DNA from: Bdellovibrionales bacterium
Lineage (GTDB): Bacteria; Bdellovibrionota; Bdellovibrionia; Bdellovibrionales; Bdellovibrionaceae
Length of the DNA stretch: 64,000 bases
Assembly: GCA_018266295.1 (NCBI GenBank)
Contig: JAFEAQ010000006.1
Coordinates: 248,001 to 312,000 of the forward strand
Direction: 5' to 3'
Position numbers and translations under genes: made by a program. Numbering within the stretch: the stretch's first letter is position 1; every line of letters starts with the position of its first letter. The notes under the pieces were generated by a model. The model did not search any database. It had not been told where the DNA came from and saw only the letters and a program-made list of their open reading frames with translations. Below, one piece after another: positions 1 through 64,000 of the stretch.

Positions 1-1
1 C

Positions 2-388
2 TGTAAGTCTGTGGTGGATGGTTCGGCTCAAAAGCTAAGCTACGCACAGATCAGCCCACTATCAAGCGACACAGAAGCGCGCAAAATCTTGAATATCATT
101 TACAAGAAATTAACCACGGACACAGATCACTCGCCGATTTACATGCACTGCTGGAACGGCTGGCATGCATCAGGTTTGATTTCGGCATACACGTTGCGCC
201 AGTTCTGTGACTTTACCGGCGAGCAGGCGGTATCGTACTGGAATCGCAACACAGACGGCGTAAACCAGGGCTCAAGCTACGACCGCATCCGCGCAAAAAT
301 CCGCGCCTTCACGCCAGACTCGAGCATGAAAATCGACCCTGCACTGAAGGCCCAAATCTGCCCAAGCAACAAAAACTTCACAGAATAA
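2..388 (+). CDS. Phosphatase-like protein, 3' part only
   Basis: The reading frame is open through the left edge, so the N-terminus lies outside the window; a GTG at 11 is in frame but is unlikely to be the true start. The visible 125+ residues contain MHCWNGWHASG, which has the layout of the cysteine-phosphatase P-loop (HCxxGxxR[ST]) seen in tyrosine and dual-specificity phosphatases. The arginine expected six residues after the cysteine is alanine here. The following helix and the acidic and aromatic C-terminal half fit a small alpha/beta phosphatase fold. The role is inferred only: either a divergent phosphatase or an inactive binding relative. An intrinsic terminator follows at 411-443, so this is the last gene of its transcript. 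Confidence 0.6.
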   Translation, partial: CKSVVDGSAQKLSYAQISPLSSDTEARKILNIIYKKLTTDTDHSPIYMHCWNGWHASGLISAYTLRQFCDFTGEQAVSYWNRNTDGVNQGSSYDRIRAKIRAFTPDSSMKIDPALKAQICPSNKNFTE

Positions 389-410
389 AAGAAGCGAAAT
401 CTGAAACTCC

Positions 411-443
411 AAAAAGCCGGTGGGTTCAACCGGCTTTTTTTAT
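411..443 (+). terminator. Intrinsic terminator after the phosphatase-like gene
   Basis: The stem AAAAGCCGG/CCGGCTTTT closes a nine-base loop and is followed directly by a T-run. It lies 23 bases after the stop codon at 388. Confidence 0.85.
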
Positions 444-577
444 TTCTGCAAGCGCGTGGATTTAAAAGACCTAAGAAAAAAGCTAAAAGCTCTCAGAAGA
501 AATCAAAACATACGAATTATAAACCAAAGCCCCTGCGGAAGTGACGGAATAAGTAAGTTCATATGTTCTTAGTACCT

Positions 578-621
578 CCCTCTGAATAGGGTCAACTTAT
601 AGGTTGACCTTATTCAGAGGG
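578..621. repeat. Long imperfect inverted repeat (two 21-base arms)
   Basis: The arms are 578-598 and 601-621, separated by two bases, and pair at 19 of 21 positions. The core is GGTCAAC/GTTGACC, flanked by CCCTCTGAATA and TATTCAGAGGG. There is no T-run after it, so it is not a standard terminator. It may form a very stable RNA or DNA hairpin, or be a remnant of a small mobile repeat. Confidence 0.75.
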
Positions 622-655
622 GGCCTCTATCTCACGCTAAGACTTACCGCTCGCA

Positions 656-823
656 CAGGTGGGTTTTCGCCGGAAGGCCGGCCCCACTTGGGCGGGTCTC
701 ATGGATGGAAGCACTCTCACCACCTCTGGCCTCGGAATTGCCATACAGATCAGCGGCTCCGTAAAGAGCTGATTTATTCCCGACGGAGCTCGATTTGGGC
801 TCCGTCGGGAACGCCAATTGGCG
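656..823 (+). other. Structured intergenic RNA candidate upstream of the CapA-like gene
   Basis: The gap between the terminator at 443 and the gene at 869 holds no convincing gene. It contains a compound hairpin at 656-690 (CAGGTGGG with CCCACTTG outside, GCCGG with CCGGC inside), a perfect 13-bp stem at 777-789/799-811 (TTCCCGACGGAGC) and a palindrome CGCCAATTGGCG at 812-823. Short open frames here on both strands lack ribosome binding sites and are shaped by the repeats. It may be a 5' leader of the downstream gene or an independent small RNA; the sequence does not decide. Confidence 0.4.
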
Positions 824-868
824 GTGTTGTTTAATTTTTCTACACGCTGGACGTGACTGGTGCGCTTT

Positions 869-1921
869 ATGGTTAGACATATTTTTATCCTCTTAGCCGC
901 CCTCGTGCTTTCTCCACAAGTGTTTGCAGCACCCGCCGGAGTTGTCGACGCCATCACCGTGTCCGCCGTCGGCGACGTTATGATGGGCACCACCTATCCC
1001 ACCGACACCCTCCCGTCAGACGGTGGCAAAAAATTATTTAAGTACAGCAAAGAGTATCTCAAAGCCGCCGACATCCGCGTCGGCAACCTCGAAGGGACGT
1101 TGTACGACGGCGCCGTCGCCCTCGACGGTAAAGCCACGGGCCCGAACCGCTATCTCTTTCGCACACCGACCACCTATGCCCCCCTCCTCGTCGATGCGGG
1201 CTTCAACGTCATGAGTCTCGCAAACAATCACGCCATGGACTTCGGTAAAGCCGGCATCGAGTCCACAAAGAAAACCCTTCAAGCCAACGGCATCCAATAC
1301 TCCAGCAAAATGGGCAAAGAGGTCGCACAGTTCAACATTCGCGGCATCAAAGTCGCTCTGATTTCTTGTGACTTCTACTCGGGCCCTCGCAGCATCAGCA
1401 CTCCCGACGCCACTTACGCTGAGATCCGCGAGCTGAAGAAAAATTTCGACATCGTGATTGTCACTGCTCACGCCGGAGGCGAAGGCCGCGGCGCTGAACG
1501 CGTAAAAAACGCGCCTGAAATTTTCCTCGGCGAAAATCGCGGGAACTCCGTCGCCTTCGCCCGCACGGCTATCGACAACGGCGCCAGCCTCATTCTGATG
1601 TCAGGCCCCCACGTCCCCCGCGGCATGGAAGTCTATAAGAACAAACTCATCGCCTACAGCCTCGGAAACTTCGTTACCGGCCGCGGAATCAACATCGAAG
1701 GCTATGCCGGCGTCGCCCCCCTCCTGCGTGTGCAGATGGACCGCAACGGCAACTTCACGCAAGGCCATTTGGCCTCTTTCCGCCAAGCTCGCGACAATGG
1801 CGCTGTCTATGATAAAACAGGCTACGCTTTCAATTTCGTGAGCAAGCTCTCGGAGCTTGATTTTCCCCAAACTATGCCGCAGTTTGATGAGAAGACGGGC
1901 CGCATTTCTCCAGCAAAGTAA
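869..1921 (+). CDS. CapA-family (PGA_cap) secreted metallophosphatase-like protein
   Basis: A 350-residue exported protein with a signal peptide at residues 1-20 ending AFA. It has the CapA/PgsA calcineurin-like layout: GDVMMG (35-40), NLEG (73-76), SLANNH (116-121), HAGGEG (201-206), GPHVPRG (246-252) and YSLGNF (263-268). Members are linked to capsule or poly-gamma-glutamate export and retain metallophosphoesterase-like motifs. No capB/capC partner lies nearby, so a role in poly-gamma-glutamate synthesis is not supported. The ATG at 869 starts the signal peptide cleanly; a GTG at 860 is the alternative. Neither has a good Shine-Dalgarno. The YchJ-like gene follows 28 bases later and is probably co-transcribed. 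Confidence 0.85.
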   Translation: MVRHIFILLAALVLSPQVFAAPAGVVDAITVSAVGDVMMGTTYPTDTLPSDGGKKLFKYSKEYLKAADIRVGNLEGTLYDGAVALDGKATGPNRYLFRTPTTYAPLLVDAGFNVMSLANNHAMDFGKAGIESTKKTLQANGIQYSSKMGKEVAQFNIRGIKVALISCDFYSGPRSISTPDATYAEIRELKKNFDIVIVTAHAGGEGRGAERVKNAPEIFLGENRGNSVAFARTAIDNGASLILMSGPHVPRGMEVYKNKLIAYSLGNFVTGRGINIEGYAGVAPLLRVQMDRNGNFTQGHLASFRQARDNGAVYDKTGYAFNFVSKLSELDFPQTMPQFDEKTGRISPAK

Positions 1922-1949
1922 ACACCCCGTCGGCAAAAGGACAGATTTC

Positions 1950-2351
1950 ATGACAGCTCAACAACATTGCCCTTGTGGTCTCGAAAACACCTATGACGCT
2001 TGCTGCGGCCTTTACCACTCCGGCGAAGCGGATGCTCCGACGGCTGAGAAGCTGATGCGTTCGCGTTATTGCGCGTTCGTAAAAAAGGAATACGACTACC
2101 TTGAGGAAACCCTCGATCCGCAAACGTCTTTCGACTTCGACCATGAAGGCAATCGCGAGTGGGCTGACCGCATGAACCTGTACAAGCTCGAAATTCTGCG
2201 CGCCGAAGAAAATGGAAACAAGGCCACAATTGAGTTCAAAGCCTATTATCGTGAGAATGACGCCGAATTGGTTCACCACGAAGTCAGCAAGTTTCGCAAA
2301 CAAGCGGGTGTTTGGTATTTCCGAGAAGGAAAAGTGTTTAAGACCACTTAG
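1950..2351 (+). CDS. YchJ/UPF0225-family protein with SEC-C-type cysteine motif
   Basis: A 133-residue protein. The N-terminus has CPCG (7-10) and a CC pair (18-19), the zinc-binding SEC-C-like pattern, followed by the YchJ signature around residues 30-45 (AEKLMRSRYCAF). The C-terminal half fits the NTF2-like fold (EFKAYYR, REGKVF) of this family. The molecular function of the family is not established. The ATG at 1950 is chosen because AAAAGGA lies just upstream and the cysteine motif begins at residue 7; a longer frame from 1857 runs back into the CapA-like gene. Confidence 0.85.
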   Translation: MTAQQHCPCGLENTYDACCGLYHSGEADAPTAEKLMRSRYCAFVKKEYDYLEETLDPQTSFDFDHEGNREWADRMNLYKLEILRAEENGNKATIEFKAYYRENDAELVHHEVSKFRKQAGVWYFREGKVFKTT

Positions 2352-2367
2352 CTCATCTTTTCGGATC

Positions 2368-2395
2368 TTCCATAGTGTCTCGCAAAACTATGGAA
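2368..2395. promoter_or_regulatory. Inverted repeat upstream of the response regulator
   Basis: TTCCATAGT (2368-2376) is a perfect inverted copy of ACTATGGAA (2387-2395) across a ten-base spacer. A further CTATGG follows at about 2398. It could be a factor-binding site for the two-component operon or a weak hairpin; no T-run follows it. Confidence 0.35.
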
Positions 2396-2484
2396 TAACT
2401 ATGGATTCGCGTTTTATTCGCTCCTGTGGGAGACTGGACCTATCAGTTGACCTTCCACAGTTTCGGAAGCGAAAGGACGCGAAG

Positions 2485-3165
2485 ATGCCTAAAGTACTCT
2501 TGGTTGAAGATGATCCGCAAATCTCTAAAAGTCTTAAAATGAGTCTTTCTTTCAGCGGCTACGATGTGAGTGTTGCAGAAAACATCGCTGATGGCTGGGA
2601 CAATGTTTCTAAGCACATCTTTGATATTCTTCTTCTCGACGTGAATCTTCCAGACGGCAGCGGTCTTGACCTTTGCAGAAAAATCCGTGCGATGGGACAA
2701 AACGTTCCGATTTTGTTTTTGAGTGCGCGCACTGATGAAGCTGTGGTTGTTGAAGGCATGAACATCGGTGCTGAAGATTACATCCGCAAACCTTTCGGTA
2801 CTGAAGAACTCAAGGTGCGCATGAACAAAGCGATGAAGCGCACAGATCCTGAAAAAAATCTTGTGGCGTATGGCCCTCTGAAACTCAGTCTTGAAAAACG
2901 CACAGTCACTCTTTTCGACAACCCGATCTCTTTAGGCAAGAGAGAGTTCGACATTCTCACAATCCTGGCGAAAAAAGCCGGCGAAGTGGTGTCTCGCGAA
3001 CAGATCTTAGGCCTGCTCGAACCGAATTCTGAGCTCTACGACCGAACTATTGATTCACATATGAGTCACTTGCGTCGTAAAATGCGAGATGCAGGGAAAG
3101 AGGAAATCCAAATTCTTCCGGTGTACGGAGTTGGATACCGCCTTCTCTGGAAACAAGCGAACTAA
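2485..3165 (+). CDS. OmpR/PhoB-family response regulator
   Basis: A 226-residue two-domain regulator. The receiver domain has the acidic pair ED-D (8-10), phospho-acceptor D52 in LLLDVNLPDG, and the conserved lysine K102 in RKPFG. The C-terminal winged helix (about 130-226) has the OmpR/PhoB features LGKREFDIL and DRTIDSHMSHLRRKM and ends VYGVGYRL. The ATG at 2485 is preceded by GAAAGGA at 2471-2477 and starts exactly at the receiver domain; longer in-frame starts are not used. It is the obvious partner of the kinase at 3262. The gene ends inside the first of three tandem 24-base repeats that each carry an in-frame stop. Confidence 0.93.
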   Translation: MPKVLLVEDDPQISKSLKMSLSFSGYDVSVAENIADGWDNVSKHIFDILLLDVNLPDGSGLDLCRKIRAMGQNVPILFLSARTDEAVVVEGMNIGAEDYIRKPFGTEELKVRMNKAMKRTDPEKNLVAYGPLKLSLEKRTVTLFDNPISLGKREFDILTILAKKAGEVVSREQILGLLEPNSELYDRTIDSHMSHLRRKMRDAGKEEIQILPVYGVGYRLLWKQAN

Positions 3166-3213
3166 AAGTTCGACAAACAGGCGAACTAGCAGTTCGACAA
3201 ACAAGCGAATTAG
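3151..3213 (+). repeat. Tandem 24-base repeats, each with an in-frame stop codon
   Basis: Units begin at 3151, 3175 and 3199 (AAACAAGCGAACTA, AAACAGGCGAACTA, AAACAAGCGAATTA). The period is 24, so the frame is kept. Each unit repeats the last codons of the regulator (Lys-Gln-Ala-Asn) and its stop (TAA at 3163, TAG at 3187, TAG at 3211). The first two units also contain the short palindrome CGAACT-N3-AGTTCG. Confidence 0.8.
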
Positions 3214-3261
3214 TTCCGTTGAACTTGTGTTCATTTTTTTTGAATCAAGGTGTTTAGCTTT

Positions 3262-4914
3262 ATGAAAAGCATGGCTTTCGTACGCCTTTTTGTGATCGGT
3301 TTAGTAGCAGCGTTCCTGCTGAGTATTGTTTCGTTGATTTCATTAAAAAAAATCATCGAGCTAAGCTCCGCAGAACATCGCCGCTTCTTTGTGATGTCGA
3401 TCGCCAATCGTGTTGAAGAACGCCCTCTGAATGAAAACTCTCTGAAATTTTTTAACCCTAAACGTCCCCCGTTTGATGGTCCCGGCGGACCTCACTGCTG
3501 CAAAAAAGGAAGTTCCGACTTTCCCCCTCCAGGTGGGCCTGGAGACTTTCCTCCCCCACCTCCAGGAATGATGATGGAGGGTGGTCCCGGTGGGCCACCG
3601 CCTCCAGGAGGCCCCGGAGATTTCCCTCCATTCATGCCCCCACCACCGGACACTGGCAAAGCGATGCCCCCGCCTCCTCAGCAACCTCGTGGTGGCCCGT
3701 TTCCGCCGCGCTTGAATTTGTGGCTTGTCGGCGAAGACGGCAACGTCATCAGCACTAACAACGATAAACCATTGCCAGAAAAATGGCGCCGCGTGGGTTT
3801 ACCAAAAGAGCCACACGAACTGACGACCAATGAAGGTATTTTCCGCCTGACGTCGACTTCCATTATCGTGAAGCTCGATTCAAAACCACCGGCTTACCTC
3901 GTTGCGATTCAAGATGAAGAAAGCTATCTGTCTGGTCCCCTCTTCTTCTCGCAGGCGGGATTGACCTTCGTCACCGTGTGTTTGGCGATTTTCTTCTCGC
4001 TCTTTTTCACGTTCTTGTATCTGCGCCGTAAATCCTATGATGCTAAGTCTGTCTTGTTGCGCCTTGAGCGTGGTGATTTAAAAGCCCGTTTTGAAATCAA
4101 GCGCATGGATGAGTTCGGGAATCTAATGCTCGACTTTAACCGTATGGCCAATGAAATCGAGCGCCTTGTTCATCGCATTCATGAAACCGAGAAATCGCGT
4201 AAGAACCTCTTGCAGGAGCTCGGTCACGATCTGCGCACTCCATTGACGGGACTGACGACGGCATTTGAAACACTGAAGTATCACTACACAAAAATTACTG
4301 ATACCGATCGCGAAGAGCTTTTTACGATTATGGGCGGTGAAATCACCTACCTCCGTGACTTACTTGAGAAGCTTTTAACGATTGCGACTCTGGATGAGCC
4401 TCACTATAAGACTTCAACGGAGACGATTGATCTAGAGGACCTTATCGCGCAAGAAATCCAATCTCGTCAAAGTGGCGCAAAGTCTTCGAGCCCGATTCAG
4501 TGGCAATTTATATCCAAGATCTCCCAGGACAATCCGGACACTTTGCTTGGTGACCCACACTTGATTATGCGCTTACTCCGCAATGGTTTGGACAACGCCG
4601 CGAAGTTCGCGCGAACCAACGTTGCTGTGTCGCTGATTGGGACGAAAGACGGCTTTGAGATCTATATCAAAGATGATGGCCCTGGCATCACTGCTCAAGG
4701 TATTGAGAACTTCGGTAAGCGTCGCGACTATAGCGCCCGCTCCGTCAGTGGCATGAGTGGCCTTCAGTACTCCATCGGCCTTGGCTCGGTGATTATGAAA
4801 GCCGTCGCTGAACTCCACGGAGGCTCGGTCGAAATCAGCAATTGCGCAGGCACGGATGGCCAAACGGGTGCTTCATTAAAGATCTGTCTGCCTAAAACGC
4901 TCTCATCCGAGTGA
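3262..4914 (+). CDS. Sensor histidine kinase with proline/glycine-rich sensor loop
   Basis: A 550-residue membrane kinase partnered with the regulator just upstream. TM1 is at about residues 8-28. An extracytoplasmic region holds a long proline/glycine-rich stretch (about residues 65-150) with a CCKK cysteine pair and the tenfold motif PPGGPGDFPP repeated with variation. TM2 is at about 230-255 (VCLAIFFSLFF), followed by a HAMP-like linker, a HisKA domain with H322 in ELGHDLRTPL, and a HATPase domain (N-box RNGLDNAAKFA, G1 DDGPGI, G2 GLGSVI). The ATG at 3262 is preferred because AAGG lies 11 bases upstream; a GTG at 3250 has no ribosome site. The signal sensed is unknown. Confidence 0.9.
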   Translation: MKSMAFVRLFVIGLVAAFLLSIVSLISLKKIIELSSAEHRRFFVMSIANRVEERPLNENSLKFFNPKRPPFDGPGGPHCCKKGSSDFPPPGGPGDFPPPPPGMMMEGGPGGPPPPGGPGDFPPFMPPPPDTGKAMPPPPQQPRGGPFPPRLNLWLVGEDGNVISTNNDKPLPEKWRRVGLPKEPHELTTNEGIFRLTSTSIIVKLDSKPPAYLVAIQDEESYLSGPLFFSQAGLTFVTVCLAIFFSLFFTFLYLRRKSYDAKSVLLRLERGDLKARFEIKRMDEFGNLMLDFNRMANEIERLVHRIHETEKSRKNLLQELGHDLRTPLTGLTTAFETLKYHYTKITDTDREELFTIMGGEITYLRDLLEKLLTIATLDEPHYKTSTETIDLEDLIAQEIQSRQSGAKSSSPIQWQFISKISQDNPDTLLGDPHLIMRLLRNGLDNAAKFARTNVAVSLIGTKDGFEIYIKDDGPGITAQGIENFGKRRDYSARSVSGMSGLQYSIGLGSVIMKAVAELHGGSVEISNCAGTDGQTGASLKICLPKTLSSE

Positions 4915-5001
4915 TCAGTGCCCAAAACTCCTCCCATGTCTAAACTATGAACACGCTTTTCCCATCAAAGGCTATACTTGAGTTCTGAGAATGGAATGCA
5001 G

Positions 5002-5029
5002 TTTGCTTTGAATCTGCCTGGTTTATAAT
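5002..5029 (+). promoter_or_regulatory. Predicted promoter of the small secreted protein gene
   Basis: A perfect -10 box TATAAT (5024-5029) lies 23 bases before the start codon. The best -35 is TTTGCT or TTGCTT at 5002-5008, with 15-16 bases spacing, which is short. The leader would be very short but still includes the GGAG at 5042. Confidence 0.45.
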
Positions 5030-5051
5030 TTTAATAAACATGGAGTATTTT

Positions 5052-5369
5052 ATGAAAAAGTCTTTATTGATGGCACTGGTTTTGGCATCAGCATTTCAAG
5101 CACATGCTTACAACTGTTCAGACAAAGTGACCGGAGCAGAAGCTGGTAAATTTGAAGAGATTCCGACCACCGATGGAAGCCAAAAAATCACTTACATGTC
5201 TAACAGAACAACGACCGAAGGATGGGAGTTGTTGGTTGCAAATAATGGAAACTTATACAACGCCGATATGATGGTTCAGAATGGAAAAGATATCTTAGTT
5301 GGTAAGTTAGAAATGAAGTCGTACTACTTCGCCCTGACCCTGAACGGTCGCCAATTGGTTTGCGAATAA
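5052..5369 (+). CDS. Small secreted protein, unknown function
   Basis: A 105-residue protein with a clear signal peptide (MKKSLLMALVLASAFQAHA). The mature form is about 86 residues with one cysteine near each end (YNCSD and LVCE), which could form a disulfide joining the termini. No family is recognised; the alternating polar/hydrophobic pattern suggests a small beta domain. The ATG at 5052 is chosen over 5040 because GGAG at 5042-5045 is correctly spaced for it. It stands alone, between a kinase gene in the same direction and a convergent gene that begins 14 bases after its stop. Confidence 0.75.
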   Translation: MKKSLLMALVLASAFQAHAYNCSDKVTGAEAGKFEEIPTTDGSQKITYMSNRTTTEGWELLVANNGNLYNADMMVQNGKDILVGKLEMKSYYFALTLNGRQLVCE

Positions 5370-5382
5370 AAATACCTATTAC

Positions 5383-6432
5383 TCAAGCTTCGGCATACTC
5401 GGCTGCGAGCATCTGAACGAGCTCCGCAGCCTTCATTGTCCGAATCTGTGCGACACCTTCGCCCGCCCACATTGATAAAAACTCTGGGCGACGCATTTGT
5501 GCGGCCTTCCCACGAATGTCCCGCGTAAAGGCGTTCTGCGCTGGAAACGGCAAAATTGCCGATTCTTTGTCTTTCATTTCCATCATGAAACGGTTTTCAA
5601 TCCCCCGAGCGATACGCCCCGAGAAAGCCCGGGTTAAATGAGTCGTGCGCTGTTGGGTATCGAGCAAGAACAAACGATAAGCCTTATTCGTTCCCGCTTC
5701 TTCACAGAGAAGAAAGGCCGTTCCGAGCTGTGCTGCCTGCGCGCCGAGATCCACGGCGGCCTTAATCCCCTTGCCATTCATGATGGCACCGGCTGCGATG
5801 ATAGGGACACGAATATGATCTTTCAATAAAGACACCAGCGGCAAGACACCAATCTGTGGGTCCTCTTTTTTGGCGTCAAAGATCGCACGATGTCCTCCGG
5901 CCTCAACCCCTTGAGCAATCACGGCCTCAACCCCAGCCTCTTGCAAGAGGAGAGCCTCATCTAAAGTCGTTGCCGTCCCCATCGTGTAAATACCTTCGCG
6001 CTGGCAAGCCTCGAGGTATTTTCTATCGAGTGAACCAAACACAAAGCTGAAAGCCGCGGGCTTTTCACGCAGCATAGCTTCAAATTGCGCATCGAAATTT
6101 TCCGCATACGGCGGTTTGAAGTCCGGCTTTTCTAGTTCGAGCTCATCACGATAGATCTTGGTCGCCTTGAGGGCTCGGTGCAAAGACATCTCGTCCAGCA
6201 CAGGCTCTTCAGCCGGCACAAAAAGATTTACTACAAACGGTCGCTTGGTGAGCTCACGGGTCTTTTGAATTTCCTGAGTCATCAATTCCGGAGAAAGATA
6301 AGCACAACCGAGAGAACCAAGCCCCCCGGCATTACAGACAGCCGCCGCGAGAGCCGGTGTACTAGGACCGCCTCCCATAGGTGCGAGAATCAATGGAAGT
6401 TTCATCTCAAAGCGCTTCATCAAGTCGTTCAT
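5383..6432 (-). CDS. Nitronate monooxygenase / 2-nitropropane dioxygenase family
   Basis: A 349-residue FMN-dependent TIM-barrel enzyme that oxidises alkyl nitronates, protecting against compounds such as propionate-3-nitronate. Family marks are the N-terminal LPLILAPMGGG, the glycine-rich NAGGLGSLG, the GVEAGGH motif carrying the usual active-site histidine, and AAGAIMNGKGIKAAVDLGA with LGTAFL for phosphate binding. The start at 6432 is chosen because upstream in-frame codons fall inside the terminator of the ald gene. It is probably transcribed on its own after that terminator. The family also contains enoyl-ACP reductase FabK-like members, so the exact substrate is open. Confidence 0.85.
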   Translation of the reverse strand: MNDLMKRFEMKLPLILAPMGGGPSTPALAAAVCNAGGLGSLGCAYLSPELMTQEIQKTRELTKRPFVVNLFVPAEEPVLDEMSLHRALKATKIYRDELELEKPDFKPPYAENFDAQFEAMLREKPAAFSFVFGSLDRKYLEACQREGIYTMGTATTLDEALLLQEAGVEAVIAQGVEAGGHRAIFDAKKEDPQIGVLPLVSLLKDHIRVPIIAAGAIMNGKGIKAAVDLGAQAAQLGTAFLLCEEAGTNKAYRLFLLDTQQRTTHLTRAFSGRIARGIENRFMMEMKDKESAILPFPAQNAFTRDIRGKAAQMRRPEFLSMWAGEGVAQIRTMKAAELVQMLAAEYAEA

Positions 6433-6463
6433 GAGTAAAATGATACTCCGATTCGCGCGAAAG

Positions 6464-6496
6464 ACAAAAAAAACCCACATCTCTCGATGTGGGTTC
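6464..6496 (-). terminator. Intrinsic terminator after ald
   Basis: On the minus strand the stem AACCCACAT/ATGTGGGTT (9 bp, six-base loop) is followed by a run of eight Ts. It lies between the ald stop and the nitronate monooxygenase start. Confidence 0.88.
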
Positions 6497-6524
6497 ACAA
6501 ATTTAATCAGCCGAAGCTTTTAAA

Positions 6525-7631
6525 TTACATTTTGTAAGGCTTGTATTCCATGCCCAAGTCACGAGCAACTGGTTCGTATACAACGTGGCCGCCGTAAACA
6601 TTCAAACCTTTCAAAAGGTTTTTGTCTTTAGCAACAGCATCTTCAACGCCCATAGCAGCAAGCATAGAAGCGTATTTCAAAGTGACGTTCGTCAAAGCGT
6701 AAGTTGAAGTGCGTGGTACAACGCCTGGCATGTTAGGTACGCAGTAATGGATGACGCCATCAACTTCGTAAGTTGGGTTTTGGTGAGACGTCGGACGGCA
6801 AGTCTCGATGCAACCACCTTGGTCCACCGCAACGTCAACAACCACAGAACCTTTAGACATAGAAGAAATCATGTCTTTAGAAACCAAAGTTGGAGCTTTG
6901 TGGCCGGTAATGAGAACACCACCGATAACCAAGTCAGATTCTTTGACTGAATCTTCGATGTTTTTTGCATTTGAGAACAAAGTCATGCAACGACCTTGGA
7001 AAATATCATCAAGATATTCCAAGCGAGCTGTGTTCACATCAAGGATTGTCACAGAAGCGCCCAAGCCCACAGCCATTTTCGCTGCGTTCGTACCAACAAC
7101 ACCACCACCGATGATTGTGACTTTGCCTGGTTTCACGCCAGTAACGCCACCCATAAGGATGCCTTTACCGCCGTGGTCCTTCTGAAGGTAGTAAGCGCCG
7201 ATTTGAGTCGCCATACGACCGGCAACTTCAGACATCGGAGTCAAAAGTGGCAAAGCACCATTGTCCAACTGAATTGTTTCGTAAGCGATGGCTTTTACTT
7301 TTCTCTCGCACAATACTTTTGTCAATTTTGGCTCAGCCGCCAAGTGCAAGTATGTGTAGATGATTTGATTTTCTCTCATGAGCTCATACTCATCTGGGAG
7401 TGGCTCTTTCACTTTCATGATCATGTCAGCTTTAGCGTATACTTCTTTTTTAGTATCGATGATTTTCGCGCCAGCTTTTTCGTATTGTTCGTTGGTAATA
7501 CCGCTACCAACACCCGCATCTTTTTCAACGATGATTGAATGACCTTCTTTAACGAGCTGGCGAACGCCGGCTTCAGTCATACCCACACGGTTTTCAGAAA
7601 TCTTGATTTCCTTAGGAACCCCAATAAGCAT
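6525..7631 (-). CDS. ald: Alanine dehydrogenase
   Basis: A 368-residue cytosolic enzyme that reversibly deaminates L-alanine to pyruvate with NAD+. It matches the family in length and motifs: N-terminal [20 protein letters not shown], active-site region [10 protein letters not shown], Rossmann loop [10 protein letters not shown] and the C-terminal [13 protein letters not shown]. The ATG at 7631 follows GGAGATATT; longer in-frame starts have no support. In an amino-acid-consuming predator this would feed pyruvate from host protein, which is inference. A strong terminator follows at 6464-6496. Confidence 0.95.
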
Positions 7632-7882
7632 AATATCTCCTGTTTTTCTACGCTTGGTAACGACATCGAAATATGCCACATCGCCTTGGGATTGCAAGGC
7701 GTGTGTTCACCCTCCGAAGCACGCTCCCATAACTCTTTGCATTAAGCTCTGTAAGTTGTTTCGATATCCACGGAACAGGGAATGTCTCATTATAAGACCA
7801 AAAGTCGAGAGTTCGCTGAATGTGTGGAAATTCTCCATGACGCTTGTATCCTAAAGTCAGTCTACTTTGGGGGAATGTACTC

Positions 7883-8809
7883 ATGAAGAGTCTTATGGTT
7901 CGCACGATCCTTGTGATCGCATCTATTGCTATGACAGCTATTTTATTCCAGAACTGCTCACAGAGCTTTAAAGCCGAAGACAGCAACGGAGCCGCGGACC
8001 TCGGGTCCTCAGCCAACCACGACACCCCACACATTACCTCTGTCTCAACCAAGATGGAGCCCAATACCGACATGGAGTTCTCAGTCTTTGCCGACTCCCT
8101 TTTGCCATCGACCAGCTATGAGTGGTCACACACTTTGAATGGCACCCCGTCGGCTTGTGCCCTGAAAAACGGCAATAAAGCGACCACCTACATTATTAAC
8201 TGCGCCCAGGCCGGTAGCCTCGTGGTGAAGGTCAATGCGCTTGAGGGCAATACTCCAGTGACGATCGCGCCTTACACGCTCACTCTGACAACCACGCCAA
8301 CGACGGGCACGCCCTCTACCAACGAGATCAACTTGCAGGTGAATTTCTCGATCCCGGCCAGTACAGGCGCGACTCCTTGGAATACAACAGCCACCGTGGT
8401 TGAAACTTTCATCGGTCAAACTTTGAAGTTCACGAATAACGACAGCGTCGTTCACCAAATGCATACCGGTGGCAAACCGTGCCCGCACGGCTCTGCCATG
8501 AATCCAGGAGCTTCTACGAATTGTGTAATCTCAAAGGCCTACAACTATAAAACAGATGGCAATCTGTATGATCACAACCTCGGCACGAAGTCGCCATTCT
8601 ATATGATTGCTTACGATGGTTCGGCTCTCTACACGACAAACTGTGCAAGCTGCCACGGGGCCCTTGCCAGTTCTGCGAAAAAAGGTGCGCGCGTTTCTCA
8701 GATCAAGAATGCGCTGTCGGCTGTTCCGCAAATGAATACAAATGCCAATTTGATGAATTTGACTCAGAGACAGATCGAAGCGATTTCATTCGCACTCGGC
8801 GGCAAGTAG
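7883..8809 (+). CDS. Lipoprotein-like protein with cupredoxin-like and cytochrome c regions
   Basis: A 308-residue exported protein. The N-terminal hydrophobic helix ends LFQNCS, so C25 could be lipidated, but the residues before it (F-Q-N) do not fit the usual lipobox. Residues about 160-245 resemble a cupredoxin-type domain with a His/Cys/Met-rich segment (VVHQMHTGGKPCPHGSAM). The C-terminus has a c-type heme site CASCH (254-258) followed by a short helical cytochrome tail ending at residue 308. It probably carries electrons outside the inner membrane; copper binding is inferred. The ATG at 7883 follows GGGGGAA. The LFQNCS end recurs in the gene at 10429. Confidence 0.75.
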   Translation: MKSLMVRTILVIASIAMTAILFQNCSQSFKAEDSNGAADLGSSANHDTPHITSVSTKMEPNTDMEFSVFADSLLPSTSYEWSHTLNGTPSACALKNGNKATTYIINCAQAGSLVVKVNALEGNTPVTIAPYTLTLTTTPTTGTPSTNEINLQVNFSIPASTGATPWNTTATVVETFIGQTLKFTNNDSVVHQMHTGGKPCPHGSAMNPGASTNCVISKAYNYKTDGNLYDHNLGTKSPFYMIAYDGSALYTTNCASCHGALASSAKKGARVSQIKNALSAVPQMNTNANLMNLTQRQIEAISFALGGK

Positions 8810-8844
8810 AAAATAGATAATGGAAAATAGACGGTCGAGTACGA

Positions 8845-9753
8845 CTACTGAGGAACAACCCAGCCTGAGAAGCGCTGGACTTCCTCAGTGATATCCGCCC
8901 CTAGCTCCACATGACGGAAGCTCTGCGGGGAATCCATAATCTTACGAACCAATTTATTCATAATATCATGGCCGGCCTTGTAGAGAACGACGTGGCCCAT
9001 GAGCGGCATTTCCAGAGTCACAAGATCCCCCAAAGCATCGAGAGTTTTATGACGAACAAACTCGTCAGCAAAACGAAGGCCCTCGGGGTTGATCACTGTT
9101 TCATGATCCAAAACAATCGCATTCTCCAAGCTGCCGCCTTTTGCAAGACCGCGGGCTTTGAGCGCCTCGACGTCTTTTAAGAAACCAAAGGTACGAGCGT
9201 TAGCAACATCGCGGCCGAAACTCTGTTCGTTCACATCGATGTCCATCTTTTGCAGACCAATCGCCGGATGAGGGAAGTCGATGGTCACTGTCAAACGCAG
9301 GCCATGGTAAGGAACCACGTAGGCGTGTTTTTCGCCCTCAGAGAAATAAATCGGCTCAGTGATATAGCAATACTTGCGGGGCTGATCTTGCTCCACCATA
9401 CCGACTTCAAGAAGCGCTTTTAAGAAGTCCCTGGCACTGCCATCCCCGATCGGGATTTCAGGGCCATCGAGCTCAACAAAAAGGTTGTCGATACGTAAAG
9501 CCGAAAGTGCTGATAAACAATGTTCAATCGTAGCCACACTGAAGGCCGGGCCACCGATGGTGGTTGCATGGGAAGTTGCTTGAACGTTTTTAGCAGAGAC
9601 CTTTAAAGACGGAGAACCCGGCAGGTCCGTTCTTACGAAATAAACGCCTGTGTCTGGTGGCGCCGGGCGGAATGTCAGTGTGCAGGGATCGCCCGAGTGA
9701 ATACCAATGCCATGAACGAGAGTTTTTTTGCGAATCGTCTTTTGTAAGAACAT
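8845..9753 (-). CDS. lpxC: UDP-3-O-acyl-N-acetylglucosamine deacetylase
   Basis: A 302-residue zinc enzyme for the committed step of lipid A synthesis. Zinc ligands are visible: H78 in IEHCLSAL, and H235 and D239 in RHKTLDALGD. The acid/base residues E77 and H262 are also present, as is LDGPEIPIGDGSA (95-107). Full length for the family. It shows that the organism makes an LPS outer membrane. It is transcribed away from the hemerythrin gene and is convergent with the heme lipoprotein gene. Confidence 0.96.
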   Translation of the reverse strand: MFLQKTIRKKTLVHGIGIHSGDPCTLTFRPAPPDTGVYFVRTDLPGSPSLKVSAKNVQATSHATTIGGPAFSVATIEHCLSALSALRIDNLFVELDGPEIPIGDGSARDFLKALLEVGMVEQDQPRKYCYITEPIYFSEGEKHAYVVPYHGLRLTVTIDFPHPAIGLQKMDIDVNEQSFGRDVANARTFGFLKDVEALKARGLAKGGSLENAIVLDHETVINPEGLRFADEFVRHKTLDALGDLVTLEMPLMGHVVLYKAGHDIMNKLVRKIMDSPQSFRHVELGADITEEVQRFSGWVVPQ

Positions 9754-9871
9754 GGGCTGAATCTACCCCAAAGGCTGGCTCCCTGTCAAAAAATCCTGAT
9801 TTGTGGCTTTTAAGCTCCATTTTCGAACGCAGCAGCCGATAAGAAATACACTCAAATTGAAGGAGGCCGTC

Positions 9872-10279
9872 GTGGCACATATTTTCCAGTGGGATCCAAG
9901 CAAACTTAGCATTCACGTCGACAAGATGGACCAAGAGCATATCAAACTCATCAACCTGATGAATAAGCTTGCGACCCGCTACGAAGAAAAGGCTCCTTTT
10001 ACTGAGCTCGTGAGTATCGCCAAAGAACTGCAAAGTTGGACGATCACACACTTCGATCATGAGGAGAAGTTTTTCGACACTCTTCCCTACTCCCATGCGA
10101 ACGTTCACAAAAAGATCCACAAAGACCTGCTCGCAAAATTAGACGACCACGTTAAGAACTTTGAGAAGTCTAAAACTTTGACAGATGAGTTCTTCCGATT
10201 CCTCAAAGTGTGGTTGACCGCACACATCGCCGGCATTGATATGAAATATGGTGACATTGCCAACAAGAAGGCAGCTTAA
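9872..10279 (+). CDS. Bacteriohemerythrin
   Basis: A 135-residue single-domain hemerythrin that binds O2 at a di-iron site. All seven ligands are present with canonical spacing: H23, H60, E64, H79, H83, H118 and D123. The start is GTG at 9872, set by a consensus AGGAGG at 9861-9866 with five-base spacing; the longer frame from 9803 would put coding sequence through this ribosome site. Probable roles are oxygen storage, delivery or sensing; a lone domain favours storage or delivery. A 9-bp hairpin (10295-10315) follows but lacks a T-run. Confidence 0.93.
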   Translation: MAHIFQWDPSKLSIHVDKMDQEHIKLINLMNKLATRYEEKAPFTELVSIAKELQSWTITHFDHEEKFFDTLPYSHANVHKKIHKDLLAKLDDHVKNFEKSKTLTDEFFRFLKVWLTAHIAGIDMKYGDIANKKAA

Positions 10280-10392
10280 TTTCTCTATTATTTCAGTGGG
10301 AACACCGTTCTCACTTTGAGAAAGACTGTCTTGAATCCTGACATTGTTGAAACTCTAAGGAGTTTTAGACATCGTGGGCCTTCCCGTGGTGG

Positions 10393-10423
10393 CCCCCTGC
10401 TTGCATTACCTGACAACAGGGGG
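10393..10423 (+). promoter_or_regulatory. Hairpin covering the ribosome binding site of the 10429 gene
   Basis: CCCCCTG (10393-10399) pairs perfectly with CAGGGGG (10417-10423) across a 17-base loop. The right arm contains the Shine-Dalgarno of the gene starting at 10429, so the folded form would block initiation. Confidence 0.5.
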
Positions 10424-10428
10424 AATGA

Positions 10429-11748
10429 ATGGGGAAGTTAACACTGGTAGCACTCACTGGGATGTTGGTTTTATTGTTCCAGAACTGTTCCAAAACAGGC
10501 TTCTCAATTGATGACGTCACTGGCACCGGCGGAATGTCCGCTTCGGCTGCATCTACCGACAACGCCTTAGGCAATGACGTTGTTCTCCGTCTCGAACCGG
10601 CACTCGCCATTCGCGGTATGGGCTGCGTTCAATGTCACGCCAATGTCGACTCTAGCATCGTGACCGACTTCGGTTATAAAGGTGATGGCAAAGGCCGTGA
10701 CTACTTCTTTAGCTTGCCGGCTCAAACTGTCGGCTCGGTCACAACAACATGGAATAGCGGTGGTATCTACGGAGACCACGGCAATAACTTCAACACCATG
10801 ACGATTCCTGCCGACAAATCTGTGTTTGTTCCTAAGGCCGTTGCGCCTGCGGCTGTGACAACAGCAACTGCGGCAAAAACTTTGGCTGAATATATTCGTG
10901 GTCAATTCGCTAAATCAACAGATGCAGGCACAAAGGCCGCCAACGTCTATGAAAAATCCAGCATCTATATTGGTGCACCGACTGAAACAGACCTCGCAAA
11001 TGCTTTTGGTGGTTTCGCTGCCAATGAAAGACAAAAATACTTCCGCGATCCTGTGGGCTCACCCCTCGCTGGCTTGCAGGATCGCGGCAACTTCTTCCAA
11101 AACAACAGCGTTGTGACTTGCGACGGAGACCTTCTGTTGCGCGGTCCTTTGCTCTTGCAAAACTTGCAACTGAATACCAGCACAGGTTGCCGTATTCACG
11201 TGATCGGTTCTGTCTTCATCTACGGTCCGATTTCATTCACGAACGCGAACGCCAACCGCAACATTCAGATCACTTCAACCAAAGCGATCGCAATGGGTCT
11301 TGGTAACGTAAAACCGGGCGCCACATTCTGTGAACCAAACAGCAACTGGGCTGTCTATCCAACAGATCCAAGCTGGGCGAAAGCATCTTCTATGATCAGC
11401 CGCTTTACTGATATCTGGACAGATCCAAGTTTCATGCTTCGTCAAAGCGGCGATCCGAAAGCTTTCGGCAACTCCGTTCTTGCTGAAGCTGCCATCATCG
11501 AAGCGGCCGTCGGAACTCTGTACGATGCTGCTTGCCGCGGTGAAGGCCGTAACGTTTCTTTCGAAAGAATCGTGTTGAACGCGCCCGTGGTTCACAGCCG
11601 CTATCAAGGCAACGTCTCAGGCACCATCATCGCTGAATTTGCAGTTATGGCCTTGGGTGACTTTAAATTCAAATTTGACCCGGTCTTCTTGCACGAGCCG
11701 CTCTTCCCACGCTTGAGCAAGAAAATCTATCTTGATGTAGTCGACTAG
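10429..11748 (+). CDS. Lipoprotein-like protein with a single c-type heme motif
   Basis: A 439-residue exported protein of unknown function. The N-terminal helix ends LLFQNCS (possible lipid site C20), the same unusual end as the gene at 7883. One heme-binding motif, CVQCH (66-70), lies near the N-terminus. The remaining 370 residues contain a segment (about 225-270) with regular hydrophobic alternation that looks like a beta-helix (LLLRGPLLLQNLQL). No other family is recognised. The ATG at 10429 sits just after AGGGGGA. Its stop codon overlaps the stop of the convergent gene in a shared CTAG. Confidence 0.7.
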   Translation: MGKLTLVALTGMLVLLFQNCSKTGFSIDDVTGTGGMSASAASTDNALGNDVVLRLEPALAIRGMGCVQCHANVDSSIVTDFGYKGDGKGRDYFFSLPAQTVGSVTTTWNSGGIYGDHGNNFNTMTIPADKSVFVPKAVAPAAVTTATAAKTLAEYIRGQFAKSTDAGTKAANVYEKSSIYIGAPTETDLANAFGGFAANERQKYFRDPVGSPLAGLQDRGNFFQNNSVVTCDGDLLLRGPLLLQNLQLNTSTGCRIHVIGSVFIYGPISFTNANANRNIQITSTKAIAMGLGNVKPGATFCEPNSNWAVYPTDPSWAKASSMISRFTDIWTDPSFMLRQSGDPKAFGNSVLAEAAIIEAAVGTLYDAACRGEGRNVSFERIVLNAPVVHSRYQGNVSGTIIAEFAVMALGDFKFKFDPVFLHEPLFPRLSKKIYLDVVD

Positions 11749-12542
11749 TACGGCAGAAGATTTTCCCAATCCATCAGATTGTACTTTTTAAGAATCTGCT
11801 TCAGACGCCCGCTCTTGCGGGCGTTTTCAAACCACTCGGCGACTTCTTTATCGAGTTTGCGAAAACCTGCTTTATTTTTCTTTGAAAACATCACCACCGA
11901 GCCAAAGCCGGCAAAAGACGCCGGAATGACATGCACCAGAGTGCCTTTGGTCTGTGCGGCACTATAACGAAGCACATTGAAATCACCGAGAGCTACATCT
12001 GCCCGCTTGGTTTTCATCATCAGGATCATTCGCTGTGAGATATCTGCGCCGCTGATTTCAACCAGCTCGGTTTTCTTTCCGCTCTGAGTTTCATCCTGCA
12101 CACTTTCGCGGAAGTCATCGGTCTCAGGCCCCATATACGAAAAAATAATCGTTTTCCCGGCAAGATCAGAAAGATCATACAGACTTTCTAAACGCGTTTT
12201 CCCCATAGTGAGGGCACCGGCATAGCTCACGCCAAAGGGAGTTTCAACAATATCCACATTGGGAAGATAGCGAATCACATACCCTGGCAAAATAGCATAA
12301 TCGATTTCATTCTTTTGCACCGAAGACGCTTGGCGCATGGCTGGGATTTCAACATATTCAAACTTGTAGTGATACTTTTTAGCGATCTCCTCAAGGATAT
12401 CGTAAATATATCCCGTGGGACGGCCCATCTCAGCCATCCCGGTATAAGGCAAAATCCACTCCGTTCCGATCCGAATTTTCTCAGGAGCAGCAAAAGCGAA
12501 AACCGAAAAAAACGAGAGCGCCAGGAACATCCACTTATTCAC
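11745..12542 (-). CDS. Periplasmic solute-binding protein, family 3 (PBPb type)
   Basis: A 265-residue protein with a signal peptide (residues 1-18, ending FAFA) and a type II binding-protein fold: IRIGTEWILPYTG, GYIYDILEEIAKKY, DYAILPG and a C-terminal segment of the family (RKLDKEVAEWFENARKSG). Family 3 proteins usually bind amino acids for ABC uptake. No permease or ATPase gene lies nearby, so it may serve a distant transporter or a signalling role. The start is GTG at 12542, which overlaps the previous gene's stop (GTGA) and follows GGAGG, so translation is likely coupled. The last gene of the ruvC run. Confidence 0.85.
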   Translation of the reverse strand: MNKWMFLALSFFSVFAFAAPEKIRIGTEWILPYTGMAEMGRPTGYIYDILEEIAKKYHYKFEYVEIPAMRQASSVQKNEIDYAILPGYVIRYLPNVDIVETPFGVSYAGALTMGKTRLESLYDLSDLAGKTIIFSYMGPETDDFRESVQDETQSGKKTELVEISGADISQRMILMMKTKRADVALGDFNVLRYSAAQTKGTLVHVIPASFAGFGSVVMFSKKNKAGFRKLDKEVAEWFENARKSGRLKQILKKYNLMDWENLLPY

Positions 12543-13585
12543 TGCCTCCTCCCCTGAATGCGTTTGATCGAACTTTCCCAGAGAGCACGGTCTTTTGTCC
12601 ACTCTTTGCGGAAGGTCGCGGGGATATCACTCATCCACCCGGAATACATCGAAGCCGTCTTCGCCGTCACCGGAAAAGTCGGCACGAGAATTTTCTTGGC
12701 AGGAACACGGCCGTTTAAGAGATCCGCTGCTGCGACAAAGCTTTGCCGCCCTATTTCACCACAGAACTGAGCGGAATCGATCACCGTGATGTTATTTTTA
12801 ACGATGTTCTTGATGGACTCAGGATCACCATCGACTGTTGCGTGCTTGATTTCAGTGCGGCCTGCGGCTTGTAGTTCTTTGACGATCGCAATGCCGCCGC
12901 CGTCATTTACAGACACGATCACATCCACAGAACCTTTTTGCGGGAAGTCTTTTAAAAAATCCTGTGCGGCTTTTTTTCCACCGATAGGTTCTACCGCTTC
13001 ATATGTTTTTAGCACTTGAAAATCTTGATCCAGGTGACGAAGGGTATCGAAAAATCCGTCCAGGCGATCCGTCGTCGATGAAACTTTAGGATAGGCAAAA
13101 ACCACGATCCGAATTTGTGTTTCTTTAGGATAGAAAGAAGAAATATACTCAGCATTCAAGCGGCCCGCCTGATAGTTGTCGCTCGTAACGAAGGCTTCGA
13201 GATCTCCGCCGACAATATACTGGTCAAAAGCAACCACGGGGATTTTAAGCCTATTGGCTTCTTGCAGTTTATACGACAAAGCCGCGTTGTCCGTTGGCTG
13301 AATGATAATGACTGCCGGTTTTAAAGAAATGGCTTTAGCGAATTGCTCAATTTGATTTTTAATTCCGGCTTTACCGTCACCGGCAACAAAGGGAATGATT
13401 TCAATTTTATCTTCGGGTTTAGATTTTTTATTATAGCGAGCGGCCTCGGATTCGAGGCCTTTTCTCATGGCGACCTGGCCTTCGATGTTGCTGCTCCAAT
13501 ACAGAGCCGCCACTTTGCGAGATTCCGCGAAGGCGGTCAGACTAAAAAGTCCGATAAGTACTCCAAGCCAAATCCTTGCCACCAT
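12539..13585 (-). CDS. Periplasmic sugar-binding-type protein (LacI-like fold)
   Basis: A 348-residue exported protein with a signal peptide (MVARIWLGVLIGLFSLTAFA). It has the Peripla_BP_4 layout of ribose/autoinducer-2-type binding proteins: VAALYWSSNIEGQVAMRKGLE, PAVIIIQPTDNAAL, IPVVAFDQYI, the hinge region TSDNYQAGRLNAEY and VSVNDGGGIAIVKELQAAG. No ABC permease or ATPase is adjacent. It starts two bases after the asparaginase stop and overlaps the next gene by four bases, so the three genes form one translational unit. Ligand unknown. Confidence 0.85.
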   Translation of the reverse strand: MVARIWLGVLIGLFSLTAFAESRKVAALYWSSNIEGQVAMRKGLESEAARYNKKSKPEDKIEIIPFVAGDGKAGIKNQIEQFAKAISLKPAVIIIQPTDNAALSYKLQEANRLKIPVVAFDQYIVGGDLEAFVTSDNYQAGRLNAEYISSFYPKETQIRIVVFAYPKVSSTTDRLDGFFDTLRHLDQDFQVLKTYEAVEPIGGKKAAQDFLKDFPQKGSVDVIVSVNDGGGIAIVKELQAAGRTEIKHATVDGDPESIKNIVKNNITVIDSAQFCGEIGRQSFVAAADLLNGRVPAKKILVPTFPVTAKTASMYSGWMSDIPATFRKEWTKDRALWESSIKRIQGRRQ

Positions 13586-13587
13586 AG

Positions 13588-14592
13588 TTATGTCGGCATT
13601 TTGACACGAATACTGCCGACCTCCACACCTTTCCAGTTTTTCACCTTTGGTTCCAGATACTTTTTCAGTGATTGCTTTTCGTCCTCTTTCAACACACCCA
13701 TTTTGTCGAGTAAAAAAGCCGTCGCCGCTTGCGATGCTCGAGAAGCTCCGTCTTCTGCTTTAATGGCAAAAGCCCAGCCCTTTTCAGGAATCACACCACA
13801 AAAAACACCCTCTGCGCCATTTTTAATGATGCAACGGCCTTTCGTCACCTGAATAAAATCTGTGGTAAAATCATCTGTCCCAGAAACATAAAAAGGCTCA
13901 GCTCGAACAGCATCCAAGATTGTTTGTGCGGCCGCACGTCTTTTATCGGATTCTCGTGGATTGATCAGAGCTTGCATGCCGATTGCCAGGTTCTGAAGTG
14001 GAACAGCGTATGTCAATATACCGCACCCATCGATTCCATAATGGGCCTTTTCGTGATCAAAGCGCATCACCTCAGAAAGAACTTTGCGCATACGCACTTG
14101 CGCCGGATGCGAATACTTTTCGTAGCCTTCCGGATTTTCTTTGAGATGCAAACACGTCGCGATGATTCCACTGTGCTTACCAGAGCAATTATTCACAATT
14201 GGAGTGGGTGTAATATTCCGGCGGATCATCTCGTGCGCAGTGGCTTCGTTCGCTGGCAAATGACCACCACAAACAAACTGCTCTTCGCGAATACCCGCTT
14301 TTTTCATGATTTCAGTCACAGCCAGAATATGATTTTTCTCACCCCGGTGCGAAGAACACACAAGAGCTAAGTGCTTCGGTTCAAAACCAAAAGCCTCATA
14401 GGCGCCGGACTCTACAAACGGCAGTGCTTGAAGCATCTTAATCGCTGAACGCGGAAACGTCAGGTAGTCGACATTCCCGAAATAAAGTGCAGGCACTGCT
14501 CTTTCATCCACAACAACGGCCATGACTTGGTGCTGACTTTCCACCACCGAACCACGCAACACTTCCACGGAAAGAGGAATTCTTGCTTTCAT
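13588..14592 (-). CDS. L-asparaginase II-family protein
   Basis: A 334-residue protein of the AnsII-like family (Pfam PF06089), distinct from the classical AnsA/AnsB fold and related to thermolabile asparaginases. Recognisable parts are VEVLRGSVVESQHQV near the N-terminus, CSSHRGEKNH, NNCSGKHSGI and YGIDGCGILTYAVPL. No signal peptide, so it is likely cytosolic and releases aspartate and ammonia. It sits 20 bases after ruvB and two bases before the binding-protein gene, which suggests amino-acid use as the theme of the operon's second half. Confidence 0.85.
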   Translation of the reverse strand: MKARIPLSVEVLRGSVVESQHQVMAVVVDERAVPALYFGNVDYLTFPRSAIKMLQALPFVESGAYEAFGFEPKHLALVCSSHRGEKNHILAVTEIMKKAGIREEQFVCGGHLPANEATAHEMIRRNITPTPIVNNCSGKHSGIIATCLHLKENPEGYEKYSHPAQVRMRKVLSEVMRFDHEKAHYGIDGCGILTYAVPLQNLAIGMQALINPRESDKRRAAAQTILDAVRAEPFYVSGTDDFTTDFIQVTKGRCIIKNGAEGVFCGVIPEKGWAFAIKAEDGASRASQAATAFLLDKMGVLKEDEKQSLKKYLEPKVKNWKGVEVGSIRVKMPT

Positions 14593-14612
14593 TTTTTCAT
14601 CCTCGTACGAGG

Positions 14613-15638
14613 CTAATTGGACCCCGTAGTTTCAAATACTTGGTTTTTAGCAAACTCTGTGATCACACGACCGCGCTGAGTCTTCTGGATGAAGCCTTCT
14701 TGCAGCAAGAACGGCTCGTAAACTTCTTCGATGGTGTCGCGCTCTTCACTCAGAGCCGCCGCGATCGTTTCAACGCCGACAGGACCGCCGGCATATTTTT
14801 CATGTATAAGCTGTAAAATACGGCGATCCATCGGATCCAAGCCGTGGCGATCCACGCCGAGCAAATTCAACGCTGAATTTGCAAGATCTTGCGTGATCAC
14901 ACCATTGGACTGCACTTGCGCGAAGTCACGCACGCGCTTGAGCAAACGAATCGCCACACGCGGAGTTCCGCGGGAACGGCGAGCGATTTCTTCTGCCCCA
15001 CCCTTTTGAATCGTCAGATTCAAAATCTTCGCATCACGTTCAACGATTTGCTGTAACGACTCGCGATCGTAGAAATTCATTCTTTCAACAATCCCGAAAC
15101 GATCCCGGAACGGAGAATTCAATAAACCAGCGCGCGTGGTTGCACCGATCAATGTGAAGGGTGCTAATTGGAACTTCATCGAGCGCGCGCCGAGACCTTC
15201 GCCGGTCACGATATCGATGTAGTAATCTTCCATCGCCGTATAGAGATATTCTTCCACATGGCGGCTGAGACGGTGAATTTCATCAATGAACAAAACAGAG
15301 TGGGGCTTGAGGCTCGTCAAAATCGCCGCAAGGTCGCCCTTTTTATCGATCGCAGGAGCTGAAGTGGCTTTGAAGTCCACTTCCATCGCGTTCGCGATGA
15401 TTTTCGCAAGAGTGGTTTTACCAAGTCCCGGAGGACCGCTCAAAAGTGTGTGGTCCAAAGCTTCGGCACGGCCTTTGGCGGCACCCACGAAGATCTTTAG
15501 CTTTTCTTTCACTTCTTGCTGACCAGGGAAGTCTTCGAATGTTTGAGGACGAAGAATATTCTCCCAAGACTTTTCGCCTTCAGCGAGAGTGCCTTCCAAA
15601 ATTCGACCCGTGCGGTTTTCTTCCATCTTAATTTCCAT
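14613..15638 (-). CDS. ruvB: Holliday junction branch migration helicase RuvB
   Basis: A 341-residue AAA+ motor of the RuvAB complex. Walker A is GPPGLGKT (68-75), Walker B is LFIDEIHRL, sensor I is GATTRAG, and the arginine-finger region GIVERMNFY and C-terminal winged helix (GVETIAAALSEERDTIEEVYEPFL) are intact. The ATG at 15638 follows AGGTTGAG. Gaps to ruvA (27 bases) and to the asparaginase gene (20 bases) mark a single operon. Confidence 0.97.
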   Translation of the reverse strand: MEIKMEENRTGRILEGTLAEGEKSWENILRPQTFEDFPGQQEVKEKLKIFVGAAKGRAEALDHTLLSGPPGLGKTTLAKIIANAMEVDFKATSAPAIDKKGDLAAILTSLKPHSVLFIDEIHRLSRHVEEYLYTAMEDYYIDIVTGEGLGARSMKFQLAPFTLIGATTRAGLLNSPFRDRFGIVERMNFYDRESLQQIVERDAKILNLTIQKGGAEEIARRSRGTPRVAIRLLKRVRDFAQVQSNGVITQDLANSALNLLGVDRHGLDPMDRRILQLIHEKYAGGPVGVETIAAALSEERDTIEEVYEPFLLQEGFIQKTQRGRVITEFAKNQVFETTGSN

Positions 15639-15665
15639 ATCTCAACCTATTTTCTATTTTCTAAG

Positions 15666-16256
15666 CTAGAGCGGTCCTGAAAGGGCCGCTAAGCCTTTAC
15701 GGATGCTGTCTTCCAAGTCCGCATCTTTCGGCAGTGTCGATACGTACTGCTCTACTGCAAGAGGCTTAAAGCCCAAGTTCAACAGTGCCGAAGAAATCTC
15801 AGGATGCGGGTTCGGAGCTTTTTTCTTGCTCGCCGGCTCGTCTTTTTCAATCAGAACAAGCTTGCCTTTCAGAGTGAGAATAATTTGCTCGGCGGTTTTC
15901 TTACCCACCTTCGGCAGGCTTGAAAGCGCTTTGGCATTCCCGCTTTCGATCATCTCGTGAATCTGCGGCACGCGGCCGCCGGAAAGAATGCTTAACGCCA
16001 TCTTGGGACCGACACCATTTACTTTTAACAGCGACAAGAACAAATTCTTTTCTTCTTTTGAGTGAAAGCCAAAAAGTTGAAAGGCATCTTCGCGAACATG
16101 AGTGTGAATCCACACGATCACTTCTTTGTGCAGAAGCGCTTGCAAATCCATCAGCGTGTTTACTGAAGCAAGGATCTCATAGCCAACACCGTTGACATCG
16201 ATCAAGGCCGCATCCGGCGCTACTTCAACCACTTTTCCTTTAAGATAACCGATCAT
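15666..16256 (-). CDS. ruvA: Holliday junction DNA-binding protein RuvA
   Basis: A 196-residue protein with the three RuvA regions: an N-terminal OB fold (MIGYLKGKVVEV, DVNGVGYEI), two helix-hairpin-helix motifs (LLKVNGVGPKMALSIL and LPKVGKKTAEQIIL) and a C-terminal domain that contacts RuvB (SSALLNLGFKP). It loads RuvB on four-way junctions. It lies between ruvC and ruvB on the same strand with short gaps. Confidence 0.97.
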   Translation of the reverse strand: MIGYLKGKVVEVAPDAALIDVNGVGYEILASVNTLMDLQALLHKEVIVWIHTHVREDAFQLFGFHSKEEKNLFLSLLKVNGVGPKMALSILSGGRVPQIHEMIESGNAKALSSLPKVGKKTAEQIILTLKGKLVLIEKDEPASKKKAPNPHPEISSALLNLGFKPLAVEQYVSTLPKDADLEDSIRKGLAALSGPL

Positions 16257-16276
16257 AAAGACCTCTTAGAATAAAA

Positions 16277-16786
16277 TTACAATTCAACCGCGCGACGAAC
16301 CAGCTGCTGCTTTTGAATTTCGTAAGCATGATGGCAGGCCATCGCCAAGGCGTCCGAAGCATCCAGGCGTTCGATTTTTGGCAAACGCAACAGAGCTTTC
16401 AGCACGGCTTGCACCTGTTCTTTGCTGGCTCCCCCATCCCCTGTCACGCCTTTTTTCACAAGGCGCGTGGCGTACTCGAAAACTTCCGCGCCGCCGCGGA
16501 CCGCTTCATACATCACCACACCGCGGGCATGCCCCAGTTTGAAGGCACTGTCGGCATTTTTACCGAGGAAGATTTTTTCGATGGCAACTTGATCCGGTTG
16601 ATACTTCTGCATGATTTCCTGAAACGCGGTCCCGAGCTGCATCATGCGCGTTGGAAAGCCCGCATCGGTGTCCATCACGATCACGCCGTGACTGACATGT
16701 TCCAGCTGACCGCCACGCGAAACGCGGATCAAACCAAAACCAGTAATGCGCGAACCGGGATCGACTCCCAAAATCAGTGAACTCAT
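16277..16786 (-). CDS. ruvC: Crossover junction endodeoxyribonuclease RuvC
   Basis: A 169-residue resolvase that cuts Holliday junctions. The four catalytic acids are present at D9 (GVDPGSR), E70 (AIEKIF), D142 and D145 (LDASDALA). The ATG at 16786 is chosen because the RNase H-like first strand starts at residue 4; the longer frame adds 36 residues unlike the family. It is the first gene of a six-gene minus-strand run and diverges from the TPR gene 89 bases away. Confidence 0.96.
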   Translation of the reverse strand: MSSLILGVDPGSRITGFGLIRVSRGGQLEHVSHGVIVMDTDAGFPTRMMQLGTAFQEIMQKYQPDQVAIEKIFLGKNADSAFKLGHARGVVMYEAVRGGAEVFEYATRLVKKGVTGDGGASKEQVQAVLKALLRLPKIERLDASDALAMACHHAYEIQKQQLVRRAVEL

Positions 16787-16875
16787 CAGGGTATTTGAAT
16801 TCGTCTCTGAGGCTCGGTCAATAACAATAAAAAGCTCTATTGAATTTCTTAAACAGGGATGCAACAATATCCGAG

Positions 16876-17739
16876 ATGCCCAAAATCGAAGCAAGCGCCA
16901 TAGAGAAATACCAAGTCATTCTACAAAAAGATCCGAACTCTCAGGTCTTCGCCCCGCTTGCTGAAGCTTACCGCGAAATGGGAATGCTCAAAGAAGCAGC
17001 GACGGTCGCGCAAAATGGAGTGAAGCGTCACCCTACTTTTGCCTCTGGGCTTGTGGTTTACGCCCGCATCATGAAAGACATGAACCGCCCGGAAGATAGC
17101 TTAAAGTTGGTGCAAAAAGCCATTCAGCTATCACCGGAAAATATTTTGGCGCATCATCTACAAGCCGAAATTTATTTACAAAACAAGCAACCAAAAGAAG
17201 CTTTGAAAGCTTTCAAGATGGTTTTGTTTTTAAATCCTCAGAGTGAGCGTGCCCGCAAAGCCGTGACCAAACTTGAAAGCCTGACGGCGGACGAGTACGA
17301 TGACGATGTTTTTGAGATGAGCAAAATTGGCTCTCTCAAAGAGCAATTCTGGATCGAAGACGAAGAAATCGAAGAGGCCGGCATTCACACGGCTTCGGAA
17401 ATTCCAACCGAGTCCGTGGTTGCAAAAAAAGGCCCGCAAACTCCGCGTGGCCTTGAAAGAATGTTGTCGCTGATTGATGCCTTTATCGTTCGCAATGATC
17501 TGAATAAAGCCAAAATGCTTTTGAGTGATACACAGACCGAGTTCGGCGATCACCCCGAGATTTTGCAGCGGATGAAGCTCCTCCATAGCCGTAGCGGCTC
17601 GATGATGGCGGCTTCCACAGATGAAGATCATGCGACTCCTTTGAAGCCTTTGGTCTCTCGCGAGAAGGCCATCAGCCAGAAAAAACTCGAAGTTCTCGAG
17701 ATGATGCTCCGCAATATTGGCGAATATAGACAGGTTTAA
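16876..17739 (+). CDS. TPR-repeat protein, unknown function
   Basis: A 287-residue soluble protein with about three to four tetratricopeptide repeats in residues 1-135 (EKYQVILQKDPNS, LAEAYREMGMLKEA, LVQKAIQLSPEN, ALKAFKMVLFLNPQS). The rest is charged with a likely second helical region near 200-240 and no recognised domain. TPRs mediate protein contacts; the partner is unknown. The ATG at 16876 starts the first helix; a TTG at 16840 is an alternative. It ends 83 bases before efp. Confidence 0.8.
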   Translation: MPKIEASAIEKYQVILQKDPNSQVFAPLAEAYREMGMLKEAATVAQNGVKRHPTFASGLVVYARIMKDMNRPEDSLKLVQKAIQLSPENILAHHLQAEIYLQNKQPKEALKAFKMVLFLNPQSERARKAVTKLESLTADEYDDDVFEMSKIGSLKEQFWIEDEEIEEAGIHTASEIPTESVVAKKGPQTPRGLERMLSLIDAFIVRNDLNKAKMLLSDTQTEFGDHPEILQRMKLLHSRSGSMMAASTDEDHATPLKPLVSREKAISQKKLEVLEMMLRNIGEYRQV

Positions 17740-17762
17740 TAACCCGTCTTCGCCTCTTTTCA

Positions 17763-17792
17763 TTGACCGGCCCCCGCCTCCTTAGATTATAT
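17763..17792 (+). promoter_or_regulatory. Predicted sigma-70-type promoter of efp
   Basis: TTGACC (17763-17768) and TTATAT (17787-17792) are separated by 18 bases and lie 30 bases before the efp start codon. Confidence 0.5.
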
Positions 17793-17822
17793 TGGCTCCT
17801 CTTAATTACAAATGGGGATGCT

Positions 17823-18389
17823 ATGTACGAAACGGCAGATTTTAAAAAAGGTCTTAAGATCATGGTTGAAGGCAAACCTTACGTGATCGTTGATTTCCAA
17901 CACGTAAAGCCTGGTAAAGGGAACCAGTTCAGCCGCACAAAATTGCGCAATCTTTTGACTGGTCAAAATCTCGAAGTCACTTTCAAATCTGGTGAAAAAT
18001 TCGAAGTACCAAACGTAGAAAACAAAGAGATGACGTTCTTGTACAAAGACGACTCCGGTTATGCGTTCATGGACCAAGAGTCTTACGAGCAAATCTCTAT
18101 GTCTGATGACGACCTCGGCGATTCAAAATACTACCTGACTGAAAACTTGAAAGTTGTGATCTTGTTCTACAACGAAAAAGCCGTCGCTGCGGACGTTCCA
18201 AAAGCTGTGAACTTGAAAGTCACTAAATCTGATCCAGGCATCAAAGGCGACCGCGTCTCTGGCGCGACGAAGCCTGCAACAATGGAAACGGGCCTTGTGG
18301 TTCAAGTTCCGTTGCACATCAATGAAGGCGATGTTCTTCGCATCGACACTTCAACTGGTGATTACGTAGAACGCGTCAATATGAAGTAA
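17823..18389 (+). CDS. efp: Translation elongation factor P
   Basis: A 188-residue factor that relieves ribosome stalling at proline runs. The three-domain EF-P layout is intact. The domain I loop PGKGNQF carries K32 at the position that is modified in lysine-type EF-Ps. The C-terminal signature is seen in VPLHINEGDVLRIDTSTGDY. No epmA/epmB or other modification gene is in the window. The ATG at 17823 follows GGGGA. The kinase at 3262, with runs of up to five prolines, is a likely dependent protein in this window. Confidence 0.97.
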   Translation: MYETADFKKGLKIMVEGKPYVIVDFQHVKPGKGNQFSRTKLRNLLTGQNLEVTFKSGEKFEVPNVENKEMTFLYKDDSGYAFMDQESYEQISMSDDDLGDSKYYLTENLKVVILFYNEKAVAADVPKAVNLKVTKSDPGIKGDRVSGATKPATMETGLVVQVPLHINEGDVLRIDTSTGDYVERVNMK

Positions 18390-18394
18390 ACTCT

Positions 18395-18426
18395 AAAGCC
18401 CGCTTGAAAAAGCGGGCTTTTTTTTT
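18395..18426 (+). terminator. Intrinsic terminator after efp
   Basis: The stem AAAGCCCGCTT/AAGCGGGCTTT with a four-base loop is followed by nine Ts, six bases after the efp stop. Confidence 0.92.
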
Positions 18427-18434
18427 GAGAATTT

Positions 18435-19295
18435 CTATGAAGAGTGCTTCTTGCGCTTCTTCTTTTTGCCGCCACCGCTGTCATGATGAACGCCGCTCGT
18501 GACATGAGCCCCTTTCGGAGTTTTTACGGGTTTATAGACCGCACGCGGAGCAGGCCTGCTTGCCATCAGCGTCTCGGGACGCGGGAGTTTCGGATGATCT
18601 GCCAAGTGCGACCAAGCTTCGGGCTTGGTTTCAAGCACAGGATTTTTGCTCTGATACGTCTGCACTTGCGTGACTGCTGGCTGTATGGCCGCAGACCAAT
18701 GCTGCGCCTCGGGTGAGTTTGCCGCATACATTGTCGGCGGAGATAAAATCACAGTTTCTTTCTGATAAGCGACGTACTGGCGCACTACATAGAAGTGCGT
18801 GCTTTCGCTCATACCCGCACTCGATGGCATGGGTTCCACGTTGGGCGGAACCTCGAGAGCCGCGTACTGAGCTGGATCCGGCATATCACCCGTTTCCGAC
18901 AAATCTTGATAGCGACGAATTTGCTCCGTAAATGACGTGTTGGCGATCTCGCGAATGGTTGCAGGATCATTCGCGTGTTTTGCTTTTTCGCACTCAGCGA
19001 ACTCAAGACCGATCTTCACGTAGGCCTTCGTAAAATACTTGTCCTTCTCGCTGTAACGATCCTCAATCCTTGCACCCTTCGGAATGAAAGAGCACTCGTT
19101 GGCCAGATCTTCCAGCGCAAGTCCCTCGGCTTTGAACTGCGCACGCTCTGCATTGCCATCTTCGGCTGAGCCTACATAGACGATGTAACCATTATCCACA
19201 ATGCGCGTCGGTTGAGTGAGCCACACCGGCTTTTCAACTTTCGGTTGAGAAGCACACGCACCTAAAAGCCCTAAAAACAAAATCATTTTCTTCAT
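18435..19295 (-). CDS. LPP20-like lipoprotein
   Basis: A 286-residue lipoprotein with a classical lipobox LLGAC (C14). Residues about 25-125 resemble the LPP20 domain (VDNGYIVYVGSAEDGN, AEGLALEDLANEC, AYVKIGLEFAECEKA). The C-terminal third is proline-rich, and the protein ends in a very basic tail KKKKRKKHSS, which could bind an anionic surface polymer such as LPS or peptidoglycan (inference). It is convergent with efp and alone on its strand. Confidence 0.75.
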   Translation of the reverse strand: MKKMILFLGLLGACASQPKVEKPVWLTQPTRIVDNGYIVYVGSAEDGNAERAQFKAEGLALEDLANECSFIPKGARIEDRYSEKDKYFTKAYVKIGLEFAECEKAKHANDPATIREIANTSFTEQIRRYQDLSETGDMPDPAQYAALEVPPNVEPMPSSAGMSESTHFYVVRQYVAYQKETVILSPPTMYAANSPEAQHWSAAIQPAVTQVQTYQSKNPVLETKPEAWSHLADHPKLPRPETLMASRPAPRAVYKPVKTPKGAHVTSGVHHDSGGGKKKKRKKHSS

Positions 19296-19562
19296 CGAAG
19301 GGTCCTGCAGCTTTTCTTTACTTTGTCTTCTAGTCTAGGAGAACCCCAGCCATCTGCAATGAAACAATTATGGAAGACGGTCTCCTCGCCCCGAGGGCCG
19401 ACCTTTGGACTTGTGACAGGTAAATCCGCCTAGCCTTTCACCTTGAAATGCCGAGATTTTTCGCCCGATTCTCAAGCGTTTTCCGGACCAATTCATAGGC
19501 TATTTTTGCCGCCTCTTTTTCCCGATTTTTGCATAGCGTTAAGGCTGCAGATTTACTCGAAA

Positions 19563-20657
19563 ATGACCGAAAATGAGAGGGTTCGGCCAAAACGGATTTT
19601 GGAGGCTGTTTTGACACTCTCGCTTGAGTTGGAAATTAAAACTCTTCTGGAAGAATTTCGTGATCCAGAAGTCGTCGCGGAAAAGTTGATCAAACTTTTC
19701 GAAGACAATCCAGAGGATTGGTCTACGGAAAGCCTGCGTGATCTTTCGCGTTTCTTGCTCAGTTGCGGTCTCTATCAACAACTCGTGGGCTTTTGTCTTC
19801 GTAATATCAATCACAGAAAATTTGTGATGCCCTGGTCGTACTTCATCGAGTCCCTCACAAAGGGTCTTCCCGATCTTGAAGAAGACGTGGTGAAGTTCCT
19901 CGTCATGGGTATCGAGGAAGAAAATGCGGCTGAGCAAGTCTGTCTTGCCGAAGGGGCCGAGCGCTTCCTCAAAAAATCCACTCAGTGGAAGAATGAACTC
20001 AAGCGCAAACGCCGCAAGCGCGCCAGCGAACTGAAGCAGCAAATGCTGGATGAGCTCCTCACCTTGCGGACTCAGCAGCTCTACGAGCAAGAAAAGATCA
20101 TGCTCGGTAAAATGCAACGCATGTTCCCGGGCGATCAGGATATTCTTGAAGAAATCCGTCAGCACAAAGAGCGCTACGCTTTGGATATTCTTTCACGCCG
20201 ATCGCCTGTCGGGCGCGCGCGTGAAGTTGTCGAGCCGCCGATGTCCCCTGAAATGCAGGCCGTTGCCGACGCCGTTAAGAACTCGCTTTTAACATTAGCC
20301 ACGACTTATCCTGAAATCGCTTTTGATTTTGCTGTTGCCGCATTCATGCTCGATGAATACGCGACGAGCCTGGCAATTCTTGAGCGTATGGAGCTCACGA
20401 CGGAGCAGCGCTGGTTTTATCTTGAAGTAAAACTAAAATGCCGTCACTTCCTCGAAGTGTTGGCCGAGCTGAGCCCGCTGGAACTGCGGTTAGCGCATGA
20501 GCCGGAAACGTTCTTTGCAACCGCTTACCTGCGGGCCCAGGCCTATTGGGGCCTTGAACAAAAACACACCGCGATCGAAATTCTTGAAAGCCTTCTTGTA
20601 TCTCGTCCGAACTACCGCTCCGGCTCGGTGCTGCTGGATCTGTGGAGATCTCAATGA
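19563..20657 (+). CDS. Helical protein of unknown function, first gene of the tam operon
   Basis: A 364-residue soluble, highly charged, mostly helical protein with no recognised domain. The middle has a probable coiled coil (about residues 140-210, ELKRKRRKRASELKQQML). The C-terminal 80 residues look TPR-like (AYLRAQAYWGLEQKHTAIEILESLL). The ATG at 19563 begins a clean helical N-terminus but has only a weak, distant ribosome site; the frame extends upstream to 19443. Its stop overlaps the start of the TamB-like gene as ATGA, so translation is coupled and a role in the same envelope pathway is likely. Confidence 0.75.
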   Translation: MTENERVRPKRILEAVLTLSLELEIKTLLEEFRDPEVVAEKLIKLFEDNPEDWSTESLRDLSRFLLSCGLYQQLVGFCLRNINHRKFVMPWSYFIESLTKGLPDLEEDVVKFLVMGIEEENAAEQVCLAEGAERFLKKSTQWKNELKRKRRKRASELKQQMLDELLTLRTQQLYEQEKIMLGKMQRMFPGDQDILEEIRQHKERYALDILSRRSPVGRAREVVEPPMSPEMQAVADAVKNSLLTLATTYPEIAFDFAVAAFMLDEYATSLAILERMELTTEQRWFYLEVKLKCRHFLEVLAELSPLELRLAHEPETFFATAYLRAQAYWGLEQKHTAIEILESLLVSRPNYRSGSVLLDLWRSQ

Positions 20658-23600
20658 AACGGGTTCTCCTGATCTTGTTACCACCACTGATCGTGCTCGC
20701 GGTCCTGGCCGCCGGGTTGAAGTATTGGGCGATCCCCGCCGGTGAAGCCTGGGCGCTGACAAAGCTGAAATCCTATTCAGAGCAACACCTGCCGGTGGTT
20801 ATTGAGGCTGAATCCATCAAATTCAATATTTTGAAAAATGCCGCGGCGATGGAAAAGATCACGATCACTACAAAGGGCGACCTCAAAAAATACACAGACC
20901 GTGCGAACATCGAAAGCGTCAAAGTGAACTTGGACCTGTTTCAACTCTTCACGGGCCGTGTGTTGGTGTCGGCGGTTTTAGTAGATTCTCCGGAAGCCCG
21001 CGTACAGCTCGATCCGATCTTGGATCAGCCATCAAAGCCGGAAGCACTTCCACTGAATCAGCTCTTTGAGATCTTAGAAAAAATTCCGATCGAGCGTGTA
21101 TTTATTCACAACTTGAACTTAGACTTGCAATCACAAAAACACAAATCTTCGGCGCACTTAAACGGCGCCGATCTCCTCGTCGGCAATCATGGTAACTCCC
21201 TCACGGCTCGCTTGGATGTGCCGCGCCTGAATCTAGTTGTATTCAATCAAGGCCCGATCGAAACGCGTTTTGATATTGCAGCTGTGCTTGGCCGCGACAA
21301 CTTGCGCATCACCCATGCGGGCGCCCGCTATGGAGAGTCCGAGCTGATCGTAAAGGGCGAGTTCGATAAGTTTTCTCAAGTGGCCCTGGTCCCGCGCGCG
21401 ACTCTGGAGGCGAACGGCAATATCAAGTTCCAAGAAATCATGCAGCAGCTCCGTCCGATGTTTCCAGATTATAAGCTTCCTGCGGTTATGGGCGAAGCAA
21501 CGACCCGTGTGGATGTAAAAATCAACGGCAAAGATCAGATCACGGGAAAGATGGATTTAAAAACCAAAGATGTTTCCGTCGATCACTTCACCCTGGGAAA
21601 TGCCGCTCTTCAGGGCGTGTTTAAAGGCAATAGCCTGATCTTCCCGGATGTGCAGATCAATCACCCGGCCGGTAATGCCCGCCTGGTCGGCAGCGAAATT
21701 GAGCTGAAAGAAAATTTAAATTTCAAGACGACGATCAAGGTTGCAAAAATCGATTTGCAGAAACTCTTTGTCGCTTTAAACCTTCACGAAATTCCTGTGT
21801 GGCTGAACCTTCAGGCCGATATGCCGTGCAGCGGTCAAATCAAAGCCCCGTTCAAAGTGCTTTGCGACGGCTCGATCTCGGGCGAAGACTTGCTGGTGAC
21901 TTCTGACTTCAAGAACAAAAAAGCCGTTATCGCTGACATCGCCAAGATGTCGGCAAAGGGCCAGACTGAGATCACTGAAAAAGCCATTACCTATAAAGCA
22001 CATATCACTTTGGGCGCAAACACCGGCGAAAGCTCCGGCACGATTGACTTTGCCAAGGGCTTTAATATTTCTTACAGCTCTCCCCGCTTGGATTTTACAA
22101 GCATTCGCAATCTCGCAAATCTAAAATTTAAGGGCTATGGCTCGCTCGAAGGAAACACAAAGGGCGACTCTTACTCAGCGGTTTTTGATATGAAAATGAA
22201 GCTGCAGGATTTCACCTTCGAGGACTACTACCTCGGTCAGTTGAACGGCACACTTTCTTACGTGAAGAGCCACTTGCTGTTGAACGATCTTTCAGGCTTC
22301 TTGCCGAAATCAAGTTATCAGGGTTCTTTGGACGTGGATCTGCACAACTCACACATCGTTGGTCGCATCAAATCTCCGACGCTGGAGCTCGCCGACCTGG
22401 TAAAAGTGTTTGAAGGCCGCTACCTCTTCCCGTTAGCCATCAAAGCGCCGGGTTCTGCTGACATTTCATTCAACGGTCCCCTGGATTTCTGGAAGCTTTC
22501 TTACCAGCTCGATTCAAAATTCCGCGGCGGCCAGTTCGCCGGAGAATCTTTTGATGAACTGATCCTGAATGCACAGTCTACCCAAGGCAATATGCAAATC
22601 CAAAAGGCCTTCCTGAGAAAGAATGCGGCCACCATCACCGCCAATGGCGGGATTAGCCCTCAGCAGGAATTGAACCTGAAAGTGGAAGGCAAGAACTTCC
22701 GCCTCGATGAATCGGACTTTATTTCTAAAATCAGCACGAACATCTTCGGTATTCTCAACTTCTCAAGTCAGTTGCACGGTAAAGTCACTGAACCGGATAT
22801 CGCTCTTCGCGGCAGTATTACCGAAACCGTTCTCGATGAGCAGGAAGTGCCATCTTCGTTCTTTGATTTGAAAATCAAAAAGGCGGCGATGGAAGGAAAC
22901 GCCAACCTCTTCGGCCACAGAATCCAAGCCGACTGGTTACTGCCATTTGCAAATACGCCGATGCGCCTGCGTTTAAAAACCGTCGACTGGAACTACGCTT
23001 CGCTTTTATCGATTTTGAGCGGGAACACTTATCAGAACGAATACGACTCAAGCTTAACTGCTGACGTCGACTTGCAATCTGAAACTGGCCAATGGCGTAA
23101 AGCGAGTGGCAGCGTTCAAGTTAAAAATCTTTTCTTGAAGCGCGGTAACTTGAGCTTCCGCAACCCTGATCCGATCTTTGTTCGCGTTGATAACGGCAAG
23201 ATGCGCATTCAGAACTTTAACCTCGAAGGACCACAAAATAGCATCCAAGTCCGCGGCCAGGATTTCACTCTCGACAATATGAACGTGAACCTCGTTGCGA
23301 ATACGGAGCTTCGCTTGTTCCATATGTTCTTCCCATTCTTGGATGACCTCGGGGGCTCCATCCAAGCTTCGGCGACGCTCTCAGGCTCACTGATGAAGCC
23401 GCAGATCCTGGGAAGTCTTACGACCAATAACAGCTTTGTAAAAATCAAAGGCCTGCCGCACCCGATTGAGCGAATTCAGGCTGAAGTGAACTTCTCGCAA
23501 ACCAAAGTGCTTATTAACTCGATCAAGGCACAAATGGCTGGCGGCTTGGTTTCTGCTGATGGTAATATCACCATCAACGAATACCGTAATATGCCGACCT

Positions 23601-24625
23601 CGATCCGTCTGACTTTAGATGGTGTGAATCTTAATATCCCGGATAAAGTCCGTACCTCAGGCTCGGCCGATTTATTGATCTCTGGGAAGTGGTTCCCATT
23701 CTTGCTTTCAGGGACCTACAGAGTCAGCAGCGGGATCTTCGAGCGTGAATTCACCGAGGGTGGTGACACTGCGGCTGGCAACACCCGTCAATCCATCTAT
23801 CTGCCGAAGATCCTTCGCCAATCGAGCTTTGAAAGTTTGATTTTGGACGTGCAGATCTTGTTTGAAAAAAGCTTCCTGGTGAAGAACTCGCTTGTGGATG
23901 GATCTGTTCAAGGAAATTTGCAAGTCAAAGGCTCGATTTCAAATCCGATTCTTTTGGGCCGCTTGCAAGCCGACAAAAACACTAAATTGATTTTCAAAGA
24001 CAAAGTCTTCGACGTGCAAACGGCGAACGTGGTTTTCAATAACCCGGATGAGATCAACCCGGATTTGTATGTTTCCGCTCAGTCCCGCGTGAACGACTAC
24101 GACATCATGATCTTGGCCCAAGGCCCTGCAAAAAATCTGAAATCCATCCGCCTGACGAGCGTTCCCCCACTGCCAGAGCAAGATATTATCTCGCTCTTGG
24201 CTCTCGGTGTGACTTCTTCGCGCACGGATTACACGGGTTCGCAGGGACGAGAGCAGCAAGTCCAAGCCGGTTACGAGCTGGGCTTTGCGATCATGTCTCA
24301 GCCAATCAATAAAGAACTTCAGAATCGTCTGGGCGTGAACGTGCAGCTGAGCTCCTCTTTCGACTCCACTCGAAATATCAGTGTACCAAAAGTGACATTT
24401 AGTCGTAAGGTATCTAACAGGGTGAGTGCATCGGCCAGCCGTAGCTTGGGCTCCGATACAAATGATGTGGAAGTAAAACTGAGATATTTTATCAATAACA
24501 ACATTTCTGCGATCGGCAGCTACGAATCCAGCCAGACGACTCAAGGCGGTCAAGGGGTGACAAACTCCACGCGTGAGAAAAACTTCTTCGGCTTGGATCT
24601 CGAGTTCAGAAGGGAGTTCAAATAG
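20654..24625 (+). CDS. tamB: TamB-like translocation and assembly protein (AsmA/DUF490 type)
   Basis: A 1323-residue envelope protein anchored by an N-terminal membrane helix (residues 4-25). Most of it is a repetitive beta-rich body typical of the TamB/AsmA-like bridge proteins that span the periplasm. The C-terminal TamB domain is recognisable (LPEQDIISLLALGVTSS, LGVNVQLSSSFDSTRNISVPKVTFSRKV). It would work with the Omp85 protein encoded next in inserting outer-membrane proteins or moving lipids. GGAG at 20644 and the ATGA overlap fix the start. The order here is tamB then tamA, the reverse of enterobacteria. Confidence 0.88.
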   Translation: MKRVLLILLPPLIVLAVLAAGLKYWAIPAGEAWALTKLKSYSEQHLPVVIEAESIKFNILKNAAAMEKITITTKGDLKKYTDRANIESVKVNLDLFQLFTGRVLVSAVLVDSPEARVQLDPILDQPSKPEALPLNQLFEILEKIPIERVFIHNLNLDLQSQKHKSSAHLNGADLLVGNHGNSLTARLDVPRLNLVVFNQGPIETRFDIAAVLGRDNLRITHAGARYGESELIVKGEFDKFSQVALVPRATLEANGNIKFQEIMQQLRPMFPDYKLPAVMGEATTRVDVKINGKDQITGKMDLKTKDVSVDHFTLGNAALQGVFKGNSLIFPDVQINHPAGNARLVGSEIELKENLNFKTTIKVAKIDLQKLFVALNLHEIPVWLNLQADMPCSGQIKAPFKVLCDGSISGEDLLVTSDFKNKKAVIADIAKMSAKGQTEITEKAITYKAHITLGANTGESSGTIDFAKGFNISYSSPRLDFTSIRNLANLKFKGYGSLEGNTKGDSYSAVFDMKMKLQDFTFEDYYLGQLNGTLSYVKSHLLLNDLSGFLPKSSYQGSLDVDLHNSHIVGRIKSPTLELADLVKVFEGRYLFPLAIKAPGSADISFNGPLDFWKLSYQLDSKFRGGQFAGESFDELILNAQSTQGNMQIQKAFLRKNAATITANGGISPQQELNLKVEGKNFRLDESDFISKISTNIFGILNFSSQLHGKVTEPDIALRGSITETVLDEQEVPSSFFDLKIKKAAMEGNANLFGHRIQADWLLPFANTPMRLRLKTVDWNYASLLSILSGNTYQNEYDSSLTADVDLQSETGQWRKASGSVQVKNLFLKRGNLSFRNPDPIFVRVDNGKMRIQNFNLEGPQNSIQVRGQDFTLDNMNVNLVANTELRLFHMFFPFLDDLGGSIQASATLSGSLMKPQILGSLTTNNSFVKIKGLPHPIERIQAEVNFSQTKVLINSIKAQMAGGLVSADGNITINEYRNMPTSIRLTLDGVNLNIPDKVRTSGSADLLISGKWFPFLLSGTYRVSSGIFEREFTEGGDTAAGNTRQSIYLPKILRQSSFESLILDVQILFEKSFLVKNSLVDGSVQGNLQVKGSISNPILLGRLQADKNTKLIFKDKVFDVQTANVVFNNPDEINPDLYVSAQSRVNDYDIMILAQGPAKNLKSIRLTSVPPLPEQDIISLLALGVTSSRTDYTGSQGREQQVQAGYELGFAIMSQPINKELQNRLGVNVQLSSSFDSTRNISVPKVTFSRKVSNRVSASASRSLGSDTNDVEVKLRYFINNNISAIGSYESSQTTQGGQGVTNSTREKNFFGLDLEFRREFK

Positions 24626-27438
24626 TGAAATTGAATTCCCTTTTGTTAAAGCTCTTCCTTGCAGCTCAAATCAGTGCAAGTGCCGCCTTTGCGGCTGAGA
24701 TTACAAAGCACAGCCTGAATATTTCAACTCTGCCGCCGGAGGTTCAAAAGGAACTTCTGCGCCTCTTCCCGCAGATTGGAACGAAGCAAGTCACGCTTGA
24801 AAACGTCGATGATATCATCCGCTATTTGCAACAGCGCCCGGAGTTTGACCTTGTTCAGGTCGAAGACACCGGTGGCGGCCAGTTTAAAGTAAATACCCAG
24901 CGCTCAACCCGTGTCAGAGCGATAAAATTTGAAGGCCTTCGTGCGATTGGCGAATCCGAAGCGAAGCAGATTTTCGGCATTAGCCCGAATGACGTTCTGA
25001 ACCAGGACCAGCTCGAAGCCGGTGGTCGCAAGCTCGTTCAGCAGTACAATCAAAATGGCTATCGCAATGCCTCGATCGACGTGGAAATCCCGCCAGACGG
25101 CAAAGGCGATGTTCAGCTCGTAGTGAAAATCAAAGAGGGCGTTCAAACGCTGATCGGTGGCTTTACATTCAACTCAGCCAATACCGAACTCAATAAAGCG
25201 CTTGAAGGCAAATTGTCGCGCGAAAAGGGCTATGCCCTCACCGATTCGCAGATCGCTGAAGTTCTGACGAAAACGCGCGAGTACCTCAATAGCAAATACT
25301 ATGTGCGGACAGAGATCAAAGGCCCTGAAATTTCGTTCAATGCCGATGAATCCCGTGCGCAGCTGACTTTCCGCTTGGAAAAAGTCGATGCTTATCAGAT
25401 CGAATACCTCGGAAATCGCGAAATTTCTTCGTCGACGCTCAATAACTCACTGGATCTCGGCAATTTCTACTCTGCGAACCCGAATATCGGTTCTGAGCTG
25501 ACCGCTAAGATCAAGAACTTGTACTTGTCCCGCGGCTTTGCCCGTATCGAAGTCCAGAGCGAGGACATCGAAGGCCGCCGGCCTTTCACTCGTAAGATCA
25601 CGTTTAATATCGAAGAAGGCCCGAAAGTTAAAATCAGTAAGTTTGATTTCTCTGGCAGTATTTCGCGCTCGCCAGAATACTATGCCCGCCTGCTAAAAAA
25701 GCTTTCTTCCGATTTGATCCAAAAAGATTACTACAACAAAGTGGAGCTCGATCAGGGTTTTGAAGCCCTCCGTGTTGAGTTGCAGAACCAGGGTTACCTG
25801 CTTGCGAAAATCAACTCGACTCGCACGCAGTACAACAAGGAAAAGAATCAGGTCTCTGTCTATGTGAATTTGGACGAGGGCCCGCTCACGCAGATCGAAG
25901 GCATTCAGTTTATCGGTAACGACACCGTGCCGGCAGCGGCTTTACTCAAAGCGGTCGACCTCGAAGACCATCAGCCGCTCCATCTGACAGAGCTTGAAAG
26001 AGCGATTCAGAACATCAAGACATACTATCAGGAAAAAGGTTATATCGACATGGTTCTTCTGAATGAAAAAGAAGACCTTGTGACCTATAACGACAACAAC
26101 ACCCAGGCCAAACTGACTTTCAAAATCTATGAGGGCCCTCAGGTGCGTGTGGCCACGATTGTTCTGGATGGCAACTCGTTCACGAAAGACTACGTCCTCT
26201 TGAAAGAAATCGACCTGCAACCGGGCGATACAGTGACTCCGTCAAAACTGGATGAAGCCATCGCGAAACTCCAGCGCACCGGTCACTTCAACACCGTCGA
26301 AGTAAAAACTCTCGAGGAAAAAACCAGCGTCGCCAACCGTACGCTGGTGATTAAAGTCACAGAACGCGATCCAGGGGTGTTTACTCTGGGTGCGGGTGCA
26401 ACGAGTGACTTGGGCCTGACACTTCGTGGTTATACAGGGATTGCTTACAACAATATCGGCGGAACTGGGCGCGGGGTTTCCCTCCGCGTGGAAGGTAACT
26501 ACAACGTCAATGAGATCAAATACCTCGAATCCAAGATCACGCTGGGATATCTTGAGCCTTATTTGCTCGATACGAAGTTCCGTGGTCGCGTGAACCTCAC
26601 ACGTTCAAGCCAGTTGACGGATTACAATGCCAAGAAAATCTCTGACGTCAATCAGACCACATGGTCGATTGAGCGCGACATTACTTCGCACATCACTGCG
26701 ATCTACGAAGTATGGAATGGCGCTCACTTACAAGATCACTTCTTAGATAACAATGCTCAGCCGATCATTCAGGATATCGCAACGACCGGCCCGCGCATTG
26801 ATATCGATTACCGCGACAATCCGTTCAACCCGACTCGCGGCAACTTCACAACCCTTGCTTACGAATACTCTTCGCCAGAGATTGGTAGCTCTCGAGAGCC
26901 CGGCGAAATCAAATTCCAACGTGCGACAGGCGCGTTTACTCAGTATCTGCGTGTTCCTTATTTTAAAGATAACTTTATGGTCTGGGCGAACTCCATGCGC
27001 GGCGGTTATCTCGAAAACCTCAGTAAAGGCACGGGCGCTGCTGACGGTGTTCCTTACGATAAAAAAGGGTTCTACTTGGGCGGTAGCACGACGATCCGCG
27101 GTTTCAACGGAACAAGCCAGTACTTCCCGACTTACACGCAATTGGGTCTCGCTAAAGACACAGACACGTACTACCTCAAAGGTATTGCGACGATGTATCT
27201 CATCAAATCTGAACTTCGCTTCCCGATCGCCGGCAACTTGGGCGGCGCGATTTTCTACGATGGTGGTGCGGTTCATATTCAAAATCAGGATTTAGGCGAT
27301 GAGTACCGCGACTCCGCGGGCTTTGGCTTCCACTACAATACACCGGTGGGACCCGTGAACCTCGAAATCGCCTGGAAGCTCGACGCCAAACCGGGAGAAG
27401 ACCCTTGGGCATTCCACATGTCGATCGGAAGCTTCTAA
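24625..27438 (+). CDS. Omp85-family outer-membrane assembly protein (TamA-like, many POTRAs)
   Basis: A 937-residue outer-membrane protein with a signal peptide (residues 1-23). Residues about 95-580 contain six POTRA-like modules, each ending in a short glycine- or aspartate-rich turn (VKIKEG, RLEKVD, NIEEGP, NLDEGP, KIYEGP, KVTERD). A seventh partial one lies at the N-terminus. The 16-stranded barrel follows, with the lid motif IRGF (GGSTTIRGF) and the C-terminal aromatic residue F937. The start is GTG at 24625, sharing one base with the tamB stop (TAGTG), with AGGGAG upstream. Context points to a TamA role; length and POTRA count exceed TamA (3) and BamA (5), so naming is left open. Confidence 0.88.
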   Translation: MKLNSLLLKLFLAAQISASAAFAAEITKHSLNISTLPPEVQKELLRLFPQIGTKQVTLENVDDIIRYLQQRPEFDLVQVEDTGGGQFKVNTQRSTRVRAIKFEGLRAIGESEAKQIFGISPNDVLNQDQLEAGGRKLVQQYNQNGYRNASIDVEIPPDGKGDVQLVVKIKEGVQTLIGGFTFNSANTELNKALEGKLSREKGYALTDSQIAEVLTKTREYLNSKYYVRTEIKGPEISFNADESRAQLTFRLEKVDAYQIEYLGNREISSSTLNNSLDLGNFYSANPNIGSELTAKIKNLYLSRGFARIEVQSEDIEGRRPFTRKITFNIEEGPKVKISKFDFSGSISRSPEYYARLLKKLSSDLIQKDYYNKVELDQGFEALRVELQNQGYLLAKINSTRTQYNKEKNQVSVYVNLDEGPLTQIEGIQFIGNDTVPAAALLKAVDLEDHQPLHLTELERAIQNIKTYYQEKGYIDMVLLNEKEDLVTYNDNNTQAKLTFKIYEGPQVRVATIVLDGNSFTKDYVLLKEIDLQPGDTVTPSKLDEAIAKLQRTGHFNTVEVKTLEEKTSVANRTLVIKVTERDPGVFTLGAGATSDLGLTLRGYTGIAYNNIGGTGRGVSLRVEGNYNVNEIKYLESKITLGYLEPYLLDTKFRGRVNLTRSSQLTDYNAKKISDVNQTTWSIERDITSHITAIYEVWNGAHLQDHFLDNNAQPIIQDIATTGPRIDIDYRDNPFNPTRGNFTTLAYEYSSPEIGSSREPGEIKFQRATGAFTQYLRVPYFKDNFMVWANSMRGGYLENLSKGTGAADGVPYDKKGFYLGGSTTIRGFNGTSQYFPTYTQLGLAKDTDTYYLKGIATMYLIKSELRFPIAGNLGGAIFYDGGAVHIQNQDLGDEYRDSAGFGFHYNTPVGPVNLEIAWKLDAKPGEDPWAFHMSIGSF

Positions 27439-28142
27439 TGAGAACCCTCCGTCTTCTGCTGCTACTAACGCTAACAACGGGAGTTGCAAAAGCAGAGGAG
27501 ATTCTAAAACTCACCGCTCAACCCATTCCTTTTTTTATCGAATCCGAAGAACGCGGCACGTTTATCGACCTCACCAAAGAGATCGCCACAAAGCTTGGCG
27601 TGAAAGTCTCTGTCGAAGTTTACCCTAACGTGCGAGCCATCGATATTTTCCGCAAAGGGCGGAGCCTCGCCTTCCTGCCCGGCAGCCACCCTAAGCTCGA
27701 CAAGCATGACTACTTTGAAACCGAGCCGATTTTTTATAAGAAGATCTTCATCTACAGTAAGTCGCCTGAAAGTTTTTCCAGCCTGAAGGATTTAGCCCAC
27801 AAGCGTATCGGCGTGACCATGGGTTATACCTACCCACCTGACCTGGCTAAAGTCACAGGTGTTGAAATCCAAGAAGCCGCCAACGACGAAGGCAACCTCC
27901 GTAAACTCCATGCCGGACGCATCGACGCCTTTTTGGGCGAAGAAGTCAGTGTTAACGATGGGATCGAGAGCCTCGGTTTTAAAGAGATTGGCTATAAAAA
28001 GGAAAAGTTCCTAACAAAAGAGCCTATTTTTTATGCATTCCAAAAGTCTCCTGAAGGCGAGCGCTGGTTCCAAAAGTTCAACGAAACCATCCGCCTGATG
28101 AAAAAAGCCGGCACCCTCGACAAAATCGTGCTCAAAAAATAA
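27438..28142 (+). CDS. Periplasmic binding protein, family 3 type, in the tam operon
   Basis: A 234-residue exported protein with a signal peptide (MRTLRLLLLLTLTTGVAKA). It has the type II binding-protein shape: FIDLTKEIATKLG, LKDLAHKRIGVTMGYTYPP, and a C-terminal FQKFNETIRLMKKAGTLDKI. It shares the family, but not close identity, with the orphan binding protein at 11745. The ATG at 27438 shares one base with the Omp85 stop (TAATG). No transporter genes are adjacent, so its ligand and role within an outer-membrane assembly operon are unknown. Confidence 0.82.
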   Translation: MRTLRLLLLLTLTTGVAKAEEILKLTAQPIPFFIESEERGTFIDLTKEIATKLGVKVSVEVYPNVRAIDIFRKGRSLAFLPGSHPKLDKHDYFETEPIFYKKIFIYSKSPESFSSLKDLAHKRIGVTMGYTYPPDLAKVTGVEIQEAANDEGNLRKLHAGRIDAFLGEEVSVNDGIESLGFKEIGYKKEKFLTKEPIFYAFQKSPEGERWFQKFNETIRLMKKAGTLDKIVLKK

Positions 28143-28158
28143 CGCAACAAGTTGCCGG

Positions 28159-28182
28159 ACCGAGAGGCCCCTTTCGGTTTCT
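28159..28182 (+). terminator. Possible weak terminator after the tam operon
   Basis: ACCGA and TCGGT (28159-28163 and 28174-28178) with an inner AGG/CCT pair form a GC-rich hairpin, followed by a T-rich but interrupted tract. Confidence 0.35.
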
Positions 28183-28190
28183 GTGACTTC

Positions 28191-28219
28191 TTGACTAAAC
28201 CCGTCAGTTTTCGTACCTC
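28191..28219 (+). promoter_or_regulatory. Possible promoter of hppA
   Basis: TTGACT (28191-28196), a 17-base spacer and a poor -10 TACCTC (28214-28219). The -35 and spacing match other genes in this window, but the -10 agrees with consensus only at its first two bases. Confidence 0.35.
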
Positions 28220-28265
28220 TAGTCGTTCCGAAAATCTAAAACGTTCAACGACGGAGTTTTTTAAA

Positions 28266-30326
28266 ATGACAAGTGATTCTTTGCTGTTAGTTCCGGCGAT
28301 CGCTGGGGCTGTAGGTCTTGTTGTTGCTCTGGTGCTGTACTTCCGCGTGAAGTCTCAACCAACTGGCAACGAAACAATGAACCGTATCGCTCAATATATT
28401 CGTGAAGGCGCGATGGCGTTCTTGGTTCGCGAATACAAGGTTCTTGCTGTGTATGCAGTAGTTGTTGCTGCGGCTTTGGGTGTGGCTTTGGGCCCTATCT
28501 CTGCTGTGAGTTTCATCCTCGGCGCATTCTTGAGCTTGCTTGCTGGCTTCTTCGGTATGAAAGCAGCAACTTATGCAAACGTTCGCACAACTCAAGCGGC
28601 TTCAACGGGTTCAAAAGCAAAAGCATTGCTTGTGGCTCTTGATGGTGGCGCGGTGATGGGTCTTTCTGTTGCAGGTCTTGGCCTTTTGGGCTTGGGCGTT
28701 TTGTACCAAATCTACAAAGGCACTCCTGAAGTTGGCACAGTTCTCCACTCATTCGCAGTGGGCGCTTCTTCGATCGCATTGTTCGCACGTATCGGTGGCG
28801 GTATCTATACTAAAGCTGCTGACGTTGGTGCCGACATCGCTGGTAAAGTGATCGAAAACATTCCTGAAGATGACCCTCGCAACCCAGGCGTTGTTGCTGA
28901 TAACGTTGGTGACAACGTCGGTGACGTTGCCGGTATGGGTGCGGATATTTACGAATCAATGGTTGCTGCGATTGTTGCCGCGATGGCGATTGCTTTGACA
29001 GCTCCTGCTGAGGTTTTGTCTGCTCTTTCTTCAAACGCCGAAGTGGTAAAATCTTCTGCGATCTTCTTGCCATTGGGTCTTTCGGCTCTTGGTATGATCA
29101 TCTCTATCATCGTTATCTTCGCGACTCGCTTGTTCAGCAACGCTTCTCCAGCGGCTGTTTTGCGTAACGCTTTGATCATCCCACCTATCTTGCTCACAAT
29201 CGCATCTTACATCTTGATGCCGATGTTTGACTTGAACCAAGGCGTGACAGTGGCGTTGGCAGCGGGTGCGATCGGTGGTGGTTTGATCGGTTTGATCACT
29301 GAGTACTACACGGCAGCTCGTCCTATCAGACTTGTCGCTGAAGCATCTTTGACAGGTGCTGGTACAAACGTTATCCGCGGTTTGGCTGTGGGTATGGAGT
29401 CTGTTGCTATTCCTATGATCATCGTTGTGATCGCGGCGTTCATCGCGGACCACGCTTTGGGTCTTTACGGTATTGCTTTGGCGGCAGTGGGTATGCTCGC
29501 AGGTACTGCAGTTGTAATGACTGTGGATGCTTACGGCCCTATCGCTGACAACGCTGGCGGTATCTCTGAAATGTCTGGCTTGGGTAAAGACGTTCGTGAC
29601 ATCACTGACGAATTGGATGCTGTAGGTAACACAACAGCAGCTATCGGTAAGGGTTTCGCGATCGGTTCTGCAATCTTGACGGTTGTAGCTCTTTTCTCTG
29701 CTTTCAATATGGAAGTAAATCACGCACGTAGCTTGGCAAATTTGGGTAAGATTAACCTCGATTTGACTTCTTCTGGCGTTTTGATCGGTATCTTGATCGG
29801 CTCCATCCTTCCTTGGTTGGTGGGCGCGACAACAATGACTGCAGTAGGTAAAGCTGCTCAGAAGATCGTTGTTGAAATCGGTCGTCAGTTCAAAGAAATT
29901 CCGGGCCTTCTTCAAGGTAAAGCAGATCCTCAACCTGCAGCTATCGTAGATATCGCTACGAAAGCGGCATTGTTTGAGATGATCGTTCCGGGCATGATCG
30001 CGGTTTTGGCTCCAGTAGTTGTTGGCTTCTTGCTTGGCCCTACGGCTTTGGCGGGTATGCTCGCAGGTGCTTTGGCAGTGGGTGCGACAAGCTCCCTCTT
30101 CATGGCCAACGCTGGAGGCGCTTGGGATAACGCTAAGAAATACATCGAAAAAGGCAAATTGGCTGGTCACAAAAAAGGTTCTGATGCCCACAAGTCGGCC
30201 GTAGTTGGTGACACTGTTGGTGACCCGTTCAAAGATACTTCTGGTCCGGGCGTAGCGATCCTCATCAAGGTGATGAGCGTCGTTTCTCTCTTGATCGCTG
30301 GTTTGGTTGCTACTATCGGCGGGTAG
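28266..30326 (+). CDS. hppA: Membrane-bound ion-pumping pyrophosphatase, K+-dependent type
   Basis: A 686-residue integral membrane enzyme with about 16 membrane helices that couples pyrophosphate hydrolysis to H+ or Na+ export. Catalytic motifs are [19 protein letters not shown], and the C-terminal [13 protein letters not shown]. The K+-dependence segment reads [10 protein letters not shown], with alanine where K+-independent enzymes carry lysine. The pumped ion cannot be fixed from sequence reading alone. GGAG at 28253 sets the ATG at 28266. Codon usage is noticeably uniform, with favoured codons, suggesting high expression. A strong terminator follows. Confidence 0.95.
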
Positions 30327-30394
30327 TCGGCCCTGCGGCCGGCAGCGCGGAGCCCTGGAGGGGCGTAGCTGAAGCAGCACCAAAACTATGTAAC

Positions 30395-30430
30395 AAACAA
30401 AAACCCTGCAGAAATGCGGGGTTTTTTGTT
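30395..30430 (+). terminator. Intrinsic terminator after hppA
   Basis: A long stem AACAAAAACCCTGCA/TGCGGGGTTTTTTGTT with a GAAA loop and a T-rich 3' arm ends 11 bases before the next start codon. Confidence 0.85.
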
Positions 30431-30441
30431 ATAAGGTCCCC

Positions 30442-31302
30442 ATGATTTTAGCTTTCCTCATCGCATTTTTAATGAACGGTCACGCGGAACCGACGGACGC
30501 TTACATCCAGCAAAACGCGGTGAAGTTCGCAAATCTCGAAATTCCCAAACAGCTCCTTAAAAATCTCGAAGGCAAAGAGTTGCTTCTTCTTGGTGAACAA
30601 CACGGCACGAACGAATTTCCTGCATACGCGGGTTCCATCGTCGAGGCCCTGTCAAAAACCCAACCGGTCGCTCTCGGTGTCGAGTTCCCAAAAGATCTTC
30701 AGCCGGTGATCGATCAGTTCCTCGCCACGGGCGATGAAAATTTACTTCGCGCCACTCGCTTCTTTCAAGACGCCAACTTTCACTCAGGCCGTGGCAGTAT
30801 TGCGATGGTGGAGTTACTCAAAAAAATGCGCAGCCTCCACCTCTCCGTCTTCTGCTTCGACATTCCTGAAGGCTCGCCTTATGCCACTCGCGATACTGAT
30901 ATGGCAGCCAATGTTCTGGAATACATGAACGCTCACCCCGGCACATTAGTGGTCACATACTCAGGCAATGTGCACGCCCGCCTCGTGAACGGCTTTCCGG
31001 GCGCACCTAACAACATCAATATGGGCGCAGAGATTTTGCGCTTAGCTGCGGGGAAATTGACACTGACAAATACGGCGAATCTCAATTTCGTTGCAAGCCA
31101 AGGCGACATCTGGAACTGCATGCGCGATTCAAATTCAAACTTGGGATTTACCTGCGATAAAAGAAATCTCGGCCCAAGCTTTGGGCCTTATGCGCGCGCC
31201 ACGAAGTGGGATCGATACTACCTCAAAGAGCACGACCTGAACGATGGCTATGCTCACACCGTGTTTATCCGCACAATCTCAGCCTCACTCCCGTTCCCAT
31301 AA
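30442..31302 (+). CDS. ChaN-like (haem-binding/EreA-like fold) secreted protein
   Basis: A 286-residue protein with a short N-terminal hydrophobic segment (MILAFLIAFLMNGHAEP) that probably directs export. The motif LLLLGEQHGTNEFPA (50-64) followed by ALGVEFPKDLQPVIDQFL is typical of the ChaN/erythromycin-esterase-like superfamily, whose members include haem-binding lipoproteins and TIKI-type proteases. The C-terminal part has two cysteines (WNCMRD, FTCDKR) that may pair. Iron or haem handling is a family-based guess. There is no lipobox, unlike classic ChaN. The gene stands alone after the hppA terminator. Confidence 0.65.
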   Translation: MILAFLIAFLMNGHAEPTDAYIQQNAVKFANLEIPKQLLKNLEGKELLLLGEQHGTNEFPAYAGSIVEALSKTQPVALGVEFPKDLQPVIDQFLATGDENLLRATRFFQDANFHSGRGSIAMVELLKKMRSLHLSVFCFDIPEGSPYATRDTDMAANVLEYMNAHPGTLVVTYSGNVHARLVNGFPGAPNNINMGAEILRLAAGKLTLTNTANLNFVASQGDIWNCMRDSNSNLGFTCDKRNLGPSFGPYARATKWDRYYLKEHDLNDGYAHTVFIRTISASLPFP

Positions 31303-31376
31303 GGGAACGAAGACAGAAAGACTGAAGTTAGACTCGAAGTTCTTTTAGCAGAATCAGCACGGCGCTAAACTAAGCC

Positions 31377-32108
31377 ATGATTAATAGAATGTGCCTGCTG
31401 ACCTGCTTGTTGTTTTGCATGCAAGCTTTCTCTGCAACGATACCCTTTGCGTTTTGGAAAGCCACTCCGAATGGCAGCTGCCCCGGAGGAGGATTTCTCT
31501 ATAGTGGCTCTTGCTATTACCTAGGAGCCGCGGGTGATTCTTGCATCACAACTTGTGCCGGCCTTGGTGGATGTCTCTTAGACCCGACAAAAATAGTTGG
31601 ACTCGATCCGGTAAAATGCTCATCACTTTTGACCAGCCTTGGAAAGAGTCCCGGGAGTTCCGTCAGCGGATTTAGCAATTACTTCTATGCCTGTTCTATC
31701 AACGGCACAACCTACACCTATGAATACATCACAGTGACCTGTGATGCCAGTAGCGCAAGCCAACAGCGCGTTTGTGCCTGCGGCAGTGGCGGTCTCACCC
31801 AAGCAGGTGCGAATACGGTTGATGGCTATAACTACCGATTGGGGACTTCAGGAGCCAGTTGCGACACCACGTGTGCTTCCTATGGCGGCTGTGTTGCCGC
31901 CGGAGTCACGAATGCAAATACCAGCGCTTCCAAATGTACACAAATGTTGACTGCCTTAGGTGTTTCAACAACGGGAACTTCTTCAGGGACCTCGACGGCG
32001 GGTTGCGGTTTTCAACCCACCGGATATCGCTATCGTGGTTCGGGTGTCGCAGATTGTTCTGGGGCGGTCGCAGGCGTGCAGCGAGTCTGCGCTTGCACAA
32101 ACCCATAA
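31377..32108 (+). CDS. Cysteine-rich secreted protein with two repeated domains
   Basis: A 243-residue secreted protein with a signal peptide (about residues 1-20, ending AFSA). The mature part is an internal duplication. Each copy of about 90 residues has the order Y-x-LG..G-x-SC-x-TTCA..GGC, then KC-(S/T)-x-(L/M)-LT-(S/A)-LG, a further cysteine, and a closing QRVCAC. Roughly 16 cysteines, evenly matched between the copies, suggest a disulfide-stabilised extracellular domain. No family name is recognised; similar small cysteine repeats occur in predatory deltaproteobacteria-like secretomes (inference). The start may be ATG 31377 or 31389. Confidence 0.75.
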   Translation: MINRMCLLTCLLFCMQAFSATIPFAFWKATPNGSCPGGGFLYSGSCYYLGAAGDSCITTCAGLGGCLLDPTKIVGLDPVKCSSLLTSLGKSPGSSVSGFSNYFYACSINGTTYTYEYITVTCDASSASQQRVCACGSGGLTQAGANTVDGYNYRLGTSGASCDTTCASYGGCVAAGVTNANTSASKCTQMLTALGVSTTGTSSGTSTAGCGFQPTGYRYRGSGVADCSGAVAGVQRVCACTNP

Positions 32109-32110
32109 AA

Positions 32111-32137
32111 AAAAGCGCTGGGTTTGAACCAGCGCCT
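32111..32137 (-). terminator. Intrinsic terminator of the 32164 gene
   Basis: On the minus strand the stem GCGCTGG/CCAGCGC (7 bp, seven-base loop) is followed by eight Ts. It lies between two convergent stop codons and also gives a hairpin, but no T-run, on the plus strand. Confidence 0.85.
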
Positions 32138-32163
32138 GCATTGAAATCCATTTCGTTATGCAA

Positions 32164-33021
32164 CTATTTTACTTTTTCCAATTCGATGTTGCGATTGTCT
32201 TTCAAAAAGCTTGAATCGATTTTGCCCACAATCGTTTTTTCGTACAAAGGTTTGCGGTCGTATTTCTCTGTTGAATAGAGGGTCACATTCAAGCTGATTG
32301 TCGCATCAGCAGGGTTGCCGATGAAAGCAAAGTTGCCGCCTTTGATTTCAACCGAACGAGCATTTAACAAGTTTTGGTCCACAGTGCCGTTGCCATTTTG
32401 ACGATTGTAGATGCTCATGATGTTGTTGCCGAATTGATTTGAAAGAAGTGGGTTTTGCAAACCTCTATTTTCAGATTTTACATTCACAGTGATAACCAGG
32501 TCCGCATTCGGTAAACGAGACAACTCGCCACCCAAAACTGTTTTACGATCCGCCGTGATATTCAATGCCGCTCCCTCAAGACGGCCGATGTAAATCACGT
32601 CGCGGAAGTTTTCCAAAGCACGGAAGGCCTCTTCATTGTAGGCAGATAATGTAAAGAAGTACTCTTGATCCTGTGGAGTTTGATTTTTCGGGTGAACTGA
32701 CACGCTCACACGGTAGTTGCCAGTTTTACGGCCGTGAAGACCCGACACTTTCTCAAGCGCCGGCAAACGGATCGTGCCATCCGCTGATACAGGAACAGTC
32801 AGGTTCACAGAGCCACAGTATTTGGATTCAGGAAAGATGATACCACTGCGGTACTGGCAAAGCGCACTGTATGTTGCCTCAAGGTTTTCAAGTTGAATGT
32901 TTGAGCTCAAAGAACGGATCTGAATTGTTGCCGGCTGGACAAGGACGTCCCCGGCAACAGCCATTTGAGAAAAAAGAGCCGCAATCATGGCTACAGAAAT
33001 TTTTAAGAATGTGTTTTTCAC
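32164..33021 (-). CDS. Periplasmic protein of unknown function
   Basis: A 285-residue exported protein with a signal peptide (MKNTFLKISVAMIAALFSQMAVA). The body alternates short strands and turns, consistent with beta-sandwich domains; one cysteine pair (ALCQYR, KYCGSV) may form a disulfide. No family is recognised. Strong, regular codon usage and a good terminator suggest a well-expressed gene. It is divergent from the TetR-type regulator 142 bases away, which makes it a candidate target of that regulator. Confidence 0.75.
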   Translation of the reverse strand: MKNTFLKISVAMIAALFSQMAVAGDVLVQPATIQIRSLSSNIQLENLEATYSALCQYRSGIIFPESKYCGSVNLTVPVSADGTIRLPALEKVSGLHGRKTGNYRVSVSVHPKNQTPQDQEYFFTLSAYNEEAFRALENFRDVIYIGRLEGAALNITADRKTVLGGELSRLPNADLVITVNVKSENRGLQNPLLSNQFGNNIMSIYNRQNGNGTVDQNLLNARSVEIKGGNFAFIGNPADATISLNVTLYSTEKYDRKPLYEKTIVGKIDSSFLKDNRNIELEKVK

Positions 33022-33127
33022 TGTGAATCTCCTTGCTAAAGTGGCGACAACTTAGCAAAGACTTTGCTGTTTTGGAGAAAAAGTTCAGACACAAATACAG
33101 GGTTTTTGTCTAAAACAGGTGCTTTTA

Positions 33128-33154
33128 TTGACAGATTTTCGCGATTTTTGTCAA
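33128..33154. promoter_or_regulatory. Candidate operator between the TetR gene and the 32164 gene
   Basis: An imperfect palindrome TTGACAGATTT-N5-ATTTTTGTCAA (8 of 11 matching pairs) lies just upstream of the TetR start. A second, shorter one (AGACACAAA and TTTTTGTCT) lies at about 33085-33113. TetR regulators typically bind such sites in divergent gaps. Confidence 0.4.
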
Positions 33155-33163
33155 AATAGATTC

Positions 33164-33682
33164 ATGCCTAAGTCGACACGCTCCAAAGAAGAAATCTATT
33201 TCATGGTCCTCAATGCCATTCTTAAAATGGAGATCGCAAAGGGCCATTTGAAGTGGACTCTGTCGGATATTTCCCGCGAATCGAAAGTCACTCGCTCGTT
33301 GATTTACTATTATTTCGGTAAAGAAAAGAAAGCCGTTCTCGCAACTGCCTATCAGTACCTGGTTGAGCGCTTTTACAGCCTGGACAAACCCAATCCATTG
33401 CCTCTCAGACAACGGCTTTCAAATATCCTCAAAGATCTTAAAGAAATGCCTTACCTGATTCTGCTCTTCTACTCAGCCAAAGGTGAAGACTCGGAATTTG
33501 GACGCATCATTCGCAAGAAAGAAACAGAGTTCCTCAAAGGGCTGCAAAAAGAATTTCCACATCTCTCAGAAACGCAGATTCTCGAAGTCTATCTGATGGA
33601 ACTAGGAGCCATGCTCTATCACCTGCCACCGACAAAAACCAAGGACCTCTTCGAACTTCACTTGGGACCGGTAAAAAAATAA
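33164..33682 (+). CDS. TetR-family transcriptional regulator
   Basis: A 172-residue regulator. The N-terminal helix-turn-helix is WTLSDISRESKVTRSLIYYYFG (about residues 30-51), the classic TetR DNA-binding pattern, followed by KEKKAVLATA. The C-terminal ligand domain is divergent, so the inducer cannot be named. The ATG at 33164 is chosen over longer starts because the N-terminus then matches family length. It is divergent from the periplasmic protein gene, with candidate operators between them; OsmC and an MFS exporter lie downstream on the same strand. Confidence 0.88.
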   Translation: MPKSTRSKEEIYFMVLNAILKMEIAKGHLKWTLSDISRESKVTRSLIYYYFGKEKKAVLATAYQYLVERFYSLDKPNPLPLRQRLSNILKDLKEMPYLILLFYSAKGEDSEFGRIIRKKETEFLKGLQKEFPHLSETQILEVYLMELGAMLYHLPPTKTKDLFELHLGPVKK

Positions 33683-33781
33683 TTTTCAGTCGATTTTTCC
33701 TATGTAAAATCACAAGCTCTTCGCAAAAGTCTTCACTCCTTCGCGAACCGCAGGACAGTATCAAGCAAAAGGAGATTTACT

Positions 33782-34243
33782 ATGCAAAGATCTGCAAACG
33801 TCATTTGGAAAGGCTCGGTTCAACAAGGTCAAGGCGCGATCTCCACCACAAGTGGTGCGCTTAAGCAAATTCCCTATTCCTTCACAACTCGTTTTGGCGA
33901 CACTCCGGGTACAAATCCGGAAGAGCTGATTGCCGCGGCTCACGCCAGCTGTTTTGCCATGGCAACTTCAGCGGCCCTGACGGCAAAAGGCCTTGAACCA
34001 CTTAATTTAGATGTTAAGGCAACTGTGACGATTCAAAAAGACGGTGCCTCTTGGACCGTGACGTCATCGCATCTCGAACTCCGCGGGCAAGTCAATGACG
34101 TGACTCAGGGCCAGTTTTTAGAGATCGCTGAAGATGCAAAAAGGAATTGCCCGATTTCTAAGCTGCTTAATGCAGAAATTAGTTTAGACGCGCGCCTCGA
34201 TGAGCGTGATGAGCGTCCTTGGGCTCCGCCACCAGCTCACTAA
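33782..34243 (+). CDS. OsmC-family peroxidase
   Basis: A 153-residue OsmC/Ohr-type thiol peroxidase that reduces organic hydroperoxides. The two reactive cysteines are at C57 (AAHASCFAMA) and C123 (KRNCPIS), both with typical surroundings; TNPEELIAAAHASC is diagnostic. It is the OsmC rather than the Ohr branch by its N-terminus. AAAGGAG precedes the ATG at 33782. It adds to the peroxide-defence genes found around 38-39 kb and 50-52 kb. Confidence 0.92.
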   Translation: MQRSANVIWKGSVQQGQGAISTTSGALKQIPYSFTTRFGDTPGTNPEELIAAAHASCFAMATSAALTAKGLEPLNLDVKATVTIQKDGASWTVTSSHLELRGQVNDVTQGQFLEIAEDAKRNCPISKLLNAEISLDARLDERDERPWAPPPAH

Positions 34244-34289
34244 AGGCCATGTTGCCAAGAGTGTCCTAGATTAAAAATCAAATCTCAAA

Positions 34290-34328
34290 TAAGCTAAGTT
34301 CTGGAGTTTTCAACAAGGACTTAGCTTA
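34290..34328 (+). promoter_or_regulatory. Hairpin spanning the ribosome site of the MFS gene
   Basis: TAAGCTAAGT (34290-34299) is a perfect ten-base inverted copy of ACTTAGCTTA (34319-34328), whose last base is the A of the start codon. The AAGGA ribosome site lies at the loop edge, so folding would control access. Confidence 0.45.
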
Positions 34329-35563
34329 TGTTCAATCGCCAGGAAAAGTTCCTTCTCGCTATTCTTGCTTCCATCCAATTCAGCTCCATCGTGGACTTCA
34401 TGATTATGATGCCGCTCGGCCCGCAGCTGATGCGCCTGTTTAATGTCACTCCTCATCAGTTTGGGTTGCTGGTTTCATCTTATACTTTTTGCGCCGGTAT
34501 CAGCGGTTTTGCCGCTGCCTTCTTCATGGATAAGTTCGATCGCAAAAAGAGCTTGTTGTTTTTCTTTATCGGTTTTTCGATTGGCACGATCGCCTGCGGC
34601 CTTTCACGCAATTACGAAACTCTTTTGTTGGCGCGCGGTTTGACCGGGGTCTTTGGCGGCGTGCTGAGCTCACTGGTCATGTCGATCGTGAGTGATGCGA
34701 TTTCGTACGAGCGCCGTGGCTCTGCCATGGGTGTGATCATGACGGCCTTTTCGATGGCCTCGGTGGTCGGTGTTCCCTTAAGTCTTTATTTTGCAAACCT
34801 CTGGAGCTGGCATGCGCCATTCTTGGGGCTGGGCGGTCTTTCACTGCTATTATGTACAGTGATCTTAAAAGCTGTTCCAGAAATGCGTGCTCATCTGAAG
34901 AATCAAGTGAAAGAACCCATGCACAGAACTGTCACGCGTATCTTTTACAACACCAATCAAATCCGCGCGCTTATTTTTATGGGCACCGTGATGTTTGGTC
35001 ACTTCTGCATTATCCCGTTCATGTCTCCATCTCTTGTTGCCAATGCGGGATTCACAGAAGCCCAGTTGCCGTTCGTGTATATGTGTGGCGGTGTATTTAC
35101 AATTTTCACCTCGCCTTATATCGGCAAACTGGCTGATCGCTTCGGTAAACACAACGTCTTCTTCTGGGGAGCCTTAGCGACGCTCGTCCCCTATATCTTG
35201 CTCACCCATATGGGAGTCTCGCCATTTGCATGGGTGCTCGTGGTAACGACGATGTTATTTGTTGTCTCTGGGGGACGTATGATTCCGGCATCTGCGATGG
35301 TCTCGGGCACAACGCTGCCACAAAATCGCGGGAGCTTCATGAGCATTGTCAGTTGCGTGCAACAGCTTTCATCCGCAGTGGCAAGCTACATCGCCGGCAT
35401 CATCGTGACAAAAAACGAAGCCACCGGTCACTTAGATCATTTCGAAGTGGTGGGATATATTGCGGTCGTAACAACCTTTATTGCGATCTATCTGTCTCGT
35501 CACATCAAAACCGTCGAAGGCGCCCCGGCCCCCGTCGCCAGCACGCCCGTGCTGGAACACTAA
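34328..35563 (+). CDS. Major facilitator superfamily transporter
   Basis: A 411-residue inner-membrane protein with about 12 helices. The MFS loop 2-3 motif is present as DKFDRKKSLL (about residues 71-80) with a counterpart GKLADRFGKHN in the second half. Resemblance to AraJ/YdhP-type arabinose and drug efflux permeases is by general layout, so the substrate is unknown. Its TAA stop overlaps that of the convergent gene in a shared CTAA. A start-site hairpin suggests control at translation. Confidence 0.88.
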   Translation: MFNRQEKFLLAILASIQFSSIVDFMIMMPLGPQLMRLFNVTPHQFGLLVSSYTFCAGISGFAAAFFMDKFDRKKSLLFFFIGFSIGTIACGLSRNYETLLLARGLTGVFGGVLSSLVMSIVSDAISYERRGSAMGVIMTAFSMASVVGVPLSLYFANLWSWHAPFLGLGGLSLLLCTVILKAVPEMRAHLKNQVKEPMHRTVTRIFYNTNQIRALIFMGTVMFGHFCIIPFMSPSLVANAGFTEAQLPFVYMCGGVFTIFTSPYIGKLADRFGKHNVFFWGALATLVPYILLTHMGVSPFAWVLVVTTMLFVVSGGRMIPASAMVSGTTLPQNRGSFMSIVSCVQQLSSAVASYIAGIIVTKNEATGHLDHFEVVGYIAVVTTFIAIYLSRHIKTVEGAPAPVASTPVLEH

Positions 35564-36048
35564 GAGCGGTGCTGCTGTCGAGTGAACTCTTTGGCGAGGT
35601 TCAACCACTTTTCCGGGTTGGGTCTTAAGATCAACATATTCAACACACCAATGCCGCCAAAAATATAAAACGGCGTGATGTCTTTTGTTCTAAACACCAG
35701 AATTAACCCATAGATGGCTACACTCTCTGTAAGAGCCCATGAAATCACATTCGGCACAACCATCCGCATACTGATCACTTTCTCGGTGATCATCTCCGGC
35801 GGCAGAATACGGAGGCTTCCCATGAAAACTCTCTTTGGCAAAAGATGCGACAGGAACAGCATGATCGCCGACATAAAAAGAAGTGGCTTCAGCAGAAAAA
35901 GCTGATTCCATGGCTCGATCGGCTCGCCTTGGGATTGCAGAAAGCAAATGTATCCATAAATTCCATACGTCGCGAGCAGAGCTCCCCATATGATCCATTG
36001 AACTAAAAGAGGATTTTGTGGCGGCGGTGCTTGTGTTGATCTTTGCAT
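35560..36048 (-). CDS. Small membrane protein, unknown function
   Basis: A 162-residue protein with about four predicted membrane helices (residues about 18-35, 47-65, 98-117 and 122-138). The C-terminal soluble tail (NPEKWLNLAKEF) is short and basic. No family is recognised. It is convergent with the MFS gene and shares four bases of stop-codon sequence with it. The DUF1269-type gene lies just upstream on the same strand, 42 bases away, so they may be co-transcribed. Confidence 0.65.
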   Translation of the reverse strand: MQRSTQAPPPQNPLLVQWIIWGALLATYGIYGYICFLQSQGEPIEPWNQLFLLKPLLFMSAIMLFLSHLLPKRVFMGSLRILPPEMITEKVISMRMVVPNVISWALTESVAIYGLILVFRTKDITPFYIFGGIGVLNMLILRPNPEKWLNLAKEFTRQQHRS

Positions 36049-36090
36049 GCCCCATTCTTGGCCGATTCGTTGTCATGAGGCAAGCCTATT

Positions 36091-36606
36091 CTAGAGATTC
36101 ATCTCTGGATGCTGCCGTGATTCTTCATTATTAAAGTACTCGGTCAATTGTTTCTCTTGTTCGAGCGACAAAGACGTGTACAAAATCCGACCACCATGCT
36201 GAGCAACTTCTGGGACCACTCGATCCACAGTGGCATCCCGAACATATAAAAACAAAACCGAATTCCCCGCCTGAACTTCTGACGAAAGATCCTTCATGAA
36301 ATGATCGTTGAGCCCGATATCCGTCAAAATTCCGCCAATGGAGCCGGCGATGACCCCGGCGACCGCGCCAATTCCTGGAACCATAAAGAAGAGTCCTACC
36401 AAAGCGCCAAGAAAAATTCCATTCGCTGCCCCGATGAGCGGAAGGTTGAACGCCTGTTCAAGTTTGACTTTGCCATTCTCTTTTTTCACCGCCACACAGG
36501 CATCTAAGAGATCCATCAATCCCATGGCCTGCAAGCGATTGACCGTCTTATAGACTTCATCGGCGATTTCTTTGTTCGGATAGACAATAGCGATGATCGT
36601 GGACAT
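36091..36606 (-). CDS. DUF1269-type membrane protein
   Basis: A 171-residue protein. Two cytosolic alpha/beta halves flank a central glycine-zipper hairpin membrane segment (about residues 58-95, FLGALVGLFF, GIGAVAGVIAGSIGGIL). This matches the DUF1269 family, found widely in stress-related settings, with unknown molecular function. VLFLYVRDATVDRVVPEV is typical of its C-terminal half. Confidence 0.75.
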   Translation of the reverse strand: MSTIIAIVYPNKEIADEVYKTVNRLQAMGLMDLLDACVAVKKENGKVKLEQAFNLPLIGAANGIFLGALVGLFFMVPGIGAVAGVIAGSIGGILTDIGLNDHFMKDLSSEVQAGNSVLFLYVRDATVDRVVPEVAQHGGRILYTSLSLEQEKQLTEYFNNEESRQHPEMNL

Positions 36607-36757
36607 CTCACACCACCTTTCAGACTAATAATGACAAACCACCTTTACCGAGCCTTGAATATTTTCCTCTTTAAAGGAAACACAAAACGCACATCTGCGA
36701 TTTCCGGAGCATAGCCTGAATGAGGTGCAGTTCAACACACAAGCACAGGAGGTTTTT

Positions 36758-37447
36758 ATGATGGCACGTCTCTTATCATCTGCGTTTCTGTCTGTTTTAT
36801 TGTTGGTGGGCACAAACTCCTTCGCCAGTAACCCAGAGCTTGACGACTTGATGACACCTGATGAGTTAGCCGCTGAGATCGGTATTACTGAGCCTACAGA
36901 CCTGAGCCCCCAAGTGGAGCCTTTTAGTCCCGCGCAGATTCTTGACACTTATGGTGTCGATGTCTACTCAGAGTTTCCAGTCGTGATCGTGGTGAGCAAA
37001 GGCTCACAAACAGCAACGGTTTACCATAACGGGAGCCAGGTGAATAGTTTCCTGGTTTCAACAGGACGTGAGAAGTATGAACGTGCCAAATCCGGCCGAT
37101 GGTATACAACAACCACTCCGACCGGTTGGTTCGCGCCACAAAGCTATGTTCGAAGACACTGGTCCGGAACTTGGGATGCGCTCATGGAGTACGCGATCTT
37201 CTTTAACGGTGGTGTCGCACTCCATGCAACAACTCCGGATCACTACAAGGACTTAGGGCATAGAGCCTCCGGCGGTTGCGTGCGAATGACAAAAACGAAC
37301 GCCATCTGGTTCTGGGATCTTTCGCTCAGCGAGAAAACCGCGAACGTCCCTTACTTCACACGCGGTGGTCAGATCCTCAGAAACAGTGATGGCAGTATCA
37401 AGCGACATAACGCTTCAGGCACACTGGTCATTGTGACTTCGTACTAA
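36758..37447 (+). CDS. Secreted L,D-transpeptidase (YkuD domain)
   Basis: A 229-residue exported enzyme with a signal peptide (about residues 1-24, ending SFA). The YkuD catalytic motif is present: H around residue 155 (GVALHATTPDH) and HRASGGCVRM with nucleophile C174. Such enzymes make or edit 3-3 crosslinks and lipoprotein links in peptidoglycan. In a predator they may act on its own or the prey wall, which is inference. AGGAGG at 36747-36752 sets the ATG at 36758. A second enzyme of this fold lies at 44129. A strong bidirectional terminator follows. Confidence 0.9.
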   Translation: MMARLLSSAFLSVLLLVGTNSFASNPELDDLMTPDELAAEIGITEPTDLSPQVEPFSPAQILDTYGVDVYSEFPVVIVVSKGSQTATVYHNGSQVNSFLVSTGREKYERAKSGRWYTTTTPTGWFAPQSYVRRHWSGTWDALMEYAIFFNGGVALHATTPDHYKDLGHRASGGCVRMTKTNAIWFWDLSLSEKTANVPYFTRGGQILRNSDGSIKRHNASGTLVIVTSY

Positions 37448-37460
37448 TTTTAAGCGACTC

Positions 37461-37494
37461 AAAAGAGAAGTTCAGAAATGAACTTCTCTTTTTA
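37461..37494. terminator. Bidirectional terminator between the transpeptidase and ZIP genes
   Basis: A perfect 14-bp stem AAAAGAGAAGTTCA/TGAACTTCTCTTTT with a GAAA-type loop has A-runs and T-runs on both sides. It serves both convergent genes and touches the ZIP stop codon. Confidence 0.92.
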
Positions 37495-38256
37495 TCTGAA
37501 GCTGACAAGGCTCATTGAAGCCATCAGCAAGAATCCGAGAGCGAAAGTTTTTTTCATAAGCACACGTTCAGGATGTCCCTCCGTTTGCGCCCAAAGCTCT
37601 TTCGCTGAAACATATAGCATCGCGCCACCGGCAAAGGCCAGCATGTAAGGCAGTGCCTGCATCGTAAACGAAGTCACAAGCCCGCCGACAAAGCCACCGA
37701 AGAACTCCATCATGCCCGTCAAGACCGCACCAAGGAAGGCTTTACGTGAACTCATGCCCAAGCTTTGAAACGCCAGCGCTGTCATCAAGCCTTCAGGAAT
37801 ATTTTGCAGCGAGATCGCTCCGAGGATCGTCATCCCTGCCGAAATGTTTTCGACATTGAGGCTCGCACCAGATGCGAGACCTTCAGGAAAGTTGTGAATC
37901 ATCATCGCAGTGACAAACAACCAGGATCTGACAACGACTTGAGAATCTGAGGCCTCGGGGCTCATTTGCATGCGAGCAATCCGGCCTCCCAGTTGTTGAA
38001 TAAAGACCACCCCGCCGACAAGGGCCAGCGAAACTCCAATCACATTACTTAGAGTCGCCCACGACACACTCGTATAGGCAGGAAGGATCAAAGAGAACGC
38101 AGAAGCCGAAAGCATCATTCCGAGAGTGAAATCGAGGCTCACGAACTTCCACGGATTTTTAGTCCCCTGTTTTTGAAATAAGCTGGGAAGGGCTCCGGTA
38201 CAAGTGGATAAACAGGAGATCAAACCACCGAGAGTACCTAACAATAATGAGTTCAT
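37492..38256 (-). CDS. ZIP-family metal transporter
   Basis: A 254-residue inner-membrane protein with about eight helices. The metal-path motifs are IHNFPEGLASG and ISLQNIPEGLMTALAF (His-Pro-Glu-Gly of helices IV and V). ZIP proteins import zinc, iron or manganese; the helix IV sequence does not decide between them. The ATG at 38256 is preferred as six Gs lie eight bases upstream; the frame runs on to 38298. It lies directly downstream of dps on the same strand but 76 bases away. Confidence 0.88.
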   Translation of the reverse strand: MNSLLLGTLGGLISCLSTCTGALPSLFQKQGTKNPWKFVSLDFTLGMMLSASAFSLILPAYTSVSWATLSNVIGVSLALVGGVVFIQQLGGRIARMQMSPEASDSQVVVRSWLFVTAMMIHNFPEGLASGASLNVENISAGMTILGAISLQNIPEGLMTALAFQSLGMSSRKAFLGAVLTGMMEFFGGFVGGLVTSFTMQALPYMLAFAGGAMLYVSAKELWAQTEGHPERVLMKKTFALGFLLMASMSLVSFR

Positions 38257-38332
38257 TTGAGCCCCCCAGCTTGGAAAATTGATAATGGTAATGGACAATG
38301 GGGAAATCTATTATCTATTGTCCATTCTCTGT

Positions 38333-38776
38333 TTAACCGCGATGAGAGCTGATCATCCACGCTGCTTTTTGGTGGAAGTTGATCAGGCCGTCGTAAATAG
38401 CCACAGTTGTATTATCGTCCACTTCCTCTGCTTGCGCACGGAATTGAGTGAGTCTTTTCACTATGTTTTCATGATCGGCCGTCAGCATATCAATCATGCG
38501 GCTCGCGCTGAGACGATCGTCCGGCGCTTCTTCGACTTTTGATAATTTAATGAATTCGCGATAACTTCCAGGCGCTCTTTCGCCCAGAGCGCGGATGCGT
38601 TCTGCGACTTCATCCACTTGAGTTGCTAGGAATGTGTAGTGTTGCTCAAACAACATATGGAGCGAATAGAACAAAGGTCCTTGAACGTTCCAATGGAAAT
38701 TTTGAGTTTTTAGCATCAATAGATACTCTTCCGCGAGTGTCTGTGACAATGCTGGGATGATAGTAGTGTTTTTCAT
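38333..38776 (-). CDS. dps: DNA-binding ferritin-like protein Dps
   Basis: A 147-residue protein forming 12-subunit shells that store iron and consume H2O2. The inter-subunit ferroxidase ligands H28 (NFHWNV), H40, D55 and E59 (QVDEVAERI) match the Dps spacing. There is no long basic N-terminal tail, so DNA binding may be weak. AGGAGG precedes the ATG. The upstream gap contains a promoter and OxyR-type half-sites (38800-38864), and oxyR is the gene just upstream. Confidence 0.95.
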   Translation of the reverse strand: MKNTTIIPALSQTLAEEYLLMLKTQNFHWNVQGPLFYSLHMLFEQHYTFLATQVDEVAERIRALGERAPGSYREFIKLSKVEEAPDDRLSASRMIDMLTADHENIVKRLTQFRAQAEEVDDNTTVAIYDGLINFHQKAAWMISSHRG

Positions 38777-38799
38777 AAGTGCCTCCTGTTTATAGACTT

Positions 38800-38828
38800 A
38801 GTATCGTCCTCAGGGGCTATAGACTCAA
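38800..38828 (-). promoter_or_regulatory. dps: Predicted dps promoter
   Basis: On the minus strand, TTGAGT (38828-38823) and GATACT (38805-38800) are separated by 17 bases. The start site would lie near 38793, 17 bases before the dps ATG. Confidence 0.6.
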
Positions 38829-38864
38829 TAACTATTGATCTATGCAGTTATAGATTTTAACTAT
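38828..38864 (-). promoter_or_regulatory. OxyR-type operator upstream of dps
   Basis: ATAGATTTTAACTAT (38850-38864) fits the OxyR element ATAG-N7-CTAT including the inner T and A. A second, degenerate element (38828-38843) lies six bases away. The four half-sites fall about every 10-12 bases and end next to the -35 box, the position of a class I activator. The site overlaps the oxyR stop codon. Confidence 0.65.
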
Positions 38865-39802
38865 AAAGGAATGTTGAGTTTACGAAGCTTGAAGGAGCCC
38901 AGTACTTTCAACTCTTTAGGCAGATTCTCAAGAATTGTCGCAGAGAGAGACTCAAGGAGCTTCGATCTCAAAAAGTGCGGTGAATAGACCAGACTGACCT
39001 CGCGGCTCGGAGCGGGGCTTGCGAATGGCTTTAAAAATTTCGAATTCTTAATTCTGAGGGTCGCTAAAGTTGGAAGGAGCGTATAGCCCTCCCCGCTTTC
39101 AACGAACTCTTTCAGAGTTTCCAAGCTGCCACTTTCAAATTGGATATGGCGCTCGCCGGTTTTCTTTTGGCGGCTTTGGCAAAGCGAAAGACTTTGCTCA
39201 CGAAAACAGTGGCCTTCTTTCATCAGGTAAATGTCGTTCACCGACAAATCCTTGGCATCCACCGTCTTTTGCTTCGCGAGCGCATGGCCCTCAGAAACGT
39301 AGAGCATGAAAGGCTCCAGGAACAGGCTTTTGCGGACGAGAGTCACGTCCTCAAGCGGAGTCACCGCAATTCCCAAGTCCATTTCGCGGGAATGAATCTT
39401 AGCCACGATCTGTTCCGTCTGCAGTTCTTCGATGTGGATCGTGAGCTGCGGGTGCTGATCAGCGAACTTTTTAAGAAACAGAGGTAAAAGATACGGCGCC
39501 AGAGTCGGAATCACGCCAATAGTGACACTCCCCTGGAGGTCGCCGCGGGTTTCTTCAATGAGATCGTTGATCTTTTGACTTTCTTTTAGCGTCACCAATG
39601 CTTGGGCTATGATCTTTTCACCCAAAAGTGTCGTTGTGACCGGCTGATTCTGACGATCAAAGATCTGCACCCCGAGCTCCGCTTCGAGCTTTTGGATCTG
39701 CTGACTGAGGGTCGGCTGAGTCACGTGGCAGGCGTCGGCCGCCTTTAGAAAGCTGCGATGTTGAGCAACGGCCACGATGTAGTTTAGCTGAGTCAGAGTC
39801 AT
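38861..39802 (-). CDS. oxyR: Hydrogen peroxide-sensing LysR-family regulator OxyR
   Basis: A 313-residue regulator. The N-terminal winged helix-turn-helix has the LysR pattern (SFLKAADACHVTQPTLSQQIQKLE). The redox pair C199 (KEGHCFREQ) and C208 (LSLCQSRQ) sits at the same numbers as in E. coli OxyR. The ATG at 39802 gives exactly the family length; 22 more in-frame codons upstream are not needed. It lies upstream of dps in the same direction and is divergent from prpD. Confidence 0.95.
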   Translation of the reverse strand: MTLTQLNYIVAVAQHRSFLKAADACHVTQPTLSQQIQKLEAELGVQIFDRQNQPVTTTLLGEKIIAQALVTLKESQKINDLIEETRGDLQGSVTIGVIPTLAPYLLPLFLKKFADQHPQLTIHIEELQTEQIVAKIHSREMDLGIAVTPLEDVTLVRKSLFLEPFMLYVSEGHALAKQKTVDAKDLSVNDIYLMKEGHCFREQSLSLCQSRQKKTGERHIQFESGSLETLKEFVESGEGYTLLPTLATLRIKNSKFLKPFASPAPSREVSLVYSPHFLRSKLLESLSATILENLPKELKVLGSFKLRKLNIPL

Positions 39803-39879
39803 GGGAACTATGTTAGGGTAACGCCTCGCAAAATCAAGCCAAAACCGCCGCTGATTCGGAGCTCCCAAGGAGCCTGGCC

Positions 39880-39908
39880 TTGACGCATTTTCCCTCTCAA
39901 GATAGCTT
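39880..39908 (+). promoter_or_regulatory. Predicted prpD promoter
   Basis: TTGACG (39880-39885), a 17-base spacer and TAGCTT (39903-39908). The same -10 hexamer and spacing occur before the citrate synthase gene at 47039. Confidence 0.5.
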
Positions 39909-39942
39909 GAGCTGTTTTTACAACCAATAAGGAAAAATGCTC

Positions 39943-41451
39943 ATGAAAAAGTATCCTGTTCGTGTTTATCCATCTAAAGAAAAATTAGATCGTAAAGATC
40001 AACTCGCTTGGAAAATGGCGGAGATCGCTTCTGACAACGCCGGCATCAAGGCGGACGTTTTGGATATGGTAATCAACCGTATCATCGACAATGCCTCTGT
40101 AGCGATTGCAGCAGCAAATCGTCGTCCCGTAGCTTCTGCTCGTGCGATGGCCATTGCCCATCCTCGTGCTAACGGCGCCACTGTATTCGGTATGCCGAAC
40201 GATCAAAAATTTGACTGTGAATGGGCTGCATGGGCCAACGGAACTGCGGTTCGTGAGCTCGACTACCATGATACTTTCTTGGCGGCTGATTACTCTCACC
40301 CTGGCGATAACATTCCACCAATCTTGGCCGTTGCTCAGCAGATGAACAAAGGTGGTAAAGACCTTCTCCGTGGCTTGGTCACTGGTTACGAAATCCACGT
40401 AGACCTTGTGAAAGCGATCTGCTTGCACGAGTTCAAAAAAGACCATATCGCTCACTTGTGCCCTGCTCAAGCCGCGGGTATCGGTACTTTGCTTGGCCTT
40501 TCTACTGAAATGATCTATCAAGCAATTCAACAAGCGGTGCACGTGTCTTTCACGACTCGCCAATCTCGTAAAGGTGAAATCTCTTCTTGGAAAGCTTACG
40601 CTCCGGCACACGCTGGTAAATTGGCCGTTGAAGCTGTCGACCGCATCATGCGCGGTGAAGGCGCTCCATCACCAATCTACGAAGGTGAAGATTCAGTGAT
40701 TGCTTACATGCTTTCAGGTAAAAACGGTAAGTACGAAGTTCCACTCCCAGAAGTGGGCGAAGACAAACGTGCCATTCTTGAAACTTACACGAAAGAGCAC
40801 TCTGCTGAGTACCAATCTCAAGCATTGATCGACTTGGCAGCTCGTATGAAAACGAAGATCACAAACTTCGACGATATCGAAAAAGTTGTGATCCATACTT
40901 CTCACCACACGCACTATGTGATCGGTACTGGCGCGAATGATCCACAAAAAATGGATCCAAATGCATCTCGCGAGACCCTTGATCACTCGATCATGTACAT
41001 CTTCGCAGTGGCTTTGCAGGATGGAACTTGGCACCACGTTAAGTCTTACGAGCCTTCACGCGCTCAACGTAAAGACACTGTGGCTTTGTGGCACAAAATT
41101 TCGACTGTTGAAGATGCGAAATGGACTGAGGCTTACCACAATCCAGATCCAGACAAAAAACGCTTCGGTGGCCGCGTAGAGATCTTCTTCAAAAACGGCA
41201 CAACACTCGTTGACGAATTGGGCGTAGCAAATGCTCACCCTGCTGGCGCAAAACCATTCAAACGCGCGGACTACGTTCGTAAGTTTGATATGTTGACTGA
41301 AGAAATCATCACGAAAGACGAACGCAACCGTTTCATCTCGTTGGTTGAAAACTTGGCGGATTTGACTCCGGCTCAAGTTCAACAGATCAACGTGCAAATT
41401 CCGCTCGATCGTCTTGTGAATAATAAACGTGATACAAAAGGGATCTTCTAA
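39943..41451 (+). CDS. prpD: 2-methylcitrate dehydratase (MmgE/PrpD family)
   Basis: A 502-residue cytosolic enzyme that dehydrates 2-methylcitrate to 2-methyl-cis-aconitate in propionate breakdown. It has the family regions ATVFGMPNDQKFDCEWAAWANG, ELDYHDTFLA with the SHPGDNIPP loop, and the C-terminal VPDP-like Asn-Pro-Asp-Pro-Asp-Lys-Lys-Arg-Phe-Gly-Gly segment. The ATG at 39943 has AAGGA nine bases upstream; 39937 is also possible. Its stop overlaps the prpB start (TAATG). Confidence 0.93.
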   Translation: MKKYPVRVYPSKEKLDRKDQLAWKMAEIASDNAGIKADVLDMVINRIIDNASVAIAAANRRPVASARAMAIAHPRANGATVFGMPNDQKFDCEWAAWANGTAVRELDYHDTFLAADYSHPGDNIPPILAVAQQMNKGGKDLLRGLVTGYEIHVDLVKAICLHEFKKDHIAHLCPAQAAGIGTLLGLSTEMIYQAIQQAVHVSFTTRQSRKGEISSWKAYAPAHAGKLAVEAVDRIMRGEGAPSPIYEGEDSVIAYMLSGKNGKYEVPLPEVGEDKRAILETYTKEHSAEYQSQALIDLAARMKTKITNFDDIEKVVIHTSHHTHYVIGTGANDPQKMDPNASRETLDHSIMYIFAVALQDGTWHHVKSYEPSRAQRKDTVALWHKISTVEDAKWTEAYHNPDPDKKRFGGRVEIFFKNGTTLVDELGVANAHPAGAKPFKRADYVRKFDMLTEEIITKDERNRFISLVENLADLTPAQVQQINVQIPLDRLVNNKRDTKGIF

Positions 41452-42353
41452 TGCTGTTTCCAGAAATTACACCTGCACAAAAACGTAAGAACCTCCGCGA
41501 TGCTCTGAAATCCGGAAAACTCCTTCAGTTTCCTGGCTCGTGGTCACCACTGGTGAGCATGGCCATTGAGAAAGAAGGCTTTGACGGCGTGTACATTTCT
41601 GGATCCGTGCTTTCGAATGACCTGGGCTATCCAGACATCGGTTTGACGTCACTGACTGAGGTAGCTCAGCGTGGACGTCAAATCGCTCGCACGACCAAAC
41701 TGCCAACCATCATCGACATCGACACCGGCTTCGGCGAGCCTATGAGCGCCACCCGCACGGTTCAAGAAATGATCGAGATGGGTTTGGCGGGTTGTCACAT
41801 TGAAGATCAAATCAATCCAAAGCGCTGTGGTCATCTTGATGGCAAAGGCCTTGTGGGTGCTGACGATATGATCCGCAAAGTCGCAGCAGCGGCGCGCGGA
41901 AAAAAATTAGACGAGAACTTCCTCTTGATCGCGCGTACGGATGCCCGTGCCGTTGAGGGTTTGGATAAAGCCATCGACCGCGCCAAGGCTTACATTGACG
42001 CCGGTGCAGACTGTATTTTTACGGAGGCACTTGAAAACGAGAAGGAGTTCGAAACCTTCCGTAAAGCCGTCAACGTTCCACTTCTGGCGAACATGACTGA
42101 ATTCGGCAAAGGTCGTTTGTACACGTATCAAGAACTTGCAAACATTGGTTACAACATCGTGATCTATCCGGTAACGACATTCCGTCTGGCAATGGGCGCA
42201 ACCGTGAGTGGTCTCCATGAAATCAAAGCTAAGGGCACTCAAGAAGGCCTCTTAGACAAAATGCAACATCGCAAAGACTTGTACACTCTTACTCGTTATG
42301 ACGAATACAATTCTTTTGATTCCAATATCTTCAATTTCACCGTTAAGAAGTAA
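41451..42353 (+). CDS. prpB: 2-methylisocitrate lyase
   Basis: A 300-residue TIM-barrel enzyme that cleaves 2-methylisocitrate to pyruvate and succinate. The superfamily motif KRCGHLDGKG carries the catalytic cysteine. Other marks are IDIDTGFGEP (Mg2+ binding) and ARTDARAVEGLDKAIDRAKAY. It overlaps prpD by one base, so the two enzymes are made together. A CTCCGGA/TCCGGAG hairpin (42360-42378) follows, with no clear T-run. Confidence 0.94.
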   Translation: MLFPEITPAQKRKNLRDALKSGKLLQFPGSWSPLVSMAIEKEGFDGVYISGSVLSNDLGYPDIGLTSLTEVAQRGRQIARTTKLPTIIDIDTGFGEPMSATRTVQEMIEMGLAGCHIEDQINPKRCGHLDGKGLVGADDMIRKVAAAARGKKLDENFLLIARTDARAVEGLDKAIDRAKAYIDAGADCIFTEALENEKEFETFRKAVNVPLLANMTEFGKGRLYTYQELANIGYNIVIYPVTTFRLAMGATVSGLHEIKAKGTQEGLLDKMQHRKDLYTLTRYDEYNSFDSNIFNFTVKK

Positions 42354-42436
42354 CGAACGCTCCGGAGCCCTTCCGGAGTATTGACTTTCGAAAAACCGTC
42401 AACCAAGCTGAAGTCCTTCACTTCCATGGAGGATGC

Positions 42437-44104
42437 TTGATAGGTTTTTCCTTTCCCCGCGCGGCTTTGGGTTTGACCGTTTTCTTATCCCTTTCCCTGG
42501 GGTGGATCTCTTTTCAATACTATCGGCAGCAATCCGAACTTGTGCGGTTCTTTGAACAAGAAGCTGCCGGCATCAGTACAGCCAAAGATTTAACCATAGA
42601 GCTCCTCGCCTTCTCGACAAGCCCAACCGTCTCTAAACTACGAGCTCAAACCACTTTCAATCTTCTGCTGCAACCAAACGTCATGAACCTGATCGGACGT
42701 AATGACTTAAAACAAGACATCCACACCCTTGCCAAGGAATTCCCAGAAAAAACCGAGGACCCGCTCACGGATGCCCAAGTCCATCAAATAGCTCAACTGC
42801 TGAAGAATGCACTCCGCTCCGTTATTGAGCAAACCAATCTGATTTTGGACCCGTCCTTCCATACTTACTATTTTGTTGATGCTCTTTTTTCCCAATTCCC
42901 GGATGTAATTTACCACAATCATTCGTGGCAAGAGCTCTTGGCCTTTCGTGAAAACAAAAACCAAGAAGCTCTTTTTGCCGAGATCGGTGCGCGCCGGGCG
43001 GCCTTCGAAAATTATCAAGAGTCTCTTCGCAAGGCCGTCACAGAAGGCTCAGAGGCCGTTCGCGAACAAGATGCCCCTCTTTCCGTTGAAGACTTAACGG
43101 CGCAGACTCTGCCGTTGTTTAAATCCATCACGGCCCCAGGCAAAATCGACGAGAACCTTTTCAATGCCCAGCTTTCACAGTGGCGCGAAGAGTCCGTTAA
43201 AGTTCTTGAGCGCGAGTCCAAGGCTTTTACCGAACTCAATCAGAAGCGCCTTTCAAGCACGGTCAGTACTTTGACGATTTCACTCGGCGTTTTCTTTGCT
43301 TCGTGGGTTATTTCACTGGCCTTTTTAATCTTTATCGTTCGCTCGTTCTTGCTTTCACGCAACGTGCTTCACAGAGTCATCCGGGCTCAGCGTGATGCTC
43401 TTTCAAGAGCTCAGAAGCTTGCAACTCTTGGCGAGATGACGGCGAGCATAGGACATGAAATCACCAACCCCCTTGCGGTCATTCGTGCCACGACGGATTT
43501 GCTAGAAAAAAACTTTGGCGAAGCCCAACCGGGTATTTATAAACACTCCGAACGGATCCGGCGCATGGCCATTCGCATTGAAGAGATCGTCCGCAATATG
43601 AAGACTTTCCTCAACGGCGATAAAGAAGAGGCCGCCGAAGCCATTCCCGTCGATATCATCAAGATCCTCGAGGAAGTCCGCGAAGATTTTCAAGCGCGCT
43701 TGGAGACCGCCAACGTTCATCTTGAAATTGACAGCGAACACGCCAAATCACTGCTCGTGATGGGAAACTACGGAGAATTTCTGCAGGTTTTCACCAACCT
43801 TGTCAGCAACGCGATGGATGCAATGAAGGAACAAGCCGGCCATAAAGAAATCGCCATCCGCATTCATAGCTCCGAAGCCTTTACCGAAATCGAAGTGCAG
43901 GACACAGGTCCTGGAGTTCCCCCGGAGCTGCGACGACACATCTTCGAAGCACTCTTTACCACTAAAACTGCCGGCGAAGGTACGGGTCTTGGCTTAAGCA
44001 TCGCTCAGCGAATCGTCAGCCGTTACCAAGGGCGCCTGCGACTCACCGATAAAGGCCCGGGAGCGTGTTTCGAAGTCGTCTTAAATCGGTATCTTGCGGC
44101 CTAA
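42437..44104 (+). CDS. Orphan membrane sensor histidine kinase
   Basis: A 555-residue kinase with TM1 at about residues 8-28 and TM2 at about 278-303. The 250-residue extracytoplasmic part between them is mostly helical, a possible helical-bundle sensor. The cytosolic part has a coiled linker, a HisKA domain with H340 (SIGHEITNPL), and a HATPase domain (NLVSNAMDAM, DTGPGVPP, EGTGLGLSIAQRIV). The start is a TTG at 42437 after GGAGG; no ATG fits. No response regulator is adjacent. It lies after the prp genes, so a link to propionate sensing is possible but unproven. Confidence 0.87.
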   Translation: MIGFSFPRAALGLTVFLSLSLGWISFQYYRQQSELVRFFEQEAAGISTAKDLTIELLAFSTSPTVSKLRAQTTFNLLLQPNVMNLIGRNDLKQDIHTLAKEFPEKTEDPLTDAQVHQIAQLLKNALRSVIEQTNLILDPSFHTYYFVDALFSQFPDVIYHNHSWQELLAFRENKNQEALFAEIGARRAAFENYQESLRKAVTEGSEAVREQDAPLSVEDLTAQTLPLFKSITAPGKIDENLFNAQLSQWREESVKVLERESKAFTELNQKRLSSTVSTLTISLGVFFASWVISLAFLIFIVRSFLLSRNVLHRVIRAQRDALSRAQKLATLGEMTASIGHEITNPLAVIRATTDLLEKNFGEAQPGIYKHSERIRRMAIRIEEIVRNMKTFLNGDKEEAAEAIPVDIIKILEEVREDFQARLETANVHLEIDSEHAKSLLVMGNYGEFLQVFTNLVSNAMDAMKEQAGHKEIAIRIHSSEAFTEIEVQDTGPGVPPELRRHIFEALFTTKTAGEGTGLGLSIAQRIVSRYQGRLRLTDKGPGACFEVVLNRYLAA

Positions 44105-44128
44105 GCAGAGCCCTGATAGCCTTAACTT

Positions 44129-44698
44129 ATGAAATATATCTTGGCTGTTCTTTTTTTGGTTTCTTCGGCGAAAGTTTTTGCAGCAGATCTCTGCGATTAC
44201 GAAAAGCAATTCGATAGCCTTCCAGAAATCAGCGAAGAGACCTTCAAGGCCTTTTTGTACTCAGGTCAAAACGTTGATCAAATTCTGATCTCGAAGAAAA
44301 AACGCCACATTTATCTTTTTAGCGGCAAAAATGTCGTCAAGTCTTTCGTCACCGCCTTCGGGGATCCGAATGGACCGAAGCATTTTGATGGCGATATGAA
44401 AACACCTGAGGGAGTTTACTATATTGACAGTAAAAATCCGCGCAGTGCTTTTCATTTGAGCCTGCATATTTCTTATCCCAATGCCGCAGATATTGCTTAT
44501 GCTAAAAAGTTCGGAAAATCTCCGGGTGGAGATATCATGATTCATGGCTTTCCGAAGGATCCCTTTGCACGCGGTTTTGTCGAGCAAGCTCATCCCCTCG
44601 ATTGGACTCGCGGATGCGTCGCAGTGACGGATCCGGAGATCGAGCAGATTTATGCCATCGTGCCCAAGCAGACACCAGTGACAATTTGCCCCCTTTAA
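44129..44698 (+). CDS. Secreted L,D-transpeptidase-like protein (YafK type)
   Basis: A 189-residue exported protein with a signal peptide (MKYILAVLFLVSSAKVFA). The YkuD fold is of the YafK/DpaA-like kind: ISKKKRHIYLFSG, DMKTPEGVYYID, IMIHGFP and TRGCVAVTDPEIE with nucleophile C163. YafK relatives in E. coli act as amidases that remove lipoprotein from peptidoglycan, so this may be a hydrolase rather than a crosslinker. It follows the orphan kinase by 24 bases and may be in its transcript. Confidence 0.87.
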   Translation: MKYILAVLFLVSSAKVFAADLCDYEKQFDSLPEISEETFKAFLYSGQNVDQILISKKKRHIYLFSGKNVVKSFVTAFGDPNGPKHFDGDMKTPEGVYYIDSKNPRSAFHLSLHISYPNAADIAYAKKFGKSPGGDIMIHGFPKDPFARGFVEQAHPLDWTRGCVAVTDPEIEQIYAIVPKQTPVTICPL

Positions 44699-44822
44699 AA
44701 AATCCACGAGACACAAGGTAGCAGTTTGCCGCAGAAAACCACCCACAAAGTATGATTTAGCTTTCTTGGGTGAATGACTTCCGATAGAAGATCCTTTCCC
44801 AATACTTTGGAGGGTCTTCAAA

Positions 44823-46511
44823 ATGGCTTGCTTGCGCCTTTTTGGTTTTGCAATTCTTTGTGTTTTCACTCTTTCCCTGGCCGCCTGTTCCAGCAACAGC
44901 TCCGGCGATGGCGGCGGCGGACAGCGCAAGCTGAGCCCCACAGAAAGATGGCCTGAAACGGGCAGCTATCGTTACGATTTCAGTGAGAGCGTGAATGGGT
45001 CGAGCTGTCGCGCCAGTGATTTCTTCGGCAGAAAATCAGACTACTGCCTAGCCCTCACCGATCGAGAAAAAAATCGCGACTGTGCCTTGAACGCACGTCG
45101 CGTGACCTATTCCAGAAACTGCGGCGATGACTTTGAAGAAACCAATATCCGTGGTCAAGACTGGTTCGGCTGGGACAACCGCTTGGACACTTCGTGCTCG
45201 ACTCCGCACTCGTTTGATAATTTTGAAACTCTTTCTTCGTACTGCGGCTTTTTAAAAGACGAAGCAATCCATAAAAACTGCCATTGGGATGATCGCAAGC
45301 AGGCGTTTACGCAAAATCGCTGTATCGGCGCGTTCTCACCGGAGCCGCCATTCCAAGGCGCAACACCAACCCCGTCACCGACGCCGGATCTAAACCCCAC
45401 TCCAGCACCTTCACCGACTCCGACACCAGATACGCGCCCCCAAGTCGCACGCGACCTCGAAGCGGCCGGCATTAAGATTGATATCGATTACAACAGCCGC
45501 ATTCCCGTTATGCCAGGTGAACCAAGCTTTGATATGAAACTTAGCAAGTTCTGGATCACCCTTGAAAATGTGAAGGGTACTTTGATTGCGCGCAAAGCTG
45601 TTTTGAACAGCCTGATTTTGACGTCCTATACGTCCTATCATAATCAAGGTCAGTACTTGGCGATCGATGTTGCTCTCAATGAAAACGAAGTGCTTTCTTA
45701 TCTTAATCTGCTGGATCGCCGTTTGAATCTGCAACAGAAACTCGGAATTCCCTTGGAGCTCGGAGTCGAAGTTTACGGTTTTGAAAAAGGCGATAAAATG
45801 GCTGAGCTGAAAAAGACACTTCAAGTTTTTGAAGATGCTTCTTCCAGTCTGTTCAAAATTCGCAGTACGATCAAAACATTGTCGGTGGATAGTTTCTTTC
45901 ACTACTCATTCTTTGATAGCGAGCTGTCTTTAAAGCGCGAGCAAATCGCCTTGGACCTACAAAAGGGCATCAAACTTTTGACGCCGCTCACGGACTTCTA
46001 TGACTTCGCTCAAGTTCAGGGCATTAAAATCGAAGCCGTAACGTCAATGGACTTAGAAATCGACGGAGCAGCCATTGCGGGACTCACGAAGAAACTCATG
46101 TCCGCTAAAAAAGCGATGACCGAGCTTGTATCCCTCGGAAAATTCAAAGAAGTTTCTCTGAGCACTATGCGCACTGAAACCAATTATTACGAAGCGACTC
46201 AAGTTTTGACGCCGGCATCAGCCGGACCTGCACTCGATGCCTTGCCAGATCAACTGGAAGCTCTTGCAGATTGCTTTAGCCTTGCGGACCTGATCCATGC
46301 CGATTTTGATACTCGCGGATATCGCCTTGAGAGTGATCTCGTCAAAGCTGCGAAACGATTCCAAAAGTATTTCTCCAGTATCAAAGGCAAAGGTGCTTTG
46401 ATTACGTCGGTCACTTACAGTGATCGTAGCGATTACTCTTACAAGCGCCTGACGATCGGCACTCAAGACAGTGACGACAGCTTCGAAAAAGTTCTTAAGG
46501 GAATAAAATAG
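44823..46511 (+). CDS. Large lipoprotein with cysteine-rich head and PT linker, unknown
   Basis: A 562-residue lipoprotein with lipobox LAAC (C22). Residues about 55-175 hold some ten cysteines in short repeated contexts (SDYCLAL, RDCAL, SRNCGDD, SYCGFL, KNCHWD). A proline/threonine linker (about 180-205) follows. The 350-residue C-terminal domain is alpha/beta and unrecognised. The head looks like a disulfide-bonded binding module presented on a flexible stalk. A possible promoter with TATGAT lies at 44751-44756. A good terminator follows. Confidence 0.72.
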   Translation: MACLRLFGFAILCVFTLSLAACSSNSSGDGGGGQRKLSPTERWPETGSYRYDFSESVNGSSCRASDFFGRKSDYCLALTDREKNRDCALNARRVTYSRNCGDDFEETNIRGQDWFGWDNRLDTSCSTPHSFDNFETLSSYCGFLKDEAIHKNCHWDDRKQAFTQNRCIGAFSPEPPFQGATPTPSPTPDLNPTPAPSPTPTPDTRPQVARDLEAAGIKIDIDYNSRIPVMPGEPSFDMKLSKFWITLENVKGTLIARKAVLNSLILTSYTSYHNQGQYLAIDVALNENEVLSYLNLLDRRLNLQQKLGIPLELGVEVYGFEKGDKMAELKKTLQVFEDASSSLFKIRSTIKTLSVDSFFHYSFFDSELSLKREQIALDLQKGIKLLTPLTDFYDFAQVQGIKIEAVTSMDLEIDGAAIAGLTKKLMSAKKAMTELVSLGKFKEVSLSTMRTETNYYEATQVLTPASAGPALDALPDQLEALADCFSLADLIHADFDTRGYRLESDLVKAAKRFQKYFSSIKGKGALITSVTYSDRSDYSYKRLTIGTQDSDDSFEKVLKGIK

Positions 46512-46520
46512 ATTGAAATC

Positions 46521-46550
46521 AAAGGCCCGCTCATCGCGGGCTTTTTTATT
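46521..46550 (+). terminator. Intrinsic terminator after the 44823 lipoprotein gene
   Basis: The stem GCCCGC/GCGGGC with flanking A and T tracts and a five-base loop lies ten bases after the stop, followed by six Ts. Confidence 0.9.
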
Positions 46551-46579
46551 TTAAAAAATGAGAAATTGGCTCAAGCCCC

Positions 46580-46885
46580 TTAAACGATCAGTTTGAAAAT
46601 CATCAAGGTCGACGTCAGCGCCAGGAGCAAAATCCCGACAAAAAAGAAAATATCTGCGAAGTTCTCGAAATGACTTTCGCGATCGATTCTGATGCTCAAA
46701 TATGAAAAGATCGTTGCGAGCATAAAAACCACAACGGCAATCCCCGCCATTTCATCAAGCAAAGTGGCCTCACTTTTACCTGTTGTATGTGCAAAGGAAA
46801 AAATCAGAAAGCAGATCCCCAGCAAATTTGCCGAGGTCGGTAGAATGTGATTCGAAAGCCCATTATTTGACGGTTTTAGTTTCAT
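46580..46885 (-). CDS. Small membrane protein, unknown function
   Basis: A 101-residue protein with three likely membrane helices (about residues 20-38, 50-68 and 80-99) and short loops. No family is recognised. The start is uncertain: ATG 46885 gives a compact protein but its GGAGT is very close; 46897 and 46921 are in frame upstream. It is divergent from the citrate synthase gene. Confidence 0.55.
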   Translation of the reverse strand: MKLKPSNNGLSNHILPTSANLLGICFLIFSFAHTTGKSEATLLDEMAGIAVVVFMLATIFSYLSIRIDRESHFENFADIFFFVGILLLALTSTLMIFKLIV

Positions 46886-46942
46886 ACTCCGCAGCATAGC
46901 GCGGCGAAAGCGGCCTCGCAAACATTCATCTCAGCATGGCTC

Positions 46943-46971
46943 TTGACTCGATTCCGCCCCCGCAATAGCTT
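46943..46971 (+). promoter_or_regulatory. Predicted promoter of the citrate synthase gene
   Basis: TTGACT (46943-46948), 17-base spacer, TAGCTT (46966-46971). Matches the prpD promoter in -35 core, spacing and -10. Confidence 0.5.
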
Positions 46972-47038
46972 GTGTCGTTATTCTACAAAAAATTAGCACG
47001 CCGCATCTCAAAACTGTCGGCACATCCCAGGAGGAATC

Positions 47039-48205
47039 ATGGCTGAATATATCAATCCCGATTACGTACCAGAACCAGAAAAGATGAATGTTAAAAAAGG
47101 TCTCGAAGGAGCCGTGATCGACACATCTTCGGTTTCTAAAGTAAACCCGGATACGAACTCCTTGATCTACCGCGGTTATCCAGTTCAAGACTTGGCTGAA
47201 AACTGCTCTTTCGAAGAAGTTGCTTACTTGATGTACAACGGTGAGTTGCCGAATGCGGGTCAGCTTGCAGACTTCACTAAAAAAGAATGCGGCTACCGTG
47301 AGATCTCTAAAACTCTTTTGAATGTGATCAAATCTTTGCCACCAAAGTGCCACCCAATGGACTCTATCCGCACGGCGGTTTCTTTCCAAGGTTGTGAAGA
47401 CACTCGTATCTGGGATTCTTCTCCTGCGACGGACATGGATAAAGCCATCCAATTGTTGGCTAAAATTCCGACAATGGTTGCAGCGGACTACCGCTTCAAA
47501 AAAGGTTTGGATTTCATTCCACCTAAAGCGGATCTTTCTATCGCTGAAAACTTCTTCCATATGTGTTTCGGCAAAGTTCCACAAAAAGAAATCGTGAAGG
47601 CTTTCGACGTTTCTTTGATCCTTTATGCTGAACACAGCTTCAATGCTTCGACATTCACAGCACGTGTTGTGACTTCCACTCAATCCGACCTTTACTCTGC
47701 AACTGTTGCAGGTATCGGCGCATTGAAAGGTCCTTTGCACGGCGGTGCGAATGAGCAAGTCATGCACATGATGATCGAGATCGCGGATCCTGCTAAGGCA
47801 GAACAATGGATGATCGATGCTCTCGCTCAAAAGAAAAAAGTCATGGGCTTCGGTCACCGCGTTTACAAATCTGGTGACTCTCGCGTTCCAACAATGAAGA
47901 AGTACGCACAAGTTATGGCTGACGTCACTGGTGAACAAAAGTGGATGAAGATGTACAACGCACTTGAAAAAGTGATGGTTGAGAAAAAGAAAATCTATCC
48001 AAACCTCGATTTCCCAGCGGGTCCTGCATACTACATGATGGGCTTTGAAATCGACTTCTTCACTCCGATCTTTGTGATGGCTCGTACGACAGGCTGGTCA
48101 GCACACATCATGGAGCAAGCGGCGAACAACCGTATTATTCGTCCATTGAGCGAATACATCGGTCATGCTCAACGCAAAGTAACCCCAATCAGCGAGAGAA
48201 AATAG
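47039..48205 (+). CDS. Citrate / 2-methylcitrate synthase
   Basis: A 388-residue enzyme that condenses acetyl-CoA or propionyl-CoA with oxaloacetate. Catalytic residues are H234 (LKGPLHGGAN), H273 (GFGHRVYK) and the Asp before FFTPIF. Length and the short type I/II-like N-terminus fit bacterial PrpC and dimeric citrate synthases. The motif set does not separate the two substrates; PrpD and PrpB 6 kb upstream and a matching promoter favour at least part-time use as methylcitrate synthase. GGAGG precedes the ATG, and codon use suggests high expression. Confidence 0.92.
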   Translation: MAEYINPDYVPEPEKMNVKKGLEGAVIDTSSVSKVNPDTNSLIYRGYPVQDLAENCSFEEVAYLMYNGELPNAGQLADFTKKECGYREISKTLLNVIKSLPPKCHPMDSIRTAVSFQGCEDTRIWDSSPATDMDKAIQLLAKIPTMVAADYRFKKGLDFIPPKADLSIAENFFHMCFGKVPQKEIVKAFDVSLILYAEHSFNASTFTARVVTSTQSDLYSATVAGIGALKGPLHGGANEQVMHMMIEIADPAKAEQWMIDALAQKKKVMGFGHRVYKSGDSRVPTMKKYAQVMADVTGEQKWMKMYNALEKVMVEKKKIYPNLDFPAGPAYYMMGFEIDFFTPIFVMARTTGWSAHIMEQAANNRIIRPLSEYIGHAQRKVTPISERK

Positions 48206-48235
48206 TCTCTCGCCTTGCGAGAAGGAGTTATTATA

Positions 48236-49243
48236 ATGAAGAAATTTTTGATGTTTGTTTTATTAACAACAACGGCCATTTCCTGCACTAATAGCTCCTC
48301 CTCTGAAGCGCCCCCTGCCGGTAAAGACGGCGAAAAACAAGTTGATGAAAAAGCACTGAACTTTGGTGACACAAATGCTGGCACCATTGATATCGACGAA
48401 CCAGGTAAGGATCTTGTTCTTGCCGTGGGTTTCCCGCTCGATCCCAAACTGCTCGGCCAAATTCGCGTGACTGAACAAAAAACAGACGCCGAAAAAGCCA
48501 TCGAGCAGATGCAAAAGCCCATTGATCCAAAAGTCCAAGACATGATCAAAAAGCTCTGTTTCTTGAAGGACACGCCTCACCGCTGGGTGATTCGCCGTCA
48601 AAATCAAGATACGAATTTTGCGAGCGGCCAGATCGTCGACTTTGCTGACAAATCAACGATGTACCTGGTGATCGAAACGCGTGCAAAACCGCTTTGCGAA
48701 AAGTTGTACTACAGCTTTAAATCAGAGCTCTTGAATGCTTCCCGCAAGCCGGACCCAGTGGTGCCAACACCAACTCCGGTTCCTGCAGTTCCCCCGGGTT
48801 CTGACAGCGTAGTTATTGTCGACCCTTACAATCAGGCCAATTTCAATATCGAGTACGACAAAGGCGAGGGACGTAATTTTACGTACAAAGTTTCAATGCT
48901 CGTGAATGGAACTGCTTTCGGCCAAGGTATTCCGGTTGAAAAGATTTTCATGAATATCTACGACACCGTTTCTATGAAGTACGTTTCTGAGTGGATGCCG
49001 ATCGTGGATCAACCAGCGGCTTTGCTGCCGGCTCAATTCCGCATGCAATTCACTTTGGATAAATTCTCGGCACCGGTTTATTTTATCGACCGTCAAAAAG
49101 AAATGGTTCTGACTTTCGCAGTGAATGCTCCGGACTCTTCTGTTCTCCCGATTCGTTCGCTGGATCTCGGCAAATATTGCGGAATTCCGCAAATTCGTCC
49201 AGGCATCGTCGATCGTAAGACCGGTGCTACAGGTTGCCCGTAA
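48236..49243 (+). CDS. Lipoprotein, unknown function
   Basis: A 335-residue lipoprotein; the signal ends AISC (C18). A charged helical middle (residues about 40-160) has a cysteine pair (KLCFL, PLCEKL), followed by a proline-rich hinge (VVPTPTPVPAVPPG) and a C-terminal beta-rich domain of about 140 residues. No family is recognised. AAGGAG sets the ATG at 48236. It lies 30 bases after the citrate synthase gene and could be co-transcribed. Confidence 0.72.
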   Translation: MKKFLMFVLLTTTAISCTNSSSSEAPPAGKDGEKQVDEKALNFGDTNAGTIDIDEPGKDLVLAVGFPLDPKLLGQIRVTEQKTDAEKAIEQMQKPIDPKVQDMIKKLCFLKDTPHRWVIRRQNQDTNFASGQIVDFADKSTMYLVIETRAKPLCEKLYYSFKSELLNASRKPDPVVPTPTPVPAVPPGSDSVVIVDPYNQANFNIEYDKGEGRNFTYKVSMLVNGTAFGQGIPVEKIFMNIYDTVSMKYVSEWMPIVDQPAALLPAQFRMQFTLDKFSAPVYFIDRQKEMVLTFAVNAPDSSVLPIRSLDLGKYCGIPQIRPGIVDRKTGATGCP

Positions 49244-49272
49244 TTTTCAGAGAGAAATAATTTAAAATTTCT

Positions 49273-49305
49273 AAAAAAGGATCTCTTCGGAGGTCCTTTT
49301 TTTTT
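49273..49305 (+). terminator. Intrinsic terminator with TTCG tetraloop
   Basis: AAAAAGGA-CTC and GAG-TCCTTTTT pair around a TTCG loop, with nine Ts at the end. It ends the citrate synthase-lipoprotein unit. Confidence 0.9.
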
Positions 49306-49332
49306 GACTCACCTGCGTCCTTTCGATTCAAT
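49304..49332 (+). promoter_or_regulatory. Predicted promoter of the PhoD-like gene
   Basis: TTGACT (49304-49309), 17-base spacer and TTCAAT (49327-49332), directly after the terminator and 24 bases before the start codon. Confidence 0.5.
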
Positions 49333-49355
49333 AACGGGTTGAATGTAAAGGAACA

Positions 49356-50411
49356 ATGATGAATAAAACAGCACTGGCATTGACAGCACTTGTATTCACG
49401 ATCTCGTGTGCTCACAAAGACCCTTCGTCTTCGGTAGCTCCAGCAGACTCAGCTGCGAATCCAGCTCCGGCGACGACACCGGCAGCAAAGCCTGTTAAAG
49501 CGGCTGAACCTAAGAAAGCTGATGATTCTCTTCATCCACGCGGAATTGATTTCGGCGCAACCATTAAGGCCGTGGCCTTCGGCTCTTCAGCGAATCAAGA
49601 TTTGCCACAGCCGATCTGGAAAACTATTGCTGAGGACAAACCAGATTTATTCGTCTTCATGGGCGATAATGTGAGCCTGACGAAGCCTGAGCAGAAATCC
49701 GTCGTGGCACAGTACCGGAAGCTGGATAATATTCCTGAGTACCGTGCGTTCCGTGAAAGCGTGCCGTTCCTGGCAACGTGGGACAGCGAAGACTTCGGCG
49801 ATCAAAAAGAGTTCATGAAGTATTGGAGCTATGTTGGCAACTCGATCGCGTTTGGCCAAAAAGGCATCTATCACGCAAAAATCATCGGACCAAAAAAGAA
49901 ACAAGTTCAGATCATCATGCTCGACACACGCACCTTCCGCAGCAAGCCTGAGGATGCGAATGCAACCCTGCTCGGAGATGCGCAATGGACCTGGCTTGAA
50001 GAGCAACTCAAGCGTCCCGCACAAGTGCGGATGATCGTGAGCAGCATTCCTTTGATCGCAACCGAACACGGAACTAGCAAATGGGGCCTTTATCCGAAAG
50101 AGCGTCAGCGCTTTTTTGATCTGCTGAAAAAAACCGGCGCTCGTAACGTGGTTGTTTTCAGTGGCGATCGTCATCAATCATCGATTGCAAAAACCGGCGT
50201 GAAAGACTGGGGTATATTGTTTGATATTACCGCAAGCCCGATCAACGAACCGGCTTCTGCTGCTGAAGAAGACGCTTCCTTTGAAGGCAAAGCCTACGCG
50301 GGTGAGAGCTTCGGCTTTGCTCAAATCGACTGGCACGATAAAAAGATGAGCCTACAGATCCGCGACGCGGCCAATAAGGTTATCAATTCTGTATCTTTTA
50401 AAATTAAGTAA
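49356..50411 (+). CDS. PhoD-like metallophosphatase lipoprotein
   Basis: A 351-residue lipoprotein; the signal ends TISC (C18), followed by an Ala/Pro-rich stalk to about residue 55. The rest resembles PhoD alkaline phosphatase/phosphodiesterase: FMGDNVS (metal site; usually GDNIY), ATWDSEDFGDQ (usually WDDHE), DTRTFR, and SGDRHQSSI. Several canonical metal ligands are changed, so the metal site may be altered. Possible role in phosphate release from nucleic acid or teichoic-like polymers; inferred. Confidence 0.82.
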   Translation: MMNKTALALTALVFTISCAHKDPSSSVAPADSAANPAPATTPAAKPVKAAEPKKADDSLHPRGIDFGATIKAVAFGSSANQDLPQPIWKTIAEDKPDLFVFMGDNVSLTKPEQKSVVAQYRKLDNIPEYRAFRESVPFLATWDSEDFGDQKEFMKYWSYVGNSIAFGQKGIYHAKIIGPKKKQVQIIMLDTRTFRSKPEDANATLLGDAQWTWLEEQLKRPAQVRMIVSSIPLIATEHGTSKWGLYPKERQRFFDLLKKTGARNVVVFSGDRHQSSIAKTGVKDWGILFDITASPINEPASAAEEDASFEGKAYAGESFGFAQIDWHDKKMSLQIRDAANKVINSVSFKIK

Positions 50412-50430
50412 ATTCAATAGTTTATAATTT

Positions 50431-50451
50431 ATTTTAGAATCATTCTAAAAT
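50431..50451. promoter_or_regulatory. PerR-type operator 1
   Basis: A perfect 21-base palindrome (ATTTTAGAAT-C-ATTCTAAAAT) just upstream of the predicted -35 of perR. Its TTAGAAT-N-ATTCTAA core resembles the PerR box. Confidence 0.8.
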
Positions 50452-50456
50452 TGGGC

Positions 50457-50485
50457 TTGATCCAAGATGACTTTAGAACTATTCT
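50457..50485 (+). promoter_or_regulatory. Predicted perR-ahpC promoter
   Basis: TTGATC (50457-50462), 17-base spacer, TATTCT (50480-50485). It sits between operator 1 and operator 2, and operator 2 covers its -10. Confidence 0.65.
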
Positions 50486-50488
50486 AAA
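50472..50488. promoter_or_regulatory. PerR-type operator 2
   Basis: TTTAGAAC-T-ATTCTAAA, seven of eight pairs matching, over the -10 box. Centre-to-centre distance from operator 1 is 39 bases. Confidence 0.75.
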
Positions 50489-50520
50489 TCCCGAATTCAC
50501 GAACTGGGGGATTCATCATA

Positions 50521-50943
50521 ATGGGACACAAAATGTCTTTAAGCACAGAAGAGATTCAGGCCAAGCTCCTTGCGGCTGGCGTGCAGCCGACGCTGCAAAG
50601 AATCGCTATCTGTAAATACGTTTTGTGCGAAGCGGACCACCCGACGGCTGAACAAGTTAAAGAGTGGGCCGAAAAGAACCTTGAGAAAATCAGTCAAGCA
50701 ACGGTGTACAACACACTGAACACTTTGGTGGATGCGGGACTGTTGCGCGTTTTCAAGTTCCCTCATTCAGAGAAGGTCATCTACGACAACAACGTGCATG
50801 ATCACTATCATTTCCTTGATGAAAACTCGGGGCATCTTTACGATATCGAACCAAAGGATGTCTCTGTTGAGATGGAAGTCCCAGCGAAGTTCATCGTGAA
50901 TTCTATGGAAATCGTTCTTAAAGGCCAATTAAAGGCCAACTAA
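50521..50943 (+). CDS. perR: Fur-family peroxide regulator (PerR-like)
   Basis: A 140-residue repressor. The N-terminal winged helix is typical (LQRIAICKYV, SQATVYNTLNTLVDAGLLR). Regulatory metal ligands match PerR: H40, D89, H95, H97 (HDHYHF) and D108. The two CxxC pairs that hold structural zinc in most Fur/PerR proteins are absent. GGGGGA at 50506 fits the ATG at 50521. Upstream operators imply autoregulation, and ahpC follows by 17 bases. Fur or Zur roles are less likely given the ahpCD partners. Confidence 0.88.
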   Translation: MGHKMSLSTEEIQAKLLAAGVQPTLQRIAICKYVLCEADHPTAEQVKEWAEKNLEKISQATVYNTLNTLVDAGLLRVFKFPHSEKVIYDNNVHDHYHFLDENSGHLYDIEPKDVSVEMEVPAKFIVNSMEIVLKGQLKAN

Positions 50944-50960
50944 ATACTAAGGAGTATGAC

Positions 50961-51494
50961 ATGTTAGGTATCGGCGAAAAATTCCCAGAGTTTAAATTGC
51001 AAGCCTGTGTTTCTCGTGAAAAAGGTAAAGAGTTCGCAGAAATCAGCAACGCAAATTTCAAAGGCTCTTGGGCTGTTATGTTCTTCTGGCCTCTCGATTT
51101 CACTTTCGTATGCCCTACTGAAATCGCTGAGTTCAACAAAGCTCACAAAGATTTCAATGCTCGTGAAGCGAAATTGTTTGGCTTGAGCGCGGACTCTCAC
51201 TTCACACACTTGGCTTGGCGTGAAAACCATGCTGATTTGAAAGACCTTCAATTCCCAATGATCGCAGACTACAACAAGTCTTTGACTCACACTTTGGGTA
51301 TTGCTTCTAAAGAAAACGGCGCTCCTTTGCGTGCAACTTACATCGTGGACCCAGAAGGTATCATCCGTTGGGTTTCTGTGAACGACTTGTCTGTAGGTCG
51401 TAACGTAAAAGAAGTAGTACGTACTTTGGATGCTTTGCAAACAGACGAACTTTGCCCATGCAACTGGGAAAAAGGCCAAAAAACTCTCGGCTAA
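50961..51494 (+). CDS. ahpC: Alkyl hydroperoxide reductase AhpC (peroxiredoxin)
   Basis: A 177-residue two-Cys-type peroxiredoxin that reduces H2O2 and organic peroxides. The peroxidatic cysteine is C51 (TFVCPTEI). The C-terminus carries CPC (C165, C167), the three-cysteine layout known from mycobacterial AhpC, which is recycled by AhpD rather than AhpF. AAGGAG precedes the start. Uniform, favoured codons suggest high expression. A terminator within a large inverted repeat follows. Confidence 0.96.
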   Translation: MLGIGEKFPEFKLQACVSREKGKEFAEISNANFKGSWAVMFFWPLDFTFVCPTEIAEFNKAHKDFNAREAKLFGLSADSHFTHLAWRENHADLKDLQFPMIADYNKSLTHTLGIASKENGAPLRATYIVDPEGIIRWVSVNDLSVGRNVKEVVRTLDALQTDELCPCNWEKGQKTLG

Positions 51495-51501
51495 TCCCGA
51501 G

Positions 51502-51657
51502 AAGGTACCAGGTCGCTTTTCAGAATTGACTTCCGAAAAGCGGATCTGGTCCGCATAAGTTTCAACGAAAACCGAATAGGCTCTGGTGACTTTTCTTTGA
51601 AAAGCCTCAGGGCCATTTTTTTAAAGGTGTCAATTCTGAAAAGCGACCTGGTACCTT
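51502..51657. repeat. Inverted-repeat cassette between ahpC and ahpD
   Basis: Two 29-base arms (51502-51530 and 51629-51657) are perfect inverted copies, with GGTACC near the outer ends. The 98-base core contains a GCGGA/TCCGC hairpin (51540-51554) and a terminator-like hairpin. It looks like a small mobile element (MITE-like) or a structured regulatory element. No target-site duplication is evident. Confidence 0.85.
51579..51622 (+). terminator. Terminator-like hairpin inside the cassette
   Basis: GGCTCTG/CAGGGCC outside and CTTTTC/GAAAAG inside form a long hairpin, followed by ATTTTTTT. It would separate ahpC from ahpD transcription unless read through. Confidence 0.65.
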
Positions 51658-51672
51658 TTAAGGAGTTATGTA

Positions 51673-52236
51673 ATGAATAACATCAATGAAAAAGTGGATG
51701 CGTTTCTTGAGAGCAACTACCCGAATGCAACAACCACGATCTATCGTGACCTTTCTTTGAACTTTAAAAAAGTATTGGAAGATTCCCCTCTGGAGCCGCA
51801 AGAACGTTTTATGAACTTGCTTTCAATCGCGGTCGCACTTGAGAACAAAGAGATGGTGGCACTTGCTAAGTCTGTATTGACTGAACTTGGCACGGCTACT
51901 GAAGTGATCCAAGAAGCGGCGGAAATCGCCGGCATCATGGGCATGAATAACGTCTACTACAAATTCAAATCATTCTTGCCACCGGAAGTTGCGGCGGCTG
52001 ATTACACTCGCGCAGGTCTTCGTATGAACTCATTGGGAAAACCAATCAGTGGCAAAAAAGATTTCGAAATGATGGCGCTGTCTGTGTCTATCGTAAATGC
52101 TTGCCCGGTGTGCGTTGCAAGCCACGAAAAAGCGGTTCGCAGTCATGACGTGTCTGCTGATAAAGTTCACGATCTTGCCCGCCTTGCTGCCGTGGCAAAA
52201 GGTCTGACAAGCTTGAAAAAAGCAATGACGCTTTAA
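51673..52236 (+). CDS. ahpD: Alkylhydroperoxidase AhpD
   Basis: A 187-residue carboxymuconolactone decarboxylase-fold thiol protein that hands electrons to AhpC. The active site ACPVCVASH has C144, C147 and H151, the CxxC-xxxH layout of AhpD. AAGGAG (51659-51664) sets the ATG and lies just outside the inverted repeat. It matches the CPC-type AhpC upstream. A terminator follows at 52259-52296. Confidence 0.95.
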   Translation: MNNINEKVDAFLESNYPNATTTIYRDLSLNFKKVLEDSPLEPQERFMNLLSIAVALENKEMVALAKSVLTELGTATEVIQEAAEIAGIMGMNNVYYKFKSFLPPEVAAADYTRAGLRMNSLGKPISGKKDFEMMALSVSIVNACPVCVASHEKAVRSHDVSADKVHDLARLAAVAKGLTSLKKAMTL

Positions 52237-52258
52237 TCGCTGTTCGCCCCTGTTCCTC

Positions 52259-52296
52259 CAAGCCGGTGGTCTGCTGAAGACGCCGGCTTTTTTTTT
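52259..52296 (+). terminator. Intrinsic terminator after ahpD
   Basis: AAGCCGG pairs with CCGGCTT across a 15-base loop and is followed by nine Ts. Confidence 0.8.
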
Positions 52297-52303
52297 CATA
52301 TCG

Positions 52304-52588
52304 TTAGTGCGCGTGACGATTGGTGAAGGCGTTTTTAATAAGCCCGACGACAATCATAATGATCGCCCCACCGACACCCGAGCCAATAATATTCGTCAGA
52401 ACGCCGTACAAAGTTTCCGGATGAGCCATCAGCATATTTGTGACAGGCCCACCGATCGCGCCACCAATCAAGCCGGCGACTGTATTCCCCAGCATACCAA
52501 GATCGTACTTTTTCATCGCATTGCCGGCGATATTCCCACCAACCGCCCCCGAAAGCAGACTGAGGACAAAGGAAATAAGATTCACCAT
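52304..52588 (-). CDS. Small glycine-rich membrane protein
   Basis: A 94-residue protein with three membrane segments rich in small residues (LSGAVGGNIAGNAM, NTVAGLIGGAIGGPV, NIIGSGVGGAIIMIVVGLI). The layout resembles the YeaQ/YmgE (GlsB) transglycosylase-associated small membrane proteins induced by stress, but similarity is only general. GGAGGAAGTT sets the ATG at 52588; ten upstream in-frame codons are not used. It is convergent with ahpD. Confidence 0.65.
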   Translation of the reverse strand: MVNLISFVLSLLSGAVGGNIAGNAMKKYDLGMLGNTVAGLIGGAIGGPVTNMLMAHPETLYGVLTNIIGSGVGGAIIMIVVGLIKNAFTNRHAH

Positions 52589-52685
52589 AACTTCCTCCTT
52601 CAAACAGATCTTAACCATTTTAATTCATCTGCTTGTGAGAAGCTCTTCCCTAACTCAAGATGACATTTCGTATTTCGAGGAAAAT

Positions 52686-53231
52686 CTAAGAGCGCAAGAG
52701 TTTGGCAAAGATCGCAGTGTCGCGGAAGCGTCCATCTTCGACACATTCTTGTAGAAGTGTGCCCTCGTGGCGATAGGCATTGCGCTTTGCTAAGCTCACA
52801 GAGCGAATATTATCGGCATTGCAACGGATCTCAATGCGGTTAAATCCGAGGCGTTTCAGCTCTTTTTCGACGAGTTCGACAGCCTCACTGACAAAGCCAT
52901 AGCCTTCGTAGGCTTTCTGAATCCCGTAACCGATTTCAGTGCGGTGATAAGTGTAATTGAGGCTATGAATATGAAAGCTGCCGATGATTTCTTGCTCAAG
53001 CCTCATGATGTAGACGACTTCGTCCTTTGGCAGCTCAAGATCCACCATCTGCAAATACCCGCGCATTTCCTCAACCGATTCGGTTCCGGGCCAACTGACA
53101 CCGCGAAGTTCGCGGTCTTTTAAAACGCACTCCCAAAGCTTTTCGGCGTGCGCGGTCGTGGCTTTTTCCAGCCACAACCGTGGACCCTTCAGGGAGTTTG
53201 CAAAAGGTTTCTTCTCGAGAGCTGTGATCAT
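52686..53231 (-). CDS. GNAT-family N-acetyltransferase (RimJ/RimL type)
   Basis: A 181-residue acetyl-CoA-dependent transferase. RimJ/L-type marks are GPRLWLEKAT near the start, IGSFHIHSLNYTYHRTEIGYGI, and the acetyl-CoA region AYEGYGFVSEAVELV, with NRIEIRCNADNIRSVSLAKRNAYRHEGTL at the end. The substrate may be a protein N-terminus or a small amine. Its start overlaps the stop of the prolyl oligopeptidase gene (TAATG), so the two are co-translated. Confidence 0.88.
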   Translation of the reverse strand: MITALEKKPFANSLKGPRLWLEKATTAHAEKLWECVLKDRELRGVSWPGTESVEEMRGYLQMVDLELPKDEVVYIMRLEQEIIGSFHIHSLNYTYHRTEIGYGIQKAYEGYGFVSEAVELVEKELKRLGFNRIEIRCNADNIRSVSLAKRNAYRHEGTLLQECVEDGRFRDTAIFAKLLRS

Positions 53232-55318
53232 TACTTCGCTAACTGCTGATGCAAGTAAACGTAAACATAGGCCATGGCCTTGGCTTGATCTTCAGGCTTC
53301 ACACCGCCACCACCGTGGCCGCCGTCTGTCGATTCAAAGAACAAGACATCGTGGCCGTACTCCTTCATGCGGGCCGCCATCTTACGAGCGTGACCCGGAT
53401 GAACACGGTCATCGGCTTGAGTCGTTTGGAAATAGATCTTTGGATATTTCTTTGTCTGAGAAATATTCTGGTACGGAGAGTACTTCAAAATAATTTCATG
53501 AAACTTTGGATCATCCGGATCACCGTACTCATCCGCCCAGCTCGCTCCTGGAGGAAGTTTCGTGTAGCGAATCATATCGAGGAGCGGAATCTGACAAACC
53601 ACCGCATTGAAAAGATCCGGGCGTTGCATCGTCACAGCACCCACAAGCAATCCCCCATTACTACCACCTTGGATCCCCAAGTGCTTTGGTGAGGTTATCT
53701 TGCGCGCAATCAGGTCTTCGGCGATCGCGATGAAGTCATCGTATGACTTTTGCTTGTTCTCTTTCATCGCAGCTTTGTGCCACTCAGGACCGAACTCACC
53801 GCCACCGCGAATATTCGCCATGACGTAAACGCCGCCCTTTTCAAGCCACTCACGCCCCATGGTTGGAGAATAAGCCGGCATACGAGAAATCTGAAAGCCA
53901 CCGTAGCCATAGAGCAAGGTCGGATTCTTGCCGTCATAGACAAGGTTCTTTGCGCGAACAACAGTGTACGGAATCTCAACTCCGTCTTTGCTCTTGACCC
54001 AGAATTGTTCTGTCACATACGGAGCTTCGTTGAAATACGACTTCATCTTTTTGATTTCTGTGACTGTTGCAGCTTCTTTCATGATCAAGCGGCGTGGCTG
54101 TAAGTAGCCTTCCTCTTGGAAGAGAATCGTGTCCGTGTATTCATCGGATGCTGAAAGATAGAACGAGTTCGGAGTATCAAAAGTTTTATCGAGTTGCCAC
54201 TTTCCACCCGCAATGGATTTCGCTTCATAGATTTGGCCACGAACGTTTTCACTGATGTGCAGGAAAAGACGGTCTTTGGTTTTTGTGAGACCTTCGACGG
54301 CAGAATGCAAAGTCGGTTCGTACACGAGCTCCACTTGTGAAGCTGGGATATCATCACCACTCATTGCGCTCCAAGGAACTGCAAGGACGCTGCCCGCTTT
54401 AAAGCCCTTCCAGTTGCCACGTGGGCCGAAAAAGACTTTCCCTTGTGCCACGACGGAGATGCCGGAATCTTTCGAGAGCGGCAATCTGTGTGGCTTCCAC
54501 TGAGCATCAAAAGTGTAATAATCAAGATCATCATAGTTCACGTAACGGCCAATGGCCGGCGTCACACGTCCTTGATCACGGATCGTGAACACCCACGTGG
54601 ACACGTCGGTCTTATTGCCTTCAAAAATAAGTTTTGCATTTGAAAAGGCTTCGCCTCGAGTCCAGAGGTAATTCTTTTTCGGATAACCTGAGTCCGTCAA
54701 TTGATCCGGCGTCAAAGCGGCGGCAACCATCAAGTGGTCTTTATCGAGCCATTCGTAGTTGCCTTTGCTTTCAGGAATCACGAAGCCACCCTTCACGAAC
54801 TCTTTCGTCGTCAAAGAGAACTCGCGCGATTCAGAAGCATCCTGGTTATTTTTTGACAGAGAAATCATGCACAGATCTGAACCTGGCAAATGAGTCGCGC
54901 CATGAAAAACCCATGGCTGATTTTCTTTTGCAGCCAGCGCATCGATGTCTAGCAAAATTTCCCATTGCGGATTTGCGGTCTTGTAGCTTTGCACCGTTGT
55001 ACGGCGCCAGATGCCGCGTTGATGAGTATCGTCTTGCCACAGGTTGTAAGCGTAACCGTCTCGCAGATTCACCATCGCGAGTTTGTCAGTGTCGACAAGG
55101 ATCTCGAGAATCTCTCTGGTGGTTTGCTGAAAGCGCGGATCATTTTCAAAAACTTTCTTCGTGATATCGCTTTCGTTCTGCGCCCAAGCCACGGCTTTCG
55201 CGCCATTGCGGTCTTCCAGCCACAAATAAGGATCGGTCATGTCGTCTCCTGCAAAGGAAATAAAAGGGAGAATAGAAATCAGGGTCCCTAAATAGATAAA
55301 TAGCTTCTTGCTTGCCAT
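53231..55318 (-). CDS. Secreted prolyl oligopeptidase (S9A)
   Basis: A 695-residue serine peptidase with a signal peptide (about residues 1-22, ending SFA), so it acts in the periplasm or outside. The N-terminal DPYLWLEDRNGAKAVAWAQ and beta-propeller region are followed by the alpha/beta-hydrolase domain with Ser in GGSNGG, Asp in ADDRVHPGH and His in TDGGHGG. It cuts short peptides after proline, plausible for digesting prey peptides (inference). It is followed by an overlapping acetyltransferase gene. Confidence 0.94.
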   Translation of the reverse strand: MASKKLFIYLGTLISILPFISFAGDDMTDPYLWLEDRNGAKAVAWAQNESDITKKVFENDPRFQQTTREILEILVDTDKLAMVNLRDGYAYNLWQDDTHQRGIWRRTTVQSYKTANPQWEILLDIDALAAKENQPWVFHGATHLPGSDLCMISLSKNNQDASESREFSLTTKEFVKGGFVIPESKGNYEWLDKDHLMVAAALTPDQLTDSGYPKKNYLWTRGEAFSNAKLIFEGNKTDVSTWVFTIRDQGRVTPAIGRYVNYDDLDYYTFDAQWKPHRLPLSKDSGISVVAQGKVFFGPRGNWKGFKAGSVLAVPWSAMSGDDIPASQVELVYEPTLHSAVEGLTKTKDRLFLHISENVRGQIYEAKSIAGGKWQLDKTFDTPNSFYLSASDEYTDTILFQEEGYLQPRRLIMKEAATVTEIKKMKSYFNEAPYVTEQFWVKSKDGVEIPYTVVRAKNLVYDGKNPTLLYGYGGFQISRMPAYSPTMGREWLEKGGVYVMANIRGGGEFGPEWHKAAMKENKQKSYDDFIAIAEDLIARKITSPKHLGIQGGSNGGLLVGAVTMQRPDLFNAVVCQIPLLDMIRYTKLPPGASWADEYGDPDDPKFHEIILKYSPYQNISQTKKYPKIYFQTTQADDRVHPGHARKMAARMKEYGHDVLFFESTDGGHGGGGVKPEDQAKAMAYVYVYLHQQLAK

Positions 55319-55342
55319 CAGACATGGTTAGCAAGAATGCGT

Positions 55343-55699
55343 CTATTCAGCAACTAATTCAACGGAGTGGCCGTCAGGATCTTGCAAAATGGCTTTTCTG
55401 CCGTCAGGCATATCGGTGGGATCAAGGATCATAATAACGCCGGGGATCGAACTCAATTTCTCGACTTTAGCTTCCATATCTTGGATGCGGAAGCCCATCA
55501 TTACCTTTGGATAATGCCCCGTCGTTGCTGATTGAATAGACATGAGGGAAAGCTCGAAACCTGCTAGGGAACTACGGAACAATTCTCCACCGATTGTGAC
55601 CTTCACTTTGGCAAACTTGCATCCCAGAATCTCGTAGAAACGAACCATATTCTCTAGATTCGGTGTATTAACGGTGATAGAAGTAAAAGCGATTCCCAT
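55343..55699 (-). CDS. VOC (glyoxalase/dioxygenase-fold) protein
   Basis: A 118-residue single-module protein of the vicinal oxygen chelate family: FTSITVNTPNLENMVRFYE at the start, MGFRIQDMEAKVEKL in the middle and AILQDPDGHSVELV at the end. Only part of the usual metal-ligand set is visible (H and E in the last motif), so the function cannot be assigned. It lies 24 bases before the oligopeptidase gene on the same strand and may head that operon. Confidence 0.82.
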   Translation of the reverse strand: MGIAFTSITVNTPNLENMVRFYEILGCKFAKVKVTIGGELFRSSLAGFELSLMSIQSATTGHYPKVMMGFRIQDMEAKVEKLSSIPGVIMILDPTDMPDGRKAILQDPDGHSVELVAE

Positions 55700-55785
55700 T
55701 CCTCTATGGCAGCTTTATATTGAAGCATAGTCAAGTTTCACGGACAGGGGCGGCTCCCTAAACAAGATATCTGGACCGAGGTTTT

Positions 55786-58413
55786 ATGACGACAAAACAA
55801 AGCCAAAAAATTTATTTAAAAGACTACACAAAACCTGATTTCGAAGTGGAATCAGTGGTATTGAATTTCGACCTGCATGAGGACTTTTGTCGGGTTGTTG
55901 CCACGAGCAAATTCAAGGCCGTCAATCCAGGAAAGCCCCTCCACCTTGAGGGCGTGGACCTTGAGCTCCTGAGCCTCTCACTGAACGGCGAGGCCCTCTC
56001 CCCGTCTCAGTACACCAAAACAGATGACTCTCTGGAGATCGCAAAAGTTCCCGCGATTTTTGAGCTCAAGATCGAGACCAAAATCTTTCCGCAGAAGAAC
56101 ACGTCCCTTGAAGGCCTTTACCGTTCTAACGAGACGTTCTGCACTCAGTGCGAAGCGCAAGGCTTCCGTAAAATCACCTACTTCATGGACCGTCCCGATG
56201 TGATGACGAAGTATGCTGTCACCATCGAAGCGGACAAAAAGAAATACCCGGTTCTTCTTTCTAATGGTGACCGTGTAAAAATCGAAGACCTCGGCAATGG
56301 CCGCCACAAAGCTTACTGGAACGATCCGCACAAGAAGCCGTGCTACTTGTTCGCACTCGTGGCCGGTGATCTCGGCGTGATCCGCGATGAGTTCACAACA
56401 AAATCAGGCCGCAAAGTTAATCTTGAAGTTTACGCCGCTCACGGCAAGCAAGAGCGTTGCTGGCACGCCATGGAGTCTTTGAAAAAATCCATGAAGTGGG
56501 ATGAAGACACTTTTGGTCTGCAGTACGATTTGAATGATTACATGATTGTAGCGATTGACGATTTCAACGCCGGCGCCATGGAGAATAAAGGTCTCAACAT
56601 CTTTAACTCACGTCTGGTGCTTGCGGATTCTCACTCAGCGACCGACACAGACTTTCACGCCATTGAATCTGTGGTGGCTCATGAATACTTCCATAACTGG
56701 ACCGGCAATAGAGTGACAGTCAGCAACTGGTTCCAGCTTTCTTTAAAAGAAGGCCTCACCGTCTTCCGCGATCAAGAATTCTCCGGCGATATGAACTCGC
56801 GTTCTGTCCAGAGAATTTTAGATGTCGATTCTTTGCGTGAGCGCCAGTTCACGGAAGATGCCGGACCGAACTCGCATCCGGTGCGCCCTGAGTCCTGCAT
56901 GTCGGTTGATAATTTCTTCACCGCAACGATTTACGAAAAAGGTGCGGAAGTGATTCGTATGATGCAAACCATGGTGGGCCGTAAAGGTTTCCGCAAAGGC
57001 ATGGATGAGTACTTTAAGCGCCATGACGGTCAAGCTGTCACGACGGAAGATTTCGCAGCGGCGATCTCGGAACCGAACGGCAAAGACTTCACGCAGTTCC
57101 GTCGCTGGTACAGCCAAGCCGGAACTCCGGAAGTGATTGTGTCTGAGGACTACAATCCACATAACAAAGAATATCACCTGACACTGGCTCAGAAGTACCA
57201 CCCGACTCCAGGCTATCCTGAGAAGAAGGCGTTTCATATCCCGCTTCTGATTGGCTTGTTGGACTCTCAAGGGAAAGAGATCGAGCTTCACAGCGAAAAA
57301 ATCGTTCGCAATAGCGATGGTCAGACTTTGATTGAACTTCGTGAAGACCTCGAGACCTACGTGTTCAGATTGGTTCCAGAGCGCCCTGTTCTTTCGATCC
57401 TTCGCGATCTCTCAGCCCCGGTGAATTTGAAATGGGATGCCCGCCTTGAAGATTTGTACTTCCTGATGGAAAAAGACACCGACGAATTCAACCGTCGTGA
57501 GTCCGCGCAAAAAATTGCGCTTCGCCTTTTCTCCGATTTGATTAAAGCTCATCAAAGTAAGAGTCCTCTGAAAGTGGACGAGAAATTCGTGAAAGCCATC
57601 GGCAAGATCCTTGCTGATGAAAAGCTCTCACCTGCTTTCAAAGCCCAGATGTTACAATTGCCTTCAGACATTCTACTAGCGCAACAAGAAGACGTCTTGG
57701 ATGCTCCGGCATTCTTTGCGGCCCGCAAGGCGCTTCGTCGCGCATTGGCTGCTGCCCATAAGGATACTTTCGCGAAGATTTATAATCAGTACCACGATGT
57801 GGAGCCACTCAGCCGCGATCCGAAAGTTTTCGGTCACCGTTTGCTGAAGAATATCGCCTTGAGCTTCTTGCAGGAGCTGGATGATACAAGCCTTACAGAA
57901 ATCGTGGTGCAACAGTACCAGACTGCCAAAAACATGACAGATCAGTTGGTGGCGCTGGAACTTCTCTGCAGCAGCGGCAGTTCATACCGCCCGAAAGCTC
58001 TCGAGGATTTCCATCAGAAATGGCACAACGACTCTGTCGTTTTAAACAAGTGGTTCACGGCACAGGCGTTCTCTTCCCGTAAAGATACTTTTGAAACGGT
58101 GAAGAACCTGACTCAGCATCCAAGTTTTAATATTAACAATCCAAACAACGTCTATGCGTTGTTGAGATCGTTTACTCAGAACTATGAGATCTTCCACAGC
58201 CCCGAGTACCCTGCCTACGAATTCCTCGCCGATATGATCTTGAAAATCGACGAGAAGAATCCGCAAGTGGCGGCTCGCTTATGCGCGGCTTTCAACTTCG
58301 TGAAGAAGCTTCCGCACGAAATGAAAGAACGGGCGTTGACTCAGATTCGCCGGGTGGTCGCGAGCGAAAAGCTCTCGAAAAACTCGCGGGAGCTTTTGCA
58401 AAGTGCTTTGTAG
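55786..58413 (+). CDS. pepN: Aminopeptidase N (M1 family)
   Basis: An 875-residue cytosolic zinc exopeptidase. The exopeptidase motif GAMEN is at 263-267, the zinc site is HEYFH (H299, E300, H303) with E322 (LKEGLT), and the four-domain length equals E. coli PepN. The N-terminal KIYLKDYTKPDF is typical of the PepN branch. It removes N-terminal residues from peptides, the final step of protein turnover. The SDR gene follows by 25 bases. Confidence 0.96.
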   Translation: MTTKQSQKIYLKDYTKPDFEVESVVLNFDLHEDFCRVVATSKFKAVNPGKPLHLEGVDLELLSLSLNGEALSPSQYTKTDDSLEIAKVPAIFELKIETKIFPQKNTSLEGLYRSNETFCTQCEAQGFRKITYFMDRPDVMTKYAVTIEADKKKYPVLLSNGDRVKIEDLGNGRHKAYWNDPHKKPCYLFALVAGDLGVIRDEFTTKSGRKVNLEVYAAHGKQERCWHAMESLKKSMKWDEDTFGLQYDLNDYMIVAIDDFNAGAMENKGLNIFNSRLVLADSHSATDTDFHAIESVVAHEYFHNWTGNRVTVSNWFQLSLKEGLTVFRDQEFSGDMNSRSVQRILDVDSLRERQFTEDAGPNSHPVRPESCMSVDNFFTATIYEKGAEVIRMMQTMVGRKGFRKGMDEYFKRHDGQAVTTEDFAAAISEPNGKDFTQFRRWYSQAGTPEVIVSEDYNPHNKEYHLTLAQKYHPTPGYPEKKAFHIPLLIGLLDSQGKEIELHSEKIVRNSDGQTLIELREDLETYVFRLVPERPVLSILRDLSAPVNLKWDARLEDLYFLMEKDTDEFNRRESAQKIALRLFSDLIKAHQSKSPLKVDEKFVKAIGKILADEKLSPAFKAQMLQLPSDILLAQQEDVLDAPAFFAARKALRRALAAAHKDTFAKIYNQYHDVEPLSRDPKVFGHRLLKNIALSFLQELDDTSLTEIVVQQYQTAKNMTDQLVALELLCSSGSSYRPKALEDFHQKWHNDSVVLNKWFTAQAFSSRKDTFETVKNLTQHPSFNINNPNNVYALLRSFTQNYEIFHSPEYPAYEFLADMILKIDEKNPQVAARLCAAFNFVKKLPHEMKERALTQIRRVVASEKLSKNSRELLQSAL

Positions 58414-58438
58414 TTTTAAACTTTAAGGAGTTCGCATC

Positions 58439-59149
58439 ATGAAGAAAGTCGCCATTGTTACCGGAGCCAGCCGCGGATTAGGACATGCCACCAGCGAGGC
58501 CCTCGCCCGCATGGGATACAAAGTGATTATGGCGATGCGCAGTCCTGAAAAAGCTCAGGCCGATATCAACAAGCTCAAAATGAAAGACTTGGATGTCACG
58601 GCGATGAAGCTCGATGTTTCAAATGAAAAATCCATCGAGAGCTTTGTGAACGAGTTCAAACGCGAAGTCGGCGCACTGGATGTCCTGGTGAATAACGCCG
58701 GCATCTTCATCGACGATGAAGACGGCGGTAACGACGACGTCTTCAAAACTAAATCCTCAACGATCCAAAAAACTTTTACGACAAACACCCTGGGTCCGTT
58801 CCTGCTGATTCAAAAGCTCCTCCCGATGATGATCAACGACGGCTACGGCCGCATCGTGAACATCTCGAGCGGCATGGGACAACTCAAAGACATGAACCAA
58901 GCCTATGCGGCTTATCGCATTTCAAAGACGGCTCTGAATGTAGTCACGAGAGTTTTCTCTGAAGAAACCAAAGGCACAGATGTCTTGGTGAACTCCGTCT
59001 GCCCAGGCTGGGTGCAAACCGATATGGGTGGCAAAGGTGCCAACCGCACGATCGACCAAGGCATCAAGGGCATTGTATGGGCAGCGACTCTGCCAAAGGG
59101 CGGCCCGACGGGCGGCTTCTTCCGCGACGGCGAACGCCTCGATTGGTAA
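58439..59149 (+). CDS. Short-chain dehydrogenase/reductase
   Basis: A 236-residue classical SDR. The NAD(P) motif TGASRGLG (8-15), NNAG, and the catalytic YRISK tail (Tyr and Lys) with the upstream NISSGMG are present. The arginine after the serine in TGASRG favours NADPH. The C-terminal GPTGGFFRDGERLDW is like carbonyl reductase-type SDRs. AAGGAG precedes the start. Substrate unknown; probably co-transcribed with pepN. Confidence 0.9.
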   Translation: MKKVAIVTGASRGLGHATSEALARMGYKVIMAMRSPEKAQADINKLKMKDLDVTAMKLDVSNEKSIESFVNEFKREVGALDVLVNNAGIFIDDEDGGNDDVFKTKSSTIQKTFTTNTLGPFLLIQKLLPMMINDGYGRIVNISSGMGQLKDMNQAYAAYRISKTALNVVTRVFSEETKGTDVLVNSVCPGWVQTDMGGKGANRTIDQGIKGIVWAATLPKGGPTGGFFRDGERLDW

Positions 59150-59218
59150 TTTCTGAAACTGATCGGTTTTAACAGTGATGGGGATTGCTGGCTCCGCGGC
59201 TCTTTCTGCATCCTGCAA

Positions 59219-59351
59219 TTGGAGGCTCTGCCTCCAAGCCTCCGTTACAGTCGGGCATCGTGCCCGCCTGTCCAACGTACATGAGGGCATTCTAAGTTAG
59301 TCAGTACTTGTCTTAGAGTTCTTTAGAACTCTGGCCACGATGGCCAGAGTT
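59219..59351. repeat. Cluster of short-loop hairpins downstream of the SDR gene
   Basis: Three perfect hairpins have three-base loops: TTGGAGGC/GCCTCCAA (59219-59237), CGGGCA/TGCCCG (59252-59266) and AACTCTGGCCA/TGGCCAGAGTT (59327-59351). A fourth, AGAGTTC/GAACTCT (59315-59332), shares bases with the last and cannot form with it. The 268-base gap otherwise contains no gene. Possible remnants of small repeats or a structured RNA. Confidence 0.7.
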
Positions 59352-59417
59352 TCCCGTTCTCACGGATGGATGGCCGTCGCTGTGTCCTTACTGGGCGTAA
59401 GAACCACCAAATACTTT

Positions 59418-60119
59418 CTAATTACTGATACGCTTACACTGGCGGAGGAATTCTTCGCGAGTTTGCACTTTGGTACGGAAGTGACCACGGACTTCTGTAG
59501 TCACTGTGGAACTTGCCGTGTCTTCGATACCGCGAGCGATCACACAGTAGTGTTTGGCATCAATGTACACCGCCACATGTTCAGTATCCAAAACATACTG
59601 CAAACAATCGGCGATCTGTTTGGTCAGGCGCTCTTGCACCTGTGGACGGCGGCTAAAGAACTGGACGATGCGGTTGATCTTTGAAAGACCAATGACTTTT
59701 TTATTTGGGATATAGGCCACGGTCGCAACACCGTCGATCGTGAGGAAGTGATGCTCACAGAAAGACAAAGTCGAGACTCCGGAAACACAGATCATCTGAT
59801 CGTATTCCATCTTGTTTTCAATCACAGTCATCTTTGGGAAGTGCTCGGGATTTAAACCGCTGAAAATCTCATTCACGTACATTTTAGCCACGCGACGAGG
59901 AGTGTCCTTCAATGAATCATCGGTCAAATCTAGACCGAGAATTTCCATAATTTCAGTGAATTTCTCAGTGATCTTTTCAATCTTCTGATCTTTGCTGAGG
60001 CTGTTCTTAATCATCGGCGTGGGCATCACATGCGAAAGGATATCCAGAGCCGAGAACTGATGGTGCTTTGGCGGAACAGGTGTGGCTACAGCTTTTGCAG
60101 ATTTCGAAGTCTTTTTCAT
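59418..60119 (-). CDS. folE: GTP cyclohydrolase I
   Basis: A 233-residue enzyme that converts GTP to 7,8-dihydroneopterin triphosphate for folate. Zinc ligands C121 and H124 (FCEHHFLTIDG) and a later cysteine (HYCVIARGIED) are present, as is SKINRIVQFFSRRPQVQERLTKQI. The N-terminal 40 residues are a lysine-rich extension not needed for catalysis. Single gene, convergent with the SDR unit across the hairpin cluster. Confidence 0.95.
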   Translation of the reverse strand: MKKTSKSAKAVATPVPPKHHQFSALDILSHVMPTPMIKNSLSKDQKIEKITEKFTEIMEILGLDLTDDSLKDTPRRVAKMYVNEIFSGLNPEHFPKMTVIENKMEYDQMICVSGVSTLSFCEHHFLTIDGVATVAYIPNKKVIGLSKINRIVQFFSRRPQVQERLTKQIADCLQYVLDTEHVAVYIDAKHYCVIARGIEDTASSTVTTEVRGHFRTKVQTREEFLRQCKRISN

Positions 60120-60240
60120 AATTTGCTTGTTATCTCAAAAGTTTATCCCCAAGTAAACAGGGGTTTAAGTTCAAGATTATCCGTGGCCATTTTTTACAGG
60201 GTTTTTCACGTATCAAAGCAAGACTTGGACCTAAGACAGC

Positions 60241-60269
60241 TTCACTCCCAGGCAACGCAAAGCTACTAT
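60241..60269 (+). promoter_or_regulatory. Predicted promoter of the YceI-like gene
   Basis: TTCACT (60241-60246), 17-base spacer, TACTAT (60264-60269), 23 bases before the start codon. Confidence 0.5.
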
Positions 60270-60291
60270 ATTGTTTATAAGAGGAGAAACC

Positions 60292-60780
60292 ATGAAATTA
60301 GCCACTATTATTCTGCCAGTAGGTGCCCTTCTGTTCAGCTCTTTGACGTGGGCCGCTTCAGCGACTGTTGACGTTACATTGAGCCCGGCGGGTTCGTTTA
60401 AAGGTAAAACAGCGGACGTAAAAGGCTTCGTCACTAAAAAAGGCGACGAAGTTTCCGCACAAAATATCGTTGTAAACTTGAAGTCTTTGAAAACAGGCAT
60501 CGAGCTTCGCGATAAGCATACTCAAAAACATCTTGAGACCGAGAAATTCCCAGAAGCTGTTTTGCTTTCTGCAAAAGGCAAAGGCGGCAAAGGCACGGGT
60601 AAAATCCGTATCCGCGGTGTTGAGAAAGATATTTCCGGCACTTACAAGGTGAACGGCAACGAACTTGAGGCCGAATTCAAATTAAATCTGGCGGATTTCA
60701 AAATTACCAATGTAAAATACATGGGTGCCGGTGTTGAAGACGAAGTTGTTCTTCACGTAGCCGTCCCAGTAAAACCGTAA
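60292..60780 (+). CDS. YceI-family periplasmic protein
   Basis: A 162-residue exported protein with a signal peptide (about residues 1-22, ending WAAS). The YceI-type lipocalin-like barrel is suggested by NLKSLKTGIELRDKH, TEKFPEAVLLSAKG and KIRIRGVEKDISGTYKV. Family members bind isoprenoids and often sit near cytochromes. Here a cytochrome lipoprotein gene follows by 29 bases, in keeping with an electron-transport or lipid-carrier role. AGGAG precedes the ATG at 60292. Confidence 0.85.
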   Translation: MKLATIILPVGALLFSSLTWAASATVDVTLSPAGSFKGKTADVKGFVTKKGDEVSAQNIVVNLKSLKTGIELRDKHTQKHLETEKFPEAVLLSAKGKGGKGTGKIRIRGVEKDISGTYKVNGNELEAEFKLNLADFKITNVKYMGAGVEDEVVLHVAVPVKP

Positions 60781-60809
60781 TTAGCGAACGTCGAAACAAG
60801 GATGAACCG

Positions 60810-61196
60810 ATGAGAAAACTAATTCCTGCAGCACTCACTACTTTGGCAATGCTAGCTCCGTTGGGCTGCGGGAAGGTTTACAATTCATCCACCTACGATG
60901 CGACGACATATGGCTCAGCCGACGGGAGCGCCCAGTTCTTGGCGGCTCAAGCCATCATCAAAGCAAACTGCGCCTCTTGTCACACTCGCCCGTCTCACCA
61001 AGCTTGGGCCGGCATGAGCGAAAAAGACTATATCAGCCAAGGCCTTATCAAAGCCGGCAACCTCACAGGCTCGACTCTTTACACAAAAATCCTAGGCAAC
61101 CGCACAAGCACGCCAGGAAACATGCCAGACGGCGGAACTCCATTGACGTCAGACCAACTCACGACAATCGAAAACTGGATCCTGAACATCCCTTAA
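60810..61196 (+). CDS. Small cytochrome c-type lipoprotein
   Basis: A 128-residue protein with lipid-site C20 (PLGC) and one heme motif CASCH (54-58). The likely axial methionine lies in PGNMPDGG. The fold is a short class I-like cytochrome ending in a helix (QLTTIENWILNI). It would be membrane-tethered and pass electrons in the periplasm. It shares the CASCH motif and exported style with the gene at 7883 and follows the YceI-like gene. Confidence 0.85.
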   Translation: MRKLIPAALTTLAMLAPLGCGKVYNSSTYDATTYGSADGSAQFLAAQAIIKANCASCHTRPSHQAWAGMSEKDYISQGLIKAGNLTGSTLYTKILGNRTSTPGNMPDGGTPLTSDQLTTIENWILNIP

Positions 61197-61239
61197 AAAA
61201 GAAGAGCTCAAATTCCGTTCCAACCACCTCTTGGAATGA

Positions 61240-61887
61240 CTACAATCGGTAAGCAAGACCAAGGCGCCAGTAGATAGACTCATCCTTGTAGACCATGCCG
61301 AACGCCTGAATCATTTCAATTTTAGGATTAAATCTCACGCGCATATCTACGAAAGCGCCCGTAATTAAATCGGAGCCAGAAATAGCTGTCACATCCGCAG
61401 AACTTCCCGCGGGCCACTTGCCTTGCTTATAGAACATCGCTAGGTCAACACCGAAATCCGTGCGCGGAGTCCAACGATAGAATACGCGAGGAGATACCCG
61501 AACGGCCCACCAAGGCACACGCGCCTGGAAGTAACTGAGGGTTCCACCCTTTTCCCCGCCGACCGCGCTCCCACCGAGAACGCCACCACCGAATCCCCAA
61601 CCCCACGTCGGGCGGTACCAGTTTTTTTCAAGACCCAAACCAAAACCGTAGTACAGCGCCTGAGAATCCTGAGTTGCTCCCGTCGTACTGTTGGAAACTG
61701 AGAGTTTTTCAAACCAAGAGTTATAATCGAAAGTGATGATGTATTTCTCGATCCCCTTTTCGATTAAGTAATTCCTGCTATCATCCATGGTCTTCATTTG
61801 ACCACGGTCCATTCCTCGATTGTGCTGAGCGAATGCTGGGAGCGTGAAGAGAGTCGCAACAAAAACCATTACAAAGAAATTTTTCAT
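61240..61887 (-). CDS. Outer-membrane beta-barrel-like protein
   Basis: A 215-residue exported protein with a signal peptide (MKNFFVMVFVATLFTLPAFA after the start). Strands with alternating aromatics (YFQARVPWWAVRVSPRVFYRW) and a C-terminal strand ending in RL (YWRLGLAYRL) suggest an eight-stranded barrel. No family is recognised. The ATG at 61887 is correctly spaced from AGGAGGG; one at 61893 would be too close. It lies 11 bases after the heme-motif barrel gene and is surely in its operon. Confidence 0.75.
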   Translation of the reverse strand: MKNFFVMVFVATLFTLPAFAQHNRGMDRGQMKTMDDSRNYLIEKGIEKYIITFDYNSWFEKLSVSNSTTGATQDSQALYYGFGLGLEKNWYRPTWGWGFGGGVLGGSAVGGEKGGTLSYFQARVPWWAVRVSPRVFYRWTPRTDFGVDLAMFYKQGKWPAGSSADVTAISGSDLITGAFVDMRVRFNPKIEMIQAFGMVYKDESIYWRLGLAYRL

Positions 61888-61898
61888 GCGCATCCCTC

Positions 61899-63092
61899 CT
61901 ACAATGACAAGTGGAGCTGAGCTTGCAACATCCACTGGTCCTTGGAAACAGTTGTATCCGCGATCGAGCGGCCATTCACAAACGTTGTTCTAAACTCCAT
62001 GCGCGGCGCCGGGAACATCAAAAGGCCGAATGTCCAACGCGTCTGATCCGGAGTCTCCGGCGACAAAGTCGCATTATAGTACTCAATTTGCGAAAGCAGA
62101 TTATAACCACGAGTGATGAGGTAAAGACCTTCCAGCATCAAATAGCCTCCCATCTTAGTGCTGGGTGCAATGAAGGGACTGTCTTTCACGAAGCCGACCT
62201 CAGTGAGCAAGCTATTGCCTTTATCAAGGCCGAGCTTGGAGTGAACTTCGAAGCGTTTCTTTTCGACGTAATTGTTTTTAGACTGCAAGTAAGAAAAGCC
62301 GACGCGGTTTTTCTCAGCCACATCGTACTCAAACATCACGGAGCCACCCTTTTGACGGACATCAGCGGCCTCTTGGGCGATGTTTCCGAAGAAGACATTT
62401 CCGGTGAGCTCCCAAGCACCACCGTAATATTGCGCGATGATGCCATCCGATTGGTCATTTTGCGCAACGCCCGTGACGGCGCGGCTAAAAGCGGTATGGT
62501 CGGCGGTACGAATACCGTAAACCTTATCCATCAAGCCAATATATGTGAAGAGCTTCTTCGTTGGTTGCCAACGGAAGTAATGCTCGCGCGAGATTAAGTT
62601 TTTGTCGTTAGACTCTTTATTTGCCTGCTGGGCCATCGGTGTCGGCTGATAACCACCAGAAACCACGAAGAGATACTTCGCCTCTTGATCCAATTGGATG
62701 GCGACGTTCAAATCCGCCTGCATCGTCACATACTTTTTAACAGCGGCTTGGCTGCCTGGATTATTTACGAAATAAAGACCGCGGTATTTGATCCCCGGGC
62801 GGATCCACCAAGGGAGTTCCGTGGAGCCCAAGAAGCCTGATTTTGCGGCAATTTCTTCTTCAGAAAGCTTGTCGTTGAAGATCTTGCGGGAAGCGATCTC
62901 AGTCGTAAAGAGCGCTCGACCGTAGTCGTTCAATGGGCCATTCCCTTGACTGTTATAATGACACGTCAAACAGGAGTTATAGCCGTAGGAAATAAAGTCA
63001 GGATACGCCTCACTCGTTTGTGGGGCAAAAATCCCGGCCAACACCAAAATCGGAAGTAGTAAGATCACGCTGCAACCTCGTTGAATGCTCAT
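61899..63092 (-). CDS. Outer-membrane barrel-like protein with N-terminal c-type heme motif
   Basis: A 397-residue exported protein with a signal peptide (about residues 1-29, ending SEA). Just after it comes one heme-binding motif, CLTCH (41-45), in SYGYNSCLTCHYNSQGNGP, with GRALF beyond. The remaining 330 residues are rich in alternating strands with aromatic ends (FRWQPTKKLFTYIGLM, WMLQAQLHLSL), as in a beta-barrel. This would tie a heme to an outer-membrane barrel. The ATG at 63092 lacks a strong ribosome site; GTG 63137 is the alternative. The small barrel gene follows. Confidence 0.75.
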   Translation of the reverse strand: MSIQRGCSVILLLPILVLAGIFAPQTSEAYPDFISYGYNSCLTCHYNSQGNGPLNDYGRALFTTEIASRKIFNDKLSEEEIAAKSGFLGSTELPWWIRPGIKYRGLYFVNNPGSQAAVKKYVTMQADLNVAIQLDQEAKYLFVVSGGYQPTPMAQQANKESNDKNLISREHYFRWQPTKKLFTYIGLMDKVYGIRTADHTAFSRAVTGVAQNDQSDGIIAQYYGGAWELTGNVFFGNIAQEAADVRQKGGSVMFEYDVAEKNRVGFSYLQSKNNYVEKKRFEVHSKLGLDKGNSLLTEVGFVKDSPFIAPSTKMGGYLMLEGLYLITRGYNLLSQIEYYNATLSPETPDQTRWTFGLLMFPAPRMEFRTTFVNGRSIADTTVSKDQWMLQAQLHLSL

Positions 63093-63216
63093 AAGTGTAT
63101 GGGTGCTTTTTCTTAGGAGCAAACCAAAAATTGTCACAATGATCAGAACTTTGTCACTCCGGGCCTAGTTATATTCATCCTGGTGCAGGGCGATTAAGAA
63201 CTTGAGGGACTCATAA

Positions 63217-63255
63217 TTGCATCTCCGATGCCGGTGCGAGGAGTGTGAGATGCAA
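63217..63255 (+). promoter_or_regulatory. Hairpin across the start codon of the 63250 gene
   Basis: TTGCATCTC (63217-63225) and GAGATGCAA (63247-63255) are perfect inverted copies. The ATG at 63250 lies in the right arm and the GAGGAG ribosome site (63238-63243) in the loop. Confidence 0.5.
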
Positions 63256-64000
63256 ATGAAACGACTTAAACTGACAGCGGCAATACTGGGTTGGACTCTA
63301 TCCTCAATGGCTTTTGCCCAACAGGACCGCTCTCCCGTGATCGCCAACAAGCATTTTATTAATAATGCTGTTCAAGTGCAGATCACTCCCCGTGGTTTGA
63401 AGTACTTTGAAACTCAACTTTCCACGATTCTCGGAAATTTAGGTTACAATTTCTCCGAAGGTTACTTCCCTGCTCAAAAAATCGTCTCTGAAAAACCCAT
63501 TGATATGAATGAACTCGGGAAAAAAAATCCTGAGGCTTTAAAAACATATCTTATGGTGAAAGACATGCTGACAAAATGGCTCGTCGGCTTCTCTTTGACA
63601 GATCATCGCCCGGTTGTAGAGATCGGCGAATCCGGTTACTCCGCAGCTTTTACTCGATTTGCTTTGATTACTGATGAAGCACTCATGAATCAGCTCGGCA
63701 AACGTGACGGCGCTGTTTTGGCAATCGACCTTGAGGTGAAACGCCTGACTGTGGCGACTCAGGCCGTGCGCGTATGGGATATGAACAACCTTTCCTTCGT
63801 CAAAGTCGGCATGGATGACGTCAGCATCACCGCGGGTGATGATAAAACTCCTCTGAAAGTGCGCCTGCCTTTCTATATTCGCATGAATGCTCAAGGAAAT
63901 ATCGATTTTGAATCGCTGGAGATTCAAGAAAACCTCGCGGATATTCCTTTAACTGTAAAATATAAGAAATTGATTGTTCCGCAAGTGGCCGTCGAAGTCG
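63250..64000 (+). CDS. Exported protein of unknown function, 5' part
   Basis: The frame stays open to the right edge, so only the first 250 residues are seen. A signal peptide (about residues 1-23, ending MAFA) is clear. The mature part mixes short helices and strands (PRGLKYFETQLSTILGNLG, PVVEIGESGYSAAFTRFALI) and has no cysteine. No family is recognised. GAGGAG at 63238-63243, six bases upstream, sets the ATG at 63250 rather than 63256. A hairpin overlaps the start codon. Confidence 0.75.
   Translation, partial: MQMKRLKLTAAILGWTLSSMAFAQQDRSPVIANKHFINNAVQVQITPRGLKYFETQLSTILGNLGYNFSEGYFPAQKIVSEKPIDMNELGKKNPEALKTYLMVKDMLTKWLVGFSLTDHRPVVEIGESGYSAAFTRFALITDEALMNQLGKRDGAVLAIDLEVKRLTVATQAVRVWDMNNLSFVKVGMDDVSITAGDDKTPLKVRLPFYIRMNAQGNIDFESLEIQENLADIPLTVKYKKLIVPQVAVEV

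Follow-up and report, generated by a model that had tools for sequence, protein, structure and literature searches.

Probable head-to-head dimer of a dispersed REP/TIR-type repeat between an ahpC-like and an ahpD-like gene in a Bdellovibrionales bacterium

The stretch of DNA analyzed here (64 kb, referred to as the window) comes from a Bdellovibrionales bacterium and carries, on one strand, a Fur/PerR-family regulator gene, an ahpC-like gene, and an ahpD-like gene. Two inverted arms enclosing a core, together named the cassette, lie between the last two genes, and the features of the locus are as follows.

50521-50943, + strand, Fur/PerR-family regulator gene upstream of ahpC (Pfam FUR, 67.5 bits)
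50961-51494, + strand, ahpC-like peroxiredoxin gene (AhpC-TSA, 123.6 bits), with the stop codon TAA at 51492-51494
51502-51530, + strand, arm 1, a REP/TIR-type repeat, AAGGTACCAGGTCGCTTTTCAGAATTGAC, with its outer end facing ahpC and a multicopy 17-base centre
51535-51552, - strand, degenerate local partner of arm 1, GAAAAGCGGATCTGGTCC, predicted to pair with arm 1
51579-51622, + strand, intrinsic-terminator-like hairpin outside the repeat, with a stem (51579-51614) followed by an A and seven T (51616-51622)
51629-51657, - strand, arm 2, an inverted copy of the arm 1 repeat, adjoining the ahpD ribosome site
51660-51665, + strand, ahpD ribosome-binding site AAGGAG, predicted to be mostly paired with arm 1 present or absent
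51673-52236, + strand, ahpD-like alkylhydroperoxidase gene (TIGR00778 AhpD core domain, 34 bits, above the cut-off of 27.8)

Three other models score below their cut-offs on these genes, namely PerRB of NCBIfam on the regulator gene (174.8 bits, cut-off 250), AhpC of NCBIfam on the ahpC-like gene (161 bits, cut-off 272), and TIGR00777 on the ahpD-like gene (96 bits, cut-off 191.95).

The original prediction described perfect arms of 29 bases, a core with a terminator-like hairpin and another stem, and an end two bases before the ahpD ribosome site, and the sequence agrees on all of these. The 29-nt arms are exact reverse complements of each other, separated by a core of 98 nt that contains, beside the terminator-like hairpin, the second stem GCGGATCTGGTCCGC, and 2 nt separate the end of arm 2 from AAGGAG. 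A longer inverted repeat of 36 nt matches at 92% (51495-51530 and 51629-51664). In arm 1, GGTACC begins 9 nt beyond the ahpC stop. The cassette folds at -87.2 kcal/mol, compared with -43.7 kcal/mol for shuffled sequences (z -9.8), and none of the 200 shuffles folded as well. No Rfam family matched the cassette at threshold, and the long stem gave only chance matches to miRNA precursors. The degenerate third half-repeat at 51535-51552 suggests a decayed remnant of an older palindromic unit.

A genome-wide search for the arm sequence, as proposed with the original prediction, excludes an absence of further copies. The 17-base centre GGTACCAGGTCGCTTTT has 36 copies in the 4.22-Mb genome, 33 of them exact and three with one mismatch, and a reversed control pattern gave no matches in the same sequence; the window holds only arms 1 and 2. 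The repeat consensus is AAGGTACCAGGTCGCTTTTC, in which the centre is nearly constant and the flanking bases vary. Two subfamilies diverge just inside the arm, ...CTTTTC[A/G]GAATTGAC and ...CTTTTCCGG, and the window arms belong to the former. Eight sites, including that of the window, carry two copies each, and in every pair the copies stand head to head, AAAAGG facing outward. Seven of these pairs span 100-220 bp, and the eighth encloses a gene, with 735 bp from copy to copy. The window core has no second copy anywhere in the genome and the other pairs enclose cores unrelated to it at varying spacing, some of them with terminator-like hairpins of their own; therefore, what is repeated in this genome is the arm, not the whole cassette. 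A single repeat unit folds at only -2.0 kcal/mol and lacks the tetranucleotide GTAG. A possible C-terminal tag, PKRYQVAFRN*, read through the CCGAAAAGG copies was rejected as spurious, as the open reading frames are short and one crosses an apparent tRNA gene.

The copies at C11:91224 and C11:91959 bracket a gene (C11:91274-91942; L107 1775-2446) that encodes a protein of 223 aa. This protein passes the Pfam Y1_Tnp cut-off of 23 with 30.5 bits. Its best NCBIfam match is the REP-associated tyrosine transposase, at 66.7 bits and below the cut-off of 80, and its sole PDB match is the E. coli TnpA-REP structure 4er8 (4.3e-07). The HuH motif (H69, H71) and Tyr128 are invariant in the alignment of its relatives. 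Judged from sequence, this RAYT-like Y1/HuH transposase is the probable mobilizing enzyme of the repeat, and we infer that such an enzyme dispersed the copies. A second Y1_Tnp protein of ~191 aa is encoded on a ~1-kb repeat with six copies that are roughly 82-92% identical (L101 and L108-L112, in G000 C22, C10, C14, and C15). The CCGG subfamily of the repeat lies upstream of this second gene in five of the six copies, and the ~1-kb repeat is possibly an IS-like element that is still mobile.

Across the order, the flanking inverted repeats exceeded every shuffle at 58 of 64 sampled RAYT loci, and are mostly built on GGTACC, GGTGCC, or similar sequences. Each lineage has a dispersed version of its own, GGTACCAGTTCCCTTTT in genome G021, GGTACCAGCTCACTTTT in G027, and in G054 a 17-mer identical to that of the window genome, and the RAYT genes of these three genomes are flanked by the version of their own genome. 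Among the named genomes scanned, a set that possibly leaves out the window genome's own records, the exact 21-mer is shared by just one other, the Bdellovibrionota MAG KLAP26 (G054). There the repeats form dimers whose arms lie 120-122 bp from each other around similar palindromic cores (L231-L246 and L113-L118), which by their sequence are REPIN-like units of the 17-base repeat. The RAYT at the repeat in G054 is only ~46% identical to that of the window genome. Compact palindromes of ~53 bp, made from GGTACCAGTTCCCTTTT with short variable loops, are found in G021 (L207-L220); they are mostly intergenic and often provide a stop codon. Taken as a whole, the cassette is very probably a head-to-head dimer of a dispersed 22-30 bp repeat of REP/TIR type that belongs with a RAYT ('TIRtron') family.

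The terminator-like hairpin of the core (-17.9 kcal/mol, z -2.9) was missed by a consensus terminator scan, probably because its stem is interrupted. Among 17 relatives with the ahpC-ahpD neighbourhood, 13 have structure at z <= -2 in the 100 bases after ahpC; these structures are unrelated in sequence and without the window arms, and several are classic terminators. The presence of unrelated hairpins after ahpC in most relatives suggests that the terminator at the 3' end of ahpC is probably older than the repeats. An extra gene lies between ahpC and ahpD in 4 of the 17 loci; judged by eye, a Dps/ferritin-like gene occupies this place in L120, L122, L124, and L125.

Stop codons are frequent at the edges of the repeats, as counted from simply called ORFs (80 or 100 aa) rather than curated genes. 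In the window genome, among copies of the CTAAAAGG/ATAAAAGG type in which a stop codon ends at position -3 from GGTACC, this codon is the stop of an ORF of at least 175 aa in 10 of 10; were insertion possible at every non-coding CTAA of the window, 6 of the 38 sites would fall on stops. A stop codon lies near the element edge in 68 of 111 copies from four genomes (G000, G021, G027, and G054) and at 56 of 116 RAYT-element edges in the order (L137-L200), and both edges lie near a stop in 26 of 58 RAYT elements. The registers peak exactly at TA|GG, TAA|GG, and TAAAA|GG, and the sequence at 56 of 95 element edges in the order terminates in TA or TAA. We tentatively propose that the RAYT/TIR family of this order inserts, or is retained, at stop codons, where the AAGG or GG edge would rebuild TAA or TAG at the TA of the stop, and that the ahpC-ahpD pair would be an intra-operon variant, although on balance we hold this to be less likely than not. 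If true, insertion between convergent genes would spare both proteins, and the exact register seen in many genera offers a testable idea of how mobile repeats persist in dense genomes without gene breakage. The window pair itself lies outside the exact stop-codon register. The ahpC stop differs from the precise TAA|AAGG junctions found at other copies; therefore, the pair may be old or rearranged. Judged from the window copy alone, no clear target-site duplication is apparent.

The folding of the transcript bears on a regulatory reading, in which the cassette is an evolved RNA switch whose paired arms loop out the terminator and permit read-through to ahpD. Such a switch was the mechanism of the original prediction, with paired arms meaning read-through and unpaired arms meaning a stop before ahpD. 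We calculated partition functions for four transcripts, with 3' ends at 51621, 51640, 51660, and 51740. Arm 1 does have two alternative partners that are exchanged as transcription proceeds: it pairs with 51535-51552 with a probability of 0.94 in the transcript to 51621, and when the transcript includes arm 2 this pairing drops to 0 and arm 1 pairs with arm 2 instead, at 0.97. However, the terminator stem has a probability of 0.977 at all four transcript lengths, whether the arms are paired or not, and no alternative fold that disrupts the terminator, as an attenuator would have, appeared at any of them. Arm 2 is transcribed later than the terminator and is present only in RNA whose polymerase has already passed it, and deletion of arm 1 in silico leaves the accessibility of the ahpD ribosome site nearly the same. 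The constant terminator probability and the late synthesis of arm 2 therefore leave the arm-switch model unsupported, and we regard it as highly unlikely. In these predicted folds the arms reshape the RNA but do not turn the terminator on or off, which removes an attractive model from this stress operon.

Three other origins of the cassette were weighed. The suggestion that it is a MITE adopted as a control element survives in part: the arms are a mobile-type repeat with genomic copies, whereas a MITE that moved as a whole is contradicted by the unique core. A joint arrival of arms, core, and terminator as a single unit that now regulates ahpD would agree with the perfect arms from one subfamily, and the fixed-spacing KLAP26 dimers with similar cores indicate that movement as a unit exists in that genome. 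Yet the conserved repeated body between terminal inverted repeats that marks a MITE is absent in the window genome, where other pairs differ from this one in core and spacing, and the relatives have a hairpin of their own at the equivalent place without arms; we therefore find a MITE unit unlikely. The near-constancy of the centre beside varying adjoining bases and the marked bias of the copies towards stop codons and the 3' ends of genes would also be expected of host protein-binding or chromosome-organizing sites under selection, with only a secondary link to a transposase. This explanation seems to us improbable, as each lineage's version differs and flanks that lineage's own RAYT genes, and the exact 21-mer is confined to a single named genome of the searched set. 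The head-to-head arms, which complete elements also have at a distance of ~735 bp, would be explained if a full RAYT element once lay between ahpC and ahpD and lost its gene by internal deletion; but the core has no transposase-like similarity, carries a terminator, and gave no match to the C11 RAYT locus, and we give this origin little credence.

The preferred account, which we hold to be likely as a whole, is that a dimer of the repeat settled around an older terminator at the 3' end of ahpC, with a cognate RAYT-like enzyme elsewhere in the genome. Two copies would have been placed on either side of the terminator, one after the ahpC stop and one before the ahpD ribosome site, and we infer that the two arms were inserted independently. 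Weighed against this account were the 36 copies, a low number for classical REPs, the absent GTAG tag, and the ahpC stop that departs from the precise junctions of other copies. On the RNA, the terminator would first attenuate transcription, and the RNA that reads through would then fold into a stem of ~30 bp. This stem may shield the 3' end of ahpC or be cut by an enzyme of RNase III type, and either outcome would uncouple the expression of ahpC and ahpD. From the modelled folds, a role of the arms in RNA processing or stability is plausible, and the chance that the cassette measurably affects RNA level or processing is, in our estimate, a little under even. The analysis thus identifies a repeat family and its probable mobilizing enzyme in a Bdellovibrionota-related lineage. 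Bdellovibrio is unmentioned in the REP, RAYT, and TIRtron literature that we searched, and word searches of the literature gave nothing relevant on REPs or repetitive palindromes in Bdellovibrio.

Several known systems resemble the repeat described here, but there are differences in tag, hairpin, abundance, and spacing. In gammaproteobacterial REP/BIME systems with RAYT (PMC2817692), as here, inverted pairs lie at gene 3' ends, the RAYT gene lies between inverted copies, and the versions co-vary between species. Unlike these, the window repeat has GTAC at a similar place instead of GTAG, its individual hairpin is weak, and there are 18-36 copies here compared with more than 100. A classical GTAG REP ends a stable hairpin with GTAG (GTGG), whereas the window repeat lacks GTAG and folds weakly. 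REPINs (Bertels and Rainey 2011, PMC3116915) are inverted doublets of a RAYT-associated repeat, as found here, and the fixed-spacing dimers of G021 and KLAP26 resemble them; the doublets of the window genome differ from REPINs in that their spacing varies and their cores are unrelated. Liang et al. (2015, as cited in PMC12306157) dealt with E. coli REP sequences no more than 15 nt from a stop codon, and arm 1 is also this close to the ahpC stop, with a weaker individual hairpin than those REPs. The termini of GTAG REPs often supply TAG stops (Di Nocera et al.); the stop-codon principle is thus already known, and the GGTACC-type elements seem more regular in it.

TIRtrons (TIRYT; Di Nocera et al. 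2013, PMC3733652, where a word search of the main text finds no Bdellovibrio) share with the present elements an IS200-like tyrosine transposase and inverted flanking repeats without GTAG, and the TIR families are likewise moderately abundant dispersed repeats found as singles and dimers. The majority TIR motif GGGGWSAS differs from the window consensus; it is common to some published TIRs, and it is no strict requirement because others are unrelated to it (PMC3733652). TIRtron transposases belong to subclass 2.1 and have a C-terminal HTH domain (PMC6006769). Because the GTAG tag and the usual abundance of GTAG REPs are missing, the TIRtron/TIR concept is a better fit than the classical REPs, and the window-genome repeat is not a MITE; the TIRtron features that we found are a Y1 gene between inverted repeats, the HuH motif with its tyrosine, and copies dispersed as singles and dimers.
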